From Terriglobia bacterium (GTDB lineage: Bacteria; Acidobacteriota; Terriglobia; Acidiferrales; UBA7541): DNA of 64,000 bases. Shown here one piece after another: positions 1 to 64,000 of this stretch. The notes under the pieces were generated by a model. That model was not told where the DNA came from. It saw nothing but the letters and a program-made list of their open reading frames with translations, and did no database searches. Each line of letters opens with the position of its first letter. Positions within the stretch are counted from its first letter, which is position 1. Made by a program: the position numbers and the translations under genes. The DNA lies in assembly GCA_020073705.1 (NCBI GenBank), contig JAIQES010000001.1, positions 1 to 64,000 of the forward strand. Direction: 5' to 3'.

Positions 1-690
1 TATCAATGGAAGAAGAATGGGACGGCAATCAGTGGCGCGACCTCAACGTCCTATACGACCCCGGCCACAACATCTTCGGACAACGGCGCCCAATTCACGG
101 TGACAGTGACGAACAGTGCAGGCAACGTGACCAGCAGCGCCGCCACACTGACCGTGAACGTAGCTCCGTCCATCACGACGCAGCCGGCCAGCCGGACCGT
201 CACCGCGGGACAAACCGCGACCTTCACGGTGGCCGCAACAGGCACGGCGCCTCTCACTTATCAATGGAAGAAGAATGGGACGGCAATCAGTGGCGCGACC
301 TCAACGTACTATACGACCCAAGCCACAATATCGTCGGACAACGGCGCCCAATTCACGGTGACAGTGACGAACAGTGCAGGCAACGTGACCAGCAGCGCCG
401 CTACACTGACCGTGAACGTAGCTCCGTCCATCACGACGCAGCCGGCCAGCCAGACCGTCATCGCGGGACAGACGGCGACGTTCATGGTCGGAGCTACGGG
501 TACGGCACCTTTGGCTTATCAATGGCAGAAGAATGGGACGGCGATCAGCGGAGCGACATCATCCACGTACACGACCCCGGCGACGACGGCTTCGGACAAT
601 ACCACGCAATTCACCGTTGTGGTAACCAATAGTGCGGGCAGCGCAACGAGCAACGCCGCGACCCTGACAGTCAATGCCTCATCAACACTC
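1..690 (+). repeat. Tandem 258-bp Ig-module repeat
   Basis: The unit starts at 1, 259 and 517, each time with TATCAATGG, so the period is 258 bp (86 codons). The first ~190 bp of units 1 and 2 differ at only a handful of positions. The remaining ~65 bp and the third unit are clearly more diverged. This indicates recent in-frame duplication or gene conversion, and the array runs off the left edge of the window. Confidence 0.9.
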
Positions 691-1239
691 CTCAATGCTA
701 GTTCTACGACCTTGAGTTTTGGCAGTGTGGCCGTGTCCAGCAGCAGCACTCAGAGCGTAACGCTCACCAACGCCGGAAATTCCAACGCCACCATTTCGAA
801 TGTCAGCATTTCCGGTGCAGGCTTCAATGCAAGCGGGGTGTCCACCGGCCTTATTCTGACTCCCGGACAGACGGCAGCTTTGAGTGTGACCTTTGCCCCG
901 GCAGCGACCGGGAGCGTAACAGGCAGCGTCACGGTGACCAGCAACGCCACGAATTCACCCCTCACCATCGCACTTTCAGGCACCGGCGCAACGCAGGTTA
1001 CACATTCCGCGGCCTTGTCCTGGGCTGCCGACACTTCTGTTGTGGTGGGTTACAACAGCTACTCGAGCACCGTATCAGGCGGCCCTTACGTGAAGCTGAA
1101 TTCGACTCTAATTCCAACAACGATCTACACCGACACGACGGTCCAGTCCGGAAAGACCTACTATTACGTAGTGACTGCGGTGGATTCGAATAACTTTGAA
1201 AGCACGTTTTCCAACCAGACGTCTGCCACAATCCCCTAG
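1..1239 (+). CDS. Ig-repeat surface/secreted protein, C-terminal part (partial)
   Basis: The frame is open from the first base, so the start lies outside the window. About 412 residues are visible. The first half is made of Ig-like modules of 86 residues, each with a YQWKKNGTAISGATS-type strand followed by an FTVTVTNSAGN strand. From about residue 225 the sequence changes to a choice-of-anchor-D (ASPM/SPD-2/Hydin-like) domain, and the last ~75 residues resemble a fibronectin type III module (ALSWAADTS, YYYVVTAVDSNN). Thr, Ser and Ala dominate and there is no Cys, as expected for an extracellular adhesin-like or matrix protein. No catalytic domain is visible here. The N-terminal function, and any signal peptide, cannot be judged. 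The next gene is convergent, with a hairpin between them. Confidence 0.85.
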   Translation, partial: YQWKKNGTAISGATSTSYTTPATTSSDNGAQFTVTVTNSAGNVTSSAATLTVNVAPSITTQPASRTVTAGQTATFTVAATGTAPLTYQWKKNGTAISGATSTYYTTQATISSDNGAQFTVTVTNSAGNVTSSAATLTVNVAPSITTQPASQTVIAGQTATFMVGATGTAPLAYQWQKNGTAISGATSSTYTTPATTASDNTTQFTVVVTNSAGSATSNAATLTVNASSTLLNASSTTLSFGSVAVSSSSTQSVTLTNAGNSNATISNVSISGAGFNASGVSTGLILTPGQTAALSVTFAPAATGSVTGSVTVTSNATNSPLTIALSGTGATQVTHSAALSWAADTSVVVGYNSYSSTVSGGPYVKLNSTLIPTTIYTDTTVQSGKTYYYVVTAVDSNNFESTFSNQTSATIP

Positions 1240-1259
1240 TCGCAGGCCCAATTCCCATG

Positions 1260-1310
1260 TTGGAGCCGCGCTTTCTTGGGCGGCTCCAACAACACGGGCG
1301 TTTTTGCCCC
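1260..1310. terminator. Intergenic hairpin between convergent genes
   Basis: TTGGAGCCGC (1260-1269) pairs perfectly with GCGGCTCCAA (1280-1289) across a 10-nt loop. A second small stem, GGGCGTTTTTGCCC, follows at about 1298-1311. The site lies between the Ig-repeat gene (+) and the MFS gene (-) and would suit a two-way terminator. The T-run sits in the second stem's loop, so the match to a classic rho-independent terminator is imperfect. Confidence 0.5.
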
Positions 1311-1459
1311 ATTCCCGTGTCGACATCTGCTACGTAATACTTCCGGCTACTCCGTTTCCAATCCACAGGTCCTGATGTTGGTGGACATTCTTGCCGTCCT
1401 TGGGATTGGCGTGGACTTTCCGGGCTGTTCGAGTGGAAATCAGCCGTGAAAACATCGCA

Positions 1460-2668
1460 TTATGGCTCGCGCAAGCGCAGGATGAGGATGGTGGCTGCCG
1501 CGAAGAGAATACCGGCTGCCGTAAATGCGGCCGACGGAGACGCTGCGGTCCACAGCGCGCCGATCACGACACTCGAGGTGAAGTCGCCGACAGCGTTGAC
1601 TGCGGCGAGCGTGCCATATGCCATGCCATGCTGTGTGGCCGGTACGATTTCGGCCGTGATGGAATCCTCGAGTGCCTCCTCGACGCCGGTGAAAATCCCC
1701 GCCAGAGCAAACACGATCATGAGCACAGCGAGCTGTGACTGGTTCGTCGCGAGCAGCAGCGCCATCCCGAGAGCAACGGCGTAGCCACCCGCCAGAACGA
1801 ACTTTCTTCGAGGGGCTTGGTCGCCGAGCCATCCTCCCACGTAGGCGAATCCTGCGTAAAAAATATTTCGCAGCAGATACAGTCCTATCGCGGTACTCGC
1901 CGCCATTGCGGCGCCCAACCCTGGCGTGAGCTTCTGCGTCGCATACAGGATCAACAAGGTGTGTGAGAAATCGCCGAGGCCGAACACGCCCACGGCCACC
2001 AGGAACAACCGGAACTCTCGGGGCAGGTCGCGCAGACCGGCAACGAACGTCTTCTTTGCACGTATGCCGGTGCGCCGCTCGCGCACGAGCAAGCCAAAAC
2101 ATGTAGCGGCGGCAAAGCCGGGCACGAGCGTCCAGAGCAATACATGCCGGTAGTTATGCGAGGTCACCAGCAACAGCCACAGGGCCGTCAGGGGCGCGAC
2201 AACGGCGCCGATGGTATCCATCATGCGCTCGAAGCCGAACGCCCGGCCATACGCCTCCGGCGGCACCGCGGCAGCGAGCAGCGCCTTTCGGGCGGGCGTT
2301 CGAACACCACGCGCAAGCCAAGCAGTTGAACGGGCCAGCAAAACATGGATTGCAGTTCCGGCAAACCCGATCGCACCCGTCGCCGCCGCCGTGATGGCAT
2401 ATGCCGTCACGACTAATGGCTTCCGGCTTCGCAACCGGTCGGTGAAATGGCCTGCAACGAGTTTCGTGATGCTCGATAGGCCGTCCGCGACACCTTCAAT
2501 CACGCCGAGCCAGCCAGGGCCTGCTCCCAGTGACATCAGGAGCGCGGGCAGGATGGCCGTCGCAATTTCATGACTCCAGTCGCTGAGCAGACTCGTCAGC
2601 CCGACGCCAAGCGTCGTTCGGTTGAGCCAATGGGTTGGTGCGACTCTTTCCTGGTCGTTCGTCGGCAT
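1460..2668 (-). CDS. MFS transporter
   Basis: A major-facilitator permease of about 402 residues with roughly twelve hydrophobic segments. The N-terminal half has the typical loop after TM2 (DGLSSITKLVAGHFTDRLRSRK), matching the MFS GxxxDRxGRR-type loop. This indicates proton- or gradient-driven efflux or uptake of a small solute across the inner membrane. The substrate cannot be read from sequence. The ATG at 2668 is preferred, giving MPTNDQERVAP; a GTG nine codons upstream (2695) is also possible, and neither has a good Shine-Dalgarno sequence. It is transcribed toward the Ig-repeat gene and stands alone. Several long open frames opposite it are shadows. Confidence 0.85.
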   Translation of the reverse strand: MPTNDQERVAPTHWLNRTTLGVGLTSLLSDWSHEIATAILPALLMSLGAGPGWLGVIEGVADGLSSITKLVAGHFTDRLRSRKPLVVTAYAITAAATGAIGFAGTAIHVLLARSTAWLARGVRTPARKALLAAAVPPEAYGRAFGFERMMDTIGAVVAPLTALWLLLVTSHNYRHVLLWTLVPGFAAATCFGLLVRERRTGIRAKKTFVAGLRDLPREFRLFLVAVGVFGLGDFSHTLLILYATQKLTPGLGAAMAASTAIGLYLLRNIFYAGFAYVGGWLGDQAPRRKFVLAGGYAVALGMALLLATNQSQLAVLMIVFALAGIFTGVEEALEDSITAEIVPATQHGMAYGTLAAVNAVGDFTSSVVIGALWTAASPSAAFTAAGILFAAATILILRLREP

Positions 2669-2795
2669 GGGGAAAATGAAACCACAGATAGACACAGATG
2701 AAAACAGATAAAAAGCAAGAATTGATGCGCCCTGTTTACAGAAGGACTGCTCTTACGATTCCTATTCGTTCCTCTGTGGCCGAATCCCGCTTGGT

Positions 2796-2895
2796 TCAGT
2801 AATGGGAGTGGTAACGCAGCTCGACGAACATTTCCCGTGGATTATTGAAGTGGAATCCGCCAAACGTCAGGCTGTCGTCCAGCATCGCGCGGCTC
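2796..2895 (-). pseudogene. TonB-dependent receptor C-terminal remnant
   Basis: Read on the minus strand, this stretch encodes MLDDSLTFGGFHFNNPRE followed by MFVELRYHSHY and a stop. That is nearly the same as the last ~30 residues of the intact TonB receptor downstream (MLDNSATFGGFHFSNPRE, then IFAELRYRFHY, stop at 3973). Upstream of about 2895 the similarity ends and the frame has no recognisable receptor sequence. It is therefore a truncated tail of a second receptor gene, left beyond the SCO gene. It may mark a deleted paralogue or an aborted tandem duplication. The remaining ~95 bases up to the SCO stop and the ~100 bases toward the MFS gene show nothing further. Confidence 0.8.
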
Positions 2896-2990
2896 CAACA
2901 TCGCAATTTTCTTCCGCCCATTTCCACGTCAATCACCGCTGAGTGTAGCTTCTTCATCTCCACCCGTTCCCAGCCGATTCAAGAACGGTG

Positions 2991-3869
2991 CTAGTTGCTC
3001 AATGTCGAAATGTGGCGCATGACGTCGAGGACTTCGGAGGTCTTCCAGTTGTTATAGGGCCATATATGAGCTATGGCGCCGTTGGGAGCGAGCAAGATCG
3101 TAAGCATGTCGTGCGATATCTGGCCGTCTTGTTCAGAATAATCGAGACCAAAACTGGCGACGAGTTTTTGCAAGTCCGCAGGAGTTGTGGAAACGAAATC
3201 CCAGTGTTGGAAACCCTTGGGATCATGCTCCATGTTGGACAGCCCGTACTCCCGCATGACTGGCGGTTTGTCGTAATTCGGATCCAAACTAATGCTTATC
3301 AAGTGTGTTCTTTTATAGTCGTCGGGATTTTTCGCCAGCTCTTTTTGGATGATGGCGAATTGTCTGGTAAGCAGCGGACAATAATCGGGAAAGGGACAGC
3401 GCGTGTAAATGAACGTAAGAAGAACGGCCTTCCCTTTGAACTGGCCGAAACGGATAGTTTTGCCATCCTGATTGACGAGCGGGACATCGGGGGCCATGTC
3501 GCCAATCCCGAGGACAGGGGGGGCTACGCTTTCGGCATTTGATCTAGCGGCGCCTTTGCCGGTAACGACCAGGTGTTCCAGCCAAAATTTGCCTGCCGGT
3601 CCCACAATTAAATCTGCCCGAATGATGTCTGCCGGCTGGACCCGTTCAAACCCGTAGGGATCTTTCACCGCATAAGGCATCGTCATCGCGGGCATAAATC
3701 CGGGGATGTCGTCACTGTCGATGATGAGTTGCTGGGTGGCAGGTTGCTTGCTAATGACGCGTCCCTTCAAGACGTAGGTAGTCCGTGAATTGTGGCAACT
3801 TGCCAGGAGCAAGGAGACAAACGTTATGAAGGCGAATCCGGCAAAGCCGGATTTGATTCGTCTCGTCAT
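2991..3869 (-). CDS. SCO1/SenC-family copper protein with CusF-like N-terminal domain (lipoprotein)
   Basis: 292 residues. A lipoprotein signal ends at Cys25 (LLAS-C), so the mature protein is probably membrane-anchored and periplasmic. Residues ~30-105 resemble the CusF-type copper-binding domain (PGFMPAMTMPY at 56-66, with its Met-rich ligand set). Residues ~120-290 are a thioredoxin-fold SCO domain with TRCPFPDYCP and the conserved His in ISHDMLT (His253). SCO proteins deliver copper to cytochrome oxidase or act as thiol redox factors. Here the Cys pair (158, 164) is spaced CX5C rather than the classic CX3C. The start at 3869 is chosen because GGGAG lies 8 nt upstream and the signal peptide begins there; longer frames are artefacts. 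It lies 103 bp after the TonB receptor, probably in the same transcript. Confidence 0.88.
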   Translation of the reverse strand: MTRRIKSGFAGFAFITFVSLLLASCHNSRTTYVLKGRVISKQPATQQLIIDSDDIPGFMPAMTMPYAVKDPYGFERVQPADIIRADLIVGPAGKFWLEHLVVTGKGAARSNAESVAPPVLGIGDMAPDVPLVNQDGKTIRFGQFKGKAVLLTFIYTRCPFPDYCPLLTRQFAIIQKELAKNPDDYKRTHLISISLDPNYDKPPVMREYGLSNMEHDPKGFQHWDFVSTTPADLQKLVASFGLDYSEQDGQISHDMLTILLAPNGAIAHIWPYNNWKTSEVLDVMRHISTLSN

Positions 3870-3972
3870 AGTAATTCTCCCGAGTTCCTTTTCAGGAATT
3901 TTTCGAAGACAATGTTCTTCGAGAACTGTCTCGGCCACTCGTACTGCCGACGTTCCCAAACATCGTACATCC

Positions 3973-6306
3973 TTAATAATGAAACCGGTAACGCAACTCG
4001 GCGAAAATTTCCCGTGGATTGCTGAAATGGAATCCGCCAAAGGTCGCGCTATTGTCCAACATGACACGACGATTTGCCACATTCAGTCCGGTCACGGAAA
4101 CCGAGAAATTCTCACCGAAGTTCTTGCCGAGCGAGAGATCAAACGTTGTGTGTGCAGGCAAGTAGTCTAGAGAAGAACAACAGGGAGCTCCCGCTGCCGC
4201 CGGTCCATTGCCATTGCTGAAGCCTGAGCCGTAGTATGCATTGCCCGACACGAAACTTCTCAACGGAAGGGTGACTTGGGCCCCCACGTTGAGAGTGTTC
4301 CTCTGGTCGTGATCTAGTTGGCCGTAATCGGGAGAGATGGGATTCGGCACGGGGATCAGGCCGCCCGTAATGTTGCCCCGGGCTTCGCCGATCTGATTTG
4401 AATAGGCCAGGTGAAGTTGCGCCCTGCGCCACAACCGCGGAGACCGCAGCGTCAATTCCCAGCCGCGGATCAATGCCTCGGTTAGTGTAATCGGAATGAA
4501 GATATTGGAATTGCCTATACTATTGTGATCGAAAAAATTGTTTGCCCGAGTTCGGAATGTGTCAGTGTCAAGACTCCAGCCTTTGTATGGCATGGTTACG
4601 CCGAATTGATATTCTTCATCCCGTTCGCCGAATAAAGACCCAAAGCTGAAACCTTGGTTATTCGCGGCACTCACCAGAGCGGGCCCCGAGAAAGTGAGCA
4701 ACGGAGGGGCCTGGTAGAAGTGCCCGTAGAACCCGTGGAATACCCAGTTAATTTTAGGAATTCGAAGCGAAATTCCAGCGCGCGGACTTGTGGCGTTTTC
4801 CGTGATCGTTCCGCTGAAGTGAGCTTGCCGCACGCCGCCGCTCAGGGTAAGCCAGGAGGTTGGCTTAAATTTATCTTCAAACCAGACTTCTTCCAGGCCT
4901 CCGTTAACAATTTCACGATCTTTGAAATTTGGAGCGGTTCCATCGTTGAACAGGACTCCGAACAGCTGGTTGTCGTGCTGCCAGAAGCCATAGAACCCGC
5001 CACTCATCGAGTTCCGACCGACAGTCCCGCGCAGAGTCACCTGTCCCCCCGCGTATGTGGAAGCGCGATCATCGGTCGTGGCCGTTGGTAAGTCGTTCGG
5101 GTTGCTGCTGTACTTCGCGCTATTGTAATGAAAGAAGGGAGAAACCGTCAGAAGCGCATTCGGATTAATCGTTCGAATCCAGGAAAAGTTCACAAAGGTG
5201 TCAGCTTCCTGTTCGCTATCTGCTTGGAAGAAGGTTCCCGGTGGATACGGGGTGAGGTAGATAGCTCCCGGAACGCCGTCGATTTCGTTGATCTGGCCCC
5301 GAGAAACAGGAATCTGGTAATAATCTCTGCGCGAAGACACTACCAACCGCAATTGATCTTTCGGATCTACGTTAAAGATCAGCGAACCAAAACCGCCAAA
5401 GCCGTTTTCCGCGTCATGGACGACTTCCGGCGTCGGCGTCTGGAGCCCGAGGTTGCTCCGATTTCCATTCAGGCTCCCATAGTAAGCGAACCGCTGCGTA
5501 TGATCGCCACAACTGATCTGGTCATTGGTTTGATAGAAATTTCCGAAACTGGTGACCAGGGCGCATTCCTTGTCCCGTTCAAAACCGGTTCGCGGCACCA
5601 CGTTGAAGACGGCGTACGTTCGATCTCCGTAATCCGCGTCGTAGCTGCCGCGTTGGACTTCGAAATAATCAACATCTTTCGGGTCAAATTGTGGTCCCAC
5701 GTTGCTTGCGATGTTGGTGTTTGGAACCGGCACACCATCCACAAGCCAGCTCACCTGATGCCCCCCGCGAATGTGCAACTGGTCGTGTGTGATATAGGCG
5801 CCGGGGACGTAGTCCGTGATGATGGCTAAACTATTCGTTCGACTTGCACCCGGAGTCTCCTGAACATCTTGACGATTCAGGAGTGACGTGGGGGTGACCG
5901 AATCCATTGAAGCAGCGACCGGTTCTCCGGTAACAACTGTTTTCTCCGAGACGCTGGCCAACTCCAGTTGAAAATGCAACACAGGTCTCGTGCCAGACGT
6001 GACGATGACAGCCTGCTGTGCCTGTTGGAAGTTGGCCACCGTGACGGTGACCGTGTATTCGCCCAAAGGCACGGCGCTGAAGTTGAATTCTCCGTTGTCG
6101 TCGGTCTTTTGGTGTTGCATCCAATCGGATCGCTGCGCCTTCAGGTCTACCGTCGCGTCTTGAATGGGCCGGTGCTGTGGATCATGAACAATGCCGTGCA
6201 CGGTCCCGAAAATCTCTGCTTGTGCCGGTGCAGAACCGATCGTCACTGCGCACACGGCAAAGACTAAAGCCACTGCTGTATAGCCCAAACGCGTATTAAG
6301 ACTCAT
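3973..6306 (-). CDS. TonB-dependent outer-membrane receptor with carboxypeptidase-regulatory-like domain
   Basis: About 777 residues. There is a signal peptide (hydrophobic stretch to APAQAEIFG), then a CarboxypepD_reg-like beta-sandwich (GTVHGIVHDPQHRPIQDATV), a TonB plug (LHIRGGHQVSWLVDGVPVPN) and a long beta-barrel ending in an aromatic-rich strand (ELRYRFHY), as outer-membrane barrels do. It imports a ligand using TonB/ExbBD energy, and those partners are not in this window. The ATG at 6306 has AAGGA 8 nt upstream, better than the ATG at 6315 that abuts the same AAGG. Neighbours are a Cys-rich secreted protein upstream and a CusF/SCO lipoprotein downstream. This suggests, without proving, a role in copper or another metal. 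A fossil of its C-terminus lies at 2796-2895. Confidence 0.9.
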   Translation of the reverse strand: MSLNTRLGYTAVALVFAVCAVTIGSAPAQAEIFGTVHGIVHDPQHRPIQDATVDLKAQRSDWMQHQKTDDNGEFNFSAVPLGEYTVTVTVANFQQAQQAVIVTSGTRPVLHFQLELASVSEKTVVTGEPVAASMDSVTPTSLLNRQDVQETPGASRTNSLAIITDYVPGAYITHDQLHIRGGHQVSWLVDGVPVPNTNIASNVGPQFDPKDVDYFEVQRGSYDADYGDRTYAVFNVVPRTGFERDKECALVTSFGNFYQTNDQISCGDHTQRFAYYGSLNGNRSNLGLQTPTPEVVHDAENGFGGFGSLIFNVDPKDQLRLVVSSRRDYYQIPVSRGQINEIDGVPGAIYLTPYPPGTFFQADSEQEADTFVNFSWIRTINPNALLTVSPFFHYNSAKYSSNPNDLPTATTDDRASTYAGGQVTLRGTVGRNSMSGGFYGFWQHDNQLFGVLFNDGTAPNFKDREIVNGGLEEVWFEDKFKPTSWLTLSGGVRQAHFSGTITENATSPRAGISLRIPKINWVFHGFYGHFYQAPPLLTFSGPALVSAANNQGFSFGSLFGERDEEYQFGVTMPYKGWSLDTDTFRTRANNFFDHNSIGNSNIFIPITLTEALIRGWELTLRSPRLWRRAQLHLAYSNQIGEARGNITGGLIPVPNPISPDYGQLDHDQRNTLNVGAQVTLPLRSFVSGNAYYGSGFSNGNGPAAAGAPCCSSLDYLPAHTTFDLSLGKNFGENFSVSVTGLNVANRRVMLDNSATFGGFHFSNPREIFAELRYRFHY

Positions 6307-6397
6307 GCATTCCATCCTTGGGTATGAATGTCCGAGCCTCGCCGCACGAAATAAATCTCAATACGGCGGAATTCACTTTCTGAATCCGGCTGACTTG

Positions 6398-6799
6398 TTA
6401 GCTCGGAAGTGTGCGAGGAGGCGGAGTAGTGGGAATATTTACGGTGAAGGGAAAGAACCGGGCCGGCAAAAGCGGTGCGTCCTGCACGGTCGCTTTATAG
6501 AAAATTGCAAATGGCGCCACCAGCACAAACGGCGCGGTTCCCACGGCCTGATTCGTCGTGGTATCACAAGAGTGCACAAAACAACCGTCCCGTGCCGGCT
6601 TGTCTGTCATACCGCAAATGTGCTCGTCTTTCTGGATATCGCGGACCTGGCGATGGCGCATGGGACAGTATGCGTTATGGCAACATGCGAGCAACTCGGA
6701 AACGGATAGCGAATCGGCCAGCGCAGGGGTACTCGCCATAAGTAATGCAAAAAGCGCCACAATGGCCAAGAATTTCCGACCCATGTCCCAGATTTCCAT
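6398..6799 (-). CDS. Small secreted Cys-rich protein, function unknown
   Basis: 133 residues: a clear signal peptide (FLAIVALFALLMASTPALA) followed by a Cys/His-rich segment (LLACCHNAYCPMRHRQ, then HICGM, GCFVHSC). A hydrophobic stretch around residues 95-112 (APFVLVAPFAIFYKA) and a Pro-rich tail follow. The paired Cys and Met/His residues would suit a soft-metal ligand set, but I do not recognise a named family. The start at 6799 has GAGG five bases upstream; an ATG at 6784 is the alternative. It heads the minus-strand group that continues with the TonB receptor and the SCO protein, so metal (copper) handling is a reasonable guess only. Confidence 0.65.
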   Translation of the reverse strand: MEIWDMGRKFLAIVALFALLMASTPALADSLSVSELLACCHNAYCPMRHRQVRDIQKDEHICGMTDKPARDGCFVHSCDTTTNQAVGTAPFVLVAPFAIFYKATVQDAPLLPARFFPFTVNIPTTPPPRTLPS

Positions 6800-6815
6800 G
6801 TAGCCTCGCCATCCA

Positions 6816-6844
6816 AGGATATGCGCATAGCCGCATTGATTCAA
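6816..6844 (-). promoter_or_regulatory. Possible sigma70 promoter for the Cys-rich/TonB/SCO group
   Basis: On the minus strand TTGAAT (6839-6844) is followed after 17 bases by TATCCT (6816-6821), about 17 bases upstream of the chosen start at 6799. The spacing is ideal and the hexamers are moderate matches. No operator was recognised. Confidence 0.4.
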
Positions 6845-6910
6845 CTGCTTTGAGAAAGTACTGTAGCGCGCGACTTGACATGACAGGCCATGCCCGCCCA
6901 TATTTGAGAT

Positions 6911-7375
6911 ATGCCACAGTCTTTTTTGATTTTCGACTTCGGTGTTAACGAGGAAGCGGCCCAACAGGCGCGTCATCGTATTGATGGCTGGAGGCAAGGA
7001 TTCCGCCTCGACAAGAAATTGCAGCTCAAATTCGAACGCAAAGAGCTGGAACCGAAGCAAGACACCGCATCCGTACCCTCCCCGAAAGAGGCCAAACCCA
7101 GGGCAAAGCCCAAAGCCGCTGGCGAGGCTGATGCAGAGTCCCGCTCAAGCCCCGCGGCGCAATCAGAAATTCGCCTGATTGTCCGTTTGGATTTTTCGGA
7201 CCATGAAAAGCTCTCGCATCGGCGCTGGCTTGAGCGCATTCCCTCCGAGGGCGCGTTCAAGGCAGCGAAGCCAAAGGTCGTGCGCTCCGGTGACCCGGAG
7301 TTCGCCGCCACTGCGGAGCGATTTGACTCACTTGATCATGCGCCTAGAAGTGAGAGGACCGGCCTGAAGGTTTGA
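6911..7375 (+). CDS. Conserved-looking hypothetical protein, charged
   Basis: 154 residues with no signal peptide or membrane segment. It has three parts: a structured N-terminus (FLIFDFGVNEEAAQQARHRI, then DGWRQGFRLDKKLQLKFERK), a Lys/Pro/Ala-rich linker (~residues 48-85), and a second structured block (IRLIVRLDFSDHEKLSHRRW, then LERIPSE). I do not recognise a named family. The strong codon bias and the two ordered blocks around a low-complexity linker argue for a real cytoplasmic protein. The start at 6911 has no clear Shine-Dalgarno sequence. The gene is divergent from the Cys-rich protein gene, with 111 bp between them. Confidence 0.55.
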   Translation: MPQSFLIFDFGVNEEAAQQARHRIDGWRQGFRLDKKLQLKFERKELEPKQDTASVPSPKEAKPRAKPKAAGEADAESRSSPAAQSEIRLIVRLDFSDHEKLSHRRWLERIPSEGAFKAAKPKVVRSGDPEFAATAERFDSLDHAPRSERTGLKV

Positions 7376-7443
7376 GTTAATCAAATATTTTTCTTCCCGT
7401 GCGCTGCTGCGTGGTAGTTTCCCGCGATTTCCGGTCCCGTGAC

Positions 7444-7605
7444 TCACCTTTCGGCTTGACGGTTGGCCAGGTATGAGAACATAGCCTCCAGTGTCTCTTC
7501 CTTTCGGAACCTTTCAGCGGATTGTATGTGTGCCCCTAGCGCCAGACTTGCGATCAATGCGGCGGCAAACCATGTGCCCATGACTTCCATAATTAGATGA
7601 ACCAT
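7444..7605 (-). CDS. Small single-pass membrane protein (53 residues)
   Basis: A short frame with an unusually strong ribosome binding site: GGAGGAGG ends six bases before the ATG at 7605. The product begins MVHLIMEVMG, has one hydrophobic helix (TWFAAALIASLALGAHI), and ends in a charged amphipathic tail (ERFRKEETLEAMFSYLANRQ). Such a membrane-anchored micropeptide could be regulatory, but no family is recognised. It is convergent with the hypothetical gene ending at 7375. The evidence is the RBS, the plausible membrane topology and a clean stop; conservation is unknown. Confidence 0.5.
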   Translation of the reverse strand: MVHLIMEVMGTWFAAALIASLALGAHIQSAERFRKEETLEAMFSYLANRQAER

Positions 7606-8062
7606 CTCTGGCCTCCTCCACCTTTGCTCCGGATCTTGTCATATGCATAGCAAGAGGAAAACCAAACAGCCGATCTTCGTGCAATACTTGCAAGGCACAG
7701 AAAACAAGACACTTGCCTTTCATTCGATCTTGTGAGAGGCTTCAGACCGCGTACTAGCCCTGTAAACTCTATACGCCACCAGATTTACTTACATGAGCAG
7801 GTAGGTCCATTACTAATATTGCCTTGGACCGGAATCGGTCTGCGAGAGATTTGCTTTCCACGCATCCTTGTCTGTATGCATATAGTTCTCGGACTGTCCA
7901 TTCGTAGGGCTAAAGTAGCCGTCCCGATTCTGTCCTTCCGACCAGCTTTTTCTTTCCTCCCATCCCGGTAGGCTCTTGCTTGAAATGTAGCCGCGGTGTC
8001 AGCCGTTGGCTCGGATTCTTGTTGATTGCCCGGACACTTGTTCAGGGGCGGGAGGACTCTTC
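7606..8062. other. 457-bp gene-free stretch
   Basis: No convincing gene, RNA or repeat was found here. An open frame at 7732-7971 (+) lacks a ribosome site and has an implausible composition. The stretch separates the divergent small membrane protein gene and the Asp-box propeller gene, so promoters for both are expected. No clear -35/-10 pair stood out. Confidence 0.5.
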
Positions 8063-10138
8063 ATGCGAGCGCCATGGTATCGCCATTTTGGGCAACTCGG
8101 ATTGGTCTTACTCTTCACTCTCCCTGCCATGGCTCAAACTTGGCGGCAAATCGGCCCTTTGGGCGGAGACGTCCAATCACTTGCGGCCGTTCCCGGAAGC
8201 ACTCGCACCCTTTTCCTCGGCACTTCCGACGGGCATGTATTCGGCTCTCACGACGCAGGCGAACATTGGGAGTTGCTCGGCCGAATCGGCTCGAATCATG
8301 ACGATGTGATTATGACCATCCTTGTTGATCCACGCTCTGAAACTACGCTATTGGCGACCAGTTGGACGCTCGGTTCGCAGGGTGGCGGCGTTTATCGCAG
8401 TACGGACGCGGGCCACACCTGGCAACTCATCGGCTTGGGAGGTCACGCGGTGCGTGCGCTTGCCGCGGCGCCTTCGAACCCGGATACCCTCGTGGCTGGC
8501 GCCATTGATGGCGTCTACCGCTCGACGGATGCAGGAAATCATTGGACACGCATTTCCCCGGAGAATCACGAAGATCTGCGCAATTTCGACTCCATAGCGA
8601 TTGCCCCGCATGACCCCAATACGATCTATGCGGGCACATTTCACTTGCCGTGGAAAACGGTGGACGGGGGAAAAACCTGGGCGCCAATTCATCAGGGCAT
8701 GGTGGACGATTCGGATGTCATGAGCATCTCGGTCGATCAGAATAATCCTTCGCATGTTTTCGCCAGCGCGTGTTCCGGTATTTACCACAGCGCTGATGGA
8801 GGTGCATCCTGGACTAAGTTCAAGGGAATCCCGACGACTTCGCGCCGAACTGTGCATATTTTGCAGGATCCGAAGCGCCCGCTAACTGTTTACGCCGCCA
8901 CCACGGAAGGTCTGTGGAAAACATCAGACGATGGCGGCAGTTGGCATCTGGTTACGCCCGCGTCGTGGAGCATACTTTCGATGGTGATTGATCCCGAAAA
9001 TTCGGACCGTTTAATCCTCGGCACCGAGCGGCTGGGCATTCAGGTAAGCGAAAATGGCGGTCAAACGTATCGCGCCGCCAACCAGGGTTTTTCACACCGC
9101 CGCATCGTGGATGCCGCCGCTGATCCACAGCATCCGGAACGCTCTCTGGTTGTTCTGACCAGCAGCTTTGAGCCGCTGCTCGAGACGAGCGATGCAGGCC
9201 GCACGTGGACTCCGCTCGCCGCCGGGCTCAAATCCGGTCCCCCGCGCCACGTTTTCGCCTCTCCTGAGGGCTGGTTCGCAGCTCCCGGGCCGGGCGGGTT
9301 AATGCACTATGACAGATCAAAGAGCTCCTGGGTGGGGGTGAATCAGCTCTTTGAAAAGCCAGCGCTGAACCAGCCACGACGCACCGCGATGATAAAGAAG
9401 GTGTCCGCAAATAGCGCGAAAGCGCCTGCAAGTTCTCTGGCGCCGGCCGTCGTGAAATCGACCGCTCCGTTCCGCGCCAAAGTGAACGATATGGCTTTCG
9501 GCCGTGACGTTTGGTATGCCGCGACTGAAGAAGGACTGTTCGTTTCGCGCGACCACGGTCTGAACTGGAGCGCAGTGTCGTTCACACCCGCGCAACCTGC
9601 GGCGGTCAGCAAAGCAACGAGCGGGTCGCCCATCCGCGCAGTCCGTGCCGGCAGCGGCAATTCCTACGTTTGGGCCGTGACGCCCCGGCAGATCGAAATC
9701 TCAGGGGACAGCGGCAAGACCTGGATATCGCACACACTGCCATTTGAGCCTCGTGGCCCCCTGCATTTCTATCCCGCAGACGAGGCCACCGTCGTGTTGG
9801 CAAGCGATCATGGCGTTTTCATTTCGCGCGATGCAGGCGAATCCTGGCGCCAAGCCAACCTATCCGAACTCTTGATCGAAGATATGACGCCGGTTAGGAA
9901 TGCGATCGTGGTTTCCACCGCCAATGGCGTCCTCTTCCTCTCACGAGATGGAGGCCGAACCTGGCGGCATATGGATGGCCCCAACGCCGACAGCGCACTT
10001 TCCGCTTTGCGCTCTCGCGATACTGGAAACCAACTTGTAGCCGCGTCGGCTACCGAAGGACTATTCATCTTGGACATGGGTTCTGCGTCATTGGCTTCGG
10101 TCGATCCCGTTGCGACTTCGCCCGCACCCAGGCGGTAG
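8063..10138 (+). CDS. Secreted Asp-box (BNR/sortilin-like) beta-propeller protein
   Basis: 691 residues. A signal peptide (LGLVLLFTLPAMA-Q) targets export. The mature protein carries about eleven S-x-D-x-G-x-x-W Asp boxes spread along its length (for example STDAGHTW, TVDGGKTW, SADGGASW, TSDDGGSW, SRDHGLNW, SGDSGKTW, SRDGGRTW), plus one degenerate copy (SENGGQTY). This indicates one or two beta-propellers of the sialidase/Ycf48/Vps10 fold. Asp boxes are structural, so no enzymatic activity can be claimed. A linker of low complexity, Ala/Lys-rich, near residues 440-470 may separate two propellers. The ATG at 8063 is chosen because GGGAGGA lies six bases upstream and the signal peptide starts there; an upstream TTG (8006) is less likely. 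It appears monocistronic. Confidence 0.85.
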   Translation: MRAPWYRHFGQLGLVLLFTLPAMAQTWRQIGPLGGDVQSLAAVPGSTRTLFLGTSDGHVFGSHDAGEHWELLGRIGSNHDDVIMTILVDPRSETTLLATSWTLGSQGGGVYRSTDAGHTWQLIGLGGHAVRALAAAPSNPDTLVAGAIDGVYRSTDAGNHWTRISPENHEDLRNFDSIAIAPHDPNTIYAGTFHLPWKTVDGGKTWAPIHQGMVDDSDVMSISVDQNNPSHVFASACSGIYHSADGGASWTKFKGIPTTSRRTVHILQDPKRPLTVYAATTEGLWKTSDDGGSWHLVTPASWSILSMVIDPENSDRLILGTERLGIQVSENGGQTYRAANQGFSHRRIVDAAADPQHPERSLVVLTSSFEPLLETSDAGRTWTPLAAGLKSGPPRHVFASPEGWFAAPGPGGLMHYDRSKSSWVGVNQLFEKPALNQPRRTAMIKKVSANSAKAPASSLAPAVVKSTAPFRAKVNDMAFGRDVWYAATEEGLFVSRDHGLNWSAVSFTPAQPAAVSKATSGSPIRAVRAGSGNSYVWAVTPRQIEISGDSGKTWISHTLPFEPRGPLHFYPADEATVVLASDHGVFISRDAGESWRQANLSELLIEDMTPVRNAIVVSTANGVLFLSRDGGRTWRHMDGPNADSALSALRSRDTGNQLVAASATEGLFILDMGSASLASVDPVATSPAPRR

Positions 10139-10670
10139 CAACACGTGAAGGTGAGAGCATGCGCTGTTGAGGCAACTTGCAGCATCCCCATGTGGATTTG
10201 TAGAGATTGCCGGCGCACTTTCGCTGCCGCGATGATGCGTGCGCCAGCAATATGCCGGCGTTCATCCCCCCGGTTGCGCCGTCATCGAGCGGCGGAGCGT
10301 TCCCGTTCCAGCCACGACATCCTGGGACGTGGAACGCTTGCCGCGAATTCCTGGTTGAATCGGCCCCGCGCTCGTCCGGCTTTCTCATCTCGATGAGATT
10401 GGACCTTTGCCCCCCGCCTCCAGAGAAGCGGGCTACAGCAACCCTCGGTGCTTCCGGGATATGAAAAGTAGGCTGTCGAGGACCTTCTATAGCTCAGGCG
10501 TCCAGGAGCGCGGAGCCGGGACCGGCTTGGTAACGCGCAACAAGCTGCTGTGTTGGTTACTTTGTAGCGAGGGTTCATGCCGAGTGCTTTGTTCGCCGCG
10601 CCGCTTCCGATATAATGACATCGCTTTTTTGCAGGCCGGGCAATCACCCCACAGGACGAGGTGAAACCGC
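10139..10670. other. 532-bp gene-free stretch upstream of the E1 gene
   Basis: No convincing gene was found on either strand; the short open frames have no ribosome sites. The only clear signal is the promoter at 10589-10616 described separately. The length leaves room for regulatory sites, but none was recognised. Confidence 0.5.
10589..10616 (+). promoter_or_regulatory. Sigma70-type promoter for the E1 gene
   Basis: TTGTTC (10589-10594), 16 bases, then a consensus TATAAT (10611-10616). Transcription would begin near 10623, giving a leader of about 50 bases before the ATG at 10671, which has GAGGTG seven bases upstream. Confidence 0.65.
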
Positions 10671-12827
10671 ATGCCGGTTCAAACAGGCGCCAAAGCCGCG
10701 AAATTTGACTCCGGCCAATACCAAGGCCTCACGCGGGACGACCTTCTTCGCATTTACCGCACCATGTATCTCTCGCGGCGTCTGGACGATCGCGAAATCC
10801 AGCTCAAGCGCCAGAACAAAACCTTTTTTCAGATCAGCGGGGCGGGTCACGAAGGCGTGCAGGTTGCGGCAGGGCTCGTTCTCCGGCCCGGCCACGATTG
10901 GTTCTATCCCTACTACCGTGACCGCGCATTTTGCCTCATGCTGGGGGTCACGCCGCTTGACATGCTCCTCCAAGCAGTCGGGGCAAAGGATGATCCCAGT
11001 TCCGGCGGCCGTCAGATGCCTTCGCACTGGGGGAATCCCCGCCTAAACATTGTCATCCGATCCTCGGCGACAGGAGTGCAGTATGCGCAGGCTGTCGGCA
11101 TGGCTGAAGCGTCGCTCTATTTCCAGCAGTTCCCACACGCTTTGGCGCAAGCGCGGCAAGCGCCGAATGGACAGAATGTGCGCCACCAGCCTGACGAGAT
11201 CGTCTATGTTTCCGGCGGAGATGGCTCAACCAGCGGAGGCGAATTTTTCGAGGCGCTGAACACAGCGTGTTTGAGGGCGCTCCCCCTGCTGTTTCTGATT
11301 GAGGATAACGGCTGGGCCATTTCCGTCCCGGTGAAATTCCAGACAGCGGGCGGCAGTATTTCGAAATTGGTAGGGAATTACCCCGGCCTGCACATCGAGG
11401 AATGTGACGGTACCGATCCGCTCGCCAGCTATGCGGCCCTCAGACGCGCCGCCGAACACTGCCAGGCGCGGATGGGCCCGGCGCTGGTTCACGCGCACGT
11501 CACGCGTCCCTATTCCCATTCGCTTTCCGACGACGAAAAGGTTTACAAAACAGCGCAACTGCGCGAAAAGGAAGCCCACCGGGATCCCATCCCCAAATTT
11601 GGCCTTTTCCTGGTCCGCGAAGGCATCATTGAAGAGAAACAGCTGGAAGCAATCGAATCGGCGGTGGATATCGAGATCCGGGAAGCGACGGACAAAGCCC
11701 TTCTGGCGGCGCCGCCCGCGAAGGAATCCATTCTCGTGAATGTGTACTCTCCGGACGTTGATCCGGCTTCGTCGCAATTCGATGCCGCGCCGCATTTTTC
11801 GGGCGAGCCCCGAACAATGGTCGAAATCGTTTCCGCCACGCTCGCCGATGAAATGGCTCGCGATGAACGGATCGTTGTTTTCGGGGAAGACGTCGCCGAT
11901 TGCAGCTTTGAAGACGATCTGAAGCAAGTGAAAGGGAAAGGTGGCGTGTTCAAGGCTACCGTCGGTTTGCAACGGCGATTCGGCTCTGGTCGCGTTTTCA
12001 ACACACCGATTGCGGAGGCCTGTATTGTCGGGAGCGCCTTGGGGATGGCTGCGCGCGGCATAAAACCCGTCGCCGAAATCCAGTTCTTCGATTATATCTG
12101 GCCGGCGATGATGCAGCTCCGGAACGAATTGTCTGTGTTCCGCTGGCGCTCGAATGGGGTGTTCAAGGCGCCTGCGGTGATCCGGGTCGCGATCGGCGGC
12201 TACCTCACTGGCGGAGCCATTTATCACAGCCAGTCCGGCGAAGTGCTCTTCACGCACACACCGGGAATCCGCGTTGTGATGCCTTCGACGGCCCTCGATC
12301 TCTGCGGCTTGCTTCGCACGGCGATCCGCTGCGACGACCCCGTGCTATTTCTCGAACACAAGCATCTATATCGCCAGCCCTATAACCGCTCTCCCTATCC
12401 CGGTCCTGACTTCACCATTCCGTTTGGCCGGGCGCATGTCGTTCGTGAAGGCAACGACGTCAGCATCATTACGTACGGCGCCGTGGTCCATCGAGCCGAG
12501 ATCGCCGCGGCGCAACTCGAGCACGAAGGCGTGTCGGTGGAAATCATCGACCTCCGTTCGCTCTCGCCGTTTGACTGGGACGCGATCGCCGCAACCGTGC
12601 GCAAGACCAACCGCGTGATCGTCGCCTATGAAGACATGCTTTCCTGGGGATATGGAGCCGAGATCGCCGCGCGCATCGCGGATCACCTCTTCGATGAGCT
12701 TGACGCGCCGGTGCGGCGCGTTGCGGCGATGGACACCTTCTGTGCGTATCATCCCAAACTCGAAGACGAAATTCTTCCGCAGGCCGGCGATTTGGCCGCC
12801 GCCGTCCGCGAATTGCTGGCCTACTGA
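10671..12827 (+). CDS. Branched-chain 2-oxo acid dehydrogenase E1, fused alpha-beta subunit
   Basis: 718 residues combining both E1 subunits. Residues ~20-350 are E1-alpha, with the thiamine diphosphate motif GDG at 183-185 and its distal Asn at 213 (IEDNGW), plus the GGRQMPSHW loop typical of branched-chain rather than pyruvate E1-alpha. Residues ~385-718 are E1-beta ([34 protein letters not shown]). E1 decarboxylates branched-chain 2-oxo acids and passes the acyl group to the E2 lipoyl domain; E2 and E3 are not in the window. Fused E1 chains of this type occur in several phyla. The pyruvate enzyme cannot be fully excluded. The start has a good ribosome site and a consensus promoter upstream. 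It appears to be transcribed singly. Confidence 0.9.
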
Positions 12828-12919
12828 CGCGCCCGGAAATCTTGCCGCAGGATGCCCCTTGGTTCTCCTTGCCAAGCTGGTAGTCCGCTGGTAGCTTTCA
12901 TGGGAGTCTGTCCCGGAGA

Positions 12920-13534
12920 ATGGCGATCCTAACTTGTGAGAATTGCGGAGCGGAACTCCCGGAAGGAGCCAGCTCCTGTGCCCGTTGCGAAAGTCCGGTG
13001 AGTGTCGCTCAACTCGGGCCCGTGTATGTTCCGCAGAGTGCCCAGCCAGCTGAAGAAAGTCCCGTCCAACCGCGTGTTGCTGTCCCGCAGGCGCATCTGG
13101 CCTACGCTGGGTTTTGGTTGCGGGCCGTCGCGTATTTGATTGATACCATCATCGTCTCCGTCGCCCTGGCGCTGGTTGGTTCGTTCTATCCCTCAGCATT
13201 CGTTATTTTCCCCGATGCGCATGCGACATCGCGAGCCGCGCTCCCTCAACTGACTCTGCTCGCGATCCTGCTGACGATTCCGATCGTGTGGCTCTACTAC
13301 GCCTTCTTCGAAGCATCCTCCTGGCAAGCCACGCCGGGCAAGAGAGTCCTCAGGCTTTACGTCACCGACCTCCAGGGGCGTCCCATTACCTTTGCGCGGG
13401 CCACCATCCGGCATTTCGCAAAGATTATCTCGAGCTTGACGTTCCTGGTGGGCTACTTCCTTGCGGGATTCACCGAAAAGAAGCAGGCGCTGCACGATAT
13501 GATCGCCAGTTGCCTCGTGCTCCGGCGGCCATAG
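12920..13534 (+). CDS. RDD-family membrane protein with N-terminal zinc ribbon
   Basis: 204 residues. Residues 6-25 form a zinc ribbon (CENCGAELPEGASSCARC). After a Pro-rich linker comes an RDD domain with three membrane segments (residues ~68-90, 112-135, 160-180), beginning AGFWLRAVAYLIDTIIVSVA and containing the ATPGKRVLRLYV loop. RDD proteins are inner-membrane proteins of poorly defined function; some act in Na+/H+ exchange. It follows the E1 gene by 92 bp on the same strand with no terminator visible between them. The zinc-ribbon-plus-membrane layout recurs in the next, oppositely oriented gene. Confidence 0.8.
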   Translation: MAILTCENCGAELPEGASSCARCESPVSVAQLGPVYVPQSAQPAEESPVQPRVAVPQAHLAYAGFWLRAVAYLIDTIIVSVALALVGSFYPSAFVIFPDAHATSRAALPQLTLLAILLTIPIVWLYYAFFEASSWQATPGKRVLRLYVTDLQGRPITFARATIRHFAKIISSLTFLVGYFLAGFTEKKQALHDMIASCLVLRRP

Positions 13535-13598
13535 CTGCCCGAATTTGTGGAAGTTTTGGAAACTGAAGCAGTCGCTTAAGCGGTATCCCCCATTTTCT

Positions 13599-13715
13599 TC
13601 ACAGCGCAGCTAGGAGTGCGACGACCGCAATCGCAAAGCAAAGCGTCCCCCATCCGCGATGCTTTGTGATGCAAAGCACAATGCCCGCCAAGGTGAACAC
13701 CGTGAATAGCATCAT
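13599..13715 (-). CDS. Possible coupled 38-residue membrane peptide
   Basis: On the minus strand the stop of the zinc-ribbon protein overlaps the start of this frame (TAATG, sharing base 13715). It encodes MMLFTVFTLAGIVLCI, a short KHRGWG turn, and a second hydrophobic stretch (TLCFAIAVVALLAAL), then a stop, which is a two-helix hairpin. An in-frame ATG at 13724 is an alternative start. The overlap suggests translational coupling, and the composition is membrane-like from end to end. Its small size means chance cannot be excluded. Confidence 0.35.
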   Translation of the reverse strand: MMLFTVFTLAGIVLCITKHRGWGTLCFAIAVVALLAAL

Positions 13716-14395
13716 TACTTGCATCCCTTGGCTTTCCAATGGTCGCCGAAGTCGGACAGACGCCGCTCTATCGCCGATTGTTCGCTGGTGACTTCATCGA
13801 TTTTAGCGCTGATTTCTGGCGTAGCCGTTTCGGCGCGCTCCATCAACAAGTAGAACGAAGTGAAAAGCCGCGTGTACTGCAACATAAGAGGTGCCGCTTC
13901 ATGCATCGCTAGACCTTCGCAGGGATCATTGACATCTACGTGGGCATCGGATTCGACCTTGACTCGTCGCTGGAATTTTTCGTTTTGAGCCACAAGGTCG
14001 TCCAAATATGGTTTTCGTGTGAGCAACTCTTGGCGAATTGCCACCCAGCCTTCGCCTTTCAGGTCGGCGTTTAATTTTTCAATGTCGTTGTTCCACTTGC
14101 CCACAACGTAGGAGGCGTCGCCCTCGCTCGTAATCTCGCCACTGTGGATTGCGGCATTGATCTTTGGTGCGTGCTTCTCAAAAAAGTCAACATTCGCGTC
14201 GACGACGGCATATAGAGCCCCAACCAAAATCAAAATCGACCAGATGGCAAACCTCGGATAGTGGCGCATCCAAGAGAAGAAAGAAGAAAACCAAGAAAAG
14301 AACTTTTGCCGAAAGGGTTTTTCGCTATCAGCGCCACAAGCTGTGCAAATGCGGCCTGACAGAATTGAACCGCAACTAGGGCACGTGAGTTGCAT
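13715..14395 (-). CDS. Zinc-ribbon, single-pass membrane protein with coiled-coil region
   Basis: 226 residues. The N-terminal zinc ribbon reads MQLTCPSCGSILSGRICTAC. An aromatic-rich stretch (RQKFFSWFSSFFSWMRHYPR) leads into one membrane helix (FAIWSILILVGALYAVVDA), followed by a ~150-residue hydrophilic, mostly helical domain with Cys near the end. No known family is recognised. The ATG at 14395 has AGAGGG just upstream; the longer TTG frame to 14485 lacks support. Its G+C is lower than that of the surrounding housekeeping genes. It lies just outside the inverted repeat flanking the serine protease gene, so the two could share an origin. Confidence 0.65.
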   Translation of the reverse strand: MQLTCPSCGSILSGRICTACGADSEKPFRQKFFSWFSSFFSWMRHYPRFAIWSILILVGALYAVVDANVDFFEKHAPKINAAIHSGEITSEGDASYVVGKWNNDIEKLNADLKGEGWVAIRQELLTRKPYLDDLVAQNEKFQRRVKVESDAHVDVNDPCEGLAMHEAAPLMLQYTRLFTSFYLLMERAETATPEISAKIDEVTSEQSAIERRLSDFGDHWKAKGCK

Positions 14396-14493
14396 TCGAC
14401 CCTCTTTCCCGCTGCGGGGGGACCAAAGAGGCAGAATAAACGTCAGCGAAGCATAACTCGTGAACACCGAAAAGGTCAATCTCAAGCGCGTCG

Positions 14494-14515
14494 GGGTAGT
14501 GGGCTACTTTGAAAT
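14494..14515. repeat. Left arm of 22-bp perfect inverted repeat
   Basis: The arm contains GTAGTGGGCTACTTTGAAAT and matches the reverse complement of 15653-15674 over 22 bases without mismatch. About 27 bases inward, a partial copy of the core appears (GTGGGAAACT against GTGGGCTACT). That recalls the multiple terminal repeats seen at the ends of some insertion sequences. Confidence 0.85.
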
Positions 14516-14640
14516 GCGTCGGCTCGGTGGGAAACTGAGGGATAGGGAATTAGCGAGCGTAGGAACGGATCAGACTTTCCCGCTGGCTGGGCGTCAGTGA
14601 ACGTACCTCGGCAAGGAACTGCCTTATATCAAAGGCAGGT

Positions 14641-15612
14641 TTATCGTGCGGCGACAATCGCGGGCTGCGGCGCTGGCCGCTGTTTTCTTTTGGCCGTAGG
14701 CTTGGCAATTGGTTTTCTTGGTGGCACTTTGGCGAAGCCATAGACTGATTCTCCTAGTGGTATGATGCTCTGCAATGCTGTAAGTAGCAAGGTTTCTTGT
14801 CCCACGTCTAACGGGTGAACTGGTAGTCCAAGTGTTCGCGCTTCGATGCGATCAATCGCAAAACTATGCGATGGGTAGTTCGATAGGAGAGCCTCCACAA
14901 TCTGTTCTTGATGAGGGTTCTTGGTCAACGCAAGCAGCCTATTTGCGTATTGTTCTCCAATGGCCAAGGCCCTCTTATACTCCCCGATCTCCAATGGGTC
15001 AACTTGCTCATAAAGAGGACGCATGAGCGCAGTCGTGAAACCTACAGATTCATGTAAGGCCTCTTTTACACTCATGCCTGAGCGCCGAATTACCATCAAG
15101 GCGAAGAAATCCAAGACTTCCAGTGCATAATCTCGAAGGAACTCCGCAGACTTGAACTCATCCAGAGGGGAAATGCTCTTTGCGCCCTTTTCGAGAGGGT
15201 CTTGAATCTGAACATCTATCGGGCCGAGATCAGCAAACTCACCCATATAGATTCCGTCAGCACCTAAACACATCAGCGTCCCCGCGCTCTTGGCCATCAG
15301 TGGAACAATTACATTGAACTTTCGGCAATGCCGTCGAAAAACTCGCACGACCTGATAGGCAATATCCGCATCCCCCCCTGGTGAGTGTAGGAGCAACTCC
15401 AAGGTGTCGATATTTTTTAGTTTGTCGCGCTCTGCAAGCACTGAATGGAACGTCGGCCCACAGATATGGTCGTCCCTGTCTCCACAGTGAATCACAGTGA
15501 AGATTCTAGATTTTCTCTTGGCCTCAAGCCTTGAGATGACCTTCCAAAAGGATTGCAGTCGGTTTGTTCTCTCGTCAGCCAACAGAGACTCCGTACGGGG
15601 GACAGAATACAT
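14641..15612 (-). CDS. ClpP/SppA-fold serine protease (serine dehydrogenase proteinase-like)
   Basis: 323 residues. The core has the ClpP/crotonase fold: LLLHSPGGDADIAYQVVRVF with the oxyanion-type SPGG at 77-80, then PLMAKSAGTLMCLGADGIYM with the probable nucleophile Ser109. This is the pattern of the SDH_sah family (PF01972), soluble relatives of signal-peptide peptidase. No signal peptide or membrane helix is evident, so it is probably cytoplasmic. The C-terminus is Lys/Pro-rich. The ATG at 15612 has no Shine-Dalgarno sequence. Codon use is more AT-rich than in the groEL or dcw genes, suggesting recent arrival. It is the only gene within the 22-bp inverted repeats. Substrate unknown. Confidence 0.75.
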   Translation of the reverse strand: MYSVPRTESLLADERTNRLQSFWKVISRLEAKRKSRIFTVIHCGDRDDHICGPTFHSVLAERDKLKNIDTLELLLHSPGGDADIAYQVVRVFRRHCRKFNVIVPLMAKSAGTLMCLGADGIYMGEFADLGPIDVQIQDPLEKGAKSISPLDEFKSAEFLRDYALEVLDFFALMVIRRSGMSVKEALHESVGFTTALMRPLYEQVDPLEIGEYKRALAIGEQYANRLLALTKNPHQEQIVEALLSNYPSHSFAIDRIEARTLGLPVHPLDVGQETLLLTALQSIIPLGESVYGFAKVPPRKPIAKPTAKRKQRPAPQPAIVAAR

Positions 15613-15652
15613 CAGTCGACATCAAAATCAAATGAGGATCGTGCTTCGATCT

Positions 15653-15674
15653 ATTTCAAAGTAGCCCACTACCC
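15653..15674. repeat. Right arm of 22-bp perfect inverted repeat
   Basis: Exact reverse complement of 14494-14515. It lies 41 bp upstream of the protease start codon, so it could also affect that gene's promoter. Confidence 0.85.
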
Positions 15675-15761
15675 GCGCCGGGATAATCACTCCAAAGCTC
15701 CCCGCAATTTGTATAAGGCAATCGCATAATTGCATAAATTACAGGCTCAACTGGTTTAATC

Positions 15762-16190
15762 CTATGCTTTGGATTTCTTCGGTGTTTTTCGCCCGCCTTC
15801 AAATGTGAACGCATCAAACGAAATCACGCCGGCGCCCGTCGTTGCCAGCGCCAGCGCAGCTGCGCCCAATATAAGCGGGAGCTCGTATTGCCCAAAAGCG
15901 TAAATTCCGACCACCGGGATTCTTGTTCGGCCCAGCACCAGCCCCATTTCAATCGCTAGGAGCAATCCGGCGCCGCGCGTGAACAAACCGAGGACCAGCA
16001 GACCTCCGCCAAACAGCTCGAGGATTCCGAAGATGTATGCGAAGTAGCTGGGAAAACCGAATCCCGAGAAGGCCTTGAGCCAGTGTGCAGGGTCGGCCAA
16101 TTTCGGATATCCCTGAAACATGAAGGCAATGCCGACCGCCAGACGCAACACAAGGAGCCCCAGCGGCTTCAAATTCTCGAGAAATCGCAT
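15762..16190 (-). CDS. DoxX-family membrane protein
   Basis: 142 residues, four membrane segments, with the DoxX signature VLRLAVGIAFMFQGYPKLAD near the N-terminus and FGILELFGGGLLVLGLFTR in the second helix. DoxX-like proteins are inner-membrane proteins linked to thiosulfate:quinone oxidoreductase or to redox homeostasis; the exact role here is unknown. The start at 16190 is supported by GGGGGA about nine bases upstream; a longer frame from 16226 has none. The tail is basic (GGRKTPKKSKA). It is downstream of the groEL terminator and probably separately transcribed. Confidence 0.85.
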   Translation of the reverse strand: MRFLENLKPLGLLVLRLAVGIAFMFQGYPKLADPAHWLKAFSGFGFPSYFAYIFGILELFGGGLLVLGLFTRGAGLLLAIEMGLVLGRTRIPVVGIYAFGQYELPLILGAAALALATTGAGVISFDAFTFEGGRKTPKKSKA

Positions 16191-16356
16191 GTTTATCTTT
16201 CCCCCAGTCTCGCGCCATTCTACCAATAGTTCGGCCCCAATTCGTTCTTGTATTTTTCGGCCTACGGAATCTAATGTTTCGCGATAGCGGTGAGCTTCGG
16301 CCGCTACGATCTTTCTCTAGTTTCCGCAAGGCTGATTTCTGCGCATAAGTTAGGTG

Positions 16357-16392
16357 AAACAAAAGGGCGCCCCGGTGTTACCGGGACGCCCT
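16357..16392 (-). terminator. Rho-independent terminator of groES-groEL
   Basis: On the minus strand a 13-bp stem (AGGGCGTCCCGGT / ACCGGGGCGCCCT, one G-T wobble) closes a 3-nt loop and runs straight into TTTTGTTT. It lies 25 bp after the groEL stop. Confidence 0.85.
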
Positions 16393-16417
16393 GGAAGTGC
16401 AGACTGATGAGTTGGTC

Positions 16418-18076
<1,659 letters not shown>

Positions 18077-18133
18077 CTAGAATTTTTAACGATTTCGGAT
18101 TTCGGCCCTGCGCCGTCAAGCGTCAGGGGAAAG

Positions 18134-18454
18134 TTACTTTTTGCCGGACGCGGCCTTAGCTGCGCCGGAAAGCTTGGCTAGGATTTCGTCTTCACGAAGA
18201 ATCAGGTAATCTACATCGTCCACTTTGATGTCGGTGCCGCTATACTTACCGAACAGCACGCGGTCACCGGCCTTTACGTCGAGGGCAACACGCACGCCCT
18301 TCTCGATCTTGCCCGCGCCAACGGCAATCACTTCACCCTCTTGCGGCTTCTCTTTCGCCGTGTCGGGAATGATGATTCCACCCTTGACTGTCTCTTTTTC
18401 CTCAATCCGCTTGATCAACACGCGATCATGCAGCGGAGTCACTTGAACTGACAT
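18134..18454 (-). CDS. groES: Co-chaperonin GroES (Hsp10)
   Basis: 106 residues, slightly longer than usual because of an Ala/Lys tail ([12 protein letters not shown]). Typical features are [16 protein letters not shown], the mobile loop [17 protein letters not shown], and [18 protein letters not shown]. The heptamer caps GroEL. The ATG at 18454 has GGAGG nine bases upstream; the frame's extension to 18520 would run through the operator and is not coding. Confidence 0.98.
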
Positions 18455-18513
18455 TGTTTCTTGCCTCCGTTCGATGAATCGGGATTCTTGACGATGGAGT
18501 GCACGGTAGTGCG

Positions 18514-18540
18514 TTAGCACTCCTCTCAGTCGAGTGCTAA
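18514..18540. promoter_or_regulatory. CIRCE operator (HrcA binding site)
   Basis: A perfect consensus CIRCE: TTAGCACTC-N9-GAGTGCTAA. It sits at the transcription start of groES-groEL, overlapping the -10 element, where the HrcA repressor binds until heat stress inactivates it. hrcA itself is not in the window. Confidence 0.97.
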
Positions 18541-18566
18541 TATAACAGAAACTGTTTCCGTGTCAA
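18539..18566 (-). promoter_or_regulatory. groES-groEL sigma70 promoter
   Basis: Minus strand: consensus TTGACA (18561-18566), 16 bases, TATATT (18539-18544). The CIRCE element begins inside the -10, so HrcA binding would block polymerase directly. Confidence 0.9.
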
Positions 18567-18840
18567 GTAAACTCACCGCGCGCAAGTCACACCACGATGT
18601 TTTTGCGCCATACTGTAACATCCTAATATATCTATAGGTTACGAAAATATCTGTTTCTCGGACGCCGACACCGCCAGTTCGGCAAGGGTGCAGGCTCGAA
18701 AACTGCCGCTCCTGAGCCTTCTCTAAGGTGCAAAACCGAGACTGTTCCCGCGGAATTGGTTTGATTCCGCGTGCAGGCTCATCAACAATAAGGGCGCGCA
18801 GAGGGCACGCCGAGGAATGGAAGGCCGGCAAGGACGGAAC

Positions 18841-19605
18841 GTGAGCGACCACTACATCGAATTCCGTAACGTCACCAAGGCGTTTGACGATCACGTCGTC
18901 CTTGACGACGTCAGTTTCTTCGTGGATCGCGGCGAGACCTGTGTGATCCTGGGCCGCAGCGGCGTAGGGAAATCGGTTGCGCTGAAGCACATCCTGGGAT
19001 TTCTGCATCCCGACTCCGGCCACGTACTGGTCGGAGGCCAAGACATCACCGACTGGACGGAAGATCAGCTGACGGAGATTCGCCGCCACGTGACGATGGT
19101 TTTTCAATCGGGGGCGCTGTTCGATTCGCTCAGCGTGGCGCAAAACATTGCCTTCCCGCTCGAAAACCGCGCGGACCTCACGGATGAGCAGAAAGACGCG
19201 CGCGTTGCGGAGCTGGCCGAGATGCTTGAGGTCACGGATGTCGCCGATAAACTGCCTTCCGAACTCAGTACCGGCATGAAGCGCGCCGTCGCCATTGCGC
19301 GCGCGCTGGCGCAGGACCCGGAAGCGATTCTTTATGACGAGCCGACCACCATGGTGGACCCGCTCATGGCAGCCCACACGGGCAACTTGATCCTGCGGCT
19401 CAAGGAAAAGTTTCACAAGACGTCGGTCGTGGTCACGCATGATACGCACCTGGCAAAAAAGCTCGCGGACCATGTTGTATTTCTGCATGAATGCCGCGTT
19501 GCCTATTTTGGCCCTTGGGCTGGCTTTGAAGCTGCGCCCCAGCCGTTTATCCGCAATTTCCGCAGGCAGGACGAACTGATCCCCGAGCTGGACGTGACCT
19601 CGTGA
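18841..19605 (+). CDS. ABC transporter ATP-binding protein, MlaF/Ttg2A-like
   Basis: 254 residues: Walker A GRSGVGKS (38-45), Q-loop VFQSGALFDSLSVAQN, Walker B ILYDEPTT (163-170) and switch His in VVTHDTH. The Q-loop region and overall layout match MlaF-type ATPases, which power retrograde phospholipid or lipid transport between outer and inner membranes. The signature reads LSTGM (142-146) where MlaF normally has LSGGM. The usual partners (MlaE permease, MlaD) are not adjacent. The GTG at 18841 is chosen because AAGGA sits six bases upstream; an ATG eight codons earlier is less favoured. The stop overlaps the GTG start of the APC permease (GTGA). Confidence 0.85.
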   Translation: MSDHYIEFRNVTKAFDDHVVLDDVSFFVDRGETCVILGRSGVGKSVALKHILGFLHPDSGHVLVGGQDITDWTEDQLTEIRRHVTMVFQSGALFDSLSVAQNIAFPLENRADLTDEQKDARVAELAEMLEVTDVADKLPSELSTGMKRAVAIARALAQDPEAILYDEPTTMVDPLMAAHTGNLILRLKEKFHKTSVVVTHDTHLAKKLADHVVFLHECRVAYFGPWAGFEAAPQPFIRNFRRQDELIPELDVTS

Positions 19606-21041
19606 GCGAAACGGCGCGGGATCCCTCCGACCCGAAGCGGCAGCTTCGCCGCGTGATGGGATTTTGGGACGTGCTGCTGTTTTGTATCGCCACGGTGCTG
19701 GGCCCGCGCTGGATTGCCGCCGCGGCGCGGAACGGCCAGTCCTCGATTAGCCTCTGGATTCTTGCAGCGATCTTGTTTTTCGTGCCGACCGCGTTCGTGG
19801 TCGTGGAGCTCTCGACGCGTTTCCCCGAAGAAGGCGGCCTGTACGTCTGGACGAAAGAGGCCTTCGGCGATTTCCACGGTTTCATCGCCGGATGGACATA
19901 CTGGATCTACACCGTCTTCTATTTTCCGGGATTGTTGCTGGCGAGCACAGCGATGAGCGCCTACGTCGGCGGAGCTGGAACGGCGTGGCTGGCGGAAAAC
20001 CGCACATTTCTGCTGGCAGGCTCGTTTGCGATGCTGTTTGTCGCCGTGTTCCTGAACATCATTGGATTACAGATAGGGAAGTGGTTGCAGAATGCCGGGG
20101 GCGTGGGCACGTATATTCCCCTAATGATGATCGTGGGCGTGGCGTTGCTGTTGTGGTCGCGCCACGGGTCAATGACGCATTTCACGTGGACCGCCATGCT
20201 GCCGCACTGGAACTGGGACACGGTGAATTTCTGGCCGCAGCTCGCCTTCGCTTTTGCCGGGCTCGAACTGGTTTCCGCAATGAGCGAGGAGGTGCGAAAC
20301 CCGCAGCGGACGTTCCCCCGCGCGATTTTCGCTTCGGGTGCGCTGATCGCCCTGATGTACATCGCGGGCACGGTGGCGGTGTTGATGATGCTCCCGAGTG
20401 AGGCAGTGGACCCGAAAAGCGGGGTCTTCCAGGCGATCACGCAGGGCTCGACAGCATTGCGGATGGCTGCGGTTGGCGTGATTGCCGCCCTGCTGGTCAC
20501 GGTGGGGAATGCCGGAGGCGTAGGCTCGACAGTGGCGGGTATCGCGCGAATCCCCTTCATCGTGGGCATTGACCGCCATCTGCCGTCAGCGTTCGGAAAA
20601 ATCCATCCGCGGTGGAAAACGCCCTACATCTCGATTCTCGTCCAGGCCGTCATCTCAGGCATCATCCTGTTGGCCGCGCAGATCAACGACAACACCCGGG
20701 GCGCCTACCAGATTCTCGTCGATGCTGCGACGATCCTCTATTTTATTCCGTTCATTTACATGTACGCTGCGGCAATCAAGCTGTATGTGCGCCCCGACCG
20801 TCGCGAAAATCGGTCCGCTGTCGTCATACCTGGCGGAAGGCTCGGAGTCTGTTTGGCCGGTGGGCTTGGACTGTTTGTCGTCGGTGTGGGAATCGTTCTG
20901 TCGTTCATACCACCGGGAGACACTTCCAACAAACTTCTGTTCGAAACGAAGCTGATTGCCGGCACGGTGCTCTCTGTTCTGTTGGGTTTGGTGTTGTACT
21001 ATCGCGGGGCACGGCAGAAGACCGCTCATCAAGCTGGCTGA
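19602..21041 (+). CDS. APC-superfamily amino-acid permease
   Basis: 479 residues with about twelve membrane helices. The first helix block GFWDVLLFCIATVLGPRWIA replaces the usual unwound G-S-G motif region, and EEGGLYVWTKEAFGDFHGFI is the conserved APC loop after TM2. It probably moves amino acids or polyamines across the inner membrane by proton symport or antiport; the substrate is unknown. It begins at a GTG overlapping the stop of the upstream ATPase by four bases, implying coupled translation. APC carriers are secondary transporters and do not use ABC ATPases, so the pairing is curious. Confidence 0.85.
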   Translation: MSETARDPSDPKRQLRRVMGFWDVLLFCIATVLGPRWIAAAARNGQSSISLWILAAILFFVPTAFVVVELSTRFPEEGGLYVWTKEAFGDFHGFIAGWTYWIYTVFYFPGLLLASTAMSAYVGGAGTAWLAENRTFLLAGSFAMLFVAVFLNIIGLQIGKWLQNAGGVGTYIPLMMIVGVALLLWSRHGSMTHFTWTAMLPHWNWDTVNFWPQLAFAFAGLELVSAMSEEVRNPQRTFPRAIFASGALIALMYIAGTVAVLMMLPSEAVDPKSGVFQAITQGSTALRMAAVGVIAALLVTVGNAGGVGSTVAGIARIPFIVGIDRHLPSAFGKIHPRWKTPYISILVQAVISGIILLAAQINDNTRGAYQILVDAATILYFIPFIYMYAAAIKLYVRPDRRENRSAVVIPGGRLGVCLAGGLGLFVVGVGIVLSFIPPGDTSNKLLFETKLIAGTVLSVLLGLVLYYRGARQKTAHQAG

Positions 21042-21161
21042 CCGGCGTCTACTGGGGCGTGTAGGACAAGTTCTTGTGGTGAGCACTGCGAACTATCTGC
21101 CTGTGTTCTTTAGCACTTGTGGAAAAACGGTCGAAGCCTTGCGTTCATACTTTTCCATTTC

Positions 21162-21190
21162 TTGACGGAGATGTCTTTCGCAGCTATAAA
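21162..21190 (+). promoter_or_regulatory. Sigma70 promoter for the amidohydrolase gene
   Basis: TTGACG (21162-21167), exactly 17 bases, TATAAA (21185-21190), about 40 bases before the ATG at 21230. Confidence 0.7.
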
Positions 21191-21229
21191 AATATAAGCA
21201 AGGCCACCCAGCTTTTAAGGAGAATGAAC

Positions 21230-22378
21230 ATGAAAAAAGAACAGCCGGTGAAAGCATCGACCATCAGACGCCGAGATTTCATGAAGATTAGCGCTGGCGG
21301 TGCCGGTGCCATGATGACGATGGGTGCGATGATGACCGCGCCGGCTGCCGACGCGGCGGCACAGGCGCAGGGGGAAGGTGAACCGTTTTGGGCGGTGCGC
21401 CCGGGCAAAGCAGGGGTGGGCAAGCCTGTTTCTATTGATTGCCATGCCCACTGGTCACCGGCGCCTTATAACAAAGCCTTGGCTGAACTAGGACAGCCCA
21501 TCGCCAATCCCTATCCGCTCGACTTCGATCTCGACAAACGGCGCCAATGGATGGACGAGCATGGGGTGCAAATGCATTGCTTGACGCTATCCGGCGCTAT
21601 GCCGTGGCAAAGGACGTCGCCGGAACAGGGTGCGCATCTCGCGCAGATCATCAATGACGCCGGAATCGAAGCGCACATGGCATATCCCGACCGTTTTGTT
21701 GTGGGCATCGAGATGCCCATTCGCGATCCTCAGCTTTGCCTGAAGGAACTGAACCGTGTCGCCGGGAAGCCGGGTGTGCGGGCTGTCCACTTGGCGGACT
21801 CCATGGAAAGGCACGATTATTTATTGGATCCGGGCTTTGCGCCCGTCTTGGCGCGAATTGAGGAACTGGGCTACCCGATTATTCTTCACCAGTTGGACGG
21901 GGAGGCTAACTCTTACGGAGGCAGCCGGGTCTTTGGGGCGCCCAACGGGCCCAACCTCTCGGCGGGGCTCGACGCTCCCATCGAACATGCCGTGGTAGCG
22001 ACCAAATTGATAATGACCGGCACGCTAGACAAGTATCCAAAGCTCGAAATCGTGTTGCCGCATGCCGGTGGTGCCTTCCCCTATCTTGCCGGACGGGTCG
22101 AGCACTTCTTCTATCATATGAGCACGGAACCGGTGAAGACGGCACGTCCGTTCAGGGAGTACCTCCGGCGCTTCCATTATGATTATCTTATCTACTATCC
22201 GGAGGCCTTCCGTTTCCTGGTCACCATGGTCGGACCCGACCGCATCGTGGTCGGCACGGATAGCTTCGCCGCCAAGGATATCGAATACCCGACCGCAGTC
22301 CTCGACCAGTTTAATCTCCCAGCCGCGGACCGCGACCGCATCTTAAAGGGAAACGCGATCAGACTCTTGCATCTCTAG
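21230..22378 (+). CDS. Tat-exported amidohydrolase (amidohydrolase_2 / ACMSD-like)
   Basis: 382 residues. The N-terminus has a twin-arginine signal (IRRRDFMKIS) with a hydrophobic Gly/Met/Ala stretch ending near PAADAAAQAQ, so the enzyme is folded before export. The catalytic domain shows the metal-dependent TIM-barrel pattern: IDCHAHWSP (first HxH), IILHQLDGE, LPHAGG, and the terminal Asp in IVVGTDSF. These fit PF04909 decarboxylases and hydrolases acting on aromatic or heterocyclic acids; the substrate is not predictable. The ATG at 21230 is favoured because AAGGAG lies seven bases upstream; an ATG two codons before it is too close. It has its own promoter and no obvious operon partner. Confidence 0.85.
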   Translation: MKKEQPVKASTIRRRDFMKISAGGAGAMMTMGAMMTAPAADAAAQAQGEGEPFWAVRPGKAGVGKPVSIDCHAHWSPAPYNKALAELGQPIANPYPLDFDLDKRRQWMDEHGVQMHCLTLSGAMPWQRTSPEQGAHLAQIINDAGIEAHMAYPDRFVVGIEMPIRDPQLCLKELNRVAGKPGVRAVHLADSMERHDYLLDPGFAPVLARIEELGYPIILHQLDGEANSYGGSRVFGAPNGPNLSAGLDAPIEHAVVATKLIMTGTLDKYPKLEIVLPHAGGAFPYLAGRVEHFFYHMSTEPVKTARPFREYLRRFHYDYLIYYPEAFRFLVTMVGPDRIVVGTDSFAAKDIEYPTAVLDQFNLPAADRDRILKGNAIRLLHL

Positions 22379-22578
22379 AGCATTGCGTTTTCCCAAAGCT
22401 CCCTTTGTCTAGCTCTACGGAGTTTTTGCCGCCAATTGCGAAAACTGGCTCTACCGATCGCTCTCGACCATAGTGCAACGGTTGCGTGGTGCCATCCACG
22501 GACAAATGTTGTGGTGGAAACCAAGGCTCTATAAAGCGCTGACAGGTCTTATCGCAAACCGCCGATGGCTGATTGTTT

Positions 22579-23223
22579 TTAAAAACCTTCTTCAATCAGA
22601 CGAGCAACACTCAGTCGCGATACGGGAGATTCCTGCCGCGCTTCCATCAGGCGTTCGACGTATTTCGCGAGCACATCGCACTCGATGTTCACAGCGTCAC
22701 CCACGCGGAGGGAAGAGAGATTGGTGTGGTCATACGTGAAGGGAATGATCGCTGTTTCGACGATTCCGTCGTGCCACGCAGCGACAGTCAGGCTGATGCC
22801 GTCGAGAGCGATAGAGCCTTTCATCGCGACGTAGCGAGCCAGTTCAGCAGGGACGCGGACGCCGAACCACCAGTTTGCGCCTTCAGACTCCAGGCGCGTC
22901 ACGCGCCCGACTCCGTCCACATGCCCTTGCACGAAATGCCCGCCGAGTTCCTTCATCGCCGTCAGCGGCCGCTCGAGATTCACGCGCGTGCCGGGCTTCA
23001 TTTCGCCCAGGCTTGTGCGGCGCAGCGTCTCGCCGGAGAGATCGGCGGCGAAACTCTCATTCGAGATTTCGACGGCGGTCAGGCAGCAGCCGTTCACCGC
23101 GATGCTGCCCGATTTCGCAAGGCCCGAGGTGAGCGGTCCGGCTTTCACGCGAACCCGCGCGCTCAAGTCGCTGCGCTCAAATGATTCGATCTGTCCGACG
23201 TACTCAACGAGTCCGGTAAACAT
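22579..23223 (-). CDS. ribE: Riboflavin synthase (alpha subunit)
   Basis: 214 residues, the normal length, starting with the hallmark [10 protein letters not shown]. Two tandem lumazine-binding barrels are visible (residues ~1-95 and ~96-195), each with a GSIAVNG/GSIALDG strand and LGEMKPGTRVNLERPLTAM-type motifs. It dismutates two 6,7-dimethyl-8-ribityllumazine molecules to riboflavin in the cytosol. Its start lies inside the end of ribD (20-base overlap), so the two are co-transcribed. No FMN riboswitch was seen upstream of the group. Confidence 0.95.
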   Translation of the reverse strand: MFTGLVEYVGQIESFERSDLSARVRVKAGPLTSGLAKSGSIAVNGCCLTAVEISNESFAADLSGETLRRTSLGEMKPGTRVNLERPLTAMKELGGHFVQGHVDGVGRVTRLESEGANWWFGVRVPAELARYVAMKGSIALDGISLTVAAWHDGIVETAIIPFTYDHTNLSSLRVGDAVNIECDVLAKYVERLMEARQESPVSRLSVARLIEEGF

Positions 23224-24361
23224 TGCGAAGATATCCTTCGATTGAGAAATCGACGCCGAATTGGGCCGTCGTAATATTGTGAAGCTCCCGCGCCGCTTGA
23301 AAACCTTTCGATACTGCGCGTCCGCCTGCGAACCCAGCAACCTTGGGCGCATAGAACAGACGCATCTTATCCACAATTCCGGCGGCAAGGGCGGCGGAAT
23401 TTAGAGTCGCGCCTGCTTCAAGCAGCACGCTCAGCATTTCGCGGCGGCCGAGTTCTGCAACAACCGCGCGCAGGTCCAGTTGCGTGCCGCGACCCGCAAG
23501 GCGCACGACTTGGACTCCCGCACTGCGGAGCGCACGCGCTTTCGGCGAATCTTCGCGCGCGCGAGTGAATACGAGCACATCGCCATCCGCTGAGCGCACC
23601 AGCTTTGAACGCAGCGGCAGGCGCAGCCGTGAGTCCGTCACGACACGCAGTAGCTTGCGCCGCCGCGGGAGGCCCGTGCGGTCATTCAGCAGCGGATCGT
23701 CGTCGAGCACGGTGCCGATGCCCGTCAGCAATGCGTCGGAGGCGTGGCGCATGCGCTGTACCTCGGCGCGCGATTCAGGCGACGAAATCCAACGGTCCCT
23801 CAATGGAGGACGAGCGCGCCCGCGCGGGTGCGGCAGTACGAGCTGGCCATCGAGCGTCAGCGCGGATTTCAGCGTCACCAAAGGGCGCCGCGAGAGGATC
23901 CATCGCGCGAACACTTCGGCAAGCCGGCGCGCCTCGTCTTCGCGCAGCCCAACGGCGACTTCGATGCCCGCTGCGCGTAATTCCTCGAAACCGCGCCCTG
24001 CCACAGAGGGATTTGGATCTGCCATAGCCGCCACGACGCGCGCGATGCCCGCGGCAATCACTGCTTTGGTGCACGGTCCCGTGCGCCCCGTATGGCAACA
24101 AGGCTCGAGGTTGACGTAGAGCGCCGCCCCGCGCGCGGCTTCCCCCGCTGCTTCAATCGCGATGATTTCTGCGTGGCGTATCCCCTGGTAAGTGTGGAAA
24201 CCCTCGCCGACAATCCGCCCATCGCGCACCAGAACGGCGCCGACCATCGGGTTGGGACTCGTGAGCGCGACGCCGCGTGCTGCCAACTCAAGCGCGCGGT
24301 CCATGAAGACCGCGTCAGAGGTAACGGTGGGGGTTGAGACCGAGGATGCGGAGGCATTCAT
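23204..24361 (-). CDS. ribD: Bifunctional riboflavin deaminase-reductase RibD
   Basis: 385 residues. The N-terminal deaminase (~16-160) has the zinc motifs HAE ([14 protein letters not shown]) and [11 protein letters not shown]. The C-terminal ~220 residues form the NADPH-dependent reductase ([31 protein letters not shown]). It converts the GTP cyclohydrolase II product in two steps toward ribityllumazine synthesis. A 15-residue Ser/Thr-rich N-terminal extension is unusual but short. It starts eight bases after the ftsY stop and overlaps ribE, giving an ftsY-ribD-ribE transcript; ribAB and ribH are elsewhere. Confidence 0.95.
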
Positions 24362-24369
24362 GAGAGCAT

Positions 24370-25323
24370 TCAGTCGAACAGGGAAGAAACGAATGTCTCG
24401 GCGTCAAACGGCACCAGGTCTTCCATGGCTTCGCCGGTGCCCACGTACTGCACGGGCAATCCCAGTTCGCGCGTGATGGCCACGACGATGCCGCCCTTGG
24501 CCGTGCCGTCCAACTTGGTCAGAACGATGCCAGTGACGCCGGCGGTCGCCATGAATTCGCGCGCCTGCGAGAGCCCGTTCTGGCCCGTCGTCGCGTCCAT
24601 GACGAGCAATATATCGTGCGGGGCGCCCGGCACGATTCTTGCTGCTGTGCGCTTCATCTTATCGAGCTCGGCCATCAAGTTCGACTTCGTGTGCAGGCGT
24701 CCCGCCGTGTCCACGATGACGACGTCGGCCTTCCGCGCGCACGCGGCAAACAGCGCGTCATAAACGACCGCTGCGGGGTCGCCGCCCGATTTCGTCTTGA
24801 TAATTTCAGCGCCGGTTCGCGCGGCCCATACGGCGAGCTGCTCGATTGCAGCAGCGCGAAAGGTGTCTCCCGCAGCGAGCACCACGCTCCGGCCATCCTG
24901 GCGCAGGCGGTGAGCGAGTTTGCCGATGGTGGTTGTCTTGCCCGTGCCATTTACGCCGACCACGAAGATGACGTGGGGGCGCGGCTCTTGCGTGGCACCC
25001 GAAGACCCGTTGGGGGCTGCCGGGACCGTGCGCAGGACATAAAGGATCTGGCTTCTGAGTTCCGCCTTGAGATCCGCTGCGTTGTTGAGGGCGTGGCGCT
25101 CAAGTTTCTGCCGAACCGCCTCCAGAATCTGATGTGTGGTCTTCGGGCCGATGTCGGCGGCGAGCAGCGCGTTCTCAAGTCTTGTGAGCAGCTCGGGACT
25201 GATTTTCTTCTCACCCGAGACAAGGTCTTCAACCTTGGCAGCGATCTGCGACCGCGTTTTCGAGACCGATTGCTTCAGCCGATCGAGCAGCGATCCTTCG
25301 CTTTTCTTGAAAATGGGAAACAT
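24370..25323 (-). CDS. ftsY: Signal recognition particle receptor FtsY
   Basis: 317 residues comprising the NG GTPase core: the helical N domain (residues 1-100), then [20 protein letters not shown] (G1), [34 protein letters not shown] (G3), and [11 protein letters not shown] (G4). The acidic A domain found in E. coli FtsY is missing, as in many short FtsYs. It docks SRP-ribosome complexes at the membrane for co-translational insertion. It is first in the group with ribD and ribE; functional linkage with riboflavin genes is not expected, so this is probably operon convenience. Confidence 0.96.
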
Positions 25324-25412
25324 ACTGTCTGGCGGCCCTCTCGCCTAATTATTGATTCTAACAGAAGAAAACGGAGTTCCGTGCTAGGAGGAAGGGGAGG
25401 AGAGAAAGCGCG

Positions 25413-27179
25413 TTAGACCTCGACCAGAGTGGCGCTTAGCTGGAGTTTGCCCGCGCGGATGGCGCGGTCGAGAGCATCCACGACGGCGGGGTCGAATTTC
25501 GTGCCCGCAAGCGTGCGAATGCGGTCCATCGCGAACTCCAGATCCATCGCCGATTGGTACGGCCGGTTCGTCGTCATGGCGTCGAGCGTATCGGCCACGG
25601 CGATGATGCGAGCCATCATCGGGATTTCATCGCCGCACAGGCCCTGAGGATAGCCTCCGCCGTCCATGTGCTCGTGATGCAGTTCGATGCCCGGCAGCAT
25701 TTCCTTGAGTTGCGCGACGGGGCGCATGATGTTCGCGCCCTTCGATGGATGTTGCTTCATTAAGTCAAATTCTTCCGGCGTGAGCATGCCGGGTTTTTTC
25801 AGGACACGGTCGTCAACCCCGATCTTTCCGACGTCGTGCAGCAGCGCCGAGATGCGTAACTTGTCCAACTCCGCCGCCGGCAGCCCGAGCTGCTGGCCGA
25901 CGAGCATGGAATACTTCGCCACGCGCCCGGAATGGCCGTGGGTGTACGGGTCCTTTTCGTCGATGGCCGCGGCGAGCATGCGGATTGAGCCCAGGAAGAG
26001 ATCGCGGTTCTCCGCCGCTGCCTGCTTCAACTGCTCGATGAATTCTTCGATATTACCGGCCATGCTGTTGAATGTTTCGGCCAATTCGCTGATTTCCGCC
26101 GCGCCCTGCACCGGCGTGCGCTGGTGAAACTCACCACGGCTGATGGCGCGCGTCGAAGCGGCTAGCGCCCGGATCGGCGTGCTGATGCCGACGGCAAACA
26201 GATACCCGAGAATCAGTGCGGCGAATGTGACCACGAGCACGAACCTGAGGGCCTGGGCATTCAACTCCTTGACGCCCGCATCTTCGCGCGCATTGTCCAG
26301 ACTGCGCTGCGCGACCACGGCCCAGTTCAGGTCAGGAATCGTGCTGTAAGTGCCGATCATCTCCGCCTGGCGACCGCTATCCTGTGCTGCAAACCGGCGC
26401 AGCGTCTCGGTCGTGCGCAGACCTTTCGGGAGCCCCATGACTTGAGAAACCACCGCCGAGCTCGGCCGTGCGTCCGCGCCGGGCACGAACTGCCGCGTGT
26501 CCGGATGAGCGACGATGTGCCCCCTAAGATCGACGACGAAGACCACGCGGCCGCGGACACTTGTCTCCTTGAGCCGCCGCATCACTCCATCCAGCGATAC
26601 GACCGCTGCCAGCATGCCGGAAAACTGATCGTCCACTTCCAGCGGTACGGCCATGACGAATGCCGGCTGGTTCTCGGCGCCTATGGCCAGCGGGTCGCTA
26701 CGGAACACCAGCGATTGCAGGCACGTCGTAAACGCACGTTGCAACGCCTTGCTGACAAACGGGTCCTGGTTTGCCTGGAAGTTGCCTGCCCCGGTGCCCT
26801 TGGCGTTCTTGCCCACCGCGGTCAAGTACAAGATGTTGGGATTGCTAGCAACGAAATTTTCAAGCACGCGGGTCACTTGCGACGCCCGCTCGGTGTCGTC
26901 CACCTTATTAATCAGGCCTGTGAGCGCCAGGATCTGCCGCTCGCTGACCAGTTGCTGGTAGAGATTGGTGTCGAAAAGCTGGATTTCCTCCGCAAGAGAC
27001 CGCGTGACTTCGGTCTGCTGGACGCTTTCCGTATCGGTCAATTTTGCCTGGCTGAGTTGCAGCACCTGCCGGTGATAGAGCGCCAGGGGCAACACGCTGA
27101 CCAGTAGCATCGCGCCGAGTACAATCCAGAGGATGCGCGGCCGGCTGAAGATAAGCGACTTGAGTTGTTCGAGGTCCAC
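25413..27179 (-). CDS. Membrane HD-GYP phosphodiesterase with Cache and HAMP domains
   Basis: 588 residues: TM1 (~15-35), a large periplasmic sensor of double-Cache type (~40-305), TM2 (~311-332), HAMP (~333-385), then an HD-GYP domain. Catalytic motifs are complete: HDVGKIG (HD at 448-449), HHEHMDGGGYP (501-511) and the metal-site residues in THGHSGRVAKYS. HD-GYP enzymes hydrolyse cyclic-di-GMP, or sometimes cGAMP, so this is a transmembrane receptor turning an external small-molecule signal into c-di-GMP breakdown. Ligand unknown. It is separated from gpsA by 296 bp in which nothing was recognised, and stands alone. Confidence 0.93.
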   Translation of the reverse strand: MDLEQLKSLIFSRPRILWIVLGAMLLVSVLPLALYHRQVLQLSQAKLTDTESVQQTEVTRSLAEEIQLFDTNLYQQLVSERQILALTGLINKVDDTERASQVTRVLENFVASNPNILYLTAVGKNAKGTGAGNFQANQDPFVSKALQRAFTTCLQSLVFRSDPLAIGAENQPAFVMAVPLEVDDQFSGMLAAVVSLDGVMRRLKETSVRGRVVFVVDLRGHIVAHPDTRQFVPGADARPSSAVVSQVMGLPKGLRTTETLRRFAAQDSGRQAEMIGTYSTIPDLNWAVVAQRSLDNAREDAGVKELNAQALRFVLVVTFAALILGYLFAVGISTPIRALAASTRAISRGEFHQRTPVQGAAEISELAETFNSMAGNIEEFIEQLKQAAAENRDLFLGSIRMLAAAIDEKDPYTHGHSGRVAKYSMLVGQQLGLPAAELDKLRISALLHDVGKIGVDDRVLKKPGMLTPEEFDLMKQHPSKGANIMRPVAQLKEMLPGIELHHEHMDGGGYPQGLCGDEIPMMARIIAVADTLDAMTTNRPYQSAMDLEFAMDRIRTLAGTKFDPAVVDALDRAIRAGKLQLSATLVEV

Positions 27180-27475
27180 GGTCGGGGCTGGTCCAACTTC
27201 TTAATTCTACGGTCGCGCCAGCCGAGACAGAAGGGCAGAAAGCAAGTTTGGTACGAATCAGCTACGGGGTATTTGGTGATCGGGCCTGCCCACGATAGGT
27301 CAGAAAGACGCGATTAGACGGTGCTTTGTGAGCTAAGGCAACTATTTTCTTCTATCTGTGGATGGTGGGTCAAAAAGCCACAGTCCGGTCTCAGACCCCC
27401 TGGCGCGTTCCACTGGACCACTGAAACCCGGGATGCTGATCCTGCCAGAACCGCGACCCGCAAGGGGTATGGCCA

Positions 27476-28480
27476 TCATTCCTGCTTCAGCCGCCGCTCC
27501 ATCAATTCGCGGATGGCATCCCGCGTCGCGCGGCCTGCGGTGAGGACCGCATGCACCTGCTCGGTGATGGGCATTTCGATTCCCGCGCGTCGAGCCAGTT
27601 CGAGCGTTGCCGCCGTGGTCCCGATACCTTCGGCCACCATGCGGGTCGTCCCGAGGATTTCTCTGAGCTGGCGGCCCTTGCCGAGTTCGATGCCAACGAA
27701 ACGGTTGCGGCTGAGCGCGCCTGTCGAAGTGAGGATCAGGTCGCCGACACCGGCCAGGCCCGCAATCGTGTCGCGACGTCCGCCCAACGCCACGGCCAAC
27801 CGCGTCATTTCTGCCAATCCGCGCGTCACCAGGGCCGCCATCGCGTTGGTTCCGAGTCCCAGGCCCGTGCACACGCCCGCAGCAATGGCGATTACGTTTT
27901 TCACGGCGCCGGCGATTTCCGTGCCGATCACGTCGTCGTTCGTGTAGAGCCGGAATGCTGGCCCGGAGAATTCCTCCTGTACTTCAGCGGCGATCGGTGC
28001 GTTCGCCGACGCCAGAACGACCACCGTTGGGTCGCCACGCGCGACTTCGACCGCAAAGCTCGGCCCGGAGAGCACGGCGATGCGCGGTTGCGCATCCTGT
28101 ACGATCTCCTCGGCGATGACTTCGCTGATGCGCGCATGGGTGGCCGGCTCAAGCCCCTTGGTCGCGCTGACGAACACCGCTCGGGGCTCGATATAAGGCC
28201 GCATCGCGCGATACATTTCGCGCGCGTGCGCCGAAGGCATCACGCCCAGCACGATCTCCGCGGCGGCGAGCGCCTTTTCATACGCGCCGGTTACCTCAAC
28301 CTCCGCGGGCAATTCGAATCCGGGCAAGTAGATCTCATTGACACGCCGCGTCTGCAGCATCTCCACGACGTCGGGGCTGTGCGCCCACAACGCGAGCCGG
28401 TGAGGCTGCCAGGACCGTGTCAAAGCGATGGCCAGCGCCGTACCCCAGCTCCCGCCGCCAATGATGGCGATTTTCTTCAC
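27476..28480 (-). CDS. gpsA: Glycerol-3-phosphate dehydrogenase [NAD(P)+]
   Basis: 334 residues. The N-terminal Rossmann motif is IAIIGGGSWGTALAIAL. The catalytic block GAVKNVIAIAAGVCTGLGLG holds the conserved active-site Lys, followed by NAMAALVTRGLAEM. It reduces dihydroxyacetone phosphate to sn-glycerol-3-phosphate, the substrate of the PlsY step just upstream. It begins at GTG, overlapping the plsY stop by four bases (GTGA), so translation is coupled. It is the last gene of a long minus-strand run. Confidence 0.96.
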   Translation of the reverse strand: MKKIAIIGGGSWGTALAIALTRSWQPHRLALWAHSPDVVEMLQTRRVNEIYLPGFELPAEVEVTGAYEKALAAAEIVLGVMPSAHAREMYRAMRPYIEPRAVFVSATKGLEPATHARISEVIAEEIVQDAQPRIAVLSGPSFAVEVARGDPTVVVLASANAPIAAEVQEEFSGPAFRLYTNDDVIGTEIAGAVKNVIAIAAGVCTGLGLGTNAMAALVTRGLAEMTRLAVALGGRRDTIAGLAGVGDLILTSTGALSRNRFVGIELGKGRQLREILGTTRMVAEGIGTTAATLELARRAGIEMPITEQVHAVLTAGRATRDAIRELMERRLKQE

Positions 28481-29121
28481 GATTTCTTCCGCCTCAACTC
28501 AAAGGGTGGCTCGGTGCCCGCCATGAGGCGTTCGATGTTCCCACGGTGCTTGATGATGATCAGGATCGCCGCCAGTAGCGCGCCTGCCGATACCGCAGCC
28601 GGCGGCGCGTGCCGGGGCGCATAGAGCACATAGACGAGCAGCGGCAATGCAGCGGCCGCCGAAATGGAAGCAAGCGAAACGTAACGCCAGAATAAAGCCA
28701 CGATCACAAAGACCACGACCGCCACCGCGGCGGCGGGCCAGCAGATCACAAGGAAAACGCCAAGCGCCGTGGCCACGCCCTTACCTCCCGAAAATCCGAG
28801 CCACACAGGAAAGAGGTGGCCCAGGATGGCAGCGAGTCCCGCGTACATCATGAGCCGGATATTGCCGTCCGAGAAATGTCCGATCAGCCAAACGGCGAAA
28901 AAACCTTTTGCCATGTCGAGGATCAACGTCATCATGCCGGTGGGCCAGCCCGCCGTGCGCGCAACATTGGTTGCGCCGATGTTTCCGCTTCCCATGGCGC
29001 GCAAATCGCCGCCGCTCCGTGCGCGCACCAGCAGATAGCCGAACGGAATCGAGCCGAGCACATAGGCCAAGAGGACCAAAAGCCACAGCACTGGAACACT
29101 GGCCGCCATCGCCTGATTCAC
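28477..29121 (-). CDS. plsY: Acyl-phosphate:glycerol-3-phosphate acyltransferase PlsY
   Basis: 214 residues, five membrane helices, with the diagnostic loops GSIPFGYLLVRARSGGDLR, GSGNIGATNVARTAG and GHLFPVWLGFSGGKGVATALG. It transfers the acyl chain from acyl-phosphate to glycerol-3-phosphate, starting phospholipid synthesis. The GTG at 29121 overlaps the thpR stop (GTGA); an in-frame ATG four codons later is possible. The C-terminal tail is slightly longer than usual. Confidence 0.96.
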   Translation of the reverse strand: MNQAMAASVPVLWLLVLLAYVLGSIPFGYLLVRARSGGDLRAMGSGNIGATNVARTAGWPTGMMTLILDMAKGFFAVWLIGHFSDGNIRLMMYAGLAAILGHLFPVWLGFSGGKGVATALGVFLVICWPAAAVAVVVFVIVALFWRYVSLASISAAAALPLLVYVLYAPRHAPPAAVSAGALLAAILIIIKHRGNIERLMAGTEPPFELRRKKS

Positions 29122-29684
29122 TGCGGTACGCCCCCCTCGAAGCGGTATGTTGCCAGCCGAGTATATTCCGCCCCGCCGCGTTTCAGAACGCTTTGATAAA
29201 GATGGAATTCCTTCGCGACGGTGCGGCCGAATTCGAACGGCCCGGCGGCGGCAATGGCGTCTCGCAAACGATCGAGTCGATGCGGCGATTCAAACCGCGC
29301 GAGCGTCAGATGCGGCGAAAACGCGCGCTGCTCCCGCGCGATCCCGAGCGGCTCGAGCGCCGTCTCCACCGCCGCGGCGAGTTCGCCCAATTCAGCTCCC
29401 GCTTCGATCCCGGCCCAGAACACGCGCGGGCGTTTTGCGTCCGGGAAAAATCCCACGTCACGAAATTTCATTTCGATGGGATTGTGCAAGCGGATCGGCG
29501 CCAGAACCGCCTTGACCGGCTCAACTTTTTCCGGGGGAACTTCGCCGATGAATTTCAGCGTAACGTGCGCGTTCTCGATCCGCACCCACCGCGCGTTTCG
29601 ACAGAGAGGGCGCAATTTTTCGGCAAGATCACTGATTGCCGCGCGCACAGCCTCGGGAATGTCCAATGCGACGAAGATCCGCAC
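29118..29684 (-). CDS. thpR: RNA 2',3'-cyclic phosphodiesterase (LigT/ThpR family)
   Basis: 188 residues of the 2H phosphoesterase fold. The two HxTx motifs are visible (AHVTLKFIGEV and PHLTLARFE), and the start RIFVALDIPEAVR is typical. It opens 2',3'-cyclic phosphates on RNA ends or related nucleotides. The GTG at 29684 is chosen because AAAGG is eight bases upstream and homologues begin here; the longer frame to 29858 runs inside cinA. It starts four bases after the cinA stop, and its own stop overlaps plsY. Confidence 0.92.
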   Translation of the reverse strand: MRIFVALDIPEAVRAAISDLAEKLRPLCRNARWVRIENAHVTLKFIGEVPPEKVEPVKAVLAPIRLHNPIEMKFRDVGFFPDAKRPRVFWAGIEAGAELGELAAAVETALEPLGIAREQRAFSPHLTLARFESPHRLDRLRDAIAAAGPFEFGRTVAKEFHLYQSVLKRGGAEYTRLATYRFEGGVPQ

Positions 29685-29688
29685 GCGC

Positions 29689-30981
29689 TCAGCCTTTCGT
29701 GCCCGGCTCGCTGCGTCCGCTCGCCATAAATGGCTTGGGCTGCGCCGCATAGAGGAAATACCGCCGCACCAGGTCGAGCGCCGTCTGCGATGCTTGCCAG
29801 CGGATGCGGTCCCGCTCGCCGGGGAATCGCACGACGCGCTCTTTGCTGCCGGCCGCATCTGCGATCGCGACGTGCACCGTGCCCACGGGTTTTTCTGGAG
29901 AGCCGCCGGTCGGACCGGCTACGCCCGTAATCCCGACGCCGAGCGTCGCGCCGGTGCGGCGGCGGATTCCGTCGGCGAGGGCGATGGCCACTTCCGCGCT
30001 GACGGCGCCGCGGGATTCGATGATCTCCGCGGGCACGTCAACCCACGCCGACTTCAAGGTATTGCTGTACGAGACGACGCCGCCCAGAAAATATGCGGAG
30101 CTTCCGGATATTCGCGTCAGCCGCTCGGCGAGAAGGCCTCCGGTGCAGCTTTCCGCTGTGGCGATCGTCGCGTGATGGAGCGTCAACTCGCGGGCCACGA
30201 CTTCTTCCATCGATTCCCCTGCCGTGGTGAACACCGCCTCGCCCAGCGCGAGCACGATGCTTTCCTGAAGCTGCTGGAGCGTGCGCTCGGCGGCTGGCGC
30301 GTCTGCGGACCACGTGCGCAGGTGCACCTGAATTTCACCCGGCGCCGTCAGGATCGTGGTTTGCACGCCGTCATGGCGGGCATAAATTGGCGCAATGCGC
30401 TGATCGACATCCGATTCTCCCATCCCCGCCACACGCAGCTCGCGCGCCAGGAGGCGCACGCCCGTCGAGAGGCGCGCCAGGCGCGGCTCCAGCTGTGCGC
30501 TGAACATGGCTTTCAATTCGTGCGGCGGGCCAGGAAGCAAGACGACGACATGCCCTCGCGCCTCGAGCCACAGCCCCGGCGCGGTCCCGCGAGGATTTTC
30601 GAGGACGGCCGCTCCTTCCGGCACGAGCGCCTGGCGGGCGTTGACTTCGGCCATCGGGCGCCCGAGCTGCTGGAAGCGCGCTTCGATCTTGCTCATGACG
30701 GCGGGGTCGCGCTTGAGCTTTCTGCCTAGCAGATCGGCCACCGCGTCCCGTGTGCGGTCGTCTTCGGTGGGGCCGAGGCCCCCACTGGAAATTACAAGTT
30801 CGACGCGCTCCATCGCGCCGCCGAATGCGTCGTGCAAAGCATCGAGTTCGTCGCCGACCACGGTCTTGCGCGTAACTTCGATGCCCAGGCGGTTGAGTTG
30901 CGCGGTAAGGAAAAGAGAATTGGTGTCAACCCGGTCCGGGGTGAGTAGTTCCGATCCGACGGCGATGATTTCAGCTTTCAT
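29689..30981 (-). CDS. cinA: CinA-family nicotinamide-nucleotide amidohydrolase
   Basis: 430 residues with both expected domains: an N-terminal MoaB/MogA-like (COG1058) half beginning MKAEIIAVGSELLTPDRVDT with the VISSGGLGPTEDDRT motif, and a C-terminal PncC half (TAESCTGGLLAERLTRISG, GVGITGVAGPTGGSPEKPVG). The enzyme cleaves NMN to nicotinic acid mononucleotide (pyridine-nucleotide salvage), and the N-half may hydrolyse ADP-ribose. It is preceded by the NHL-propeller gene (7-bp gap) and followed by thpR (4-bp gap). Confidence 0.95.
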   Translation of the reverse strand: MKAEIIAVGSELLTPDRVDTNSLFLTAQLNRLGIEVTRKTVVGDELDALHDAFGGAMERVELVISSGGLGPTEDDRTRDAVADLLGRKLKRDPAVMSKIEARFQQLGRPMAEVNARQALVPEGAAVLENPRGTAPGLWLEARGHVVVLLPGPPHELKAMFSAQLEPRLARLSTGVRLLARELRVAGMGESDVDQRIAPIYARHDGVQTTILTAPGEIQVHLRTWSADAPAAERTLQQLQESIVLALGEAVFTTAGESMEEVVARELTLHHATIATAESCTGGLLAERLTRISGSSAYFLGGVVSYSNTLKSAWVDVPAEIIESRGAVSAEVAIALADGIRRRTGATLGVGITGVAGPTGGSPEKPVGTVHVAIADAAGSKERVVRFPGERDRIRWQASQTALDLVRRYFLYAAQPKPFMASGRSEPGTKG

Positions 30982-30988
30982 CGTTTGA

Positions 30989-32020
30989 CTAGCGCGGTAG
31001 AGGCAACCCCTCGACGTCCCAGTCCAGGCTGAAGAGAGCGTTGCTGGTGGCGAGTATGGCGCGATTTCCGGGCAAGAGCGCGAGGCCTACGAGGCCGCTT
31101 CCGCCGAGCACCTGCTCGGCGCGGCCATCGGGAGCGATTTGCACGATGCCGCGGCGGCCGCCGTACGACGCGGCAACGTAAAGATTTCCCTTGCGGTCGA
31201 ACGCCAGCCCCTGCGGCCTTCCGAGTCCACGGAAAAAGGTGCTGATCTCGCCCTTCTGGCTGATGCACAATACGCGATCGAAGCTCGACGTCGTGGGACC
31301 GGTAACGAACATCTCGCCGGTGGGGCTGAACGCGAGATGGTACGCTGAGATCGAAGGTTCGAGCGTGGCAAACACAAAAATCTGCCGGTCGGGACTGATC
31401 TTGAAAATCGTGCCGCTGCGGTCGCCGACAAAGAGATTACCGATGGTATCGAATGCGATTCCGGTCGCGGCGCCCATACCTTCGACCCAGAGCTGAGAGC
31501 GGCCGTCTGGGCTGATGCGATGGACCGTACCGTCGTTGCGGCAGGTGACGTAGAGATAACCTTCGCGGTCCAGCGCGAGGCCGGTCGGATTCATCAGCTC
31601 GGTGACGAACGGCTTCACCACGTAATTGGGCGTGATCTTATAAAGCGAGACGGCGACTTTTTGCCCGCGCTGGCCGCTGTAGGTGACGTAAATGTTGCCT
31701 TCAACATCCACCGCGGGATTGGCCACCGGGTGCAGGTTATCGGCGATCTGCACGCCTAGATGAAATGCGAACGGCTGGCTCTTGGCGCGCGAGGTCTCCA
31801 CGCGCACGATGCCGCCTACGGCGCCTTCCGGCACGCGCGCCACCAGATGATCTTCGGCTGATAACAGCAGGTTCGCCTCGGTTTCCCCGAAGCGGACGCG
31901 GGGACGCGTGTTGGGCCGCGGCACAAAACCGCTGCCGTATATCGTGACGTCGCCACCGGGAATTGCTGCTCCCGGCTGGATGCGGTCAATGCGTGGGATG
32001 CCGTTGGTGTCCAATTTCAC
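30989..32020 (-). CDS. IPT/TIG plus NHL beta-propeller protein
   Basis: About 343 residues from a GTG at 32020; an ATG at 32059 inside pgpA would add 13. The first ~85 residues are IPT/TIG-like (GAAIPGGDVTIYGSGFVPRP, VRVETSRAKSQPF). The rest is a six-bladed NHL/SMP-30-like propeller with repeated PTGLALDREGYLYVT-, GIAFDTIGNLFVG- and PQGLAFDRKGNLYVA-type blades. No signal peptide is evident from either start, so location is unclear. NHL propellers bind ligands or RNA, or act as lactonases; no catalytic set is recognisable. Its place between pgpA and cinA suggests co-transcription, not a shared function. Confidence 0.75.
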   Translation of the reverse strand: MKLDTNGIPRIDRIQPGAAIPGGDVTIYGSGFVPRPNTRPRVRFGETEANLLLSAEDHLVARVPEGAVGGIVRVETSRAKSQPFAFHLGVQIADNLHPVANPAVDVEGNIYVTYSGQRGQKVAVSLYKITPNYVVKPFVTELMNPTGLALDREGYLYVTCRNDGTVHRISPDGRSQLWVEGMGAATGIAFDTIGNLFVGDRSGTIFKISPDRQIFVFATLEPSISAYHLAFSPTGEMFVTGPTTSSFDRVLCISQKGEISTFFRGLGRPQGLAFDRKGNLYVAASYGGRRGIVQIAPDGRAEQVLGGSGLVGLALLPGNRAILATSNALFSLDWDVEGLPLPR

Positions 32021-32031
32021 TCTCGAATCGT

Positions 32032-32601
32032 TCAAAGGCCGAGCGCTCGGGCAATCCACAAACCCAGCGCCGCGTAAATTCCCGCAATCCAGTCGTCAGC
32101 CATGATTCCCAAGCCGCCGGGGAGGGACTCGGCCTGCCGGGCAGGGAATGGCTTCCAAATATCAAAGACTCGAAAAAGTATAAGGCCCAGCAGTAAATAT
32201 TTCCAGTTTGGTATTCCAGCACCAATGCCAAGATATGCGATGAGTTGCCCCGAAACTTCATCAATCACAACAGTCTGGGGGTCCTTGGTGTCAAGGTACT
32301 TCGCCGCACGGGACGCTGCCGCAATTCCAATCAGGGCGATTGAAAATATTGCGGTCAATGCCATCCATGTGGGTGAGACATCGAAATGAATGTCTCCCGC
32401 GAAATGGCCAAACGGTTTGTCAGGCAAAAGCCCTGTCCAATAGAGTGCCGTCAGAGCCACGCCGGCGAGTGAACCGAATGTCCCCGGCGCTTTCGGCAGA
32501 TAGCCCAGGCCAAACGCCGTCGCAATCGCGAGCGAGACGCGCGGCTTGCGCGCTGCGCTACTCGTCGTCGTGCTCGGTGCGCTCGGGCTGGGCTGGCTCA
32601 T
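32032..32601 (-). CDS. pgpA: Phosphatidylglycerophosphatase A
   Basis: 189 residues. The family signature LGYLPKAPGTFGSLAGV is near residue 35. DPQTVVIDEVSGQLIAYLG carries the catalytic acidic residues, and FRVFDIWKPFPARQAESLPG and GGLGIMADDWIAGIYAAL complete the membrane enzyme with about four helices. It dephosphorylates phosphatidylglycerophosphate to phosphatidylglycerol, sharing phospholipid synthesis with plsY and gpsA in this run. The chosen ATG overlaps the end of yacG by 44 bases; its ~20-residue Ser/Pro/Thr-rich leader is dispensable-looking, but no better start exists. Confidence 0.92.
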   Translation of the reverse strand: MSQPSPSAPSTTTSSAARKPRVSLAIATAFGLGYLPKAPGTFGSLAGVALTALYWTGLLPDKPFGHFAGDIHFDVSPTWMALTAIFSIALIGIAAASRAAKYLDTKDPQTVVIDEVSGQLIAYLGIGAGIPNWKYLLLGLILFRVFDIWKPFPARQAESLPGGLGIMADDWIAGIYAALGLWIARALGL

Positions 32602-32773
32602 TCGTGTCGATCTCTTCGGGTTCCGATTCGTCCATCATCGGCGCAGCCACTTTGTACTTCTCCATGGCCCAGTTGCCGAGGTCGCGCTCGCGGCAGCGCT
32701 CGCTGCAGAAAGGAAATTCCGCGTGCGTTTCCGAATCGGTCGGCTGCTTGCAGATGGGGCATCGCAGTTTCAT
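32558..32773 (-). CDS. yacG: DNA gyrase inhibitor YacG-like zinc protein
   Basis: 71 residues with a four-Cys zinc finger (CPICKQP and FCSERCRERDLGNW), the YacG/DUF329 signature, then a strongly acidic tail (DESEPEEIDTNEPAQPE). In E. coli YacG binds GyrB and blocks its DNA binding. The acidic tail is encoded by the same bases as the start of pgpA in another frame (32558-32601). Confidence 0.9.
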   Translation of the reverse strand: MKLRCPICKQPTDSETHAEFPFCSERCRERDLGNWAMEKYKVAAPMMDESEPEEIDTNEPAQPERTEHDDE

Positions 32774-32798
32774 GCGTTCTACTCACGGTAGTCGGGCT

Positions 32799-32881
32799 TT
32801 GTAGCGCCCGCCTTCAGCCTGAAGCCTTCACGCGGGCATGTGCTTGAGCCTAGAATGCCGCCCTAAAGGGCGGCGCTACAA
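32799..32881. repeat. REP-like palindromic element
   Basis: Outer arms TTGTAGCGCC (32799-32808) and GGCGCTACAA (32872-32881) are perfect complements. Inside lie two further palindromes, CTTCAGCCTGAAG at about 32812-32824 and GCCGCCCTAAAGGGCGGC at 32857-32874. This multi-hairpin build, in the gap between rimO and yacG, resembles dispersed REP-type elements. In RNA it could also act as a transcript stabiliser or attenuator within the operon. Confidence 0.75.
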
Positions 32882-32915
32882 GAGTGTCTCAAGCCTGGAT
32901 CGTCACACATTCACT

Positions 32916-34358
32916 TCAGGCTAAGATGCGCAACACCGCGCCTGTAGCCACACGTTGCACGGGCCCGGTCACCGCCGTTTGCGCTGCGGCCGGTCGCGGC
33001 GCATCCAGAATCTCCACGACCCGTCCAACCAGGTCGTACTCATGCGACTCCGTGATCTCGACAGTTACAATGTCGCCGGGCTGCGCAGTCAGATCTGTTT
33101 CCGCCACTTGAATGTCATTCAGGTACAACTTGCCGTCAATTTCGGGCGCCATGCACTCGAGACGGGCCTCCCAGACCAGCGGCGTGTCCTTGGAAGGCCC
33201 TTCGACCAGGGCGGTCGCGTGCTGGCCGCGAAAACGCCGCAGCTTGCGCGCGGAAATCTTCTGCTGAATTTCCATCAGGCAATTCTGCCGCTCTTTAATT
33301 GTTTCTTCGTCCACTTTTGGGCCGAGCGCGAAGCTGGATGCGTTGTCGACGTCCGAATACGGGAACACGCCCATCCAGTCAAATTCCGCTGCGTCCACGA
33401 AGTCACACAATTCGTGGAAGTCCGATTCGGTCTCGCCGGGGAAGCCGACAATGAACGAAGTCCGCAGAGCCACGCCGGGAATCGTCGCGCGGATGCGATG
33501 CAGCAATTGCAGGAACGCCTTGCGGCTTGAGCCGCGCTTCATCCTTGCGAGCACGTTGCGGCTGGCGTGCTGCAGAGGCAGGTCCATGTACTTTGCAAGG
33601 CGCGGGTGCGCGGCAATCGTATCGAGCAGGCGCTGCGTGACGCGGTTCGGATAGCAGTAGAGGAACCGCACCCACTGCAGGCCTTCGACGGCCGCCAGCT
33701 GTTCGAGCAGCAGGGCCAGGCCGTCACGCAATCCGAGGTCTTCGCCGTAGGAGGTGGTGTCCTGGCCGATCAGAGTTATTTCGCGGACGCCGGCAGACGC
33801 CAGGCTTTCCGCCTCGCGCACGACGGATTCAAAACGCCGGCTGCGGAACGCTCCGCGCAACTGCGGGATGATGCAGAACGTGCACGGATGGTCGCAGCCT
33901 TCGGCGACCTTGATGTACGCTGCGTGCCGGGGCGTCGAAAGAATCCGGGGCGTGAGGTCGTGGTAGAGATACGACGGAGGGGGCGCCAGGCCTCCCGCAT
34001 CGAATCGCAACTCGCCTTCGACCGCTTCAAGAATTTGTTCGATCTCGCCCGTCCCGACCACCGCGTCCACTTCGGGGATTTGTTGGAGGATCTGTTGCCG
34101 GTATCGCTCCACCAGGCAGCCGGCGACGATCAGTTTCTTCGCCGCGCCGAACTTCTTGTATTCGGCCATCTCCAGAATCGTATCGATCGATTCCTGCTGC
34201 GCCGGCGCGATGAAGCTGCACGTATTCACCACGAGCACTTCGGCTTCTTCCGCGCGCGGGGTGAATTCATAGCCGCTGCGCGCGAGAATACCCATCATGA
34301 CCTCGCTGTCCACGAGATTTTTCGGGCATCCCAGGCTAATGAATCCGGCTTTCGGCAT
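32916..34358 (-). CDS. rimO: Ribosomal protein S12 methylthiotransferase RimO
   Basis: 480 residues. The N-terminal methylthiotransferase domain starts GFISLGCPKNLVDSE, with cluster Cys at 11, 47 (NTCSF) and 81 (AGCLVE). The radical-SAM site CDHPCTFC uses Cys 155, 159 and 162. A TRAM domain lies near residues 375-445, followed by an Ala/Pro-rich tail. It methylthiolates an Asp of ribosomal protein S12 using two 4Fe-4S clusters and SAM. CPKN rather than CQMN after the start separates it from MiaB. It lies 53 bp after the transglutaminase gene on the same strand. Confidence 0.96.
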   Translation of the reverse strand: MPKAGFISLGCPKNLVDSEVMMGILARSGYEFTPRAEEAEVLVVNTCSFIAPAQQESIDTILEMAEYKKFGAAKKLIVAGCLVERYRQQILQQIPEVDAVVGTGEIEQILEAVEGELRFDAGGLAPPPSYLYHDLTPRILSTPRHAAYIKVAEGCDHPCTFCIIPQLRGAFRSRRFESVVREAESLASAGVREITLIGQDTTSYGEDLGLRDGLALLLEQLAAVEGLQWVRFLYCYPNRVTQRLLDTIAAHPRLAKYMDLPLQHASRNVLARMKRGSSRKAFLQLLHRIRATIPGVALRTSFIVGFPGETESDFHELCDFVDAAEFDWMGVFPYSDVDNASSFALGPKVDEETIKERQNCLMEIQQKISARKLRRFRGQHATALVEGPSKDTPLVWEARLECMAPEIDGKLYLNDIQVAETDLTAQPGDIVTVEITESHEYDLVGRVVEILDAPRPAAAQTAVTGPVQRVATGAVLRILA

Positions 34359-34411
34359 GAAGGTCAGCGATTATTCTAACATGGCGTGGAGTTCGCCGTC
34401 CGCAGGCCCGC

Positions 34412-36676
34412 TCAGCGCGGGCGAACGAACGACTGAATGCGATCGAGCAGTGAAGAAGCGCGCCGCGGGTCAGGAGCCTGCCCGCCAAACCGCGCCGCGT
34501 GATACATTGCGGTGAGTTCGTGCACGGGCGCGGCCAGATTTCCGTCCGGCACCGCTGTCGCAAACTCGAGCGGGGTCTGTCCCGGCGCCTTGCGCATCCC
34601 GTGGCGGGCGAGCAGCCGCAGCATTTCGTTGTACTGGAGCGTCGCCAGGTGCGGCGTCATCGTGGCAGGGGGGGCGATCCGCAGTCGCCACACAGACACC
34701 AGGCGCTGGCGGACCTTTGGTTGCAGCAAGAGCGCAGAGATACAGAGTACAGCGAGGATTACGAGTCCTGCCGGCAGCAGCGCCGCCTTATGGACGGCTC
34801 TGGCCTGCCAGAGTTCCAGCCGATCCGTGGCGAAGCGTCGCGCAGCCGCGAAAGCCGTCCTCAGGCGCTCGGTCCAGTCGCGTGAAACGCGGTGCAGGTT
34901 TTGCGCCAGCGTGATTTGATGCACGAAGTCGTAATTGATGACCCATTCGCTCCACTGCAGTTCGAACCAATCCCAGTAGTGCCCGAGCAGCGCAAACATT
35001 CCCGGCGGCTTTTCGTCGGACGGCGGCGTGGGGTCAAACGTCATCCAGCCAAAGGAAGGGAAATAGGCCTCGACCCAGCTATGCGCATCGCTGGCGCGCA
35101 CCACAAAGTCACCGCCGACGTCGTTGTACTCCCCGGTCTGGAATCCGTTGATGTACCGCGCCGGGACACCGACCGAGCGCAGCATCACCGTCATTGCGGT
35201 GGCGAAGTATTCACAGTGCCCCGCGCGCTTCTGGAACAGGAAATAGGCAAGCGGATCGGAGGGTGGCGGCCCAGTCAGGTCAAGCGTGTAGCCGTAGTGC
35301 GAACGCAGATAGCCCTCAAGGGCGTGCGCCTTGTCATATGGGGCTTCGGCTCGCGCCGTGATTTGCTTGGCCAGCTCCGGAATGCGCGGGTCGAGCTCGG
35401 GCAATTGCAGATACGTTTCGCGCATGGATGCGGAGTAATCGGCACCTGCCTGGCGCAGAGCGGCTGCCGGTGGGACCGGCAACACCGACCGCGCCTCGTA
35501 CTGCATTCGCGAAAAATTGTGGTAGGGATTGAAGACGGAGCCAGTCGGGTCCTGTAACAGGTAGGCCCGCCGCTGGCCCCCGGGAGTCGTACCTGCTTCG
35601 CCGTTGAACCCTCCGCGCACGCTTTCCGCATCGTTGACAAGAAATAGCGCCGTGCTTGCAATTGGCTCGAGCAGTACCGTGTATTGGATCGGCCTGCCGC
35701 CTCTTCTCCGGTTGGTTTCGCCGGCGCTCAGATGGAACCAGCCTTCCGAGCCCGGCGTGAGAGTCATGGTTTCGTGCGGCTCGTTGTACCAGCGCCTGCC
35801 GTCGAACGTCGTCAGCGCCACGCCGCGCCAATGCACGCTGCGCGCCGCATCGAGGCCCCCGTCGACGCGAATGCGCATAACCACCACGCTGCTCTTCTTG
35901 ATTTCGCCGATTTCGCCCAGCTCAACATCATCGCTGAAGCCGGAAATCAGCGTAGGCTGCAAATTGAACCCGGACATGTAGCCGCGGGTGAATCGCGGGA
36001 GGAATAGGAAAATGACGGTGCCGATCGCGAGCGACCCGAATGCGATGGCAGCGGAGGTCACGCCCAGCGCGTTGTGCAGGCGGTGAGCCGCGCGCGTGCC
36101 GTTCGCAATCGGCTGGGTGACGGCGCCCTGCGCGCTGCGCCACATCTCCAGGCCCACGAAGGTGGAAACGGCCAAAGCCAGGAATACAAAGAAAAAGACG
36201 ACGAAAGCCGTGTCCACCGTCAGAATCGCCGAAGCTAGCATGGACGCGAAAGCCATCAGCGTCAGAAACAGGTAATCGCGGGTTGTCGAAGCGCTGTAAA
36301 GCCGCACGATGATGGCGAACAACATCAGATGGATGGTTGCCAACAGGGCGGCGAAGAGCCCGGGGTGTTGCGCGTCGGAGCCCAGTATCCGCGAGACGAT
36401 CCACAGGTCGAACGGGAAGAATACAAAATACGCGATTGTTATCCAGGTCGCCACGCGGTTCGAAAGCTCCGGCCCCCGCCCGCGCCACCAACGGTAACCC
36501 TTGAATAACAAAGCGGCCGGAGGGAGCAAGATCGACACCAGGTCGAGTTTCCCGGTCGAGACCAGCGTCAGGACCCCTGTCAGGAGAAGGAAGTAGAGAG
36601 AGATCTCAAAATGGCGCTTCAGAGCGGAAAGGTCCCCGGAGAGATTTGCCTTGGGAATAGAGTCTGCGGTATTCAT
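34412..36676 (-). CDS. Transglutaminase-like membrane protein (TgpA/DUF3488 type)
   Basis: 754 residues. An N-terminal block of about six helices (residues ~25-230, DUF3488-like) is followed by a periplasmic region with a transglutaminase core. The papain-like triad is complete: Cys in AGHCEYFATAMTVMLRSVGV (~488), His in DAHSWVEAYF (~530) and Asp in MTFDPTPP (~547). A further membrane helix near residue 640 leads to a DUF4129-like cytoplasmic tail. TgpA-type proteins accompany MoxR and DUF58 genes and are thought to modify or cleave periplasmic peptide bonds. The ATG at 36676 lacks a good Shine-Dalgarno sequence, but the upstream frame is low-complexity non-coding sequence. It completes the MoxR-DUF58-transglutaminase set, interrupted by mutY. 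Confidence 0.9.
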   Translation of the reverse strand: MNTADSIPKANLSGDLSALKRHFEISLYFLLLTGVLTLVSTGKLDLVSILLPPAALLFKGYRWWRGRGPELSNRVATWITIAYFVFFPFDLWIVSRILGSDAQHPGLFAALLATIHLMLFAIIVRLYSASTTRDYLFLTLMAFASMLASAILTVDTAFVVFFFVFLALAVSTFVGLEMWRSAQGAVTQPIANGTRAAHRLHNALGVTSAAIAFGSLAIGTVIFLFLPRFTRGYMSGFNLQPTLISGFSDDVELGEIGEIKKSSVVVMRIRVDGGLDAARSVHWRGVALTTFDGRRWYNEPHETMTLTPGSEGWFHLSAGETNRRRGGRPIQYTVLLEPIASTALFLVNDAESVRGGFNGEAGTTPGGQRRAYLLQDPTGSVFNPYHNFSRMQYEARSVLPVPPAAALRQAGADYSASMRETYLQLPELDPRIPELAKQITARAEAPYDKAHALEGYLRSHYGYTLDLTGPPPSDPLAYFLFQKRAGHCEYFATAMTVMLRSVGVPARYINGFQTGEYNDVGGDFVVRASDAHSWVEAYFPSFGWMTFDPTPPSDEKPPGMFALLGHYWDWFELQWSEWVINYDFVHQITLAQNLHRVSRDWTERLRTAFAAARRFATDRLELWQARAVHKAALLPAGLVILAVLCISALLLQPKVRQRLVSVWRLRIAPPATMTPHLATLQYNEMLRLLARHGMRKAPGQTPLEFATAVPDGNLAAPVHELTAMYHAARFGGQAPDPRRASSLLDRIQSFVRPR

Positions 36677-36800
36677 GGCGCAAACAACAAGCTTAACATT
36701 CCGCCCGCGCCGCAGACTTGCGTGGGACCAATCAGATAATGCGCCGATGGCCTCATGCGCAGGATTCGCTTGATTCGGCTCGATTCCGTTTTGACTAGTT

Positions 36801-37922
36801 TCAGGGGCATGAAGGTTTTGCAGATTGGGCGATTGCCGCACCGGCGATTTTTCGCGTGGCGTTTGAAATGGGAAGGTGGCCGAAGCGTCCGAGTACGGGC
36901 GTGCGCGCTCCGCCGATCCGCGGCAGGCGCGCGACACGGATCAGGAATGGCTCCAGGCGGATTTCGCGGAAGGTTACAGCGTGGCGCGCGGTCTTGAGCG
37001 GCGTCATTTGGCCGCCCGCGGCAACGCCGAATTTCTCGCGCAGGTGATGTGCGAGTTTGGAAGCGGCATCAGCGGTTGTTTCGAGCGCAGGGAATTGCCA
37101 CATTCGTGAAAATAATGCGCCGTCACCGCCGGTTTGCCGCACGAGCAACGTCCGACCGCGCGGGTCCATCAGCACTGCCGCAGCCAGGGTCATTTGCACC
37201 GTTGCGGGCTTTGTTCGCGCGGCGGGCAATTGCCCGGCGATGCCCAGCTTCTGCGCGCGGCACCATCCGGCGACCGGGCACTCTCCGCACCTCGGCGACT
37301 TGGGTGTGCACACTGTCGCGCCCAGCTCCATCATCGCTTGGTTCCAGTCACCCGGCGCGTTTGGAGCAAGCAACTCCTGTGCGGTGGCTCCAAGTTTCCG
37401 CCAAAGTGCAGGCGCGCGCAGATCGCCCCGCACGGCGCCCAGCCGCGCCAGTACGCGCGCCACATTTCCATCGAGCACCGCCAGCCGCTGGCCATAGGCG
37501 ATGCTCAGCACCGCCGCAGCGGTGTAGCGTCCGACGCCCGGCAAGGCAAGCGCTGCATCGTACTCGCGCGGGAAACAGCCGCCGTGGCGCGCAACGATTT
37601 CCTTCGCCGCACGGTGCAAATTCCTCGCACGGCTGTAATACCCGAGGCCTCCCCAATGGCTGAGCACTGCGTCGGCGCGCGCGCGCGCCAGCGCCTGCAC
37701 GTTCGGGAATCGCGCCACGAAACTCTTGTAGTACGGCACGACCGCCGCGACACGCGTCTGCTGCAGCATGATTTCCGAAAGCCAGATGCGGTACGCGTCT
37801 TTCGTTCTTCGCCAGGGAAGATCGCGCTTGCGCACAGCGAACCAGGCAAGCAAGCGGCGCCTGATCTTCCCCATTTCCGGCGCGGACAATGTGACGATCC
37901 TCACGGGCGCATTGTCGCACAC
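36801..37922 (-). CDS. mutY: A/G-specific adenine glycosylase MutY
   Basis: 373 residues. The helix-hairpin-helix glycosylase core reads DLPWRRTKDAYRIWLSEIML and QQTRVAAVVPYY, with LPGVGRYTAAAVLSIAYGQ and the catalytic Asp in VLDGNVARVLARL. A 4Fe-4S loop follows (CTPKSPRCGECPVAGWC), then a C-terminal NUDIX-like 8-oxoG recognition domain (~235-360). It removes A mispaired with 8-oxoguanine. Starts at 37922 or at an internal ATG (37874) are both possible. It sits between the DUF58 and transglutaminase genes, 48 bp after the former. Confidence 0.95.
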   Translation of the reverse strand: MCDNAPVRIVTLSAPEMGKIRRRLLAWFAVRKRDLPWRRTKDAYRIWLSEIMLQQTRVAAVVPYYKSFVARFPNVQALARARADAVLSHWGGLGYYSRARNLHRAAKEIVARHGGCFPREYDAALALPGVGRYTAAAVLSIAYGQRLAVLDGNVARVLARLGAVRGDLRAPALWRKLGATAQELLAPNAPGDWNQAMMELGATVCTPKSPRCGECPVAGWCRAQKLGIAGQLPAARTKPATVQMTLAAAVLMDPRGRTLLVRQTGGDGALFSRMWQFPALETTADAASKLAHHLREKFGVAAGGQMTPLKTARHAVTFREIRLEPFLIRVARLPRIGGARTPVLGRFGHLPISNATRKIAGAAIAQSAKPSCP

Positions 37923-37970
37923 TCTTATTTCAAACGGAGATTTCGAGCGGGAAGGGTGCGCCAGGACAAA

Positions 37971-39317
37971 TTACAGCGACGGCACGAACAGGAAGTACGA
38001 GGAACTCCACAGATGGGTGGGAATAGAGCCGCGCGGCTGGCTGGTCAGGACGATCTTGAAAATATCGGGCGCATCGGACAACGAATCGAGGAAGCTGCGA
38101 TCCGGCTGCGGCTTCAGCGGAGCGACGCGCGCCAGATATCGCAGCACGTCGTAGACGATTTCTCCGGCAGTCACCCGAGGCGTCGCAAAACCGGCGGAGC
38201 GGAACTCGAGCACGGAATTGATTTCGTAGAAGTGCCACGCGAGGCCCGCGCAAAGCGCCACGGCGCGCTCGAACCGCTCCGCGGCCTGCCGGAAGTTTTC
38301 CTCGCGCGAATCGGTATAGGGATCGAACGCCAGCATGACGCGCCGTTCATCCTCCCGCGCATACTCGCGCACTTGCAGGGTGCCGGTTCTTGCCGAGGCT
38401 TTCCAGTCCACATGGCGGGCGCTTTCGTTGAATCGATAGTCGCGGATCGCATAGAGGTCGTGCCCGCGCCCGCGCTGGTAACTTTCCAGTTCACCGCTCA
38501 CCAGCGGCAGAATTTCATAAAATTCCTCGGTCGGCTGGACGGGAGGGTAAACCAGGGCTTCGATTTCCGAATCCACGCGTCGCGTTTTTTGGAGAAAGCC
38601 AAACGGAAATTTAGTGCGCAACCCGAGCGCGTCCTGCCGGTAGACGCCGCGCCGGGGAAATGTCAGCTCGACGTTTTGCCGCACGGTCTGTTGATGCGGA
38701 ACGTGCGGGAAGTAGATCGGGCGGGCAAGAATGTTCGGCGTGGTCTTCGCAGTGGTTCGTTTTTTCGCTTGTGGTTTTTCCTCGCTCACGAGCGACACCG
38801 AAAATGACGGCATGGTCTGTTTCGTGTTGTGGAGCTCTGCGATTGCCATGACCGGCCGTCCGGCGAAGATGTGCTCGGGCAGTTCGAGCCGGACGTCGAT
38901 TCCGCTGAGCACCAGGCGCGAAAGCAAGCCTGAAATCAGCACGCCCCCGAGCAGGCACCCCAGGATCATGAACAGCAGGTTGTTTCCCGTGTTGAGTGCG
39001 GCCAGCGCGACCACGAAAATGCCGCCGAGATAAACCATGCCCTCGCGCGTCAGCTTATAGTCAATTTGGTAGGAGAGCCACCGCAGCGGAGTCCGCCGCG
39101 CCAGCACCGGCACAATCGTCAGCGCCACCCAGCCCGCCAGCGCCAGGGCCGCCAGCGCCGAGATGCCGGCTACCAGGAGATTTCCCTCTTCGGCAGCGGC
39201 CCCGGAATAGAGCGCCAGAAACAGCGCCGCCGCAAGCGCCACCATCGCGATGGCGAAGCTGCGCCAGCCGGGCCGGTCGAGGCCATGCCGCCACCGCGCG
39301 AGGATTTCATAGTTCAT
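37971..39317 (-). CDS. DUF58 (vWA-like) protein of the MoxR system
   Basis: 448 residues. Two membrane helices near the N-terminus (~20-75, and another pair ~105-140) are followed by a DUF58 block: GRGHDLYAIRDYRFNESARH then VDWKASARTGTLQVREYARE, preceding a vWA-like fold (RRVMLAFDPYTDS) with a partial MIDAS. DUF58 proteins pair with MoxR AAA+ ATPases that remodel them or their partners. Its ATG overlaps the moxR stop by one base (TGATG), strong evidence for coupled expression. Confidence 0.9.
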   Translation of the reverse strand: MNYEILARWRHGLDRPGWRSFAIAMVALAAALFLALYSGAAAEEGNLLVAGISALAALALAGWVALTIVPVLARRTPLRWLSYQIDYKLTREGMVYLGGIFVVALAALNTGNNLLFMILGCLLGGVLISGLLSRLVLSGIDVRLELPEHIFAGRPVMAIAELHNTKQTMPSFSVSLVSEEKPQAKKRTTAKTTPNILARPIYFPHVPHQQTVRQNVELTFPRRGVYRQDALGLRTKFPFGFLQKTRRVDSEIEALVYPPVQPTEEFYEILPLVSGELESYQRGRGHDLYAIRDYRFNESARHVDWKASARTGTLQVREYAREDERRVMLAFDPYTDSREENFRQAAERFERAVALCAGLAWHFYEINSVLEFRSAGFATPRVTAGEIVYDVLRYLARVAPLKPQPDRSFLDSLSDAPDIFKIVLTSQPRGSIPTHLWSSSYFLFVPSL

Positions 39318-40267
39318 CAGAGCGGGACGCGCGTGGAATCGATGATTTCGCGAAGAATCGCTTCGACCTGCGCCGATTTTTTCTGCGTGGTCGCGTAACG
39401 CGTGTTGACCACCACGCGGTGCGCGAACACCGGCGTGATGAGCTGTTTGAAGTCGTCCGGCGTGCAGTATTCGCGGCCTTCGAGAAAGGCCCGCGCCTGC
39501 GCCGCGCGTTGCAGCATCAGCAGGCCGCGCGGGCTCACGCCGAGAGCGAGCTGCTCGCTGCGGCGCGTGCGCCCGACGATATCGATGGCGTAGTCCCGCA
39601 AGCTGTCGTCCACGCGCACCCGCTCGACCGCGCGCTGCATCATTTCGACGTCGTTTGCTTCCATGACGGCGGAAACTTCCGACGCCGCATCCCGTCCGCC
39701 CGTGTGCTGCCGCATGATCTCCCGTTCGCTTTCGCGCGACGGATATCCCATGCCGATGCGCAGCAAGAACCGGTCGAGCTGGGATTCGGGCAGCGGGTAT
39801 GTGCCGTGGTGCTCGACGGGGTTTTGCGTCGCGAGCACCATGAACGGCTGCGGCAGCTTGTGCGTGTGGTTGTCCACCGTCACCTGCGCCTCGTTCATGG
39901 CTTCCAGCAGCGCCGACTGCGTCTTCGGCGTCGTGCGGTTGATTTCATCCGCCAGAACGATGTTGGCGAAAATCGGGCCGGGCTTGAAATCGAATCGCTG
40001 CTCGATCTGATTGAACACGCTGGTGCCAATCACATCGGAAGGCAGCAGGTCCGAAGTGAACTGGATGCGCTGGAATGAGCAGTGGAAGGAGTTCGCCAGG
40101 GCCTGCGCCAGCGTCGTCTTCCCCACGCCGGGGACGTCCTCGATGAGCAGGTGGCCCCTGGCGAGCAGAGCCACAATCGAGAGCCGGATGACTTCGTCCT
40201 TGCCGCGAATGACGCGCGCAATCGAATTCTGCAACTGCGAAATTTGGCTGGCTGTGGCCGTGGTCAT
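39317..40267 (-). CDS. MoxR-family AAA+ ATPase
   Basis: 316 residues: Walker A EDVPGVGKTTLAQALANS, Walker B IVLADEINRTTPKTQSALLE, sensor I LATQNPVEHHGTYPLPE and the arginine-finger segment SQLDRFLLRIGMGYP. MoxR ATPases act as chaperones for maturation of periplasmic or membrane complexes, here with the DUF58 and transglutaminase proteins. The ATG at 40267 has GGGA upstream; any longer frame would read through the tRNA gene and is an artefact. It is the first gene of the long minus-strand run. Confidence 0.95.
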   Translation of the reverse strand: MTTATASQISQLQNSIARVIRGKDEVIRLSIVALLARGHLLIEDVPGVGKTTLAQALANSFHCSFQRIQFTSDLLPSDVIGTSVFNQIEQRFDFKPGPIFANIVLADEINRTTPKTQSALLEAMNEAQVTVDNHTHKLPQPFMVLATQNPVEHHGTYPLPESQLDRFLLRIGMGYPSRESEREIMRQHTGGRDAASEVSAVMEANDVEMMQRAVERVRVDDSLRDYAIDIVGRTRRSEQLALGVSPRGLLMLQRAAQARAFLEGREYCTPDDFKQLITPVFAHRVVVNTRYATTQKKSAQVEAILREIIDSTRVPL

Positions 40268-40314
40268 TGGTTGAAAATCCCTGGCGCTTCTGCTACAAAC
40301 AAACGTTGGTTCGT

Positions 40315-40390
40315 GGGCGATTAGCTCAGTGGTTAGAGCGCTCCCCTCACACGGGAGAGGTCCAAGGTTCAAGTCCTTGATCGCCCACCA
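40315..40390 (+). tRNA. tRNA-Val (anticodon CAC)
   Basis: The acceptor stem GGGCGAT pairs with ATCGCCC, followed by discriminator A and an encoded CCA. The D-arm is GCTCAGTGGTTAGAGC. The anticodon stem CTCCC/GGGAG closes the loop CTCACAC with anticodon CAC at 40348-40350. The T-arm contains GGTTCAAGTCC. It reads GUG valine codons, which are abundant in this GC-rich genome. It is transcribed opposite to moxR. tRNA genes are common integration sites, but no repeat of its 3' end was found near the restriction-modification genes downstream. Confidence 0.97.
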
Positions 40391-40472
40391 AAGCTGCCGC
40401 GCCCGCATCCGGCAGAGGGAAGCATGAGCGTGCCGGCGGCAAACGCCAACAGCCATTCTAAAGGAATTCCAG

Positions 40473-40946
40473 GTGGCATCGACTCTCCGATTTCTTCAGT
40501 TTTTCTCATTAGGCACCTGGGTTGGCAGCATTCTTTACTTTAGTTTTGTGGTCGCACCAGGCGCTTTTTCCGTTTTGCCTAACAGCGACCTGGCCGGAGC
40601 GCTCGTCGGACACACGCTGTCCAAGCTGCACATCATGGGAATCGTTGCCGGGTGTATTTATCTGATCGCGACCGCGGCAGCCGAAAAAACCCTCGGAGCG
40701 CTAGCGCGTCCCGCGGCGCTACTGGTTTTTGCCATGATTGTGTTCACGATGGCTTCGCAATACGGTGTGATCGCACGAATGGACGTGCTGCGCCTGCAAA
40801 TGGGTTCGGTGGAGGCCACGCCTGCCGGGAACCCCCTGCGCGTCGCATTCGATCGCCTGCATCAGTACTCGGTCTGGCTCGAAAGCGCCGTGCTCCTTTC
40901 CGGCCTCGCCGCCCTTTTCCTTACCGCGTGGCAAAAAAATCTATGA
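40473..40946 (+). CDS. DUF4149-type membrane protein
   Basis: 157 residues, four membrane helices. The first block (FLQFFSLGTWVGSILYFSFV then VAPGAF) and FDRLHQYSVWLESAVLLSGL match the DUF4149 pattern of small inner-membrane proteins without an assigned role. It starts at a GTG with AAAGGA seven bases upstream. It lies between tRNA-Val and the restriction-modification pair but has the codon use of the chromosome, so it is probably a resident gene. Confidence 0.8.
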   Translation: MASTLRFLQFFSLGTWVGSILYFSFVVAPGAFSVLPNSDLAGALVGHTLSKLHIMGIVAGCIYLIATAAAEKTLGALARPAALLVFAMIVFTMASQYGVIARMDVLRLQMGSVEATPAGNPLRVAFDRLHQYSVWLESAVLLSGLAALFLTAWQKNL

Positions 40947-41031
40947 GCCGTATTTGCAGTCCAAGAAACTTGACGGGGAACGTGGATTGCGGTCTCATGC
41001 ACTAGACATAAGTGTTCGAGTTCAAACCCAG

Positions 41032-42045
41032 ATGAATGTGGCTGCTAAAAGGAAGAAATACACCCGCTTCGCACTCAACGAGAGTGAAGAGCTGTCTCGT
41101 TACATCCCAAAGGAATTTGCAAAGATAGACAATCCACAGACGGCCATTCCCCGCATCGCCAAAGATCCGTATGCGATTCGGCTAATCGAAACGGCAGTTC
41201 AGCACGTTCCAACAACACATTCTCTATATTTGAGTGATGCAAGGAATATGAAAGCTCTTCAGCGAGAGAGCGTTCATCTAGTGCTCACATCTCCTCCATA
41301 TTGGACCCTAAAAGAGTATCGCGACTCAAAAGGCCAATTGGGGCATGTCGAAGATTATGACCAATTTCTTAACGAGTTAGATAAAGTCTGGGCGCAGTGT
41401 TTTCGGGCGCTTGTTCCGGGTGGCAGGCTGATTTGCGTCGTTGGAGATGTTTGCCTATCACGAAGGGAGAATGGCGGTCGGCACACAGTTGTGCCTCTGC
41501 ACGCCTCTATACAGGAACGTTGCCGCAGACTTGGTTTCGATAACTTGGCTCCGATCATCTGGCATAAGATTGCGAATGCTGCATACGAAGTAGAAAACGG
41601 TTCCGGATTTCTGGGTAAGCCTTATGAGCCGAATGCCGTCATTAAGAATGACATCGAATTCATCTTGATGGAACGCAAATCGGGTGGATACCGAGCCCCT
41701 GATATTTCGACCAAAGTGTTAAGCGTGATTTCTGCAGAAAACCACAAGAAATGGTTCCAACAGATTTGGGCCGGGGTCACTGGTGCCTCCACGAAGCAAC
41801 ATCCTGCACCTTATCCAATCGAATTGGCAGAAAGGCTCGTGCGAATGTTCAGTTTTGTCGGTGACACGGTGCTAGACCCTTTCATGGGAACAGGCACTTC
41901 GACTGTGGCGGCCGCGCAGTGGGGCAGAAATAGCATAGGGTTCGAGATTGATTCCCATTACTTTAAGTTGGCCCAGAAGCGGATTGCGGAAGATACATCT
42001 TCTCTATTCAGTGTAGCGACCGTGCTTTCTAACTTGGGAGACTAA
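41032..42045 (+). CDS. DNA amino-methyltransferase of a type II R-M system (beta-class, SPPYW)
   Basis: 337 residues. Catalytic motif IV is TSPPYW (86-91), and the SAM-binding motif I DPFMGTGTS (~282-290) comes after it. The order IV...I is that of beta-class amino-methyltransferases. SPPYW is typical of N4-cytosine methylation, though some adenine enzymes also have it. It should protect the target of the nuclease encoded eight bases downstream. The ATG at 41032 is chosen since the preceding frame looks non-coding. G+C is clearly lower than in neighbouring genes, a sign of horizontal transfer. Confidence 0.88.
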   Translation: MNVAAKRKKYTRFALNESEELSRYIPKEFAKIDNPQTAIPRIAKDPYAIRLIETAVQHVPTTHSLYLSDARNMKALQRESVHLVLTSPPYWTLKEYRDSKGQLGHVEDYDQFLNELDKVWAQCFRALVPGGRLICVVGDVCLSRRENGGRHTVVPLHASIQERCRRLGFDNLAPIIWHKIANAAYEVENGSGFLGKPYEPNAVIKNDIEFILMERKSGGYRAPDISTKVLSVISAENHKKWFQQIWAGVTGASTKQHPAPYPIELAERLVRMFSFVGDTVLDPFMGTGTSTVAAAQWGRNSIGFEIDSHYFKLAQKRIAEDTSSLFSVATVLSNLGD

Positions 42046-42053
42046 CTTCTAAT

Positions 42054-42794
42054 ATGCCGCTGCATCCTGACCTCGAGAGAGACCTCCGGCTCGCAATCAA
42101 ACATTTCTGGACAACTCGCAAGAAGCAGGCGAGAAAGCAGGGCAGTAAGACGGGTGCAAGAGACGCTGGAGCCCGAACCGCGGTGACCGGCGGGCGTCAA
42201 ATGGACGGATTCGTCCGAATGATTAGGGATTATTTGTGCAAGAACGGCTTTCCAAAAGCACAGGTGTTTTGCAATGAGGCAGTGGAGCTACCAGGCTGGT
42301 ATCGACCAGAGAAAAAATGGGATTTGCTTGTGGTCGCGGATGGTCAACTTCTGGCAGGCATTGAATTCAAATCGCAAGTTGGTTCTTTCGGTAACAACTA
42401 CAACAATCGAACCGAGGAAGCCATCGGAAGCGCAACTGATGTCTGGGCAGCCTATCGAGAGGGTGCGTTCAAGCCATCTGCAAGGCCATGGCTGGGCTAT
42501 ATGATGCTATTGGAAGAAGCCCCTGGATCAATGCGACCGGTGAAAGCGCGTGAACCACATTTCAAGGTCTTCCCTGAGTTTCAAGATGCTTCCTACAGCA
42601 AGCGGTACGAGATATTACTGACAAAACTGGTTCGCGAAAGGCTGTACGATTCAGCGTGCTTGCTCTTATCGAACGCAGAAAAAGGAATCCACGGATATTC
42701 CCGCGAACCTGCCCCCGAACTCAGTTTCCAGAACTTCATCGCCTCTCTGCTCGCCCGTACACTTTCTGTTTCCAAGACTGGAAATTCAAATTAA
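42054..42794 (+). CDS. Type II restriction endonuclease, PaeR7I/XhoI-like
   Basis: 246 residues, the length of PaeR7I. Family blocks are visible: AVTGGRQMDGFVRMIRDYL, ELPGWYRPEKKWDLLVV, the catalytic IEFKSQVGSFGNNYNNRTEE (PD-(D/E)xK: the Asp of KKWDLLVV and the E-x-K of EFK), and PHFKVFPEFQDASYSKRYEIL. PaeR7I and XhoI cut CTCGAG, so that is the predicted target. It pairs with the methyltransferase eight bases upstream. It is AT-richer than the surroundings. The gene itself contains a CTCGAG (42072-42077), and the site occurs elsewhere in the window, so protection would be needed. Confidence 0.88.
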   Translation: MPLHPDLERDLRLAIKHFWTTRKKQARKQGSKTGARDAGARTAVTGGRQMDGFVRMIRDYLCKNGFPKAQVFCNEAVELPGWYRPEKKWDLLVVADGQLLAGIEFKSQVGSFGNNYNNRTEEAIGSATDVWAAYREGAFKPSARPWLGYMMLLEEAPGSMRPVKAREPHFKVFPEFQDASYSKRYEILLTKLVRERLYDSACLLLSNAEKGIHGYSREPAPELSFQNFIASLLARTLSVSKTGNSN

Positions 42795-42886
42795 GAGGCT
42801 ACTTTTTCGAACGTTTGGGTAGCTTTGCCAGTCAAGAGGCCGGCCGTGAGGCGCGACGCGCATGGGTATGCTACGATTTGCACCCT

Positions 42887-43963
42887 ATGCAAACTGGGAT
42901 CATTGGGCTTCCTCAAGTCGGCAAGACTACGCTCTTCAAGATTCTGACTCGCGCACATCTGGACGAGAAGGCGGCGCGCGCGGCCACGCACGTCGGCGTG
43001 GCACGAGTGCCCGAGCCGCGGCTCGCACAGTTGGCCGCGCTCTACCATCCGAAGAAGATCACCTATGCCACGGTCGAGTACGTTGACGTCGGCGGGATGG
43101 TGAAGGACCGCACGAAGGATTCCGCCGTGCTTGCGCCGCTGCGCGAAGTGGATGCGCTGGCCCACGTGCTGCGCGTGTTTGACGACCCGGCCGTGCCGCA
43201 TTCGGCGGGCTCGATCGATCCGCTGCGCGATGCTGAGGTGCTCGACCTCGAATTGATGCTCTCCGATCTCGATCAAATCACCCGCCGCATCGAACGCGTC
43301 GAAAAAGACCTGAAGAAGAAAAAAGAGCCGATTCTCGAACAGGAGCTGGCTCTGTTGCATCGCTGCAAGACCGCGATCGAATCGGAGAAACCGCTACGCG
43401 AACTCGAATTCAATCCTGAAGAACGCAAGATGATCACCGGCTTTAAGTTCCTGTCGCAAAGGCCGATGCTTTACGTCTTGAATCTGGGTGATGGCGAAGT
43501 CGCCGAACTCGACACAGCCGTCGAGCGCCACAGCCTTTCAAAACTTGTGGGACGTCCAAACACTGCCGTCGTTTCCATCTGCGGCCGCATCGAGGCCGAA
43601 CTGGCCGAACTCGACCCTGCCGAAGCCTCCGAGATGCTTGCCGCGTACGGCCTCAAATCCTCGGGGCTCGACAGGCTGATTCAGGCCACATATCACCTGC
43701 TTGGCCTGACTTCCTTTTTCACCGCGGGCGAGCCCGAAGTGCGCGCCTGGACGATCAAACGCGGCATGAGCGCGCAGAAAGCCGCCGGCGCGATCCACTC
43801 GGATATCGAGCGCGGCTTCATTCGCGCCGAAGTGGTTCGCTGGGATGATCTTCTGGCTGCGGGAAGTGTGCCGGCGGCGCGTGAACGCGGACAGGTGCGC
43901 CTCGAAGGCAAGGAATACATTGTTCAGGAAGGCGATGTGATTTTGTTCCGGCACAGCGGCTGA
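42887..43963 (+). CDS. ychF: Redox-regulated ATPase YchF (Obg-family, OLA1-like)
   Basis: 358 residues: G1 IIGLPQVGKTTLFKILT, a G3-equivalent VEYVDVGGMVKDR, a long coiled coil (RIERVEKDLKKKKEPILEQE), and a C-terminal TGS domain (EVRAWTIKRGMSAQKAAGAI, GKEYIVQEGDVILF). YchF binds ATP in preference to GTP and associates with ribosomes and stress responses. The ATG at 42887 begins the conserved domain. No Shine-Dalgarno sequence is present, but a TATGCT box lies about 16 bases upstream, so a leaderless transcript is possible. The ZIP gene follows after two bases. Confidence 0.94.
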   Translation: MQTGIIGLPQVGKTTLFKILTRAHLDEKAARAATHVGVARVPEPRLAQLAALYHPKKITYATVEYVDVGGMVKDRTKDSAVLAPLREVDALAHVLRVFDDPAVPHSAGSIDPLRDAEVLDLELMLSDLDQITRRIERVEKDLKKKKEPILEQELALLHRCKTAIESEKPLRELEFNPEERKMITGFKFLSQRPMLYVLNLGDGEVAELDTAVERHSLSKLVGRPNTAVVSICGRIEAELAELDPAEASEMLAAYGLKSSGLDRLIQATYHLLGLTSFFTAGEPEVRAWTIKRGMSAQKAAGAIHSDIERGFIRAEVVRWDDLLAAGSVPAARERGQVRLEGKEYIVQEGDVILFRHSG

Positions 43964-43965
43964 CA

Positions 43966-44724
43966 ATGCCGATTGCCCAATCCATCCCCGCCCCCACTTC
44001 TCATATGCTGCTGGCATTGTTGCTTGGCCTGACGGCGGCTGCGGCCAATATCCTCGGCGGATTATTCATCCTGCATCGGGAATGGTCGCGCCAATACTTG
44101 AAATATTTCCTCGCGCTCGGCGCCGGTTTTATGCTGGCCGCGGCCATTCTCGAGATCCTTCCCGAGTCGGTGGTTTTAGCGGGCCAGCGCGCCTATTTCT
44201 TTGTGCTGGTTGGCTACTTCATCGTTCATTTTTTCGAACACAATCTCGCGCCACACTTCCATTTCGGTGAAGAAACACACGTCGAGGCATTTTTGCCGGA
44301 CCACGCCGGGATTTCCGCTTTGCTCGGTCTATCCATTCACACATTTTTTGACGGCGTGGCGATCGCTTCCGGGTTTCTAGTATCCGGCTGGCTGGGCGGA
44401 GTGATTTTCCTGGCCATTGTCCTTCACAAGATTCCCGAAGGCTTTACGGTCGCTTCGGTCATACTCGCCAGCGGACAGAGCCGGCACACGGCGCTTCTGG
44501 CGTCGATTTGGCTGGGCGTTGCGACGGTCGCGGGTGTGTTCCTGATGGGCTTGCTGCATTCCGAGGTGGGCTATGCATTGCCGATTTCGGCGGGTGTCAC
44601 TTTGTACGTGGCTGCGACGGATTTGGTCCCTGAGGTGAACCGCGAGCCCGACACCCGCATGGCCTTGCTCGTATTCTTGGGCGTGGCCTTGATGCTGCTC
44701 CTGGGCAAGCTATTTCACGCATGA
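43966..44724 (+). CDS. ZIP-family metal transporter
   Basis: 252 residues with about eight helices. The two ZIP metal-site helices are clear: SIHTFFDGVAIASG (TM4) and VLHKIPEGFTVASV (TM5). A His-rich cytoplasmic loop (HFFEHNLAPHFHFGEETHVE) lies between TM3 and TM4. It probably imports Zn2+ or another divalent cation across the inner membrane. It starts two bases after the ychF stop and is presumably co-transcribed. Confidence 0.9.
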   Translation: MPIAQSIPAPTSHMLLALLLGLTAAAANILGGLFILHREWSRQYLKYFLALGAGFMLAAAILEILPESVVLAGQRAYFFVLVGYFIVHFFEHNLAPHFHFGEETHVEAFLPDHAGISALLGLSIHTFFDGVAIASGFLVSGWLGGVIFLAIVLHKIPEGFTVASVILASGQSRHTALLASIWLGVATVAGVFLMGLLHSEVGYALPISAGVTLYVAATDLVPEVNREPDTRMALLVFLGVALMLLLGKLFHA

Positions 44725-45057
44725 ATTTAGGAACTGCTCGCAGGGAACTTGAACGTTGCGTGATCTAAGCGAATCAGACCGCCACGCCAAGCTGAACGAC
44801 CCCGACTTCGTCGAGGGCTTGAACACCAGGACCGCAAGACGCTCACCCAACTCGCCCACCTGCACGTCGGCACCGCACCTGATCCGCCGGGGATATAGGA
44901 TGGGGTTGTTTGCTCCGCTCTTGATATTCACTTCGTGGTTCGCTTGAAATTCGCCACAGTTGTAGAATGTCAGGTTATTCCGAGCGGCGGCTTGAATAAC
45001 GCCCCAGAGAACCTTTCGGAACAATTCGGAAGCGATCCCGTAACTGTTTCGCAACAA
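44710..45057 (-). CDS. Doubtful hypothetical protein
   Basis: A 115-residue frame that could start at TTG 45057, without a ribosome site. It overlaps the ZIP end by 15 bases. Only the C-terminal half (RLAVLVFKPSTKSGSFSLAW) has protein-like texture. It may be the remains of a gene or a chance frame; no family recognised. Confidence 0.2.
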   Translation of the reverse strand: MLRNSYGIASELFRKVLWGVIQAAARNNLTFYNCGEFQANHEVNIKSGANNPILYPRRIRCGADVQVGELGERLAVLVFKPSTKSGSFSLAWRSDSLRSRNVQVPCEQFLNSCVK

Positions 45058-45198
45058 TGTTCTAGAACGCCGCGGAAGACGCGGCTCTAAGAATAGTCAT
45101 AATTGGCGCAATACACCCTACCTGTAGTGTTTTTTTTGAAATCTTCTACAAGTCACATGGATTTCCACAACAAAATCTTCTAATGATGGAATTTTTCC
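44725..45198. other. Intergenic stretch before the dcw promoter
   Basis: Beyond the doubtful minus-strand frame, the clearest structure is a hairpin at 45063-45089 (GCCGCG/CGCGGC core with flanking TAGA/TCTA pairs) that may end the ychF-ZIP transcript. It is followed by an AT-rich segment at about 45110-45198 with an eight-T run and two AAATCTTCTA-type copies. This leads into the mraZ promoter. Confidence 0.5.
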
Positions 45199-45226
45199 TT
45201 GACAAGTTTCCGATCCTGACTAGAAT
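45199..45226 (+). promoter_or_regulatory. mraZ/dcw cluster promoter
   Basis: Consensus TTGACA (45199-45204), 16 bases, TAGAAT (45221-45226). The start site would be near 45233, immediately before the MraZ boxes. Confidence 0.85.
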
Positions 45227-45234
45227 CGTGGCAC

Positions 45235-45271
45235 AAAGTGGGACAAAGTGGTTGTAAGTGAAGTTCAGTGG
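45235..45271 (+). promoter_or_regulatory. MraZ-box array
   Basis: Four boxes at exactly 10-bp steps: AAAGTGG (45235), AAAGTGG (45245), TAAGTGA (45255) and TCAGTGG (45265). The AAAGTGG-N3 repeat is the type of site bound by the MraZ regulator, so this is probably the autoregulatory operator just after the transcription start. Confidence 0.8.
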
Positions 45272-45334
45272 TGAAGTAAGGATGCTCTGTGGTGCGGGGC
45301 CAGTGACCTTGATGCTCTTTGAGCAGACGACTAA

Positions 45335-45772
45335 ATGCTACGGGGAAACATACCGGCAAAAGTGGACGAGAAGGGCCGTCTCAAGATTCCCGCGGCTTTT
45401 CTCGAAGAACTCAAAGGCTATGGAGAGCAGTTCTACGTCACCAGCGAAACCGGTGACTATGCTCGGATTTTCCCAATGAAAATTTGGGAAGAGCTCGAGA
45501 GCAAGCTTTCCAGGCTCTCGTCGCACAACCGGACCAAGCAGAAGTTCCTGACCTGGACAAACTATTACGGCCAGGCAGTGGGGATGGATGGGCAGGGAAG
45601 AGTTCTGATCCCGCCGGTGCTTCGGGAAGCTGCTCTGATGAAAGGCGACGTGGACGTGATGGGACACCTGACGTACCTGGAAGTTTGGAACCACGCCCGG
45701 TCGCTCGAGAACCTGAAGAAGAGCCAGATCACGGATGAAGACCTGAAGACGCTGGACGATCTGGGCATCTAA
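45335..45772 (+). CDS. mraZ: Transcriptional regulator MraZ
   Basis: 145 residues with two AbrB-like/SpoVT swapped-hairpin repeats: GNIPAKVDEKGRLKIPAAF and GQAVGMDGQGRVLIPPVLRE, each with the DxxGR motif. The ring-forming DNA-binding protein controls the dcw operon through the upstream boxes. It is the first gene of the cluster; the start lacks a strong Shine-Dalgarno sequence. Confidence 0.96.
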   Translation: MLRGNIPAKVDEKGRLKIPAAFLEELKGYGEQFYVTSETGDYARIFPMKIWEELESKLSRLSSHNRTKQKFLTWTNYYGQAVGMDGQGRVLIPPVLREAALMKGDVDVMGHLTYLEVWNHARSLENLKKSQITDEDLKTLDDLGI

Positions 45773-45773
45773 T

Positions 45774-46697
45774 TTGAACGCGCAACATACGCCGGTGCTC
45801 GTCGAAGAGGCGATGCACTGGCTGGCGATAAAGCCTGGTGGACTCTATGTAGACGCCACCGTGGGGCTCGGGGGACACGCAGTCGAAATCGTTCGGCGGC
45901 TCGGGGTCGGGGGGCAGTTTGTGGGCTTGGATCGCGACGCGGCAGCGCTGGAAATTGCGCGCGGCAGGCTGGCAGAGTTCGGGGATAAGGTGACTTTAGT
46001 GCACGCCAACTTCTCACAGATCGGCGAGATTTTCGCGGAGCGAAGGCTTCCGCCCGCCGACGGCGTGCTGGCGGACCTGGGCGTATCGAGCATGCAACTG
46101 GATTTGAGCGAGCGCGGCTTTTCATTCCGCGCGCGCGGGCCGCTTGATATGCGCATGGACCGCGACATGGCGGAAACAGCAGAAGATATTGTGAACACGG
46201 TGGAAGAAAAAGCACTCGCCGACCTGCTCTATCAGCTCGGGGAAGAGCGGGATTCACGCAGAATCGCCAGGACAATCGTTCGTGCGCGTCCCATTCGGGA
46301 TACCGAACACCTGGCAACGGTTGTGGCAGGGGCCCGAAAAGTAAGGGGAAGGCAGAAGCTGCATCCCGCGACAAAAACGTTTCTGGCGCTGCGGATTGCG
46401 GTGAATCGAGAGATGGAGGAACTCGGGCAGTTTCTTTCTAGGGTTCCTGCCACACTATCTCCTGGCGGCCGGTGGGTGATGCTCAGCTACCACTCACTGG
46501 AAGACCGCCCGATCAAGCAGTGCTTTCAGCGTCTGGCCCGGGAAGGCACGCTGAAGATTTTGACGAAAAAAGTGATTCGAGCTTCTGACGCGGAAATTGC
46601 GGCCAATCCGCGCGCGCGCAGCGCAAAAATGCGCGTTGCCGAAAAGAGGGGCCCCGACCAGCACGGGGCGCCGCATGAGAAAGAGTGGCTGCAATGA
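45774..46697 (+). CDS. rsmH: 16S rRNA (cytosine-1402 N4) methyltransferase RsmH
   Basis: 307 residues. HTPVLVEEAMHWL opens the protein, with the SAM site YVDATVGLGGHAVEIVRRLG and the family motifs ADLGVSSMQLDLSERGFSFR and LSYHSLEDRPIKQCFQ. It methylates C1402 in the ribosomal P site. It starts at TTG, one base after the mraZ stop, and ends overlapping ftsL (ATGA). Confidence 0.97.
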   Translation: MNAQHTPVLVEEAMHWLAIKPGGLYVDATVGLGGHAVEIVRRLGVGGQFVGLDRDAAALEIARGRLAEFGDKVTLVHANFSQIGEIFAERRLPPADGVLADLGVSSMQLDLSERGFSFRARGPLDMRMDRDMAETAEDIVNTVEEKALADLLYQLGEERDSRRIARTIVRARPIRDTEHLATVVAGARKVRGRQKLHPATKTFLALRIAVNREMEELGQFLSRVPATLSPGGRWVMLSYHSLEDRPIKQCFQRLAREGTLKILTKKVIRASDAEIAANPRARSAKMRVAEKRGPDQHGAPHEKEWLQ

Positions 46698-47086
46698 CCG
46701 AGTTTTTTACCGTTAAACAGATTGATAACTCGCGCCTGGTGCGGCCGAAGGCGCCGAACCGCATGCGCGAATGCGCGCGTCTGGTTTCACTGGGCGGATT
46801 GATCGCGCTGTGCGCGCTGCTGTACGCTTGGCAACACTTCGAGACGATACAATTGCGCTACCATCTCGAAACGCTTCGCAGCGAGCGTTCCCAGGCCTCG
46901 GAACTCAATCAGGAACTCAGATTGGAAGTGGCGGGCCTGCGCGCGCCCGGACGCATCGACGTCATCGCGCGGCGTCAGCTTGGTTTAACTGCGCCCGTGC
47001 CCGGCCAAGTGGCTCCGATGGACCTGCCGCCCAGCGCGGTTTTGGCGGAAGCGCGCCCGGCCGGTATGGCGCCAGCGCAGCAATAA
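46694..47086 (+). CDS. ftsL: Cell-division protein FtsL-like
   Basis: 130 residues. One membrane helix (LVSLGGLIALCALLYAWQHF, ~residues 30-50) is followed by a coiled coil (HLETLRSERSQASELNQELR) and a short tail. Size, position between rsmH and ftsI, and topology identify FtsL, a bitopic divisome scaffold that works with FtsB and FtsQ. The ATG overlaps the rsmH stop by four bases. The Pro/Ala-rich C-terminus is a little longer than usual. Confidence 0.85.
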   Translation: MTEFFTVKQIDNSRLVRPKAPNRMRECARLVSLGGLIALCALLYAWQHFETIQLRYHLETLRSERSQASELNQELRLEVAGLRAPGRIDVIARRQLGLTAPVPGQVAPMDLPPSAVLAEARPAGMAPAQQ

Positions 47087-47205
47087 ACTTCTAGAGGCGG
47101 CGTTCCTTCGCGCTGCCGGCGGCTCGAAAGATGAATCGGAGCCGAACGGTGACATGAACGCGCCTGAGCCAGATGACCTTTTGAACCGGAGTCCCCGGCA
47201 AAAAT

Positions 47206-49272
47206 ATGGATGTGCGCAGTTCCCGGACCCGATTACTGATAGTGGCCGCCCTGACGACGGTCTGGACCGGGGCGGCGTTGGGACGTTTGGCCTACCTGCA
47301 ACTTTTCCGCTACAGCGAATATTATTCACGCGCGCAACATCAGCAGCAAGTGATTGTCGAAGTCGGCGCCCGGCGCGCCGAAATTTTTGACCGCAACCTG
47401 AACCCTCTGGCCATGAGCGTGCCGGTAGATTCCTGTTTCGCGGTTCCGTCGGAGATTGCCGATCCCGACATGGTCGCGCGACTGCTCGGCAAGGTTCTGG
47501 AAGTTCCCCCCGAAGAGATCGCCACGCGTCTGGCCGCGTCGCACTCCTTTGCCTGGATTGCGCGCAAGCTGCCGCCGGACAAGGCGGAGCGGATCGCGGC
47601 GATGAATCTGCGCGGGATTTATTTCCAGCGCGAAGGCGCGCGCTTCTATCCCAAGCGGGAACTCGCGGCGCATGTCCTGGGCTACGTGGACATCGACGAT
47701 AGGGGTCTGGGTGGCGTCGAGTACTCGCTGGACAGCCATATTCGCAGCAAGCCCGGCAAGATGTTGATCCTTGCTGATGCCCACCGCCGCTGGTACGACT
47801 CGAGCGACAAAGCGCCGGACACAGGCGCCAGCGTCATTCTCACGATCGACGAAAAGATACAATACATCGCGGAAAAGGAACTCGCGCAGGCCATCCAAGA
47901 CACGCAGGCGAAGTCGGGCACCGTCGTCGTTGAGAACCCGAATACAGGCGCACTGCTGGCGGTTGCCAACTGGCCCACATTCAATCCGAACGCCGCTAAG
48001 GACAGCAATCCCGAGTCGCGCATCAATCGGGCCGTGAGCGCGCTCTATGAGCCTGGGTCGGTCTTCAAGATCGTCACATTATCGGCGGCGATCGATCAGG
48101 GCATTACGAATGCGGACGAGCTGATTGATTGTCAGAATGGCGCCATTTACATCGCCGGACATCGTATTCGCGACCATAAGGCCTATGGAATGCTTACTGT
48201 CGCGCAAGTGCTGTCGAATTCGAGCGATGTCGGCGCCATTAAGATCGGCTTGCGCCTTGGCGCGCCCAAGTTCTACGATTACATTCGCGCCTTCGGGTTC
48301 GGCCAACCCACCGGAGTCGACCTGCCCGGCGAAAGCCGCGGGATGCTTCGCCGCGTGGAAAACTGGACGCCCGTTTCGGTCGGCTCGATTTCCATGGGTC
48401 AAGAAATCGGCGTAACGCCGCTGCAGTTGATCACGGCCATGTCGGTAATGGCCAATGGCGGGCTGTTCGTCCGGCCACACGTCGTCCGCGCACTACGCCG
48501 CGGCGCACAGACGGTCGAACCGCCGCAACCGCAGCCCCGCCGCGTGATCCGCCAGACCACTGCCGCGACGATGCGGAGCATGCTCGAGGGTGTCGTGCTC
48601 AACGGCACGGGCAAGCATGCACAGCTCGACGGGTATACCTCGGCGGGAAAGACGGGCACCGCGCAGAAATTCGACATTGCCACGGGGCACTATTTTGCGC
48701 ACCAGTTGATCGCTTCCTTCGTCGGCTTCGCGCCGATCAACAATCCCGCCGTGACGATACTGGTGACGCTCGATTCCGCCATCGGCGCGCATGAAGGCGG
48801 TCAGATCGCCGCGCCTGCATTTAAGCGCATCGCGCAGCAGATCCTGGCATACATGGACGTGCCGCACGATATTCCTGTTCCGGCCAATACTCTGCGAGCG
48901 AGCCGCCAGCATCATAATTATCAGGATCTGGCCGATGTGACTGACTTCGATCCGGCACAAGTCGATATGAATATGGCCGTCGAAGATCCTGCTCCTGTGG
49001 CGCCCCAACCTGCCCCTGGAGCGGCAGCCCCGACCGTTGAATTGGCGGAAGGGGAAGGAATCCCCGTTCCACAGCTTCAGGGCTGGACGGTGCGTGAAGT
49101 CACCGAGAAATGTATGAAGCTGGGGTTGAGCCCCGTGTTGGTGGGTACCGGGATTGCAGTGGAACAGTCTCCGGCGCCCAGTGCCATGATTCGACGCGGC
49201 AGCCGCATCACCGTGCGGTTTGCGCGCGACGCTTCTCTGGTGACCGCGGCGGCCCGGAGGAGGGTCAGGTGA
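47206..49272 (+). CDS. ftsI: Class B penicillin-binding protein FtsI (PBP3/SpoVD type) with PASTA domain
   Basis: 688 residues: membrane anchor (~10-30), dimerisation/pedestal domain (~55-200), transpeptidase (~210-565) and a C-terminal PASTA domain (~625-685). Active-site motifs are SVFK (Ser285, Lys288) and KTGT (482-485). The second motif, normally SxN, reads S-S-D (339-341). The enzyme cross-links septal peptidoglycan with FtsW. PASTA domains on FtsI are common outside Proteobacteria. The gap of 119 bp after ftsL contains no gene, and the gene ends overlapping murE (GTGA). Confidence 0.95.
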   Translation: MDVRSSRTRLLIVAALTTVWTGAALGRLAYLQLFRYSEYYSRAQHQQQVIVEVGARRAEIFDRNLNPLAMSVPVDSCFAVPSEIADPDMVARLLGKVLEVPPEEIATRLAASHSFAWIARKLPPDKAERIAAMNLRGIYFQREGARFYPKRELAAHVLGYVDIDDRGLGGVEYSLDSHIRSKPGKMLILADAHRRWYDSSDKAPDTGASVILTIDEKIQYIAEKELAQAIQDTQAKSGTVVVENPNTGALLAVANWPTFNPNAAKDSNPESRINRAVSALYEPGSVFKIVTLSAAIDQGITNADELIDCQNGAIYIAGHRIRDHKAYGMLTVAQVLSNSSDVGAIKIGLRLGAPKFYDYIRAFGFGQPTGVDLPGESRGMLRRVENWTPVSVGSISMGQEIGVTPLQLITAMSVMANGGLFVRPHVVRALRRGAQTVEPPQPQPRRVIRQTTAATMRSMLEGVVLNGTGKHAQLDGYTSAGKTGTAQKFDIATGHYFAHQLIASFVGFAPINNPAVTILVTLDSAIGAHEGGQIAAPAFKRIAQQILAYMDVPHDIPVPANTLRASRQHHNYQDLADVTDFDPAQVDMNMAVEDPAPVAPQPAPGAAAPTVELAEGEGIPVPQLQGWTVREVTEKCMKLGLSPVLVGTGIAVEQSPAPSAMIRRGSRITVRFARDASLVTAAARRRVR

Positions 49273-50828
49273 GTGTGAAGGCGGTGAGCGTGGCGGAACA
49301 CAGCGAAAGCGCGGCGCAGAAGAACACGCCCGGCGCGGTGCGTGGTCCCATTCGGCTTGCGAAATTGCTGCGCGGCATCGAAGTGAAAGGGGCAACAGCG
49401 CATGGCGATCTGGAGATCGCCCAACTCGCCTACGACAGCCGCAAAGCGAATCCGGGCACGTTGTTTGTTGCCATCCGCGGAGAGAAAACCGACGGGAATA
49501 AGTTTGTCACGGATGCCATTGCGCGGGGAGCAATCGCGGTCGCCAGCGAGCAGCCGAGTCCCGAGACGCTTCCCGCAAAAATTGCGTGGATCGAAGTCCC
49601 GGATGCGCGCAAGGCGCTGGCTGCCGCCGCAGCAAACTATTTTGGACATCCCGCCGAGATCCTGAAGCTTATAGGCGTGACCGGGACCAACGGCAAGACG
49701 ACGACGGCCTACCTGGTGGACTCGATTCTTCGTACGGCGGGCTGTGAAGTCGGCCTTTTTGGCACGATTGCGTATCGCTTGGTGCGCGAAACGCGCCCTG
49801 CGACCACCACCACTCCGGAATCGCTCGACCTGCAAAGCTTTCTGGCGGACGTGGTTCGCGCCGGAGGCACGCACGCGGTTCTCGAAGCCAGTTCGCACGC
49901 GCTCACGATGGACCGTTTGTGGGGATGTCCGTTTGCGGTGGCGATTTTCACCAATCTCACCCGTGACCATCTCGATTACCACAAGACCTTTGACGATTAT
50001 TTTGCCGCGAAGCGGCGCCTGTTCGAAGGCACCGGCGCGGCGGCGCCGGCTGCAGGCGTCATCAATCGCGACGATGCGTATGGCAAGCAGTTGGCCGGTC
50101 TCGCTTCGCGAACGCTGACCTACGGTCTTGAACCCGGTGCGGACATCACGACTCGCAAGCCGGCACTTTCCTCTTCCGGCATCGAATTTACGGCCGAAAC
50201 CCCGATCGGAAAAATCGAAGTCCGGTCGCGCCTGGTGGGGCGAATCAACGTCTATAATATTCTTGCCGCCATTGGCGTCGGTGTGGCGCTGAACCTTTCG
50301 CCAGAAGTCACCGCCGCGGGAATTGCACAGCTTTCCTCCGTGCCGGGCCGCTTCGAGCGCATCGATCTTGGCCAGCCGTTTCTGGTGGTCGTGGATTACG
50401 CGCATACCGACGATGCGCTGGGCAACCTGTTGTCCACTGCGAAGGAGCTCAATCCCGCTGGCCGCATCATTACGCTATTCGGTTGCGGCGGCGACCGGGA
50501 CCGCGCCAAACGTCCATTGATGGGAGAGGCGGCGGGGCGTTCGAGCGACGTCGTCGTGCTGACTTCGGACAATCCGCGCAGCGAGGACCCGCTGCTGATC
50601 ATCAACGACGCCATTGTCGGTGTGCAACGCACCAAGGCGAAGTTCGTGGTGGAGCCGGACCGCGAACGCGCCATCGAGATCGCGCTCGATCAGGCGCGTC
50701 CCGGTGACATCGTGCTGCTGGCGGGCAAAGGGCATGAGACGTCTCAGGTTCTTCGCGACCGCATCATTGATTTTGACGACCGCGAAATGGCGCGGCGTAT
50801 ACTCCGCCAGCGCGGCTACGGGGAATGA
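49269..50828 (+). CDS. murE: UDP-MurNAc-L-Ala-D-Glu:meso-diaminopimelate ligase MurE
   Basis: 519 residues. ATP site GVTGTNGKTTTAYLVDSIL, central motif TNLTRDHLDYH, and C-terminal DNPRSEDP, the motif that marks meso-DAP rather than lysine specificity. It adds the third residue of the peptidoglycan stem peptide. A ~25-residue N-terminal extension precedes the conserved start. Translation begins at GTG 49269 overlapping the ftsI stop; a GTG two codons on is also possible. Confidence 0.97.
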   Translation: MSVKAVSVAEHSESAAQKNTPGAVRGPIRLAKLLRGIEVKGATAHGDLEIAQLAYDSRKANPGTLFVAIRGEKTDGNKFVTDAIARGAIAVASEQPSPETLPAKIAWIEVPDARKALAAAAANYFGHPAEILKLIGVTGTNGKTTTAYLVDSILRTAGCEVGLFGTIAYRLVRETRPATTTTPESLDLQSFLADVVRAGGTHAVLEASSHALTMDRLWGCPFAVAIFTNLTRDHLDYHKTFDDYFAAKRRLFEGTGAAAPAAGVINRDDAYGKQLAGLASRTLTYGLEPGADITTRKPALSSSGIEFTAETPIGKIEVRSRLVGRINVYNILAAIGVGVALNLSPEVTAAGIAQLSSVPGRFERIDLGQPFLVVVDYAHTDDALGNLLSTAKELNPAGRIITLFGCGGDRDRAKRPLMGEAAGRSSDVVVLTSDNPRSEDPLLIINDAIVGVQRTKAKFVVEPDRERAIEIALDQARPGDIVLLAGKGHETSQVLRDRIIDFDDREMARRILRQRGYGE

Positions 50829-51022
50829 CGGCTTTCGCCGCTCGCGAGGAACGCTCGCGGCTTGTCATGAACGGTTGTGCTGAGGCCGCACGCAGGCGCG
50901 CTCGCCGTGAACGAGGAATCGCGCAACTTCTGGTGCGCGGCAGGGAACGTACTCTTTGCAAGTAAGGGACGCTGCTCCAAGGGTGACCCGAGACCGGTGA
51001 GACCCAGCCCCTTGAGGACGCT
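50829..51022 (+). other. Structured 194-bp murE-murF spacer
   Basis: This is the longest gap inside the otherwise tightly packed cluster, and it has no coding frame. It can fold into several small hairpins: CGCGAG-GAACG-CTCGCG at about 50844-50860, CGCGCA...TGCGCG further on, and CAAGGG (50978-50983) with CCCTTG (51009-51014). The last stem lies right beside the murF ribosome site GAGGA. It could be an internal regulatory leader or promoter region; no known riboswitch was recognised. Confidence 0.4.
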
Positions 51023-52480
51023 ATGCAGTGGACGGTTGAAGAAGTGGCTCGCGCTCTGGGTGTTACGCCGCCCGGAGGCGTCGGCGCCTTGGCCCGGCTG
51101 GCCGGTGTCTCGATTGATTCTCGGACCGTGGCTGGCGGCGAGCTGTTCGTCGCCATACATGGACCGCGTCACGATGGACACAATTTCGTCGGGCCGGCCC
51201 TGGATGCCGGCGCAATGGCGGCCGTCGTGGTGCAGGAGCGCGTGGGGGAATTCGCGGAACCAGTTCGCTCCAGACTGTTCGTTGTTGAGGACACACTCGC
51301 TGCGCTCCAAGAACTCGCGCGGGCCGTTCGAACGCGATGGGGGCGCCGCCTGGCAGCGATCACCGGCTCGGCAGGGAAAACCACAACGAAGGAAATTCTG
51401 GCGGCGCTGCTGGCCGCGCGGTTCCGCGTACTGAAATCCGAGGGCAACCTGAATAACGAGTATGGTCTGCCGCTGCAATTGCTGCGTCTCGATGACTCGG
51501 ATGAAGCGGCCGTGGTGGAACTTGGCATGTCCCATGCGGGAGAGTTGCGGCGTCTGGCGGAGATTGCGCGTCCGGATGTGGGCGTGGTCACGCGGGTCGC
51601 GCCGGTGCATCTGGAATTTTTCGCATCGGTGGATGAAATTGCACTGGCCAAACGGGAACTGATCGAAGGATTGGCGGGACGCGACAGCGTCGCCGTTCTG
51701 AATGCCGACGATCCGCGTGTGGCACGCTTCGCCGAGGTTGCATCCGGACGCGTCGTGACGTTTGGTTTTGCAAGCCATGCAGATTTTCGCGCGGAAAACA
51801 TGGATGACCGCGGAACTGACGGCAACGAGTTTGACTTCGTAGGACCCGCAGGCCGCGCGCGGCTGACGCTGCCACTTGCAGGGCGCCATAACATTTCCAA
51901 TGCGCTCGCGGCGCTGGCGGCAGCGAGCGTCTGGGGTGTGGGCGCTGCCGAAGCGAAGGAGGTGTTTCCTCGTCTGGAGCCGGCAGGCATGCGCGGCCGC
52001 GTGTTGTGCTACGACGCGGGCTTTTCCGTGATCAACGATTGCTACAACTCGAATCCCGTGGCGCTTGCGGCGATGATTGAACTGCTCGCGCACACACCTG
52101 TCTCCGGACGGCGCATTCTCGCCGCAGGCGAAATGCTCGAACTCGGGCCCGCCTCCCCGGAACTCCACCGCGAGGCTGGACACGCGGCCGCGAAGATTGG
52201 AAAGCTCGACTGGATCATCGGTGTGCAGGGCGATGGGGAAAGCCTTGTTCGCGGTGCAATCGAAGCCGGCCATCCGGCCGCATGTGCAAAATTTCTCGGA
52301 TCGTCCGCGGAGGCGGCTGGATTCATTGGGGGTCTGGTGGCGCCGGGGGACCTCCTGCTGGTGAAAGGCTCGCGTGGGGTGAAGATGGAGCGCATCGTCG
52401 AAGCGCTCGATGCCCGCTTTACACGGTCAAACGCCGCGCCAGCGGCCGCCACGCGCGGCGCATCCAAGGAGCGCGGCTGA
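51023..52480 (+). CDS. murF: UDP-MurNAc-tripeptide:D-Ala-D-Ala ligase MurF
   Basis: 485 residues: N-terminal substrate domain ([16 protein letters not shown]), ATPase [20 protein letters not shown], central [12 protein letters not shown] and [17 protein letters not shown], and C-terminal [15 protein letters not shown]. It completes the stem pentapeptide. Start ATG 51023 follows GAGGA at five bases. It is one base from mraY. Its D-Ala-D-Ala substrate must come from a ddl gene elsewhere, as none is present in this cluster. Confidence 0.97.
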
Positions 52481-52481
52481 G

Positions 52482-53615
52482 ATGCTTTTCTACCTTTTCT
52501 ATCACGTGCTGCAGCGTTACTTCCACGCGCTCAATGTCTTCCGCTACATCACTGTGCGCACCGCGCTGGCGAGCCTCACGGCGCTGCTGCTTGCGCTGGT
52601 GCTCGGCCCATGGGTCATCCGGCAACTGCGCGAGTTGCAGATCGGCCAGTTCATCCGGGAAGAGGGGCCGAAAAGCCATCACGCGAAAGCCGGTACGCCG
52701 ACGATGGGTGGCGTGTTGATTGTGAGTTCGACGGTTATCCCCACCCTGCTCTGGGGGGATCTCGAGAACGTGTACGTGTGGCTCGCGGTGTTCACAATTC
52801 TTGTATTCGGAGCGATCGGATTTGCCGACGACTACAGCAAGGTGGTAAAGCGGCGAAATCTGGGCCTGAGTGGCAGGCGCAAATTTTCTTTGCAAACTCT
52901 GGCGAGTATTGCTGTCGCGATCACTCTGCTCACACTGACTGCGACCGGCACGTACTCGACACAGTTGAGCGTTCCGTTCTTCAAGAACTTTCATCCGGAC
53001 CTGGTGATTCATTCGCTGCTCGCGCGCCCTTACCTTTGGCCAGTGGCCTACCTGCCGTTCCTGATTTTCGTTGCGACGGTCATCGTGGGGTCTTCGAATG
53101 CGGTGAACCTTACCGACGGTCTGGACGGGCTTGCGATTGGGTGCGTGGTCGTTGCCGCGGGCGCGCTCACGGTTCTTACTTACGTCACCAGCCATGCGCG
53201 TATCTCGGCGTATCTTGACCTGCAGCATCTTCCTCAGGTGGGTGAACTCACGATTTTTTGCGGAGCGCTGGTGGGTTCCGCCCTCGGATTTCTCTGGTAC
53301 AACGCGCATCCCGCTGAAGTATTCATGGGAGACGTCGGGTCGCTCGCGCTCGGCGGCTCGATCGGGATGGTAGCGGTTGCCATCAAGCAGGAAATCCTGC
53401 TGTTTTTCGTCGGCGGTGTTTTCGTGCTGGAAGCGCTTTCGGTGATTCTGCAGGTGGCGTCCTTCCGTCTGACCGGAAAACGTATCTTTCGCATGTCCCC
53501 GCTGCATCACCATTTCGAGCTGGCTGGATGGAGCGAATCGAAAATCATTGTGCGATTCTGGATCGCGGCGCTGGTCTTTGCGCTGTTTTCGCTGACGACG
53601 CTGAAATTAAGGTGA
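52482..53615 (+). CDS. mraY: Phospho-MurNAc-pentapeptide translocase MraY
   Basis: 377 residues, about ten helices. Signatures: [16 protein letters not shown], the catalytic [33 protein letters not shown], and [12 protein letters not shown] with [12 protein letters not shown] near the end. It makes lipid I from UDP-MurNAc-pentapeptide and undecaprenyl phosphate at the inner membrane. The start has AAGGAG upstream and follows the murF stop by one base. Confidence 0.98.
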
Positions 53616-53619
53616 AGAG

Positions 53620-55014
53620 TTGAAGCCGGGAATCGAACTTGCGGGCAAGCACGTGCTGGTCGTCGGACTGGCCCGCACAGGCATTGCCACGGCGCTATTT
53701 TGCGCCGCACGCGGAGCGCATGTCACCGCTACGGAAGAGCGTTCCGAATCGCAAATTGCCGAAACTGCCGCAAAGCTGCGGGCCGCGGGCATCGCTCTCG
53801 AACTGGGTGGTCACCAGAGCCCGACTTTTGTCCTGCAGGATCTGATCGTACCCAGCCCCGGCGTGCCGCTGATGATGCCCGCGCTTGCCTCCGCGCGCGC
53901 AATCGGGATACCTGTGTGGAGCGAGATGGAACTGGCATGGCGCTTTCTCCGAGGCCGCCTGGTGTGCATCACGGGTTCGAATGGCAAGACCACGACGACG
54001 TCGCTGGTGGGCCAAATTCTGGAAACCGCAGGGCTGCCCGTGCAGGTCGCCGGAAACATCGGCACGCCGCTCATCTCGCGCGTGGATGTTTCCAGCGACG
54101 CGGGCTTCACGGTGGTCGAAGCCAGCAGCTTCCAACTCGAATCGATCGCCGCCTTCCGTCCGGACATCGCCGTGCTGCTCAATCTCACTCCGGATCACCT
54201 CGATCGTCACGGGTCGTTCGAAGAGTACAGCCGCGCCAAAGCGCGCATATTCGAAAATCAAGCCGAAGGCGATGCCGCCGTCCTGAACGCGGACGATGCG
54301 GTGGCGCCGCAGTATGCCCCCTCAGGCCCGCAGGTCTTCTGGTTCAGCCGGCAAAGACGGGTTGACAGCGGCTGCTTTCTCCGTGGGGACGAAATTGTTT
54401 TCCGGCGTGACGGCTCCGAAACAATTCTCTTCCACCGCGCAGACATCGGCCTCCGCGGCGATCACAACGTCGAAAACGTTCTTGCCGCGGCGGCAGCGGC
54501 GACACTGGCGGGCGTCGAGCCTGCGGCGATCGCGGAGGGCGTGCGCAGCTTTGCGGGAGTGGAGCATCGCATTGAGTTCGTCGCCGCGATTTCCGGCGTG
54601 GAATATTTCAATGATTCGAAGGCCACGAACGTCGACGCCACTCTCAAGGCGCTCGACGCATTTTCGGGCAACCTGCTGGTGATCCTGGGCGGCAAGGACA
54701 AAGGCAGCGACTACGCGATTCTTCGCACGGGGTTGCGGCAGCACGCGCGTATGGTGCTGTTAATCGGCGCTGCCGCCGGCAAGATCGAGGCGCAACTGGG
54801 CGGCGTCGTTCCCGTCGAGCGAGCGGGCACGATGGAGCGAGCCGTTGAACTCGCCGCGGAACACGCACGGCCCGGCGACACCGTTTTGCTGGCCCCTGCG
54901 TGCGCGAGCTTCGACCAGTTTGAGAGTTACGAACACCGCGGACGTGTCTTCAAGCAGCTCGTCCGCGGTCTCGCTGAAAGACACGCGGCGGACGAACCCG
55001 CGCGGAGGGCCTGA
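53620..55014 (+). CDS. murD: UDP-MurNAc-L-Ala:D-glutamate ligase MurD
   Basis: 464 residues: N-terminal Rossmann GKHVLVVGLARTGIATALFC, ATP site CITGSNGKTTTTSLVGQILE, LNLTPDHLDRHGSFEEY, and C-terminal NDSKATNVDATLKALDAF. It adds D-Glu to UDP-MurNAc-L-Ala in the cytosol. It starts at TTG 53620 just after the mraY stop, with AGGTGAAGAG as an overlapping ribosome site. Confidence 0.97.
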   Translation: MKPGIELAGKHVLVVGLARTGIATALFCAARGAHVTATEERSESQIAETAAKLRAAGIALELGGHQSPTFVLQDLIVPSPGVPLMMPALASARAIGIPVWSEMELAWRFLRGRLVCITGSNGKTTTTSLVGQILETAGLPVQVAGNIGTPLISRVDVSSDAGFTVVEASSFQLESIAAFRPDIAVLLNLTPDHLDRHGSFEEYSRAKARIFENQAEGDAAVLNADDAVAPQYAPSGPQVFWFSRQRRVDSGCFLRGDEIVFRRDGSETILFHRADIGLRGDHNVENVLAAAAAATLAGVEPAAIAEGVRSFAGVEHRIEFVAAISGVEYFNDSKATNVDATLKALDAFSGNLLVILGGKDKGSDYAILRTGLRQHARMVLLIGAAAGKIEAQLGGVVPVERAGTMERAVELAAEHARPGDTVLLAPACASFDQFESYEHRGRVFKQLVRGLAERHAADEPARRA

Positions 55015-55016
55015 CT

Positions 55017-56120
55017 GTGCCCCGGCATCTCCAAACCGACCGCTGGCTGTTCGGTTCGACCGTGGCGCTGTGCCTGGTCGGCGCCGTCATGGTTTTCAGT
55101 GCCTCGGCGGTCACGGCGCGCGACCAGTTCGGCAACGGCTATTACTTTCTCCTCCGCCAACTTCTCTGGCTGGTGTTGGGCCTCGGCGGAATGATGGCGG
55201 TGATGAACGTGGACTACCGCAAACTCCGCCGGCCCGAGGTTGTTTTCACCGGATTGTTTGCCGTGCTCGTGATGCTCGTGGGCGTTTTCTTCCTCGACAA
55301 ATCGCATGCAACGCATCGCTGGATTCGCCTGGGTCCGGCCAGCCTGCAGCCCTCCGAACTCGCCAAGCTTGCCGTGATTTTCTATCTGGCATGGTTCCTT
55401 GAGACGAGGCGCCATTCTGGCAGCTTTGGCGTCAACGACTGGAAGCACACGATCGTCCCCGCGTTGGGACCGGTACTCGTCTTAGGGGGGTTAGTTGTCA
55501 TCGAACCTGACCTGGGTACGGCCGTGGAAATTTTCATTATCGCGGTGGCCATGCTTTATGTCGCGGGACTCCACGGAAAATACATTGTCGGCGCCGGGCT
55601 GGCTGCGCTGCCGATCGTCTATCTGCTGATCGTTCGCGTTTCGTATCGTTATGAGCGCGTGGTCGCGTTCTTGAATCCGACCGCGGACCCGCAGGGACGA
55701 GGTTTCCAACTGCTGCAATCGCTGATTGCTGTTGGGTCGGGTGGCTTCACCGGTGTGGGCCTGATGGAGAGCAAACAGAAACTGTTTTATCTGCCTGAAG
55801 CGCACACCGATTTTATTTTTGCCGTGCTGTGTGAAGAGATGGGTTTCATCGGCGGAGCGTTGGTGCTGGCGCTGTTTGCACTGTACGGCTGGCGGGGAAT
55901 GCGCGCCGCCTTCAAAGCAACGGACGACTTTGGCCGCTCCGCCGCGCTGGGCATCACGGTGATGGTACTGAGCCAGGGGCTGATCAACCTGGGCGTTGTG
56001 CTCGGGATGATGCCTACCAAAGGTATTCCGCTGCCATTCATTAGTTATGGCGGTTCGAGCCTTCTGGTGATGCTGCTGGCAACCGGGGTACTCTTGAATA
56101 TCAGCCAACAGGCGGATTGA
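55017..56120 (+). CDS. ftsW: SEDS glycosyltransferase FtsW
   Basis: 367 residues with ten helices: VMVFSASAVTARDQFGNGYY near TM1, LQPSELAKLAVIFYLAWFLE, YRYERVVAFLNPTADPQGRG in the large loop, and MPTKGIPLPFISYGGSSLLV at the end, all classic SEDS motifs. It polymerises septal glycan from lipid II with FtsI. It starts at GTG two bases after murD. Confidence 0.97.
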   Translation: MPRHLQTDRWLFGSTVALCLVGAVMVFSASAVTARDQFGNGYYFLLRQLLWLVLGLGGMMAVMNVDYRKLRRPEVVFTGLFAVLVMLVGVFFLDKSHATHRWIRLGPASLQPSELAKLAVIFYLAWFLETRRHSGSFGVNDWKHTIVPALGPVLVLGGLVVIEPDLGTAVEIFIIAVAMLYVAGLHGKYIVGAGLAALPIVYLLIVRVSYRYERVVAFLNPTADPQGRGFQLLQSLIAVGSGGFTGVGLMESKQKLFYLPEAHTDFIFAVLCEEMGFIGGALVLALFALYGWRGMRAAFKATDDFGRSAALGITVMVLSQGLINLGVVLGMMPTKGIPLPFISYGGSSLLVMLLATGVLLNISQQAD

Positions 56121-56147
56121 GTCACAACGCGCGCTTCGGCGTGCCGT

Positions 56148-57242
56148 GTGGCGGAAGCGGGACGACGGGATTTGAAACTGCTGATTGCAGGGGGCGGCAC
56201 GGGCGGACACGTTTTTCCTGCGCTGGCCATCGCCCGTGAATGGATATCGCGAGAGGCGGGAAGGGAAGCAGTGTTTGTCGGAACCCAACGCGGGATCGAA
56301 GCTCGCCTGGTGCCGGAGGCGGGGTTTTCGCTCGAGACAATTCGCTCAGCGGGCCTCAAGGGTATCGGTGGGATGAAATTTGTGCGGAACGTCGCGAAAC
56401 TCGGTCCCGCGATGTGTGATTCTTTCGCGATTCTTCGCCGCCATAAGTTTTCCGCCGCCCTGGGCGTCGGGGGATATGCCGCTGGGCCGGTGATGCTTGC
56501 AGCCGTCCTGCGCGGCCTGCCGACCGTCGTCTTCGAGCCCAACGCCGAGCCCGGGTTCACCAATCGCGTGCTGGCCGGCATGGTGACGCGCATCGCCACG
56601 GCGTATGAGTCGCCGACGAAGCTCTGGGGCCACAAGGCGACGCTCACCGGCGTTCCCGTGCGGCCGGAATTCTTCGCTGTGCCGCCGCGCACGCCCGCCG
56701 AGCCATTTCATATCCTGATCACGGGCGGCAGCCAAGGTGCGCTCGTGATCAACCGCACGTTGGCGGACTCCGCCGACCTGCTGGCCGCGAAAAAAGATCG
56801 CATCTCCATCGTTCACCAAACCGGTGAACGCGACTATAATGCGGTGTGCGCGGCTTATGCGCGGCGTGAAATCAATGCGGAGGTGCTGCCCTTCATCGGG
56901 AACATGGCGGAGCGATTTGCGCAGGCCGACCTGATCGTCTGCCGCGCGGGCGCGATCACGGTTGCCGAAGTCGCGGCGGCCGGTCGTGCCGCCATCTTCA
57001 TCCCGTTCGGCGCTTCCACCGACAGCAACCAGTTGCGCAACGCCCAGGAAATGCAGCACGCAGGCGCGGCGCGGTTGATCCCGGAGCCCCAGCTTACCGT
57101 GGGACGCCTTATGCAGGAAATCTTTGCGCTGCTCGACCAGCCCCTTGAGCTTCAGGCAATGGCAGCAAAGGCGCGCCGCCTTGGGAAGCCGCGCGCCGTG
57201 CAGGATATCGTGGACCTGATCGAAACGGTGGCGCTCCGATGA
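56148..57242 (+). CDS. murG: UDP-GlcNAc:lipid I GlcNAc transferase MurG
   Basis: 364 residues of GT-B fold: LLIAGGGTGGHVFPALAIA, VGGYAAGPVMLAAVLRGLP, ITGGSQGALVINRTLADSA and the UDP-GlcNAc site DLIVCRAGAITVAEVAAAGR, IPFGASTDSNQLRNAQ. It converts lipid I to lipid II at the cytoplasmic face. Start at GTG 56148; a TTG at 56172 directly before LKLLIAGGG is an alternative. Its stop overlaps murC by four bases. Confidence 0.97.
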   Translation: MAEAGRRDLKLLIAGGGTGGHVFPALAIAREWISREAGREAVFVGTQRGIEARLVPEAGFSLETIRSAGLKGIGGMKFVRNVAKLGPAMCDSFAILRRHKFSAALGVGGYAAGPVMLAAVLRGLPTVVFEPNAEPGFTNRVLAGMVTRIATAYESPTKLWGHKATLTGVPVRPEFFAVPPRTPAEPFHILITGGSQGALVINRTLADSADLLAAKKDRISIVHQTGERDYNAVCAAYARREINAEVLPFIGNMAERFAQADLIVCRAGAITVAEVAAAGRAAIFIPFGASTDSNQLRNAQEMQHAGAARLIPEPQLTVGRLMQEIFALLDQPLELQAMAAKARRLGKPRAVQDIVDLIETVALR

Positions 57243-58645
57243 TGGTCACATTTCATAATTTCAAGCGCATTCATCTCGTCGGGATCGGCGGGATCGGCAT
57301 GAGCGGCATCGCCGAAGTGCTGCTGACGCTCGGCTATTCAGTTTCCGGATCCGATGTGAAGCTTTCCGCGATCACAGACCGCCTGCAGAATATGGGCGCC
57401 GAAATTTTCGAGGGTCACAAAGCGGAGCAGGTTCACGGCGCGCACGTCGTGGTCATTTCTTCTGCGGTGCGCCGCGACAATCCCGAAGTTGCTGAGGCGC
57501 TCCGCCGCAAGATACCGGTCATCCCGCGGGCCGAAATGCTCGCGGAATTGATGCGTTTGAAATATGGGATAGCCATCGCCGGCGCACACGGCAAGACGAC
57601 CACGACCTCAATGACCGCTTCCGTCCTGGCCGCGGCGGGCCTCGATCCAACGTTTGTCGTGGGCGGCCGCGTGAACCATATCGGCTCGACCGCGCGCCTC
57701 GGCCGCGGGAAATATATGGTTGTCGAAGCGGACGAAAGCGACCGCACGTTTCTGCTGCTCGCTCCGGTTGTCGCCGTGGTTACGACGATCGATCGTGAGC
57801 ACCTGGACACCTACATGTCCCTGGAGGAAATTCAGGAAATCTTCACGCAGTTCGTCAACCGCGTGCCGTTCTATGGAGCCGGGGTGCTTTGCCTGGACGA
57901 GCCAAACGTTCAGGCCATCATCCCAAACGTGAAGCGCCCGGTGATTACCTACGGCACTTCGAGTCAGGCCGATCTGGTAATCAGCGAAGTCGAGCTCCAA
58001 GGACTCGAGAGCACGTTCCGCCTGACCTATCGCGGTGACGACCTCGGCAAATTCCATCTGAATGGTCCCCCGGGGATTCACAATGTGCGGAACGCCGCGG
58101 CGGCGGCGGCCGTAGCGCTCTATCTGAATGCGCCCGCAGACCTGATTCGTGCCGGGCTCGAGGAGTTTGCCGGCGTGGGCCGCCGTTTCGACGTCAAGGG
58201 CGTCATCAATAACATCACGCTGATCGATGATTATGGCCATCATCCGGTCGAGATTCGCGCGACCCTCGAAGCGGCGCGCGGCTGCCATTTCGACCGCATC
58301 CTCGTGCTCTTCCAGCCGCATCGCTACACGCGGACGAAACATCTCTGGGACGATTTCTGCCGCGCTTTCAATCAGGCCGACATGGCCGTGTTGATGGACA
58401 TCTACGCCGCGGGCGAGCCGCCAATTCCGGGGATCACCGGACAGGCGCTGGCGGATGCCATTCGCGCCGCCGGGCATAAGAACGTTGTGTTCCACAGCTC
58501 TATGCAAGAGGGAATCGAAGAATTACTTCGAGCGGCGCGCCCGGGCGACGCGATTCTGACGATTGGCGCGGGCAATGTGAGCCGCGCGCCGGGTGAACTT
58601 GCGATTCTGCTGGGCGCCAAGGTTTCCTTGAATCATGCGCATTAG
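57239..58645 (+). CDS. murC: UDP-MurNAc:L-alanine ligase MurC
   Basis: 468 residues: HLVGIGGIGMSGIAEVLL, ATP site AIAGAHGKTTTTSMTASVLA, VEADESDRTFLLL, the magnesium/ATP contact region IDDYGHHPVEIRATL, and FQPHRYTRTKHLWDDF. It attaches the first stem residue to UDP-MurNAc, the product of MurB encoded next. It begins ATGATG overlapping the murG stop, and its last 11 bases overlap murB. Confidence 0.97.
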   Translation: MMVTFHNFKRIHLVGIGGIGMSGIAEVLLTLGYSVSGSDVKLSAITDRLQNMGAEIFEGHKAEQVHGAHVVVISSAVRRDNPEVAEALRRKIPVIPRAEMLAELMRLKYGIAIAGAHGKTTTTSMTASVLAAAGLDPTFVVGGRVNHIGSTARLGRGKYMVVEADESDRTFLLLAPVVAVVTTIDREHLDTYMSLEEIQEIFTQFVNRVPFYGAGVLCLDEPNVQAIIPNVKRPVITYGTSSQADLVISEVELQGLESTFRLTYRGDDLGKFHLNGPPGIHNVRNAAAAAAVALYLNAPADLIRAGLEEFAGVGRRFDVKGVINNITLIDDYGHHPVEIRATLEAARGCHFDRILVLFQPHRYTRTKHLWDDFCRAFNQADMAVLMDIYAAGEPPIPGITGQALADAIRAAGHKNVVFHSSMQEGIEELLRAARPGDAILTIGAGNVSRAPGELAILLGAKVSLNHAH

Positions 58646-59546
58646 CGATCCACAATTGATCGGAGCGTTGGCCGCCCTGGGCGTCGAGCACAAGGCGGGT
58701 GTTTCGCTGGCGGAGAAAACATCTCTCGAGATTGGCGGCACGTCCGACCTGTTGCTGGTTCGCCGCCATGAATCGCTGCCTGATCTGATCCGCCTGCTGA
58801 AGCAGGCCGGCGTGCCGCACCGCTTCCTCGGCGGCGGCAGCAATGTGCTTCTGCCCGACGGCGAACTGCCCTGGGTTATTCTCCAACTCGCGCGGCAGGA
58901 TCCCGAAGTCCGCATCGAGGGGAATTTGGCATTCGTGGATTGCGCTGCCGATCTCGGCCGCACGGTCACAACCTGTGCCAAGCATGACCTCGGCGGGATG
59001 GAAGGCCTGATTGGGGTCCCCGGCACCGTCGGGGGCGCCCTGCGGATGAATGCAGGGGCGTACGGCACGCAGATCGGATCGTTTGTCCGCGAGGTTCAGA
59101 TCTATCGAGCCGCCACAGGCCGGATTGAAACCCTGCGCGGCTCTGAAATAAATTTCGAATACCGGCACACTTCTTTTGCCCCCGATGATATTATGCTCGC
59201 AGTGCGACTGGAGCTGTCCTCTAAACCGTACCGCGAGATACTTCAAGGAATTCGCATCTGCAATGAAAAACGGCGTGCCAGCCAGCCGCTCAACCAGAAA
59301 AGCGCGGGCTGTATTTTCAAGAATCCACCGGGCGGGTCCGCCGGCCGCATGATCGATGAGCTCGGCCTGAAGGGCCACGCCGCCGGCGATGCCCGCGTCA
59401 GCGACCGCCACGCCAATTTTTTTGTGAACGCCGGACATGCCACTTCTGCCGACATGCTCGCGCTGATTGCCGACGTGCGCCAGCGCGTGCGCGAACGTTA
59501 CGGCGTTGAACTGGAAGAAGAAGTGATTGTGTGGAAGGATTCATGA
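58635..59546 (+). CDS. murB: UDP-N-acetylenolpyruvylglucosamine reductase MurB
   Basis: 303 residues. FAD motifs LGGGSNVLLPDGELPWVI and GLIGVPGTVGGALRMNAGAYG are present. The proton-donor position, often Ser, is Cys226 in KSAGCIFKNPPG, followed by SAGRMIDELGLKG and the final Glu in ELEEEVIVW. The short form without the extra Tyr loop fits type II MurB. It uses NADPH to make UDP-MurNAc. It overlaps murC upstream (11 bases) and ftsQ downstream (ATGA). Confidence 0.96.
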   Translation: MRISDPQLIGALAALGVEHKAGVSLAEKTSLEIGGTSDLLLVRRHESLPDLIRLLKQAGVPHRFLGGGSNVLLPDGELPWVILQLARQDPEVRIEGNLAFVDCAADLGRTVTTCAKHDLGGMEGLIGVPGTVGGALRMNAGAYGTQIGSFVREVQIYRAATGRIETLRGSEINFEYRHTSFAPDDIMLAVRLELSSKPYREILQGIRICNEKRRASQPLNQKSAGCIFKNPPGGSAGRMIDELGLKGHAAGDARVSDRHANFFVNAGHATSADMLALIADVRQRVRERYGVELEEEVIVWKDS

Positions 59547-60481
59547 GCGCAGAACCAGACTATCTTCCCGCAGACGCGCTGGCCGAAGAGGAGCCAAAGT
59601 ATCTCCGCCGGCAGAAGCCGGTGGAGGTCCGCAAGCGCAAATTCGGCAGGAAGACCTGGCCGCTGTACCGCCGTGTTCTGGCTGGAGGAATTGCCGCACT
59701 CGCCGGGGGATTGCTGCTCTACGAAGCCGGCCATTACTTTCTGTTTTCACCGGGCGTCATGCTGGAGCGCGCGGACCAGATTGAAATTGCGGGTAACCGG
59801 TTCGTGCCGCGCGACGCAATCGTCGAGAAATTTTCGGCGGACATGGGCCGCAGCGTCGTTCGCATTTCGCTCGGGGAACGCCGCAAGGCGCTCGAATCGC
59901 TTCCCTGGGTGGAGCAAGCCGGCGTCCAACGCGTGCTGCCAAACCGCATCCGTGTCGAAATCACCGAACGCACGCCCGTGGCATTTCTGCGCACGGCAAA
60001 TGAGCTTTCTCTGGTGGATGACTGCGGTATGATCCTCGAGCGGCCGGTGGAGGGCGAATTCCGTTTCCCGGTCGTCAGCGGCATCAACGAATCCGTGCCG
60101 CGCGATGTGCGCGAACAGCGTATGAAATTGTATGTGGGGTTCATGAAGGAAATTGAGCTTGCGCGCCCCGGCGCCGACGATCACGTCAGTGAAGTGGACC
60201 TTTCGGATGGTTCCGATGTGCGCGCGACGCTGACCGGATTGGGGGCGGCCCCGGGCAATTCTTCGCCGATTCTTGTACACTTTGGCGACTCCGATTTCAG
60301 CAACCGTTATCATCTGCTGGCTGAGAATGTCGACCAGTGGCGTGCGAGCGCCGGGCGCGTGGATTCGGTGGATCTGCGGTTCGCGCGGCAGGTGGTGGTG
60401 AATCCGGAAGGCAAGACGATGGAGGCCAACGCATCTCAGAGCGCTCCTCAGCGGGCGCCGGCCGCGCGGAAGCGGCGGTAA
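59543..60481 (+). CDS. ftsQ: Cell-division protein FtsQ
   Basis: 312 residues: a basic cytoplasmic N-terminus (~50 residues), one membrane helix (VLAGGIAALAGGLLLYEAGH), a POTRA domain beginning ERADQIEIAGNRFVPRDAIV, and a beta domain with PWVEQAGVQRVLPNRIRVEI then TERTPVAFL. FtsQ links early and late divisome proteins. The C-terminus is Ala/Pro/Lys-rich. The ATG at 59543 overlaps the murB stop. Unlike many clusters, no ddlB lies between murB and ftsQ. Confidence 0.95.
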   Translation: MSAEPDYLPADALAEEEPKYLRRQKPVEVRKRKFGRKTWPLYRRVLAGGIAALAGGLLLYEAGHYFLFSPGVMLERADQIEIAGNRFVPRDAIVEKFSADMGRSVVRISLGERRKALESLPWVEQAGVQRVLPNRIRVEITERTPVAFLRTANELSLVDDCGMILERPVEGEFRFPVVSGINESVPRDVREQRMKLYVGFMKEIELARPGADDHVSEVDLSDGSDVRATLTGLGAAPGNSSPILVHFGDSDFSNRYHLLAENVDQWRASAGRVDSVDLRFARQVVVNPEGKTMEANASQSAPQRAPAARKRR

Positions 60482-60551
60482 AACAATTTTGCTGGACATC
60501 CGTCTCGGCGTGTCCTCGCCCGGGCCGGAGGGAACACGAAGGAGCGGCAGG

Positions 60552-61763
60552 TTGACCAAGAAGGATAAGTACCTGGTGGCGCTGGACATCGGGAGCACGA
60601 AAACGTGCGCCATCATCAGCGAAGTAGGCGATTCCGGAGCGAAGTTTGTCTCCATGGGTGCGGCGGAGTCGAAAGGTCTGCGCAAGGGATTGATTGCCAA
60701 TCTGGGCGCGACGGCGACTTCGATCCGCCGCGCCGTCGAGGAAGCCGAAGGCGTCGCGCGTGTGCCCATTGAGCGCGCCGTCGTCGGCGTCGCCGGGGGC
60801 CACATCCGTGGCGTCAACAGCCGTGGGGGCATCACGCTGGGGCACCGCGCGCGGGACATTGACCGGGAGGATATTCGGCGTGCCGTGGACGCCGCGCGCA
60901 ATATTACTCTGCCCGAGGACCGCGTCGTGCTGCACGTGCTCCCGCAGGAATTTCTTCTCGACGCACAAGACAACATTCGTGATCCGATGGGAATGGTGGG
61001 CCAGCGCCTTGAGGTCAATGTGCATCTGGTGACTTCCTCCGCTTCGGCGATGCAGAATCTAGTGATTGCCGTCAATCAGGCGGGCATTGAGGTGGCCGAC
61101 ACCGTGCTCGAGCCGCTCGCTTCGGCGGAGGCCTGCCTCACGCAGGATGAGCGCGAGCTCGGCTGCTGCCTGCTCGAAATCGGCGGCGGCACGGCAGAGC
61201 TCGTCGTCTTCGGAAATGGCATGTTGCGCCACGCGGCGGCCATCCCGGTGGGCGGCGACCATTTCACAAATGACCTGGCCGTCGGCCTGCGCACGCCGAT
61301 TCCCGAGGCGGAGAAGATAAAGCGCGAGCAGGGATGCGCGTTCAAGGATCTGCTCGGCGAGGATCGCGCCATCGAGATCGCCAGCGTCGGTGATCGCCCT
61401 CCCCGCACGGTCTTTGCGCGAATGCTGAATGAGATTGTCGAGCCGCGCGCGCAAGAATTGCTCTCGCTTGTTCGTGACGAATTGCAGCGCAGCGGTTTTA
61501 GCGCGCTGATCCCCGCCGGTCTGGTGCTGTCCGGCGGCGGAGCACACCTGAAGGGCCTGACAGAGTTGGCCGAGCGCATGTTCAATTTGCCTGTGCGCCT
61601 GGCCACCCCGCGAGGCCTGGAGGGGATGCCGGAAGAGCTTTCCCAGCCCGAGTACGCCACGGTGGTCGGTCTGCTGCTTTACGGCGCGCGCGCCCGGCGC
61701 CAGGCGCCCCAGCGGCCCGCGAACTTTGTGGCGAAGATCAAGAGCATGTTCGCCGGTGGGTAA
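60552..61763 (+). CDS. ftsA: Cell-division protein FtsA
   Basis: 403 residues of the actin fold: VALDIGSTKTCAIISEVGD (phosphate 1), the 1C domain (SMGAAESKGLRKGLIANL), LLEIGGGTAELVVFGNG (phosphate 2), GLVLSGGGAHLKGLTELAE (adenosine site), and a C-terminal amphipathic helix ending NFVAKIKSMFAGG that anchors FtsZ to the membrane. A TTG at 60552 with AAGGAG seven bases upstream is preferred over a frame extending to 60489, which has no ribosome site. Confidence 0.96.
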   Translation: MTKKDKYLVALDIGSTKTCAIISEVGDSGAKFVSMGAAESKGLRKGLIANLGATATSIRRAVEEAEGVARVPIERAVVGVAGGHIRGVNSRGGITLGHRARDIDREDIRRAVDAARNITLPEDRVVLHVLPQEFLLDAQDNIRDPMGMVGQRLEVNVHLVTSSASAMQNLVIAVNQAGIEVADTVLEPLASAEACLTQDERELGCCLLEIGGGTAELVVFGNGMLRHAAAIPVGGDHFTNDLAVGLRTPIPEAEKIKREQGCAFKDLLGEDRAIEIASVGDRPPRTVFARMLNEIVEPRAQELLSLVRDELQRSGFSALIPAGLVLSGGGAHLKGLTELAERMFNLPVRLATPRGLEGMPEELSQPEYATVVGLLLYGARARRQAPQRPANFVAKIKSMFAGG

Positions 61764-61811
61764 AAGAAAAAAACCGGCGCGACAGGATCATTATTTCCGG
61801 GGGAGGAGAAT

Positions 61812-62996
61812 ATGACGGCGAAAGACGCGGGAATTCGAATTTCATTCAGCGAAGAGAACAAGCAGGGCGCGAAGATCAAGGTGATCGGCGTCGGCGGCGG
61901 TGGATGCAATGCCGTCAACCGCATGATCCGAGCCAAGGTCGAAGGCGTCGAGTTCATTGCCGCGAACACGGATTTGCAGGCGCTCAAGCTCTCGCAAGCG
62001 CCCGTCAAACTGCAACTCGGCGGGAAACTCACTAAGGGGCTGGGGGCGGGCGCAAATCCCGAGGTTGGCCGCAAGGCGGCGCTCGAAGACACCGACAAGA
62101 TCATCGAAGCCCTCGAAGGCTCGGACATGATTTTTCTCACCACTGGCCTCGGTGGCGGCACTGGCAGCGGAGGCGCTCCCGTCGTCGCTTCGCTGGCGAG
62201 TGAGCTTGGCGCGCTGACCGTTGCCGTCGTGACCAAGCCGTTCGCGTTCGAAGGCAAGCGTCGAATGCTGCAGGCAGAGCAAGCGCTTTCCGAACTGGTC
62301 GGCTGCGTGGACACTGTGATCGTAATCCCCAACGAACGGCTGATGGAGACGGTCGAAGCCGGAACCAGCTTCTTCGAAGCATTTCGCATCGCCGACGACA
62401 TTCTCCGCCAGGCCGTGCAGGGCATCAGCGACATTATTACGATCCCTGGGATCATCAATCGCGACTTCGCCGACGTGAGGACCATCATGCAGGGGCAGGG
62501 CTACGCCGTGATGGGCACCGCCGTCGCGTCCGGTTCGAATCGCGCCATTGATGCCGCCAACCGCGCCATCAACAGCCCGCTGCTCGAGGACAATTCGATC
62601 CAGGGCGCGCAGGGCATCCTCATCAATATCTGCGGATCGTCAAGCCTCACGCTCCATGAAGTGCATGAGGCCTCTTCCGTCATTCAGAAAGCCGCGCACG
62701 AAAATGCCAACATCATTTTCGGCGCCGTGATGGACGATGCCATGAAGGAACAGGTAAAGATTACCGTCATCGCCGCAGGATTCCGCGAGGCAGCACGCAA
62801 GCAGGCCCACCAGAAGCCGGCGTATCTGCCGAAGACGTGGAAGGCTGGGCGCGAGGAACAGCTCGTTGAGGCGCAGGAAGTTGTGCAAGAAACTCCGCGT
62901 CCCGCCGTCAGCGAAGTCATTCACCAGCAGGACACCGCAGCCGCGGATGACCTCGACGTGCCGACGTTCCTCCGGCGCGCGGCGCAAAAAGCGTAG
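61812..62996 (+). CDS. ftsZ: Cell-division GTPase FtsZ
   Basis: 394 residues: [16 protein letters not shown], the tubulin signature GGGTGSG (~113-119), and the T7-loop segment [18 protein letters not shown] linker precedes the C-terminal peptide [16 protein letters not shown], the site that binds FtsA and ZipA-type anchors. It polymerises into the division ring. GGGGGAGGAG gives it the strongest ribosome site of the cluster, in keeping with its high expression, 48 bases after ftsA. Confidence 0.98.
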
Positions 62997-63026
62997 CATT
63001 ATCCTCGGCCTTCCTTCGTACGCGAT

Positions 63027-63061
63027 CCTTCGCCGCGTTTCCCTACGGGGCGCGGCGAAGG
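63027..63061 (+). terminator. Hairpin after ftsZ
   Basis: CCTTCGCCGCG (63027-63037) pairs perfectly with CGCGGCGAAGG (63051-63061) across a 13-nt loop, 28 bp after the ftsZ stop. There is no strong T-run, so it may stabilise the 3' end or terminate inefficiently. Confidence 0.55.
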
Positions 63062-63162
63062 TTGTCAGCATCTGGAGTTTCATCAATCGCCAAAATGGCG
63101 CGCGTACTGTTCTATCTTTTCGTTGGCCTCAATCGAAAATGAAGTGATGTACACTTGCGCAG

Positions 63163-63576
63163 ATGATCCCAGGAATCCGAGTGTGCGCGGGAATCGTTGA
63201 AGAAATGCTGCGGCATGCGCGGAACGAACCCCGCATCGAATGCTGCGGGCTGCTTGCCGGGCGCGATCATGCCATCACGGCAATTTTTCCCGCGAAGAAC
63301 GCGCTCGCGAGCGCAACGACTTACGAAATCGCCCCGCAAGAATTGTTTCAATTATTTCGGCGCATGCGCTCGGAAGGTCTCGATCACATGGGCATTTATC
63401 ACTCGCATCCTGCCGGAGAGAATGCGCCGTCGCCGCGCGATATTGAGCAAGCCTACTACCCGCACGAAGCTTACTTCATCATTTCGCCGGAGCCGAGCGC
63501 GCCGCGCGCAGTCCGCGCCTTCTCCATCCGTGATGGCCTCGTGGAAGAATTGGAAATCGAAATCGTCACGCAGTGA
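63163..63576 (+). CDS. JAMM/MPN+ (Mov34/PAD-1) metalloprotease
   Basis: 137 residues, a minimal MPN domain. The JAMM zinc site is complete: Glu26 (RIECCGLLAG) and HSHP...S...D with His80, His82, Ser90 and Asp93 (HxH-x10-D). Bacterial members remove C-terminal residues or fused sulfur-carrier proteins (ThiS/MoaD-like), for example in cysteine or cofactor synthesis. No such carrier or E1-like partner lies nearby in the window. The start at 63163 lies 166 bp after ftsZ, beyond a hairpin, so it may have its own promoter. Confidence 0.9.
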   Translation: MIPGIRVCAGIVEEMLRHARNEPRIECCGLLAGRDHAITAIFPAKNALASATTYEIAPQELFQLFRRMRSEGLDHMGIYHSHPAGENAPSPRDIEQAYYPHEAYFIISPEPSAPRAVRAFSIRDGLVEELEIEIVTQ

Positions 63577-63663
63577 TTCTTATTGCGCGGGTGTTCGCAG
63601 CGGGCCTTTACTGAGTTTGGCACGGTGTGCGCAAAGCCGGAGGGACAGGCAAGGGTACCTCTC

Positions 63664-64000
63664 CTACTTTCTTGCCGGGGGGCTGGCGAACACGGAGCGA
63701 TAGACCTCGCGGACCTGGCCGGCGGAATGTTCCCACGAATACTTTTGCACCAAGTCGTGCCCGCGGCGCACCAGGGCTTCGCGTGTCACGTCCTCTGTAA
63801 GAATCTGCCGAATACCGCGGGCAATTTCAAAAATGTTTTCTGGATTGACCAGCAAGGCCGCGTCCGCGAACACCTCCGGCAGCGATGACACGCTTGAGGT
63901 CAGCACCGGCGTGCCGTGCGCCATGGCCTCCAGCGGAGGCAGTCCAAAGCCTTCGTAGAGGGATGGAAATAGGAACGCCCGCGCGCGGGAGTAGAATACC
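63664..64000 (-). CDS. GT-B glycosyltransferase (family 4-like), C-terminal part (partial)
   Basis: The frame is open through the right edge, so the start is outside. The 112 visible residues include the donor-binding E-x7-E motif, FLFPSLYEGFGLPPLEAMAH with GTPVLTSSVSSLPEVFADAA after it, then the C-terminal helices (ALVRRGHDLVQKYSWEHSAG). Such enzymes build surface polysaccharide or LPS. It is convergent with the JAMM gene, 87 bp apart. Confidence 0.9.
   Translation of the reverse strand, partial: VFYSRARAFLFPSLYEGFGLPPLEAMAHGTPVLTSSVSSLPEVFADAALLVNPENIFEIARGIRQILTEDVTREALVRRGHDLVQKYSWEHSAGQVREVYRSVFASPPARK

What the first reader, a model, noticed from the sequence alone, without database searches (positions are those of the whole stretch)
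14494..15674. ClpP-class serine protease gene framed by a perfect 22-bp inverted repeat
The two arms are identical over 22 bases in inverted orientation, 1.18 kb apart, and the only gene between them is an SDH_sah-like protease with AT-richer codon use. The left end has a degenerate second copy of the core (GTGGGnnACT) further in, as in insertion sequences with multiple terminal repeats, yet there is no transposase. This looks like a passenger cassette carrying a protease, possibly mobilised in trans. The adjacent zinc-ribbon membrane protein and its coupled mini-ORF may be part of the same acquired block.
Basis: partly seen in the sequence, partly recalled or inferred. Interest (0 to 1): 0.6.

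Follow-up and report, generated by a model that had tools for sequence, protein, structure and literature searches.

The report
Promoter-seeking mobile cassette carrying a protease
The repeat-framed protease gene is a small mobile DNA cassette that lost its own transposase; it belongs to a large, little-noticed family of jumping elements in Acidobacteriota that repeatedly carry proteases and other cargo and insert at one exact distance upstream of gene promoters, which suggests they use the transcription machinery to choose where to land.

Summary
The inverted repeat is real and is the pair of ends of a transposable element. The element is 14495-15673 (1179 bp). Its ends are GGTAGTGGGCTACTTTGAAAT, and an 8-bp target duplication flanks it (CGCGTCGG/CGCGCCGG, 7 of 8). 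The same 18-mer occurs in 25 of 399 class genomes and the reversed control in none. Autonomous relatives with the same ends encode a transposase nearest to IS1, and 32 relatives have exact 8-bp duplications. The cargo is an intact SDH-type ClpP-fold serine protease. It lacks a transposase, as a mobile insertion cassette does, and the own genome holds only a C-terminal transposase remnant. Same-genus relatives lack the insert. Proteases of this class sit in at least eight other such elements and were captured several times independently. Unrelated proteasome-like proteases, restriction-modification and toxin-like genes are further cargo. Going beyond the finding: in an unbiased scan, 94 of 150 GTCAA-to-end spacings are exactly 15 bp (about 1.5 at any other spacing). 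Read outward this is a -35 box, followed 17-18 bp on by a -10. The window's copy obeys the rule. So the family inserts at a fixed distance upstream of sigma70-type promoters.

The parts
14495..15673 (.). whole non-autonomous element (mobile insertion cassette), 1179 bp
   Evidence: inverted ends and flanking duplication; same ends with exact duplications in other genomes
14495..14515 (+). left terminal inverted repeat GGTAGTGGGCTACTTTGAAAT
15653..15673 (-). right terminal inverted repeat GGTAGTGGGCTACTTTGAAAT (read on the - strand)
14487..14494 (.). left copy of the 8-bp target duplication, CGCGTCGG
   Evidence: 8-bp duplications are the family rule
15674..15681 (.). right copy of the 8-bp target duplication, CGCGCCGG (7 of 8 identical)
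14641..15612 (-). cargo gene: 323-aa SDH-type ClpP-fold serine protease, intact, motifs HSPGGD, AKSAGTL and LGPID kept
   Evidence: Pfam PF01972 1.7e-17; NCBIfam Clp_like_SDH 1.4e-22, below its cut-off; alignment
14474..14479 (-). -35 box TTGACC of the target promoter, 15 bp outside the element's left edge
   Evidence: exact position rule; the only promoter-like site found in 14380-15780
14451..14456 (-). -10 box TTATGC (17-bp spacer) of the same promoter, reading into the zinc-ribbon ORF
   Evidence: one search scores the neighbouring register TATGCT with an 18-bp spacer
13715..14395 (-). zinc-ribbon ORF (226 aa from ATG 14395), downstream of the target promoter; outside the element
   Evidence: no homologue in 88 family genomes

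Best explanation
Window 14495-15673 is a non-autonomous mobile insertion cassette of an IS1-related transposon family that is widespread in Acidobacteriota (class of the host: 124 of 399 genomes have the transposase). Full relatives are 1.9-4.4 kb and consist of GGTAGTGnnnnAnTTTGA ends, one DDE transposase of about 270-300 aa and one or more cargo genes, flanked by 8-bp target duplications. In this copy everything but a ClpP-fold SDH-type protease and the two ends is missing. Inferred mechanism: a transposase made in trans bound the two ends and inserted the cassette with an 8-bp stagger. Insertion was steered to a fixed point 15 bp upstream of the -35 box of an outward-facing sigma70-type promoter, most simply by contact with promoter-bound RNA polymerase holoenzyme or by transposase recognition of TTGAC at that spacing. 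This leaves the neighbour's core promoter intact. The protease is probably a selectable passenger that acts inside the cell (defence or stress proteolysis); that last step is the weakest. Shown: ends, duplication, family, cargo recurrence, target phasing. Inferred: mobilisation in trans, how the promoter is recognised, what the protease does.
For: Ends and 8-bp duplication. Recurrence of the ends at unrelated loci in 25 of 399 class genomes with zero reversed controls. Autonomous relatives: L048 element 1023-3288 with transposase and exact duplication CGAATTCC; L055; 34 candidate insertions in all, 32 with an exact 8-bp duplication. Transposase nearest IS1 (Pfam PF03400 above cut-off; NCBIfam IS1 2.7e-18, below cut-off). 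Protease plus transposase inside one element: L086, L158 (duplication CAATGATT exact), L161, L060, and L067+L061 (two contig ends sharing AGAGCGAC); adjacent in L159 and L160. Expected adjacencies by chance about 0.05, at least 6 seen. The window protease is sister to L158's (support 99/96), with the same orientation relative to the right end. Insert absent in four same-genus genomes, where RDD and DoxX are neighbours. Target rule: 94 of 150 GTCAA-to-end spacings are exactly 15 bp, and 17 of 30 such sites have TAnnnT at a 17- or 18-bp spacer.
Against: The window's duplication has one mismatch. No precise empty site could be read, because the zinc-ribbon region is also absent in relatives. No intact matching transposase was found in the own genome, only a 50-aa-match C-terminal remnant, so current mobility is doubtful. 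Transposase membership in IS1 is below NCBI's curated cut-off, and an IS6-type domain also matches weakly. Nothing here is experimental.
Confidence: 0.9

Rival explanations
1. The element is simply the decayed remains of an autonomous protease-carrying IS1-like transposon, left by an internal deletion, and was never moved in trans.
For: L158 has the same layout (right end, then the protease pointing inwards, then the transposase) and is the sister protease. The family shows many deletion derivatives: L015 and L008 keep transposase fragments, and L006 is only two abutting ends with an exact duplication. No transposase survives in the own genome.
Against: The two 21-bp ends are still identical and the protease ORF is intact, which fits recent movement. 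No transposase fragment was detected inside the window copy.
Confidence: 0.4
2. The GTCAA target motif reflects sequence preference of the transposase itself, not RNA polymerase or promoters; TTGAC-like sequences also lie in the inner part of the ends (TTTGA).
For: TTTGA at +14 to +18 inside the end lies at nearly the mirror distance of GTCAA at -20 to -16 outside it.
Against: A -10-like TAnnnT sits at a 17-18-bp spacer in 17 of 30 motif sites, and it is also raised at that spacing in sites lacking exact TTGAC (11 of 97; 1 to 2 at most other spacings). A sequence-only model would not predict that.
Confidence: 0.35
3. The repeats are site-specific recombination sites or a regulatory inverted repeat around a native gene.
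For: Perfect arms and a single gene between them.
Against: The ends bracket unrelated DNA of 38 bp to 4.4 kb elsewhere, with 8-bp duplications of varied sequence, and a DDE transposase inside full copies.
Confidence: 0.02

Closest known systems
Mobile insertion cassettes (mic), type case MIC231A1 of Bacillus cereus
   Same: Bracketed by two inverted repeats, no transposase, target duplication; MIC231A1 also carries a peptidase gene (adp) and is moved in trans by the IS231A transposase (PMC3913671)
   Different: The ends are those of an IS1-related family, not IS231 (IS4); the cargo is a ClpP-fold SDH-type protease; the target is promoter-phased
Transporter IS (tIS)
   Same: IS derivatives that carry passenger genes next to the transposase (PMC9330008); the full relatives L048, L055, L086 and L158 fit
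   Different: The window copy has lost the transposase. I found no description in the held papers of an IS1-like tIS family in Acidobacteriota
IS1 family
   Same: Ends of the form GGnnnTG, DDE transposase with PF03400 match, 8-bp duplications (IS1 8-10 bp, from memory)
   Different: Single longer transposase ORF, below NCBIfam's IS1 cut-off, inverted repeats unlike IS1's beyond the first bases, cargo genes, promoter-phased targets
SDH-type ClpP-like serine proteinases (PF01972; NCBIfam Clp_like_SDH)
   Same: Conserved Ser motif and GPID motif, ClpP/NfeD-like domain
   Different: Score far below the NCBIfam equivalog cut-off (80 against 250); no solved structure matched by sequence

Membership tests
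Mobile insertion cassette (mic) | two inverted repeats identical to those of a known or inferred IS | tested here: met
   same 18-mer ends on transposase-bearing elements L048, L055, L086
Mobile insertion cassette (mic) | no transposase gene inside | tested here: met
Mobile insertion cassette (mic) | target-site duplication | tested here: met
   8 bp with one mismatch in the window; exact in relatives
Mobile insertion cassette (mic) | mobilised in trans by the cognate transposase | not testable with these tools
   needs an assay; no intact transposase in the own genome
IS1 family (for the cognate transposase) | DDE transposase of IS1 type | tested here: inconclusive
   PF03400 above cut-off in L048 and L049; NCBIfam transpos_IS1 51 and 67 bits, cut-off 100
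IS1 family (for the cognate transposase) | ends GGnnnTG and 8-10-bp duplications | tested here: met
   68 of 68 paired ends GGTA[G/C]TG (this start was part of the search pattern); 8-bp duplications
SDH-type serine proteinase (PF01972) | profile match above the curated cut-off | tested here: met
   63.8 bits against 31.3
SDH-type serine proteinase (NCBIfam Clp_like_SDH) | equivalog cut-off | tested here: not met
   80.4 bits against 250
IS21-like element (considered for the multiple-terminal-repeat idea) | IstA/IstB genes and multiple terminal repeats | tested here: not met
   the transposase in relatives is IS1-like; no second repeat in the family's ends

The most novel reading that the evidence does not exclude
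A family of bacterial transposons in Acidobacteriota uses promoter-bound RNA polymerase (or the -35/-10 promoter architecture itself) as its landing guide, inserting at single-base precision 15 bp upstream of the -35 box, and spreads single-gene proteases and defence-like genes into promoter-proximal positions without breaking the neighbour's promoter.
Probability: 0.55. Interest if true: 0.85.

Novelty: new variant of a known kind. Interest (0 to 1): 0.7.

Why it matters
It turns an odd repeat around one gene into a defined mobile family with ends, transposase, cargo and target rule. Target choice at single-base distance from a -35 box would be a bacterial counterpart to retrotransposons that follow RNA polymerase III, and it is directly testable with a purified transposase and promoter DNA. 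The repeated, independent capture of ClpP-fold and proteasome-fold peptidases by the same family raises the testable question of what a free-standing protease does for such an element or its host.

Tried and rejected
Viral contigs: no relative of the protease. Solved structures: no sequence match. PADLOC: no match for the window protease. Defence enrichment of the cargo: cargo ORFs match 231 PADLOC families and control ORFs 48, but one methyltransferase alone hits many families and controls also hit some, so I call it suggestive only. Precise empty site: could not be read, because the zinc-ribbon region is missing in relatives too. The two other element-type ends in the own genome (C32, C42) gave no partner end or transposase. 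Literature: no held paper found on IS1-like passengers in Acidobacteriota or on promoter-phased targeting; absence from this library is weak evidence.

Full report
WHAT IS THERE. The gene between them, 15612 down to 14641, encodes a 323-aa protein that matches the ClpP-like SDH-type serine proteinase family (PF01972, 63.8 bits, cut-off 31.3). It keeps the HSPGGD, AKSAGTL and LGPID motifs in an alignment with relatives. Element GC is 50% against 59% for the window, and protease GC3 is 0.52 against 0.65-0.80 for RDD, DoxX, PDH and GroEL.

WHAT THE ARMS ARE. The arm is not private to this locus. A 20-mer core was found in 14 stretches of GTDB genomes, nearly all Acidobacteriota. The 18-mer GTAGTGGGCTACTTTGAA was found in 25 of 399 class genomes, with no hit for the reversed control. 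Many hits are inverted pairs 38 bp to 3.5 kb apart, holding unrelated DNA, and directly outside GGTAGTG...CACTACC they carry exact 8-bp direct duplications (L006, L008, L018, L046, L048, L055 and others). By this rule the window element is 14495-15673 and its duplication is CGCGTCGG/CGCGCCGG, 7 of 8; a match this good or better has a chance probability of about 0.0004 (25/65536, my arithmetic). In the own genome the 16-mer core is present only as this pair.

THE FULL ELEMENT. Relatives with the same or near-same ends encode a DDE transposase. In L048 (element 1023-3288, duplication CGAATTCC) it is 294 aa; Pfam gives DDE_Tnp_IS1 above cut-off and a weaker IS240/IS6 domain. NCBIfam gives IS1 as best hit but below its cut-off. 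I therefore call the family IS1-related, not a proven IS1 member. The transposase occurs in 124 of 399 class genomes. Aligning the ends of 34 insertions with near-exact duplications gives GGTAGTGnnnnAnTTTGAA, with A12 and TTT14-16 invariant (positions 1-7, 13 and 14-17 were partly fixed by the search pattern). Complete copies are about 1.9-4.4 kb and nearly always hold cargo beside the transposase. In the own genome a transposase search found only a C-terminal match of 50 residues on contig C48.

THE PROTEASE AS RECURRENT CARGO. SDH-type protease homologues occur in 57 of 399 class genomes. At least nine of roughly 60 places, the window included, lie in or against such elements. Those with protease and transposase together are L086 (both ends present; 9-bp near-duplication with one mismatch), L158 (exact duplication CAATGATT), L161 (7 of 8), L060, and the two contig ends L067 and L061 that share AGAGCGAC. 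L159 and L160 have protease and transposase adjacent; L091 has one end; L170 has one degenerate end. Random placement would give about 0.05 protease-transposase neighbours (the transposase count of 210 used there is my estimate). In a tree of 50 proteases the element-borne ones need at least seven changes of label, so the class was captured several times or lost its ends repeatedly. The window protease is sister to that of L158 (99/96), whose element has the same layout. The window copy therefore looks like a derivative of an L158-like element without the transposase.

OTHER CARGO. Of 65 cargo ORFs in 30-odd elements, Pfam finds proteasome-like (Ntn hydrolase) subunits as the commonest class (four above threshold, two more weak), then DNA methyltransferases, P63C, and single TIR, PemK, SocA/Panacea, Fic, Bro-N, AAA_21 and trypsin-like proteins. 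L049 carries a methyltransferase, a 180-aa ORF without a Pfam match beside it, and a HARE-HTH protein. Control ORFs from the flanks are mostly housekeeping. A defence or proteolysis theme is suggested, not proven.

TARGET CHOICE. Among 132 distinct ends, 19 have GTCAA at exactly -20 to -16 outside the element, against 0.09 at the average other offset. An independent class-wide pattern search allowing any gap of 3-33 bases returned 150 listed matches, of which 94 have a gap of exactly 15 and 11 a gap of 16, with about 1.5 at each other gap. Read outward, GTCAA is TTGAC. At 30 such sites, 17 have TAnnnT with a 17- or 18-bp spacer, and even ends without exact TTGAC show an excess at those spacers (11 of 97). 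This is a sigma70-type promoter facing away from the element, with its -35 box 7 bp beyond the 8-bp duplication. The window insertion obeys the rule: CCGACGCG CTTGAGA TTGACC-17-TTATGC, reading into the zinc-ribbon ORF whose ATG is at 14395. It is also the only promoter-like site that the consensus scan finds in 14380-15780. L158 and L061 obey it too. Selection against harmful insertions could enrich intergenic sites but would not fix the distance to the base, so guidance is the better explanation. Whether the guide is RNA polymerase or DNA sequence is open.

EMPTY SITE. In four same-genus genomes the RDD and DoxX genes that flank this region are neighbours, with no protease. The zinc-ribbon ORF between RDD and the element is also missing there and has no homologue in 88 family genomes, so a base-exact empty site is not available, and that ORF may be a separate arrival. 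It lies outside the duplication and is not part of the cassette.

COMPARISON. The definition of a mobile insertion cassette (two inverted repeats, no transposase, target duplication; type case MIC231A1, itself carrying an endopeptidase gene) is quoted from PMC3913671 and is met, except that mobilisation was not tested. The full relatives are transporter ISs in the sense of PMC9330008. New here, as far as the held papers show, are the IS1-related family, its recurrent protease cargo and the promoter-phased targets.

Noticed in passing
window 14451-14494 and many loci: The family inserts at a fixed 15-bp distance upstream of the -35 box of outward-facing sigma70-type promoters (94 of 150 matches at one spacing).
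   Followed up: yes
L209, L213, L216, L218, L221, L230: Proteasome-like Ntn-hydrolase genes are the commonest recognisable cargo of the same transposon family; two of the six matches are weak.
   Followed up: partly
L049:1139-4648: An element of this family carries a DNA methyltransferase, a 180-aa ORF without a Pfam match beside it and a HARE-HTH protein, possibly a mobile restriction-modification unit.
   Followed up: no
L006:4469-4506: A 38-bp element made of nothing but the two abutting inverted ends, with an exact 8-bp duplication.
   Followed up: no
window 13715-14395: Zinc-ribbon ORF with no homologue in 88 family genomes and absent between RDD and DoxX in same-genus genomes; possibly a second, independent arrival.
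   Followed up: partly
G000:C32:45521-45538 and G000:C42:23075-23092: Two further solo ends of related elements in the own genome; the C42 end also has TTGAC at the promoter-phased distance.
   Followed up: partly
L048:1072-1365 and L086:3415-3741: A small ORF with a GRKGGKIGG...AARARW basic motif lies just inside one end of autonomous elements; role unknown.
   Followed up: no
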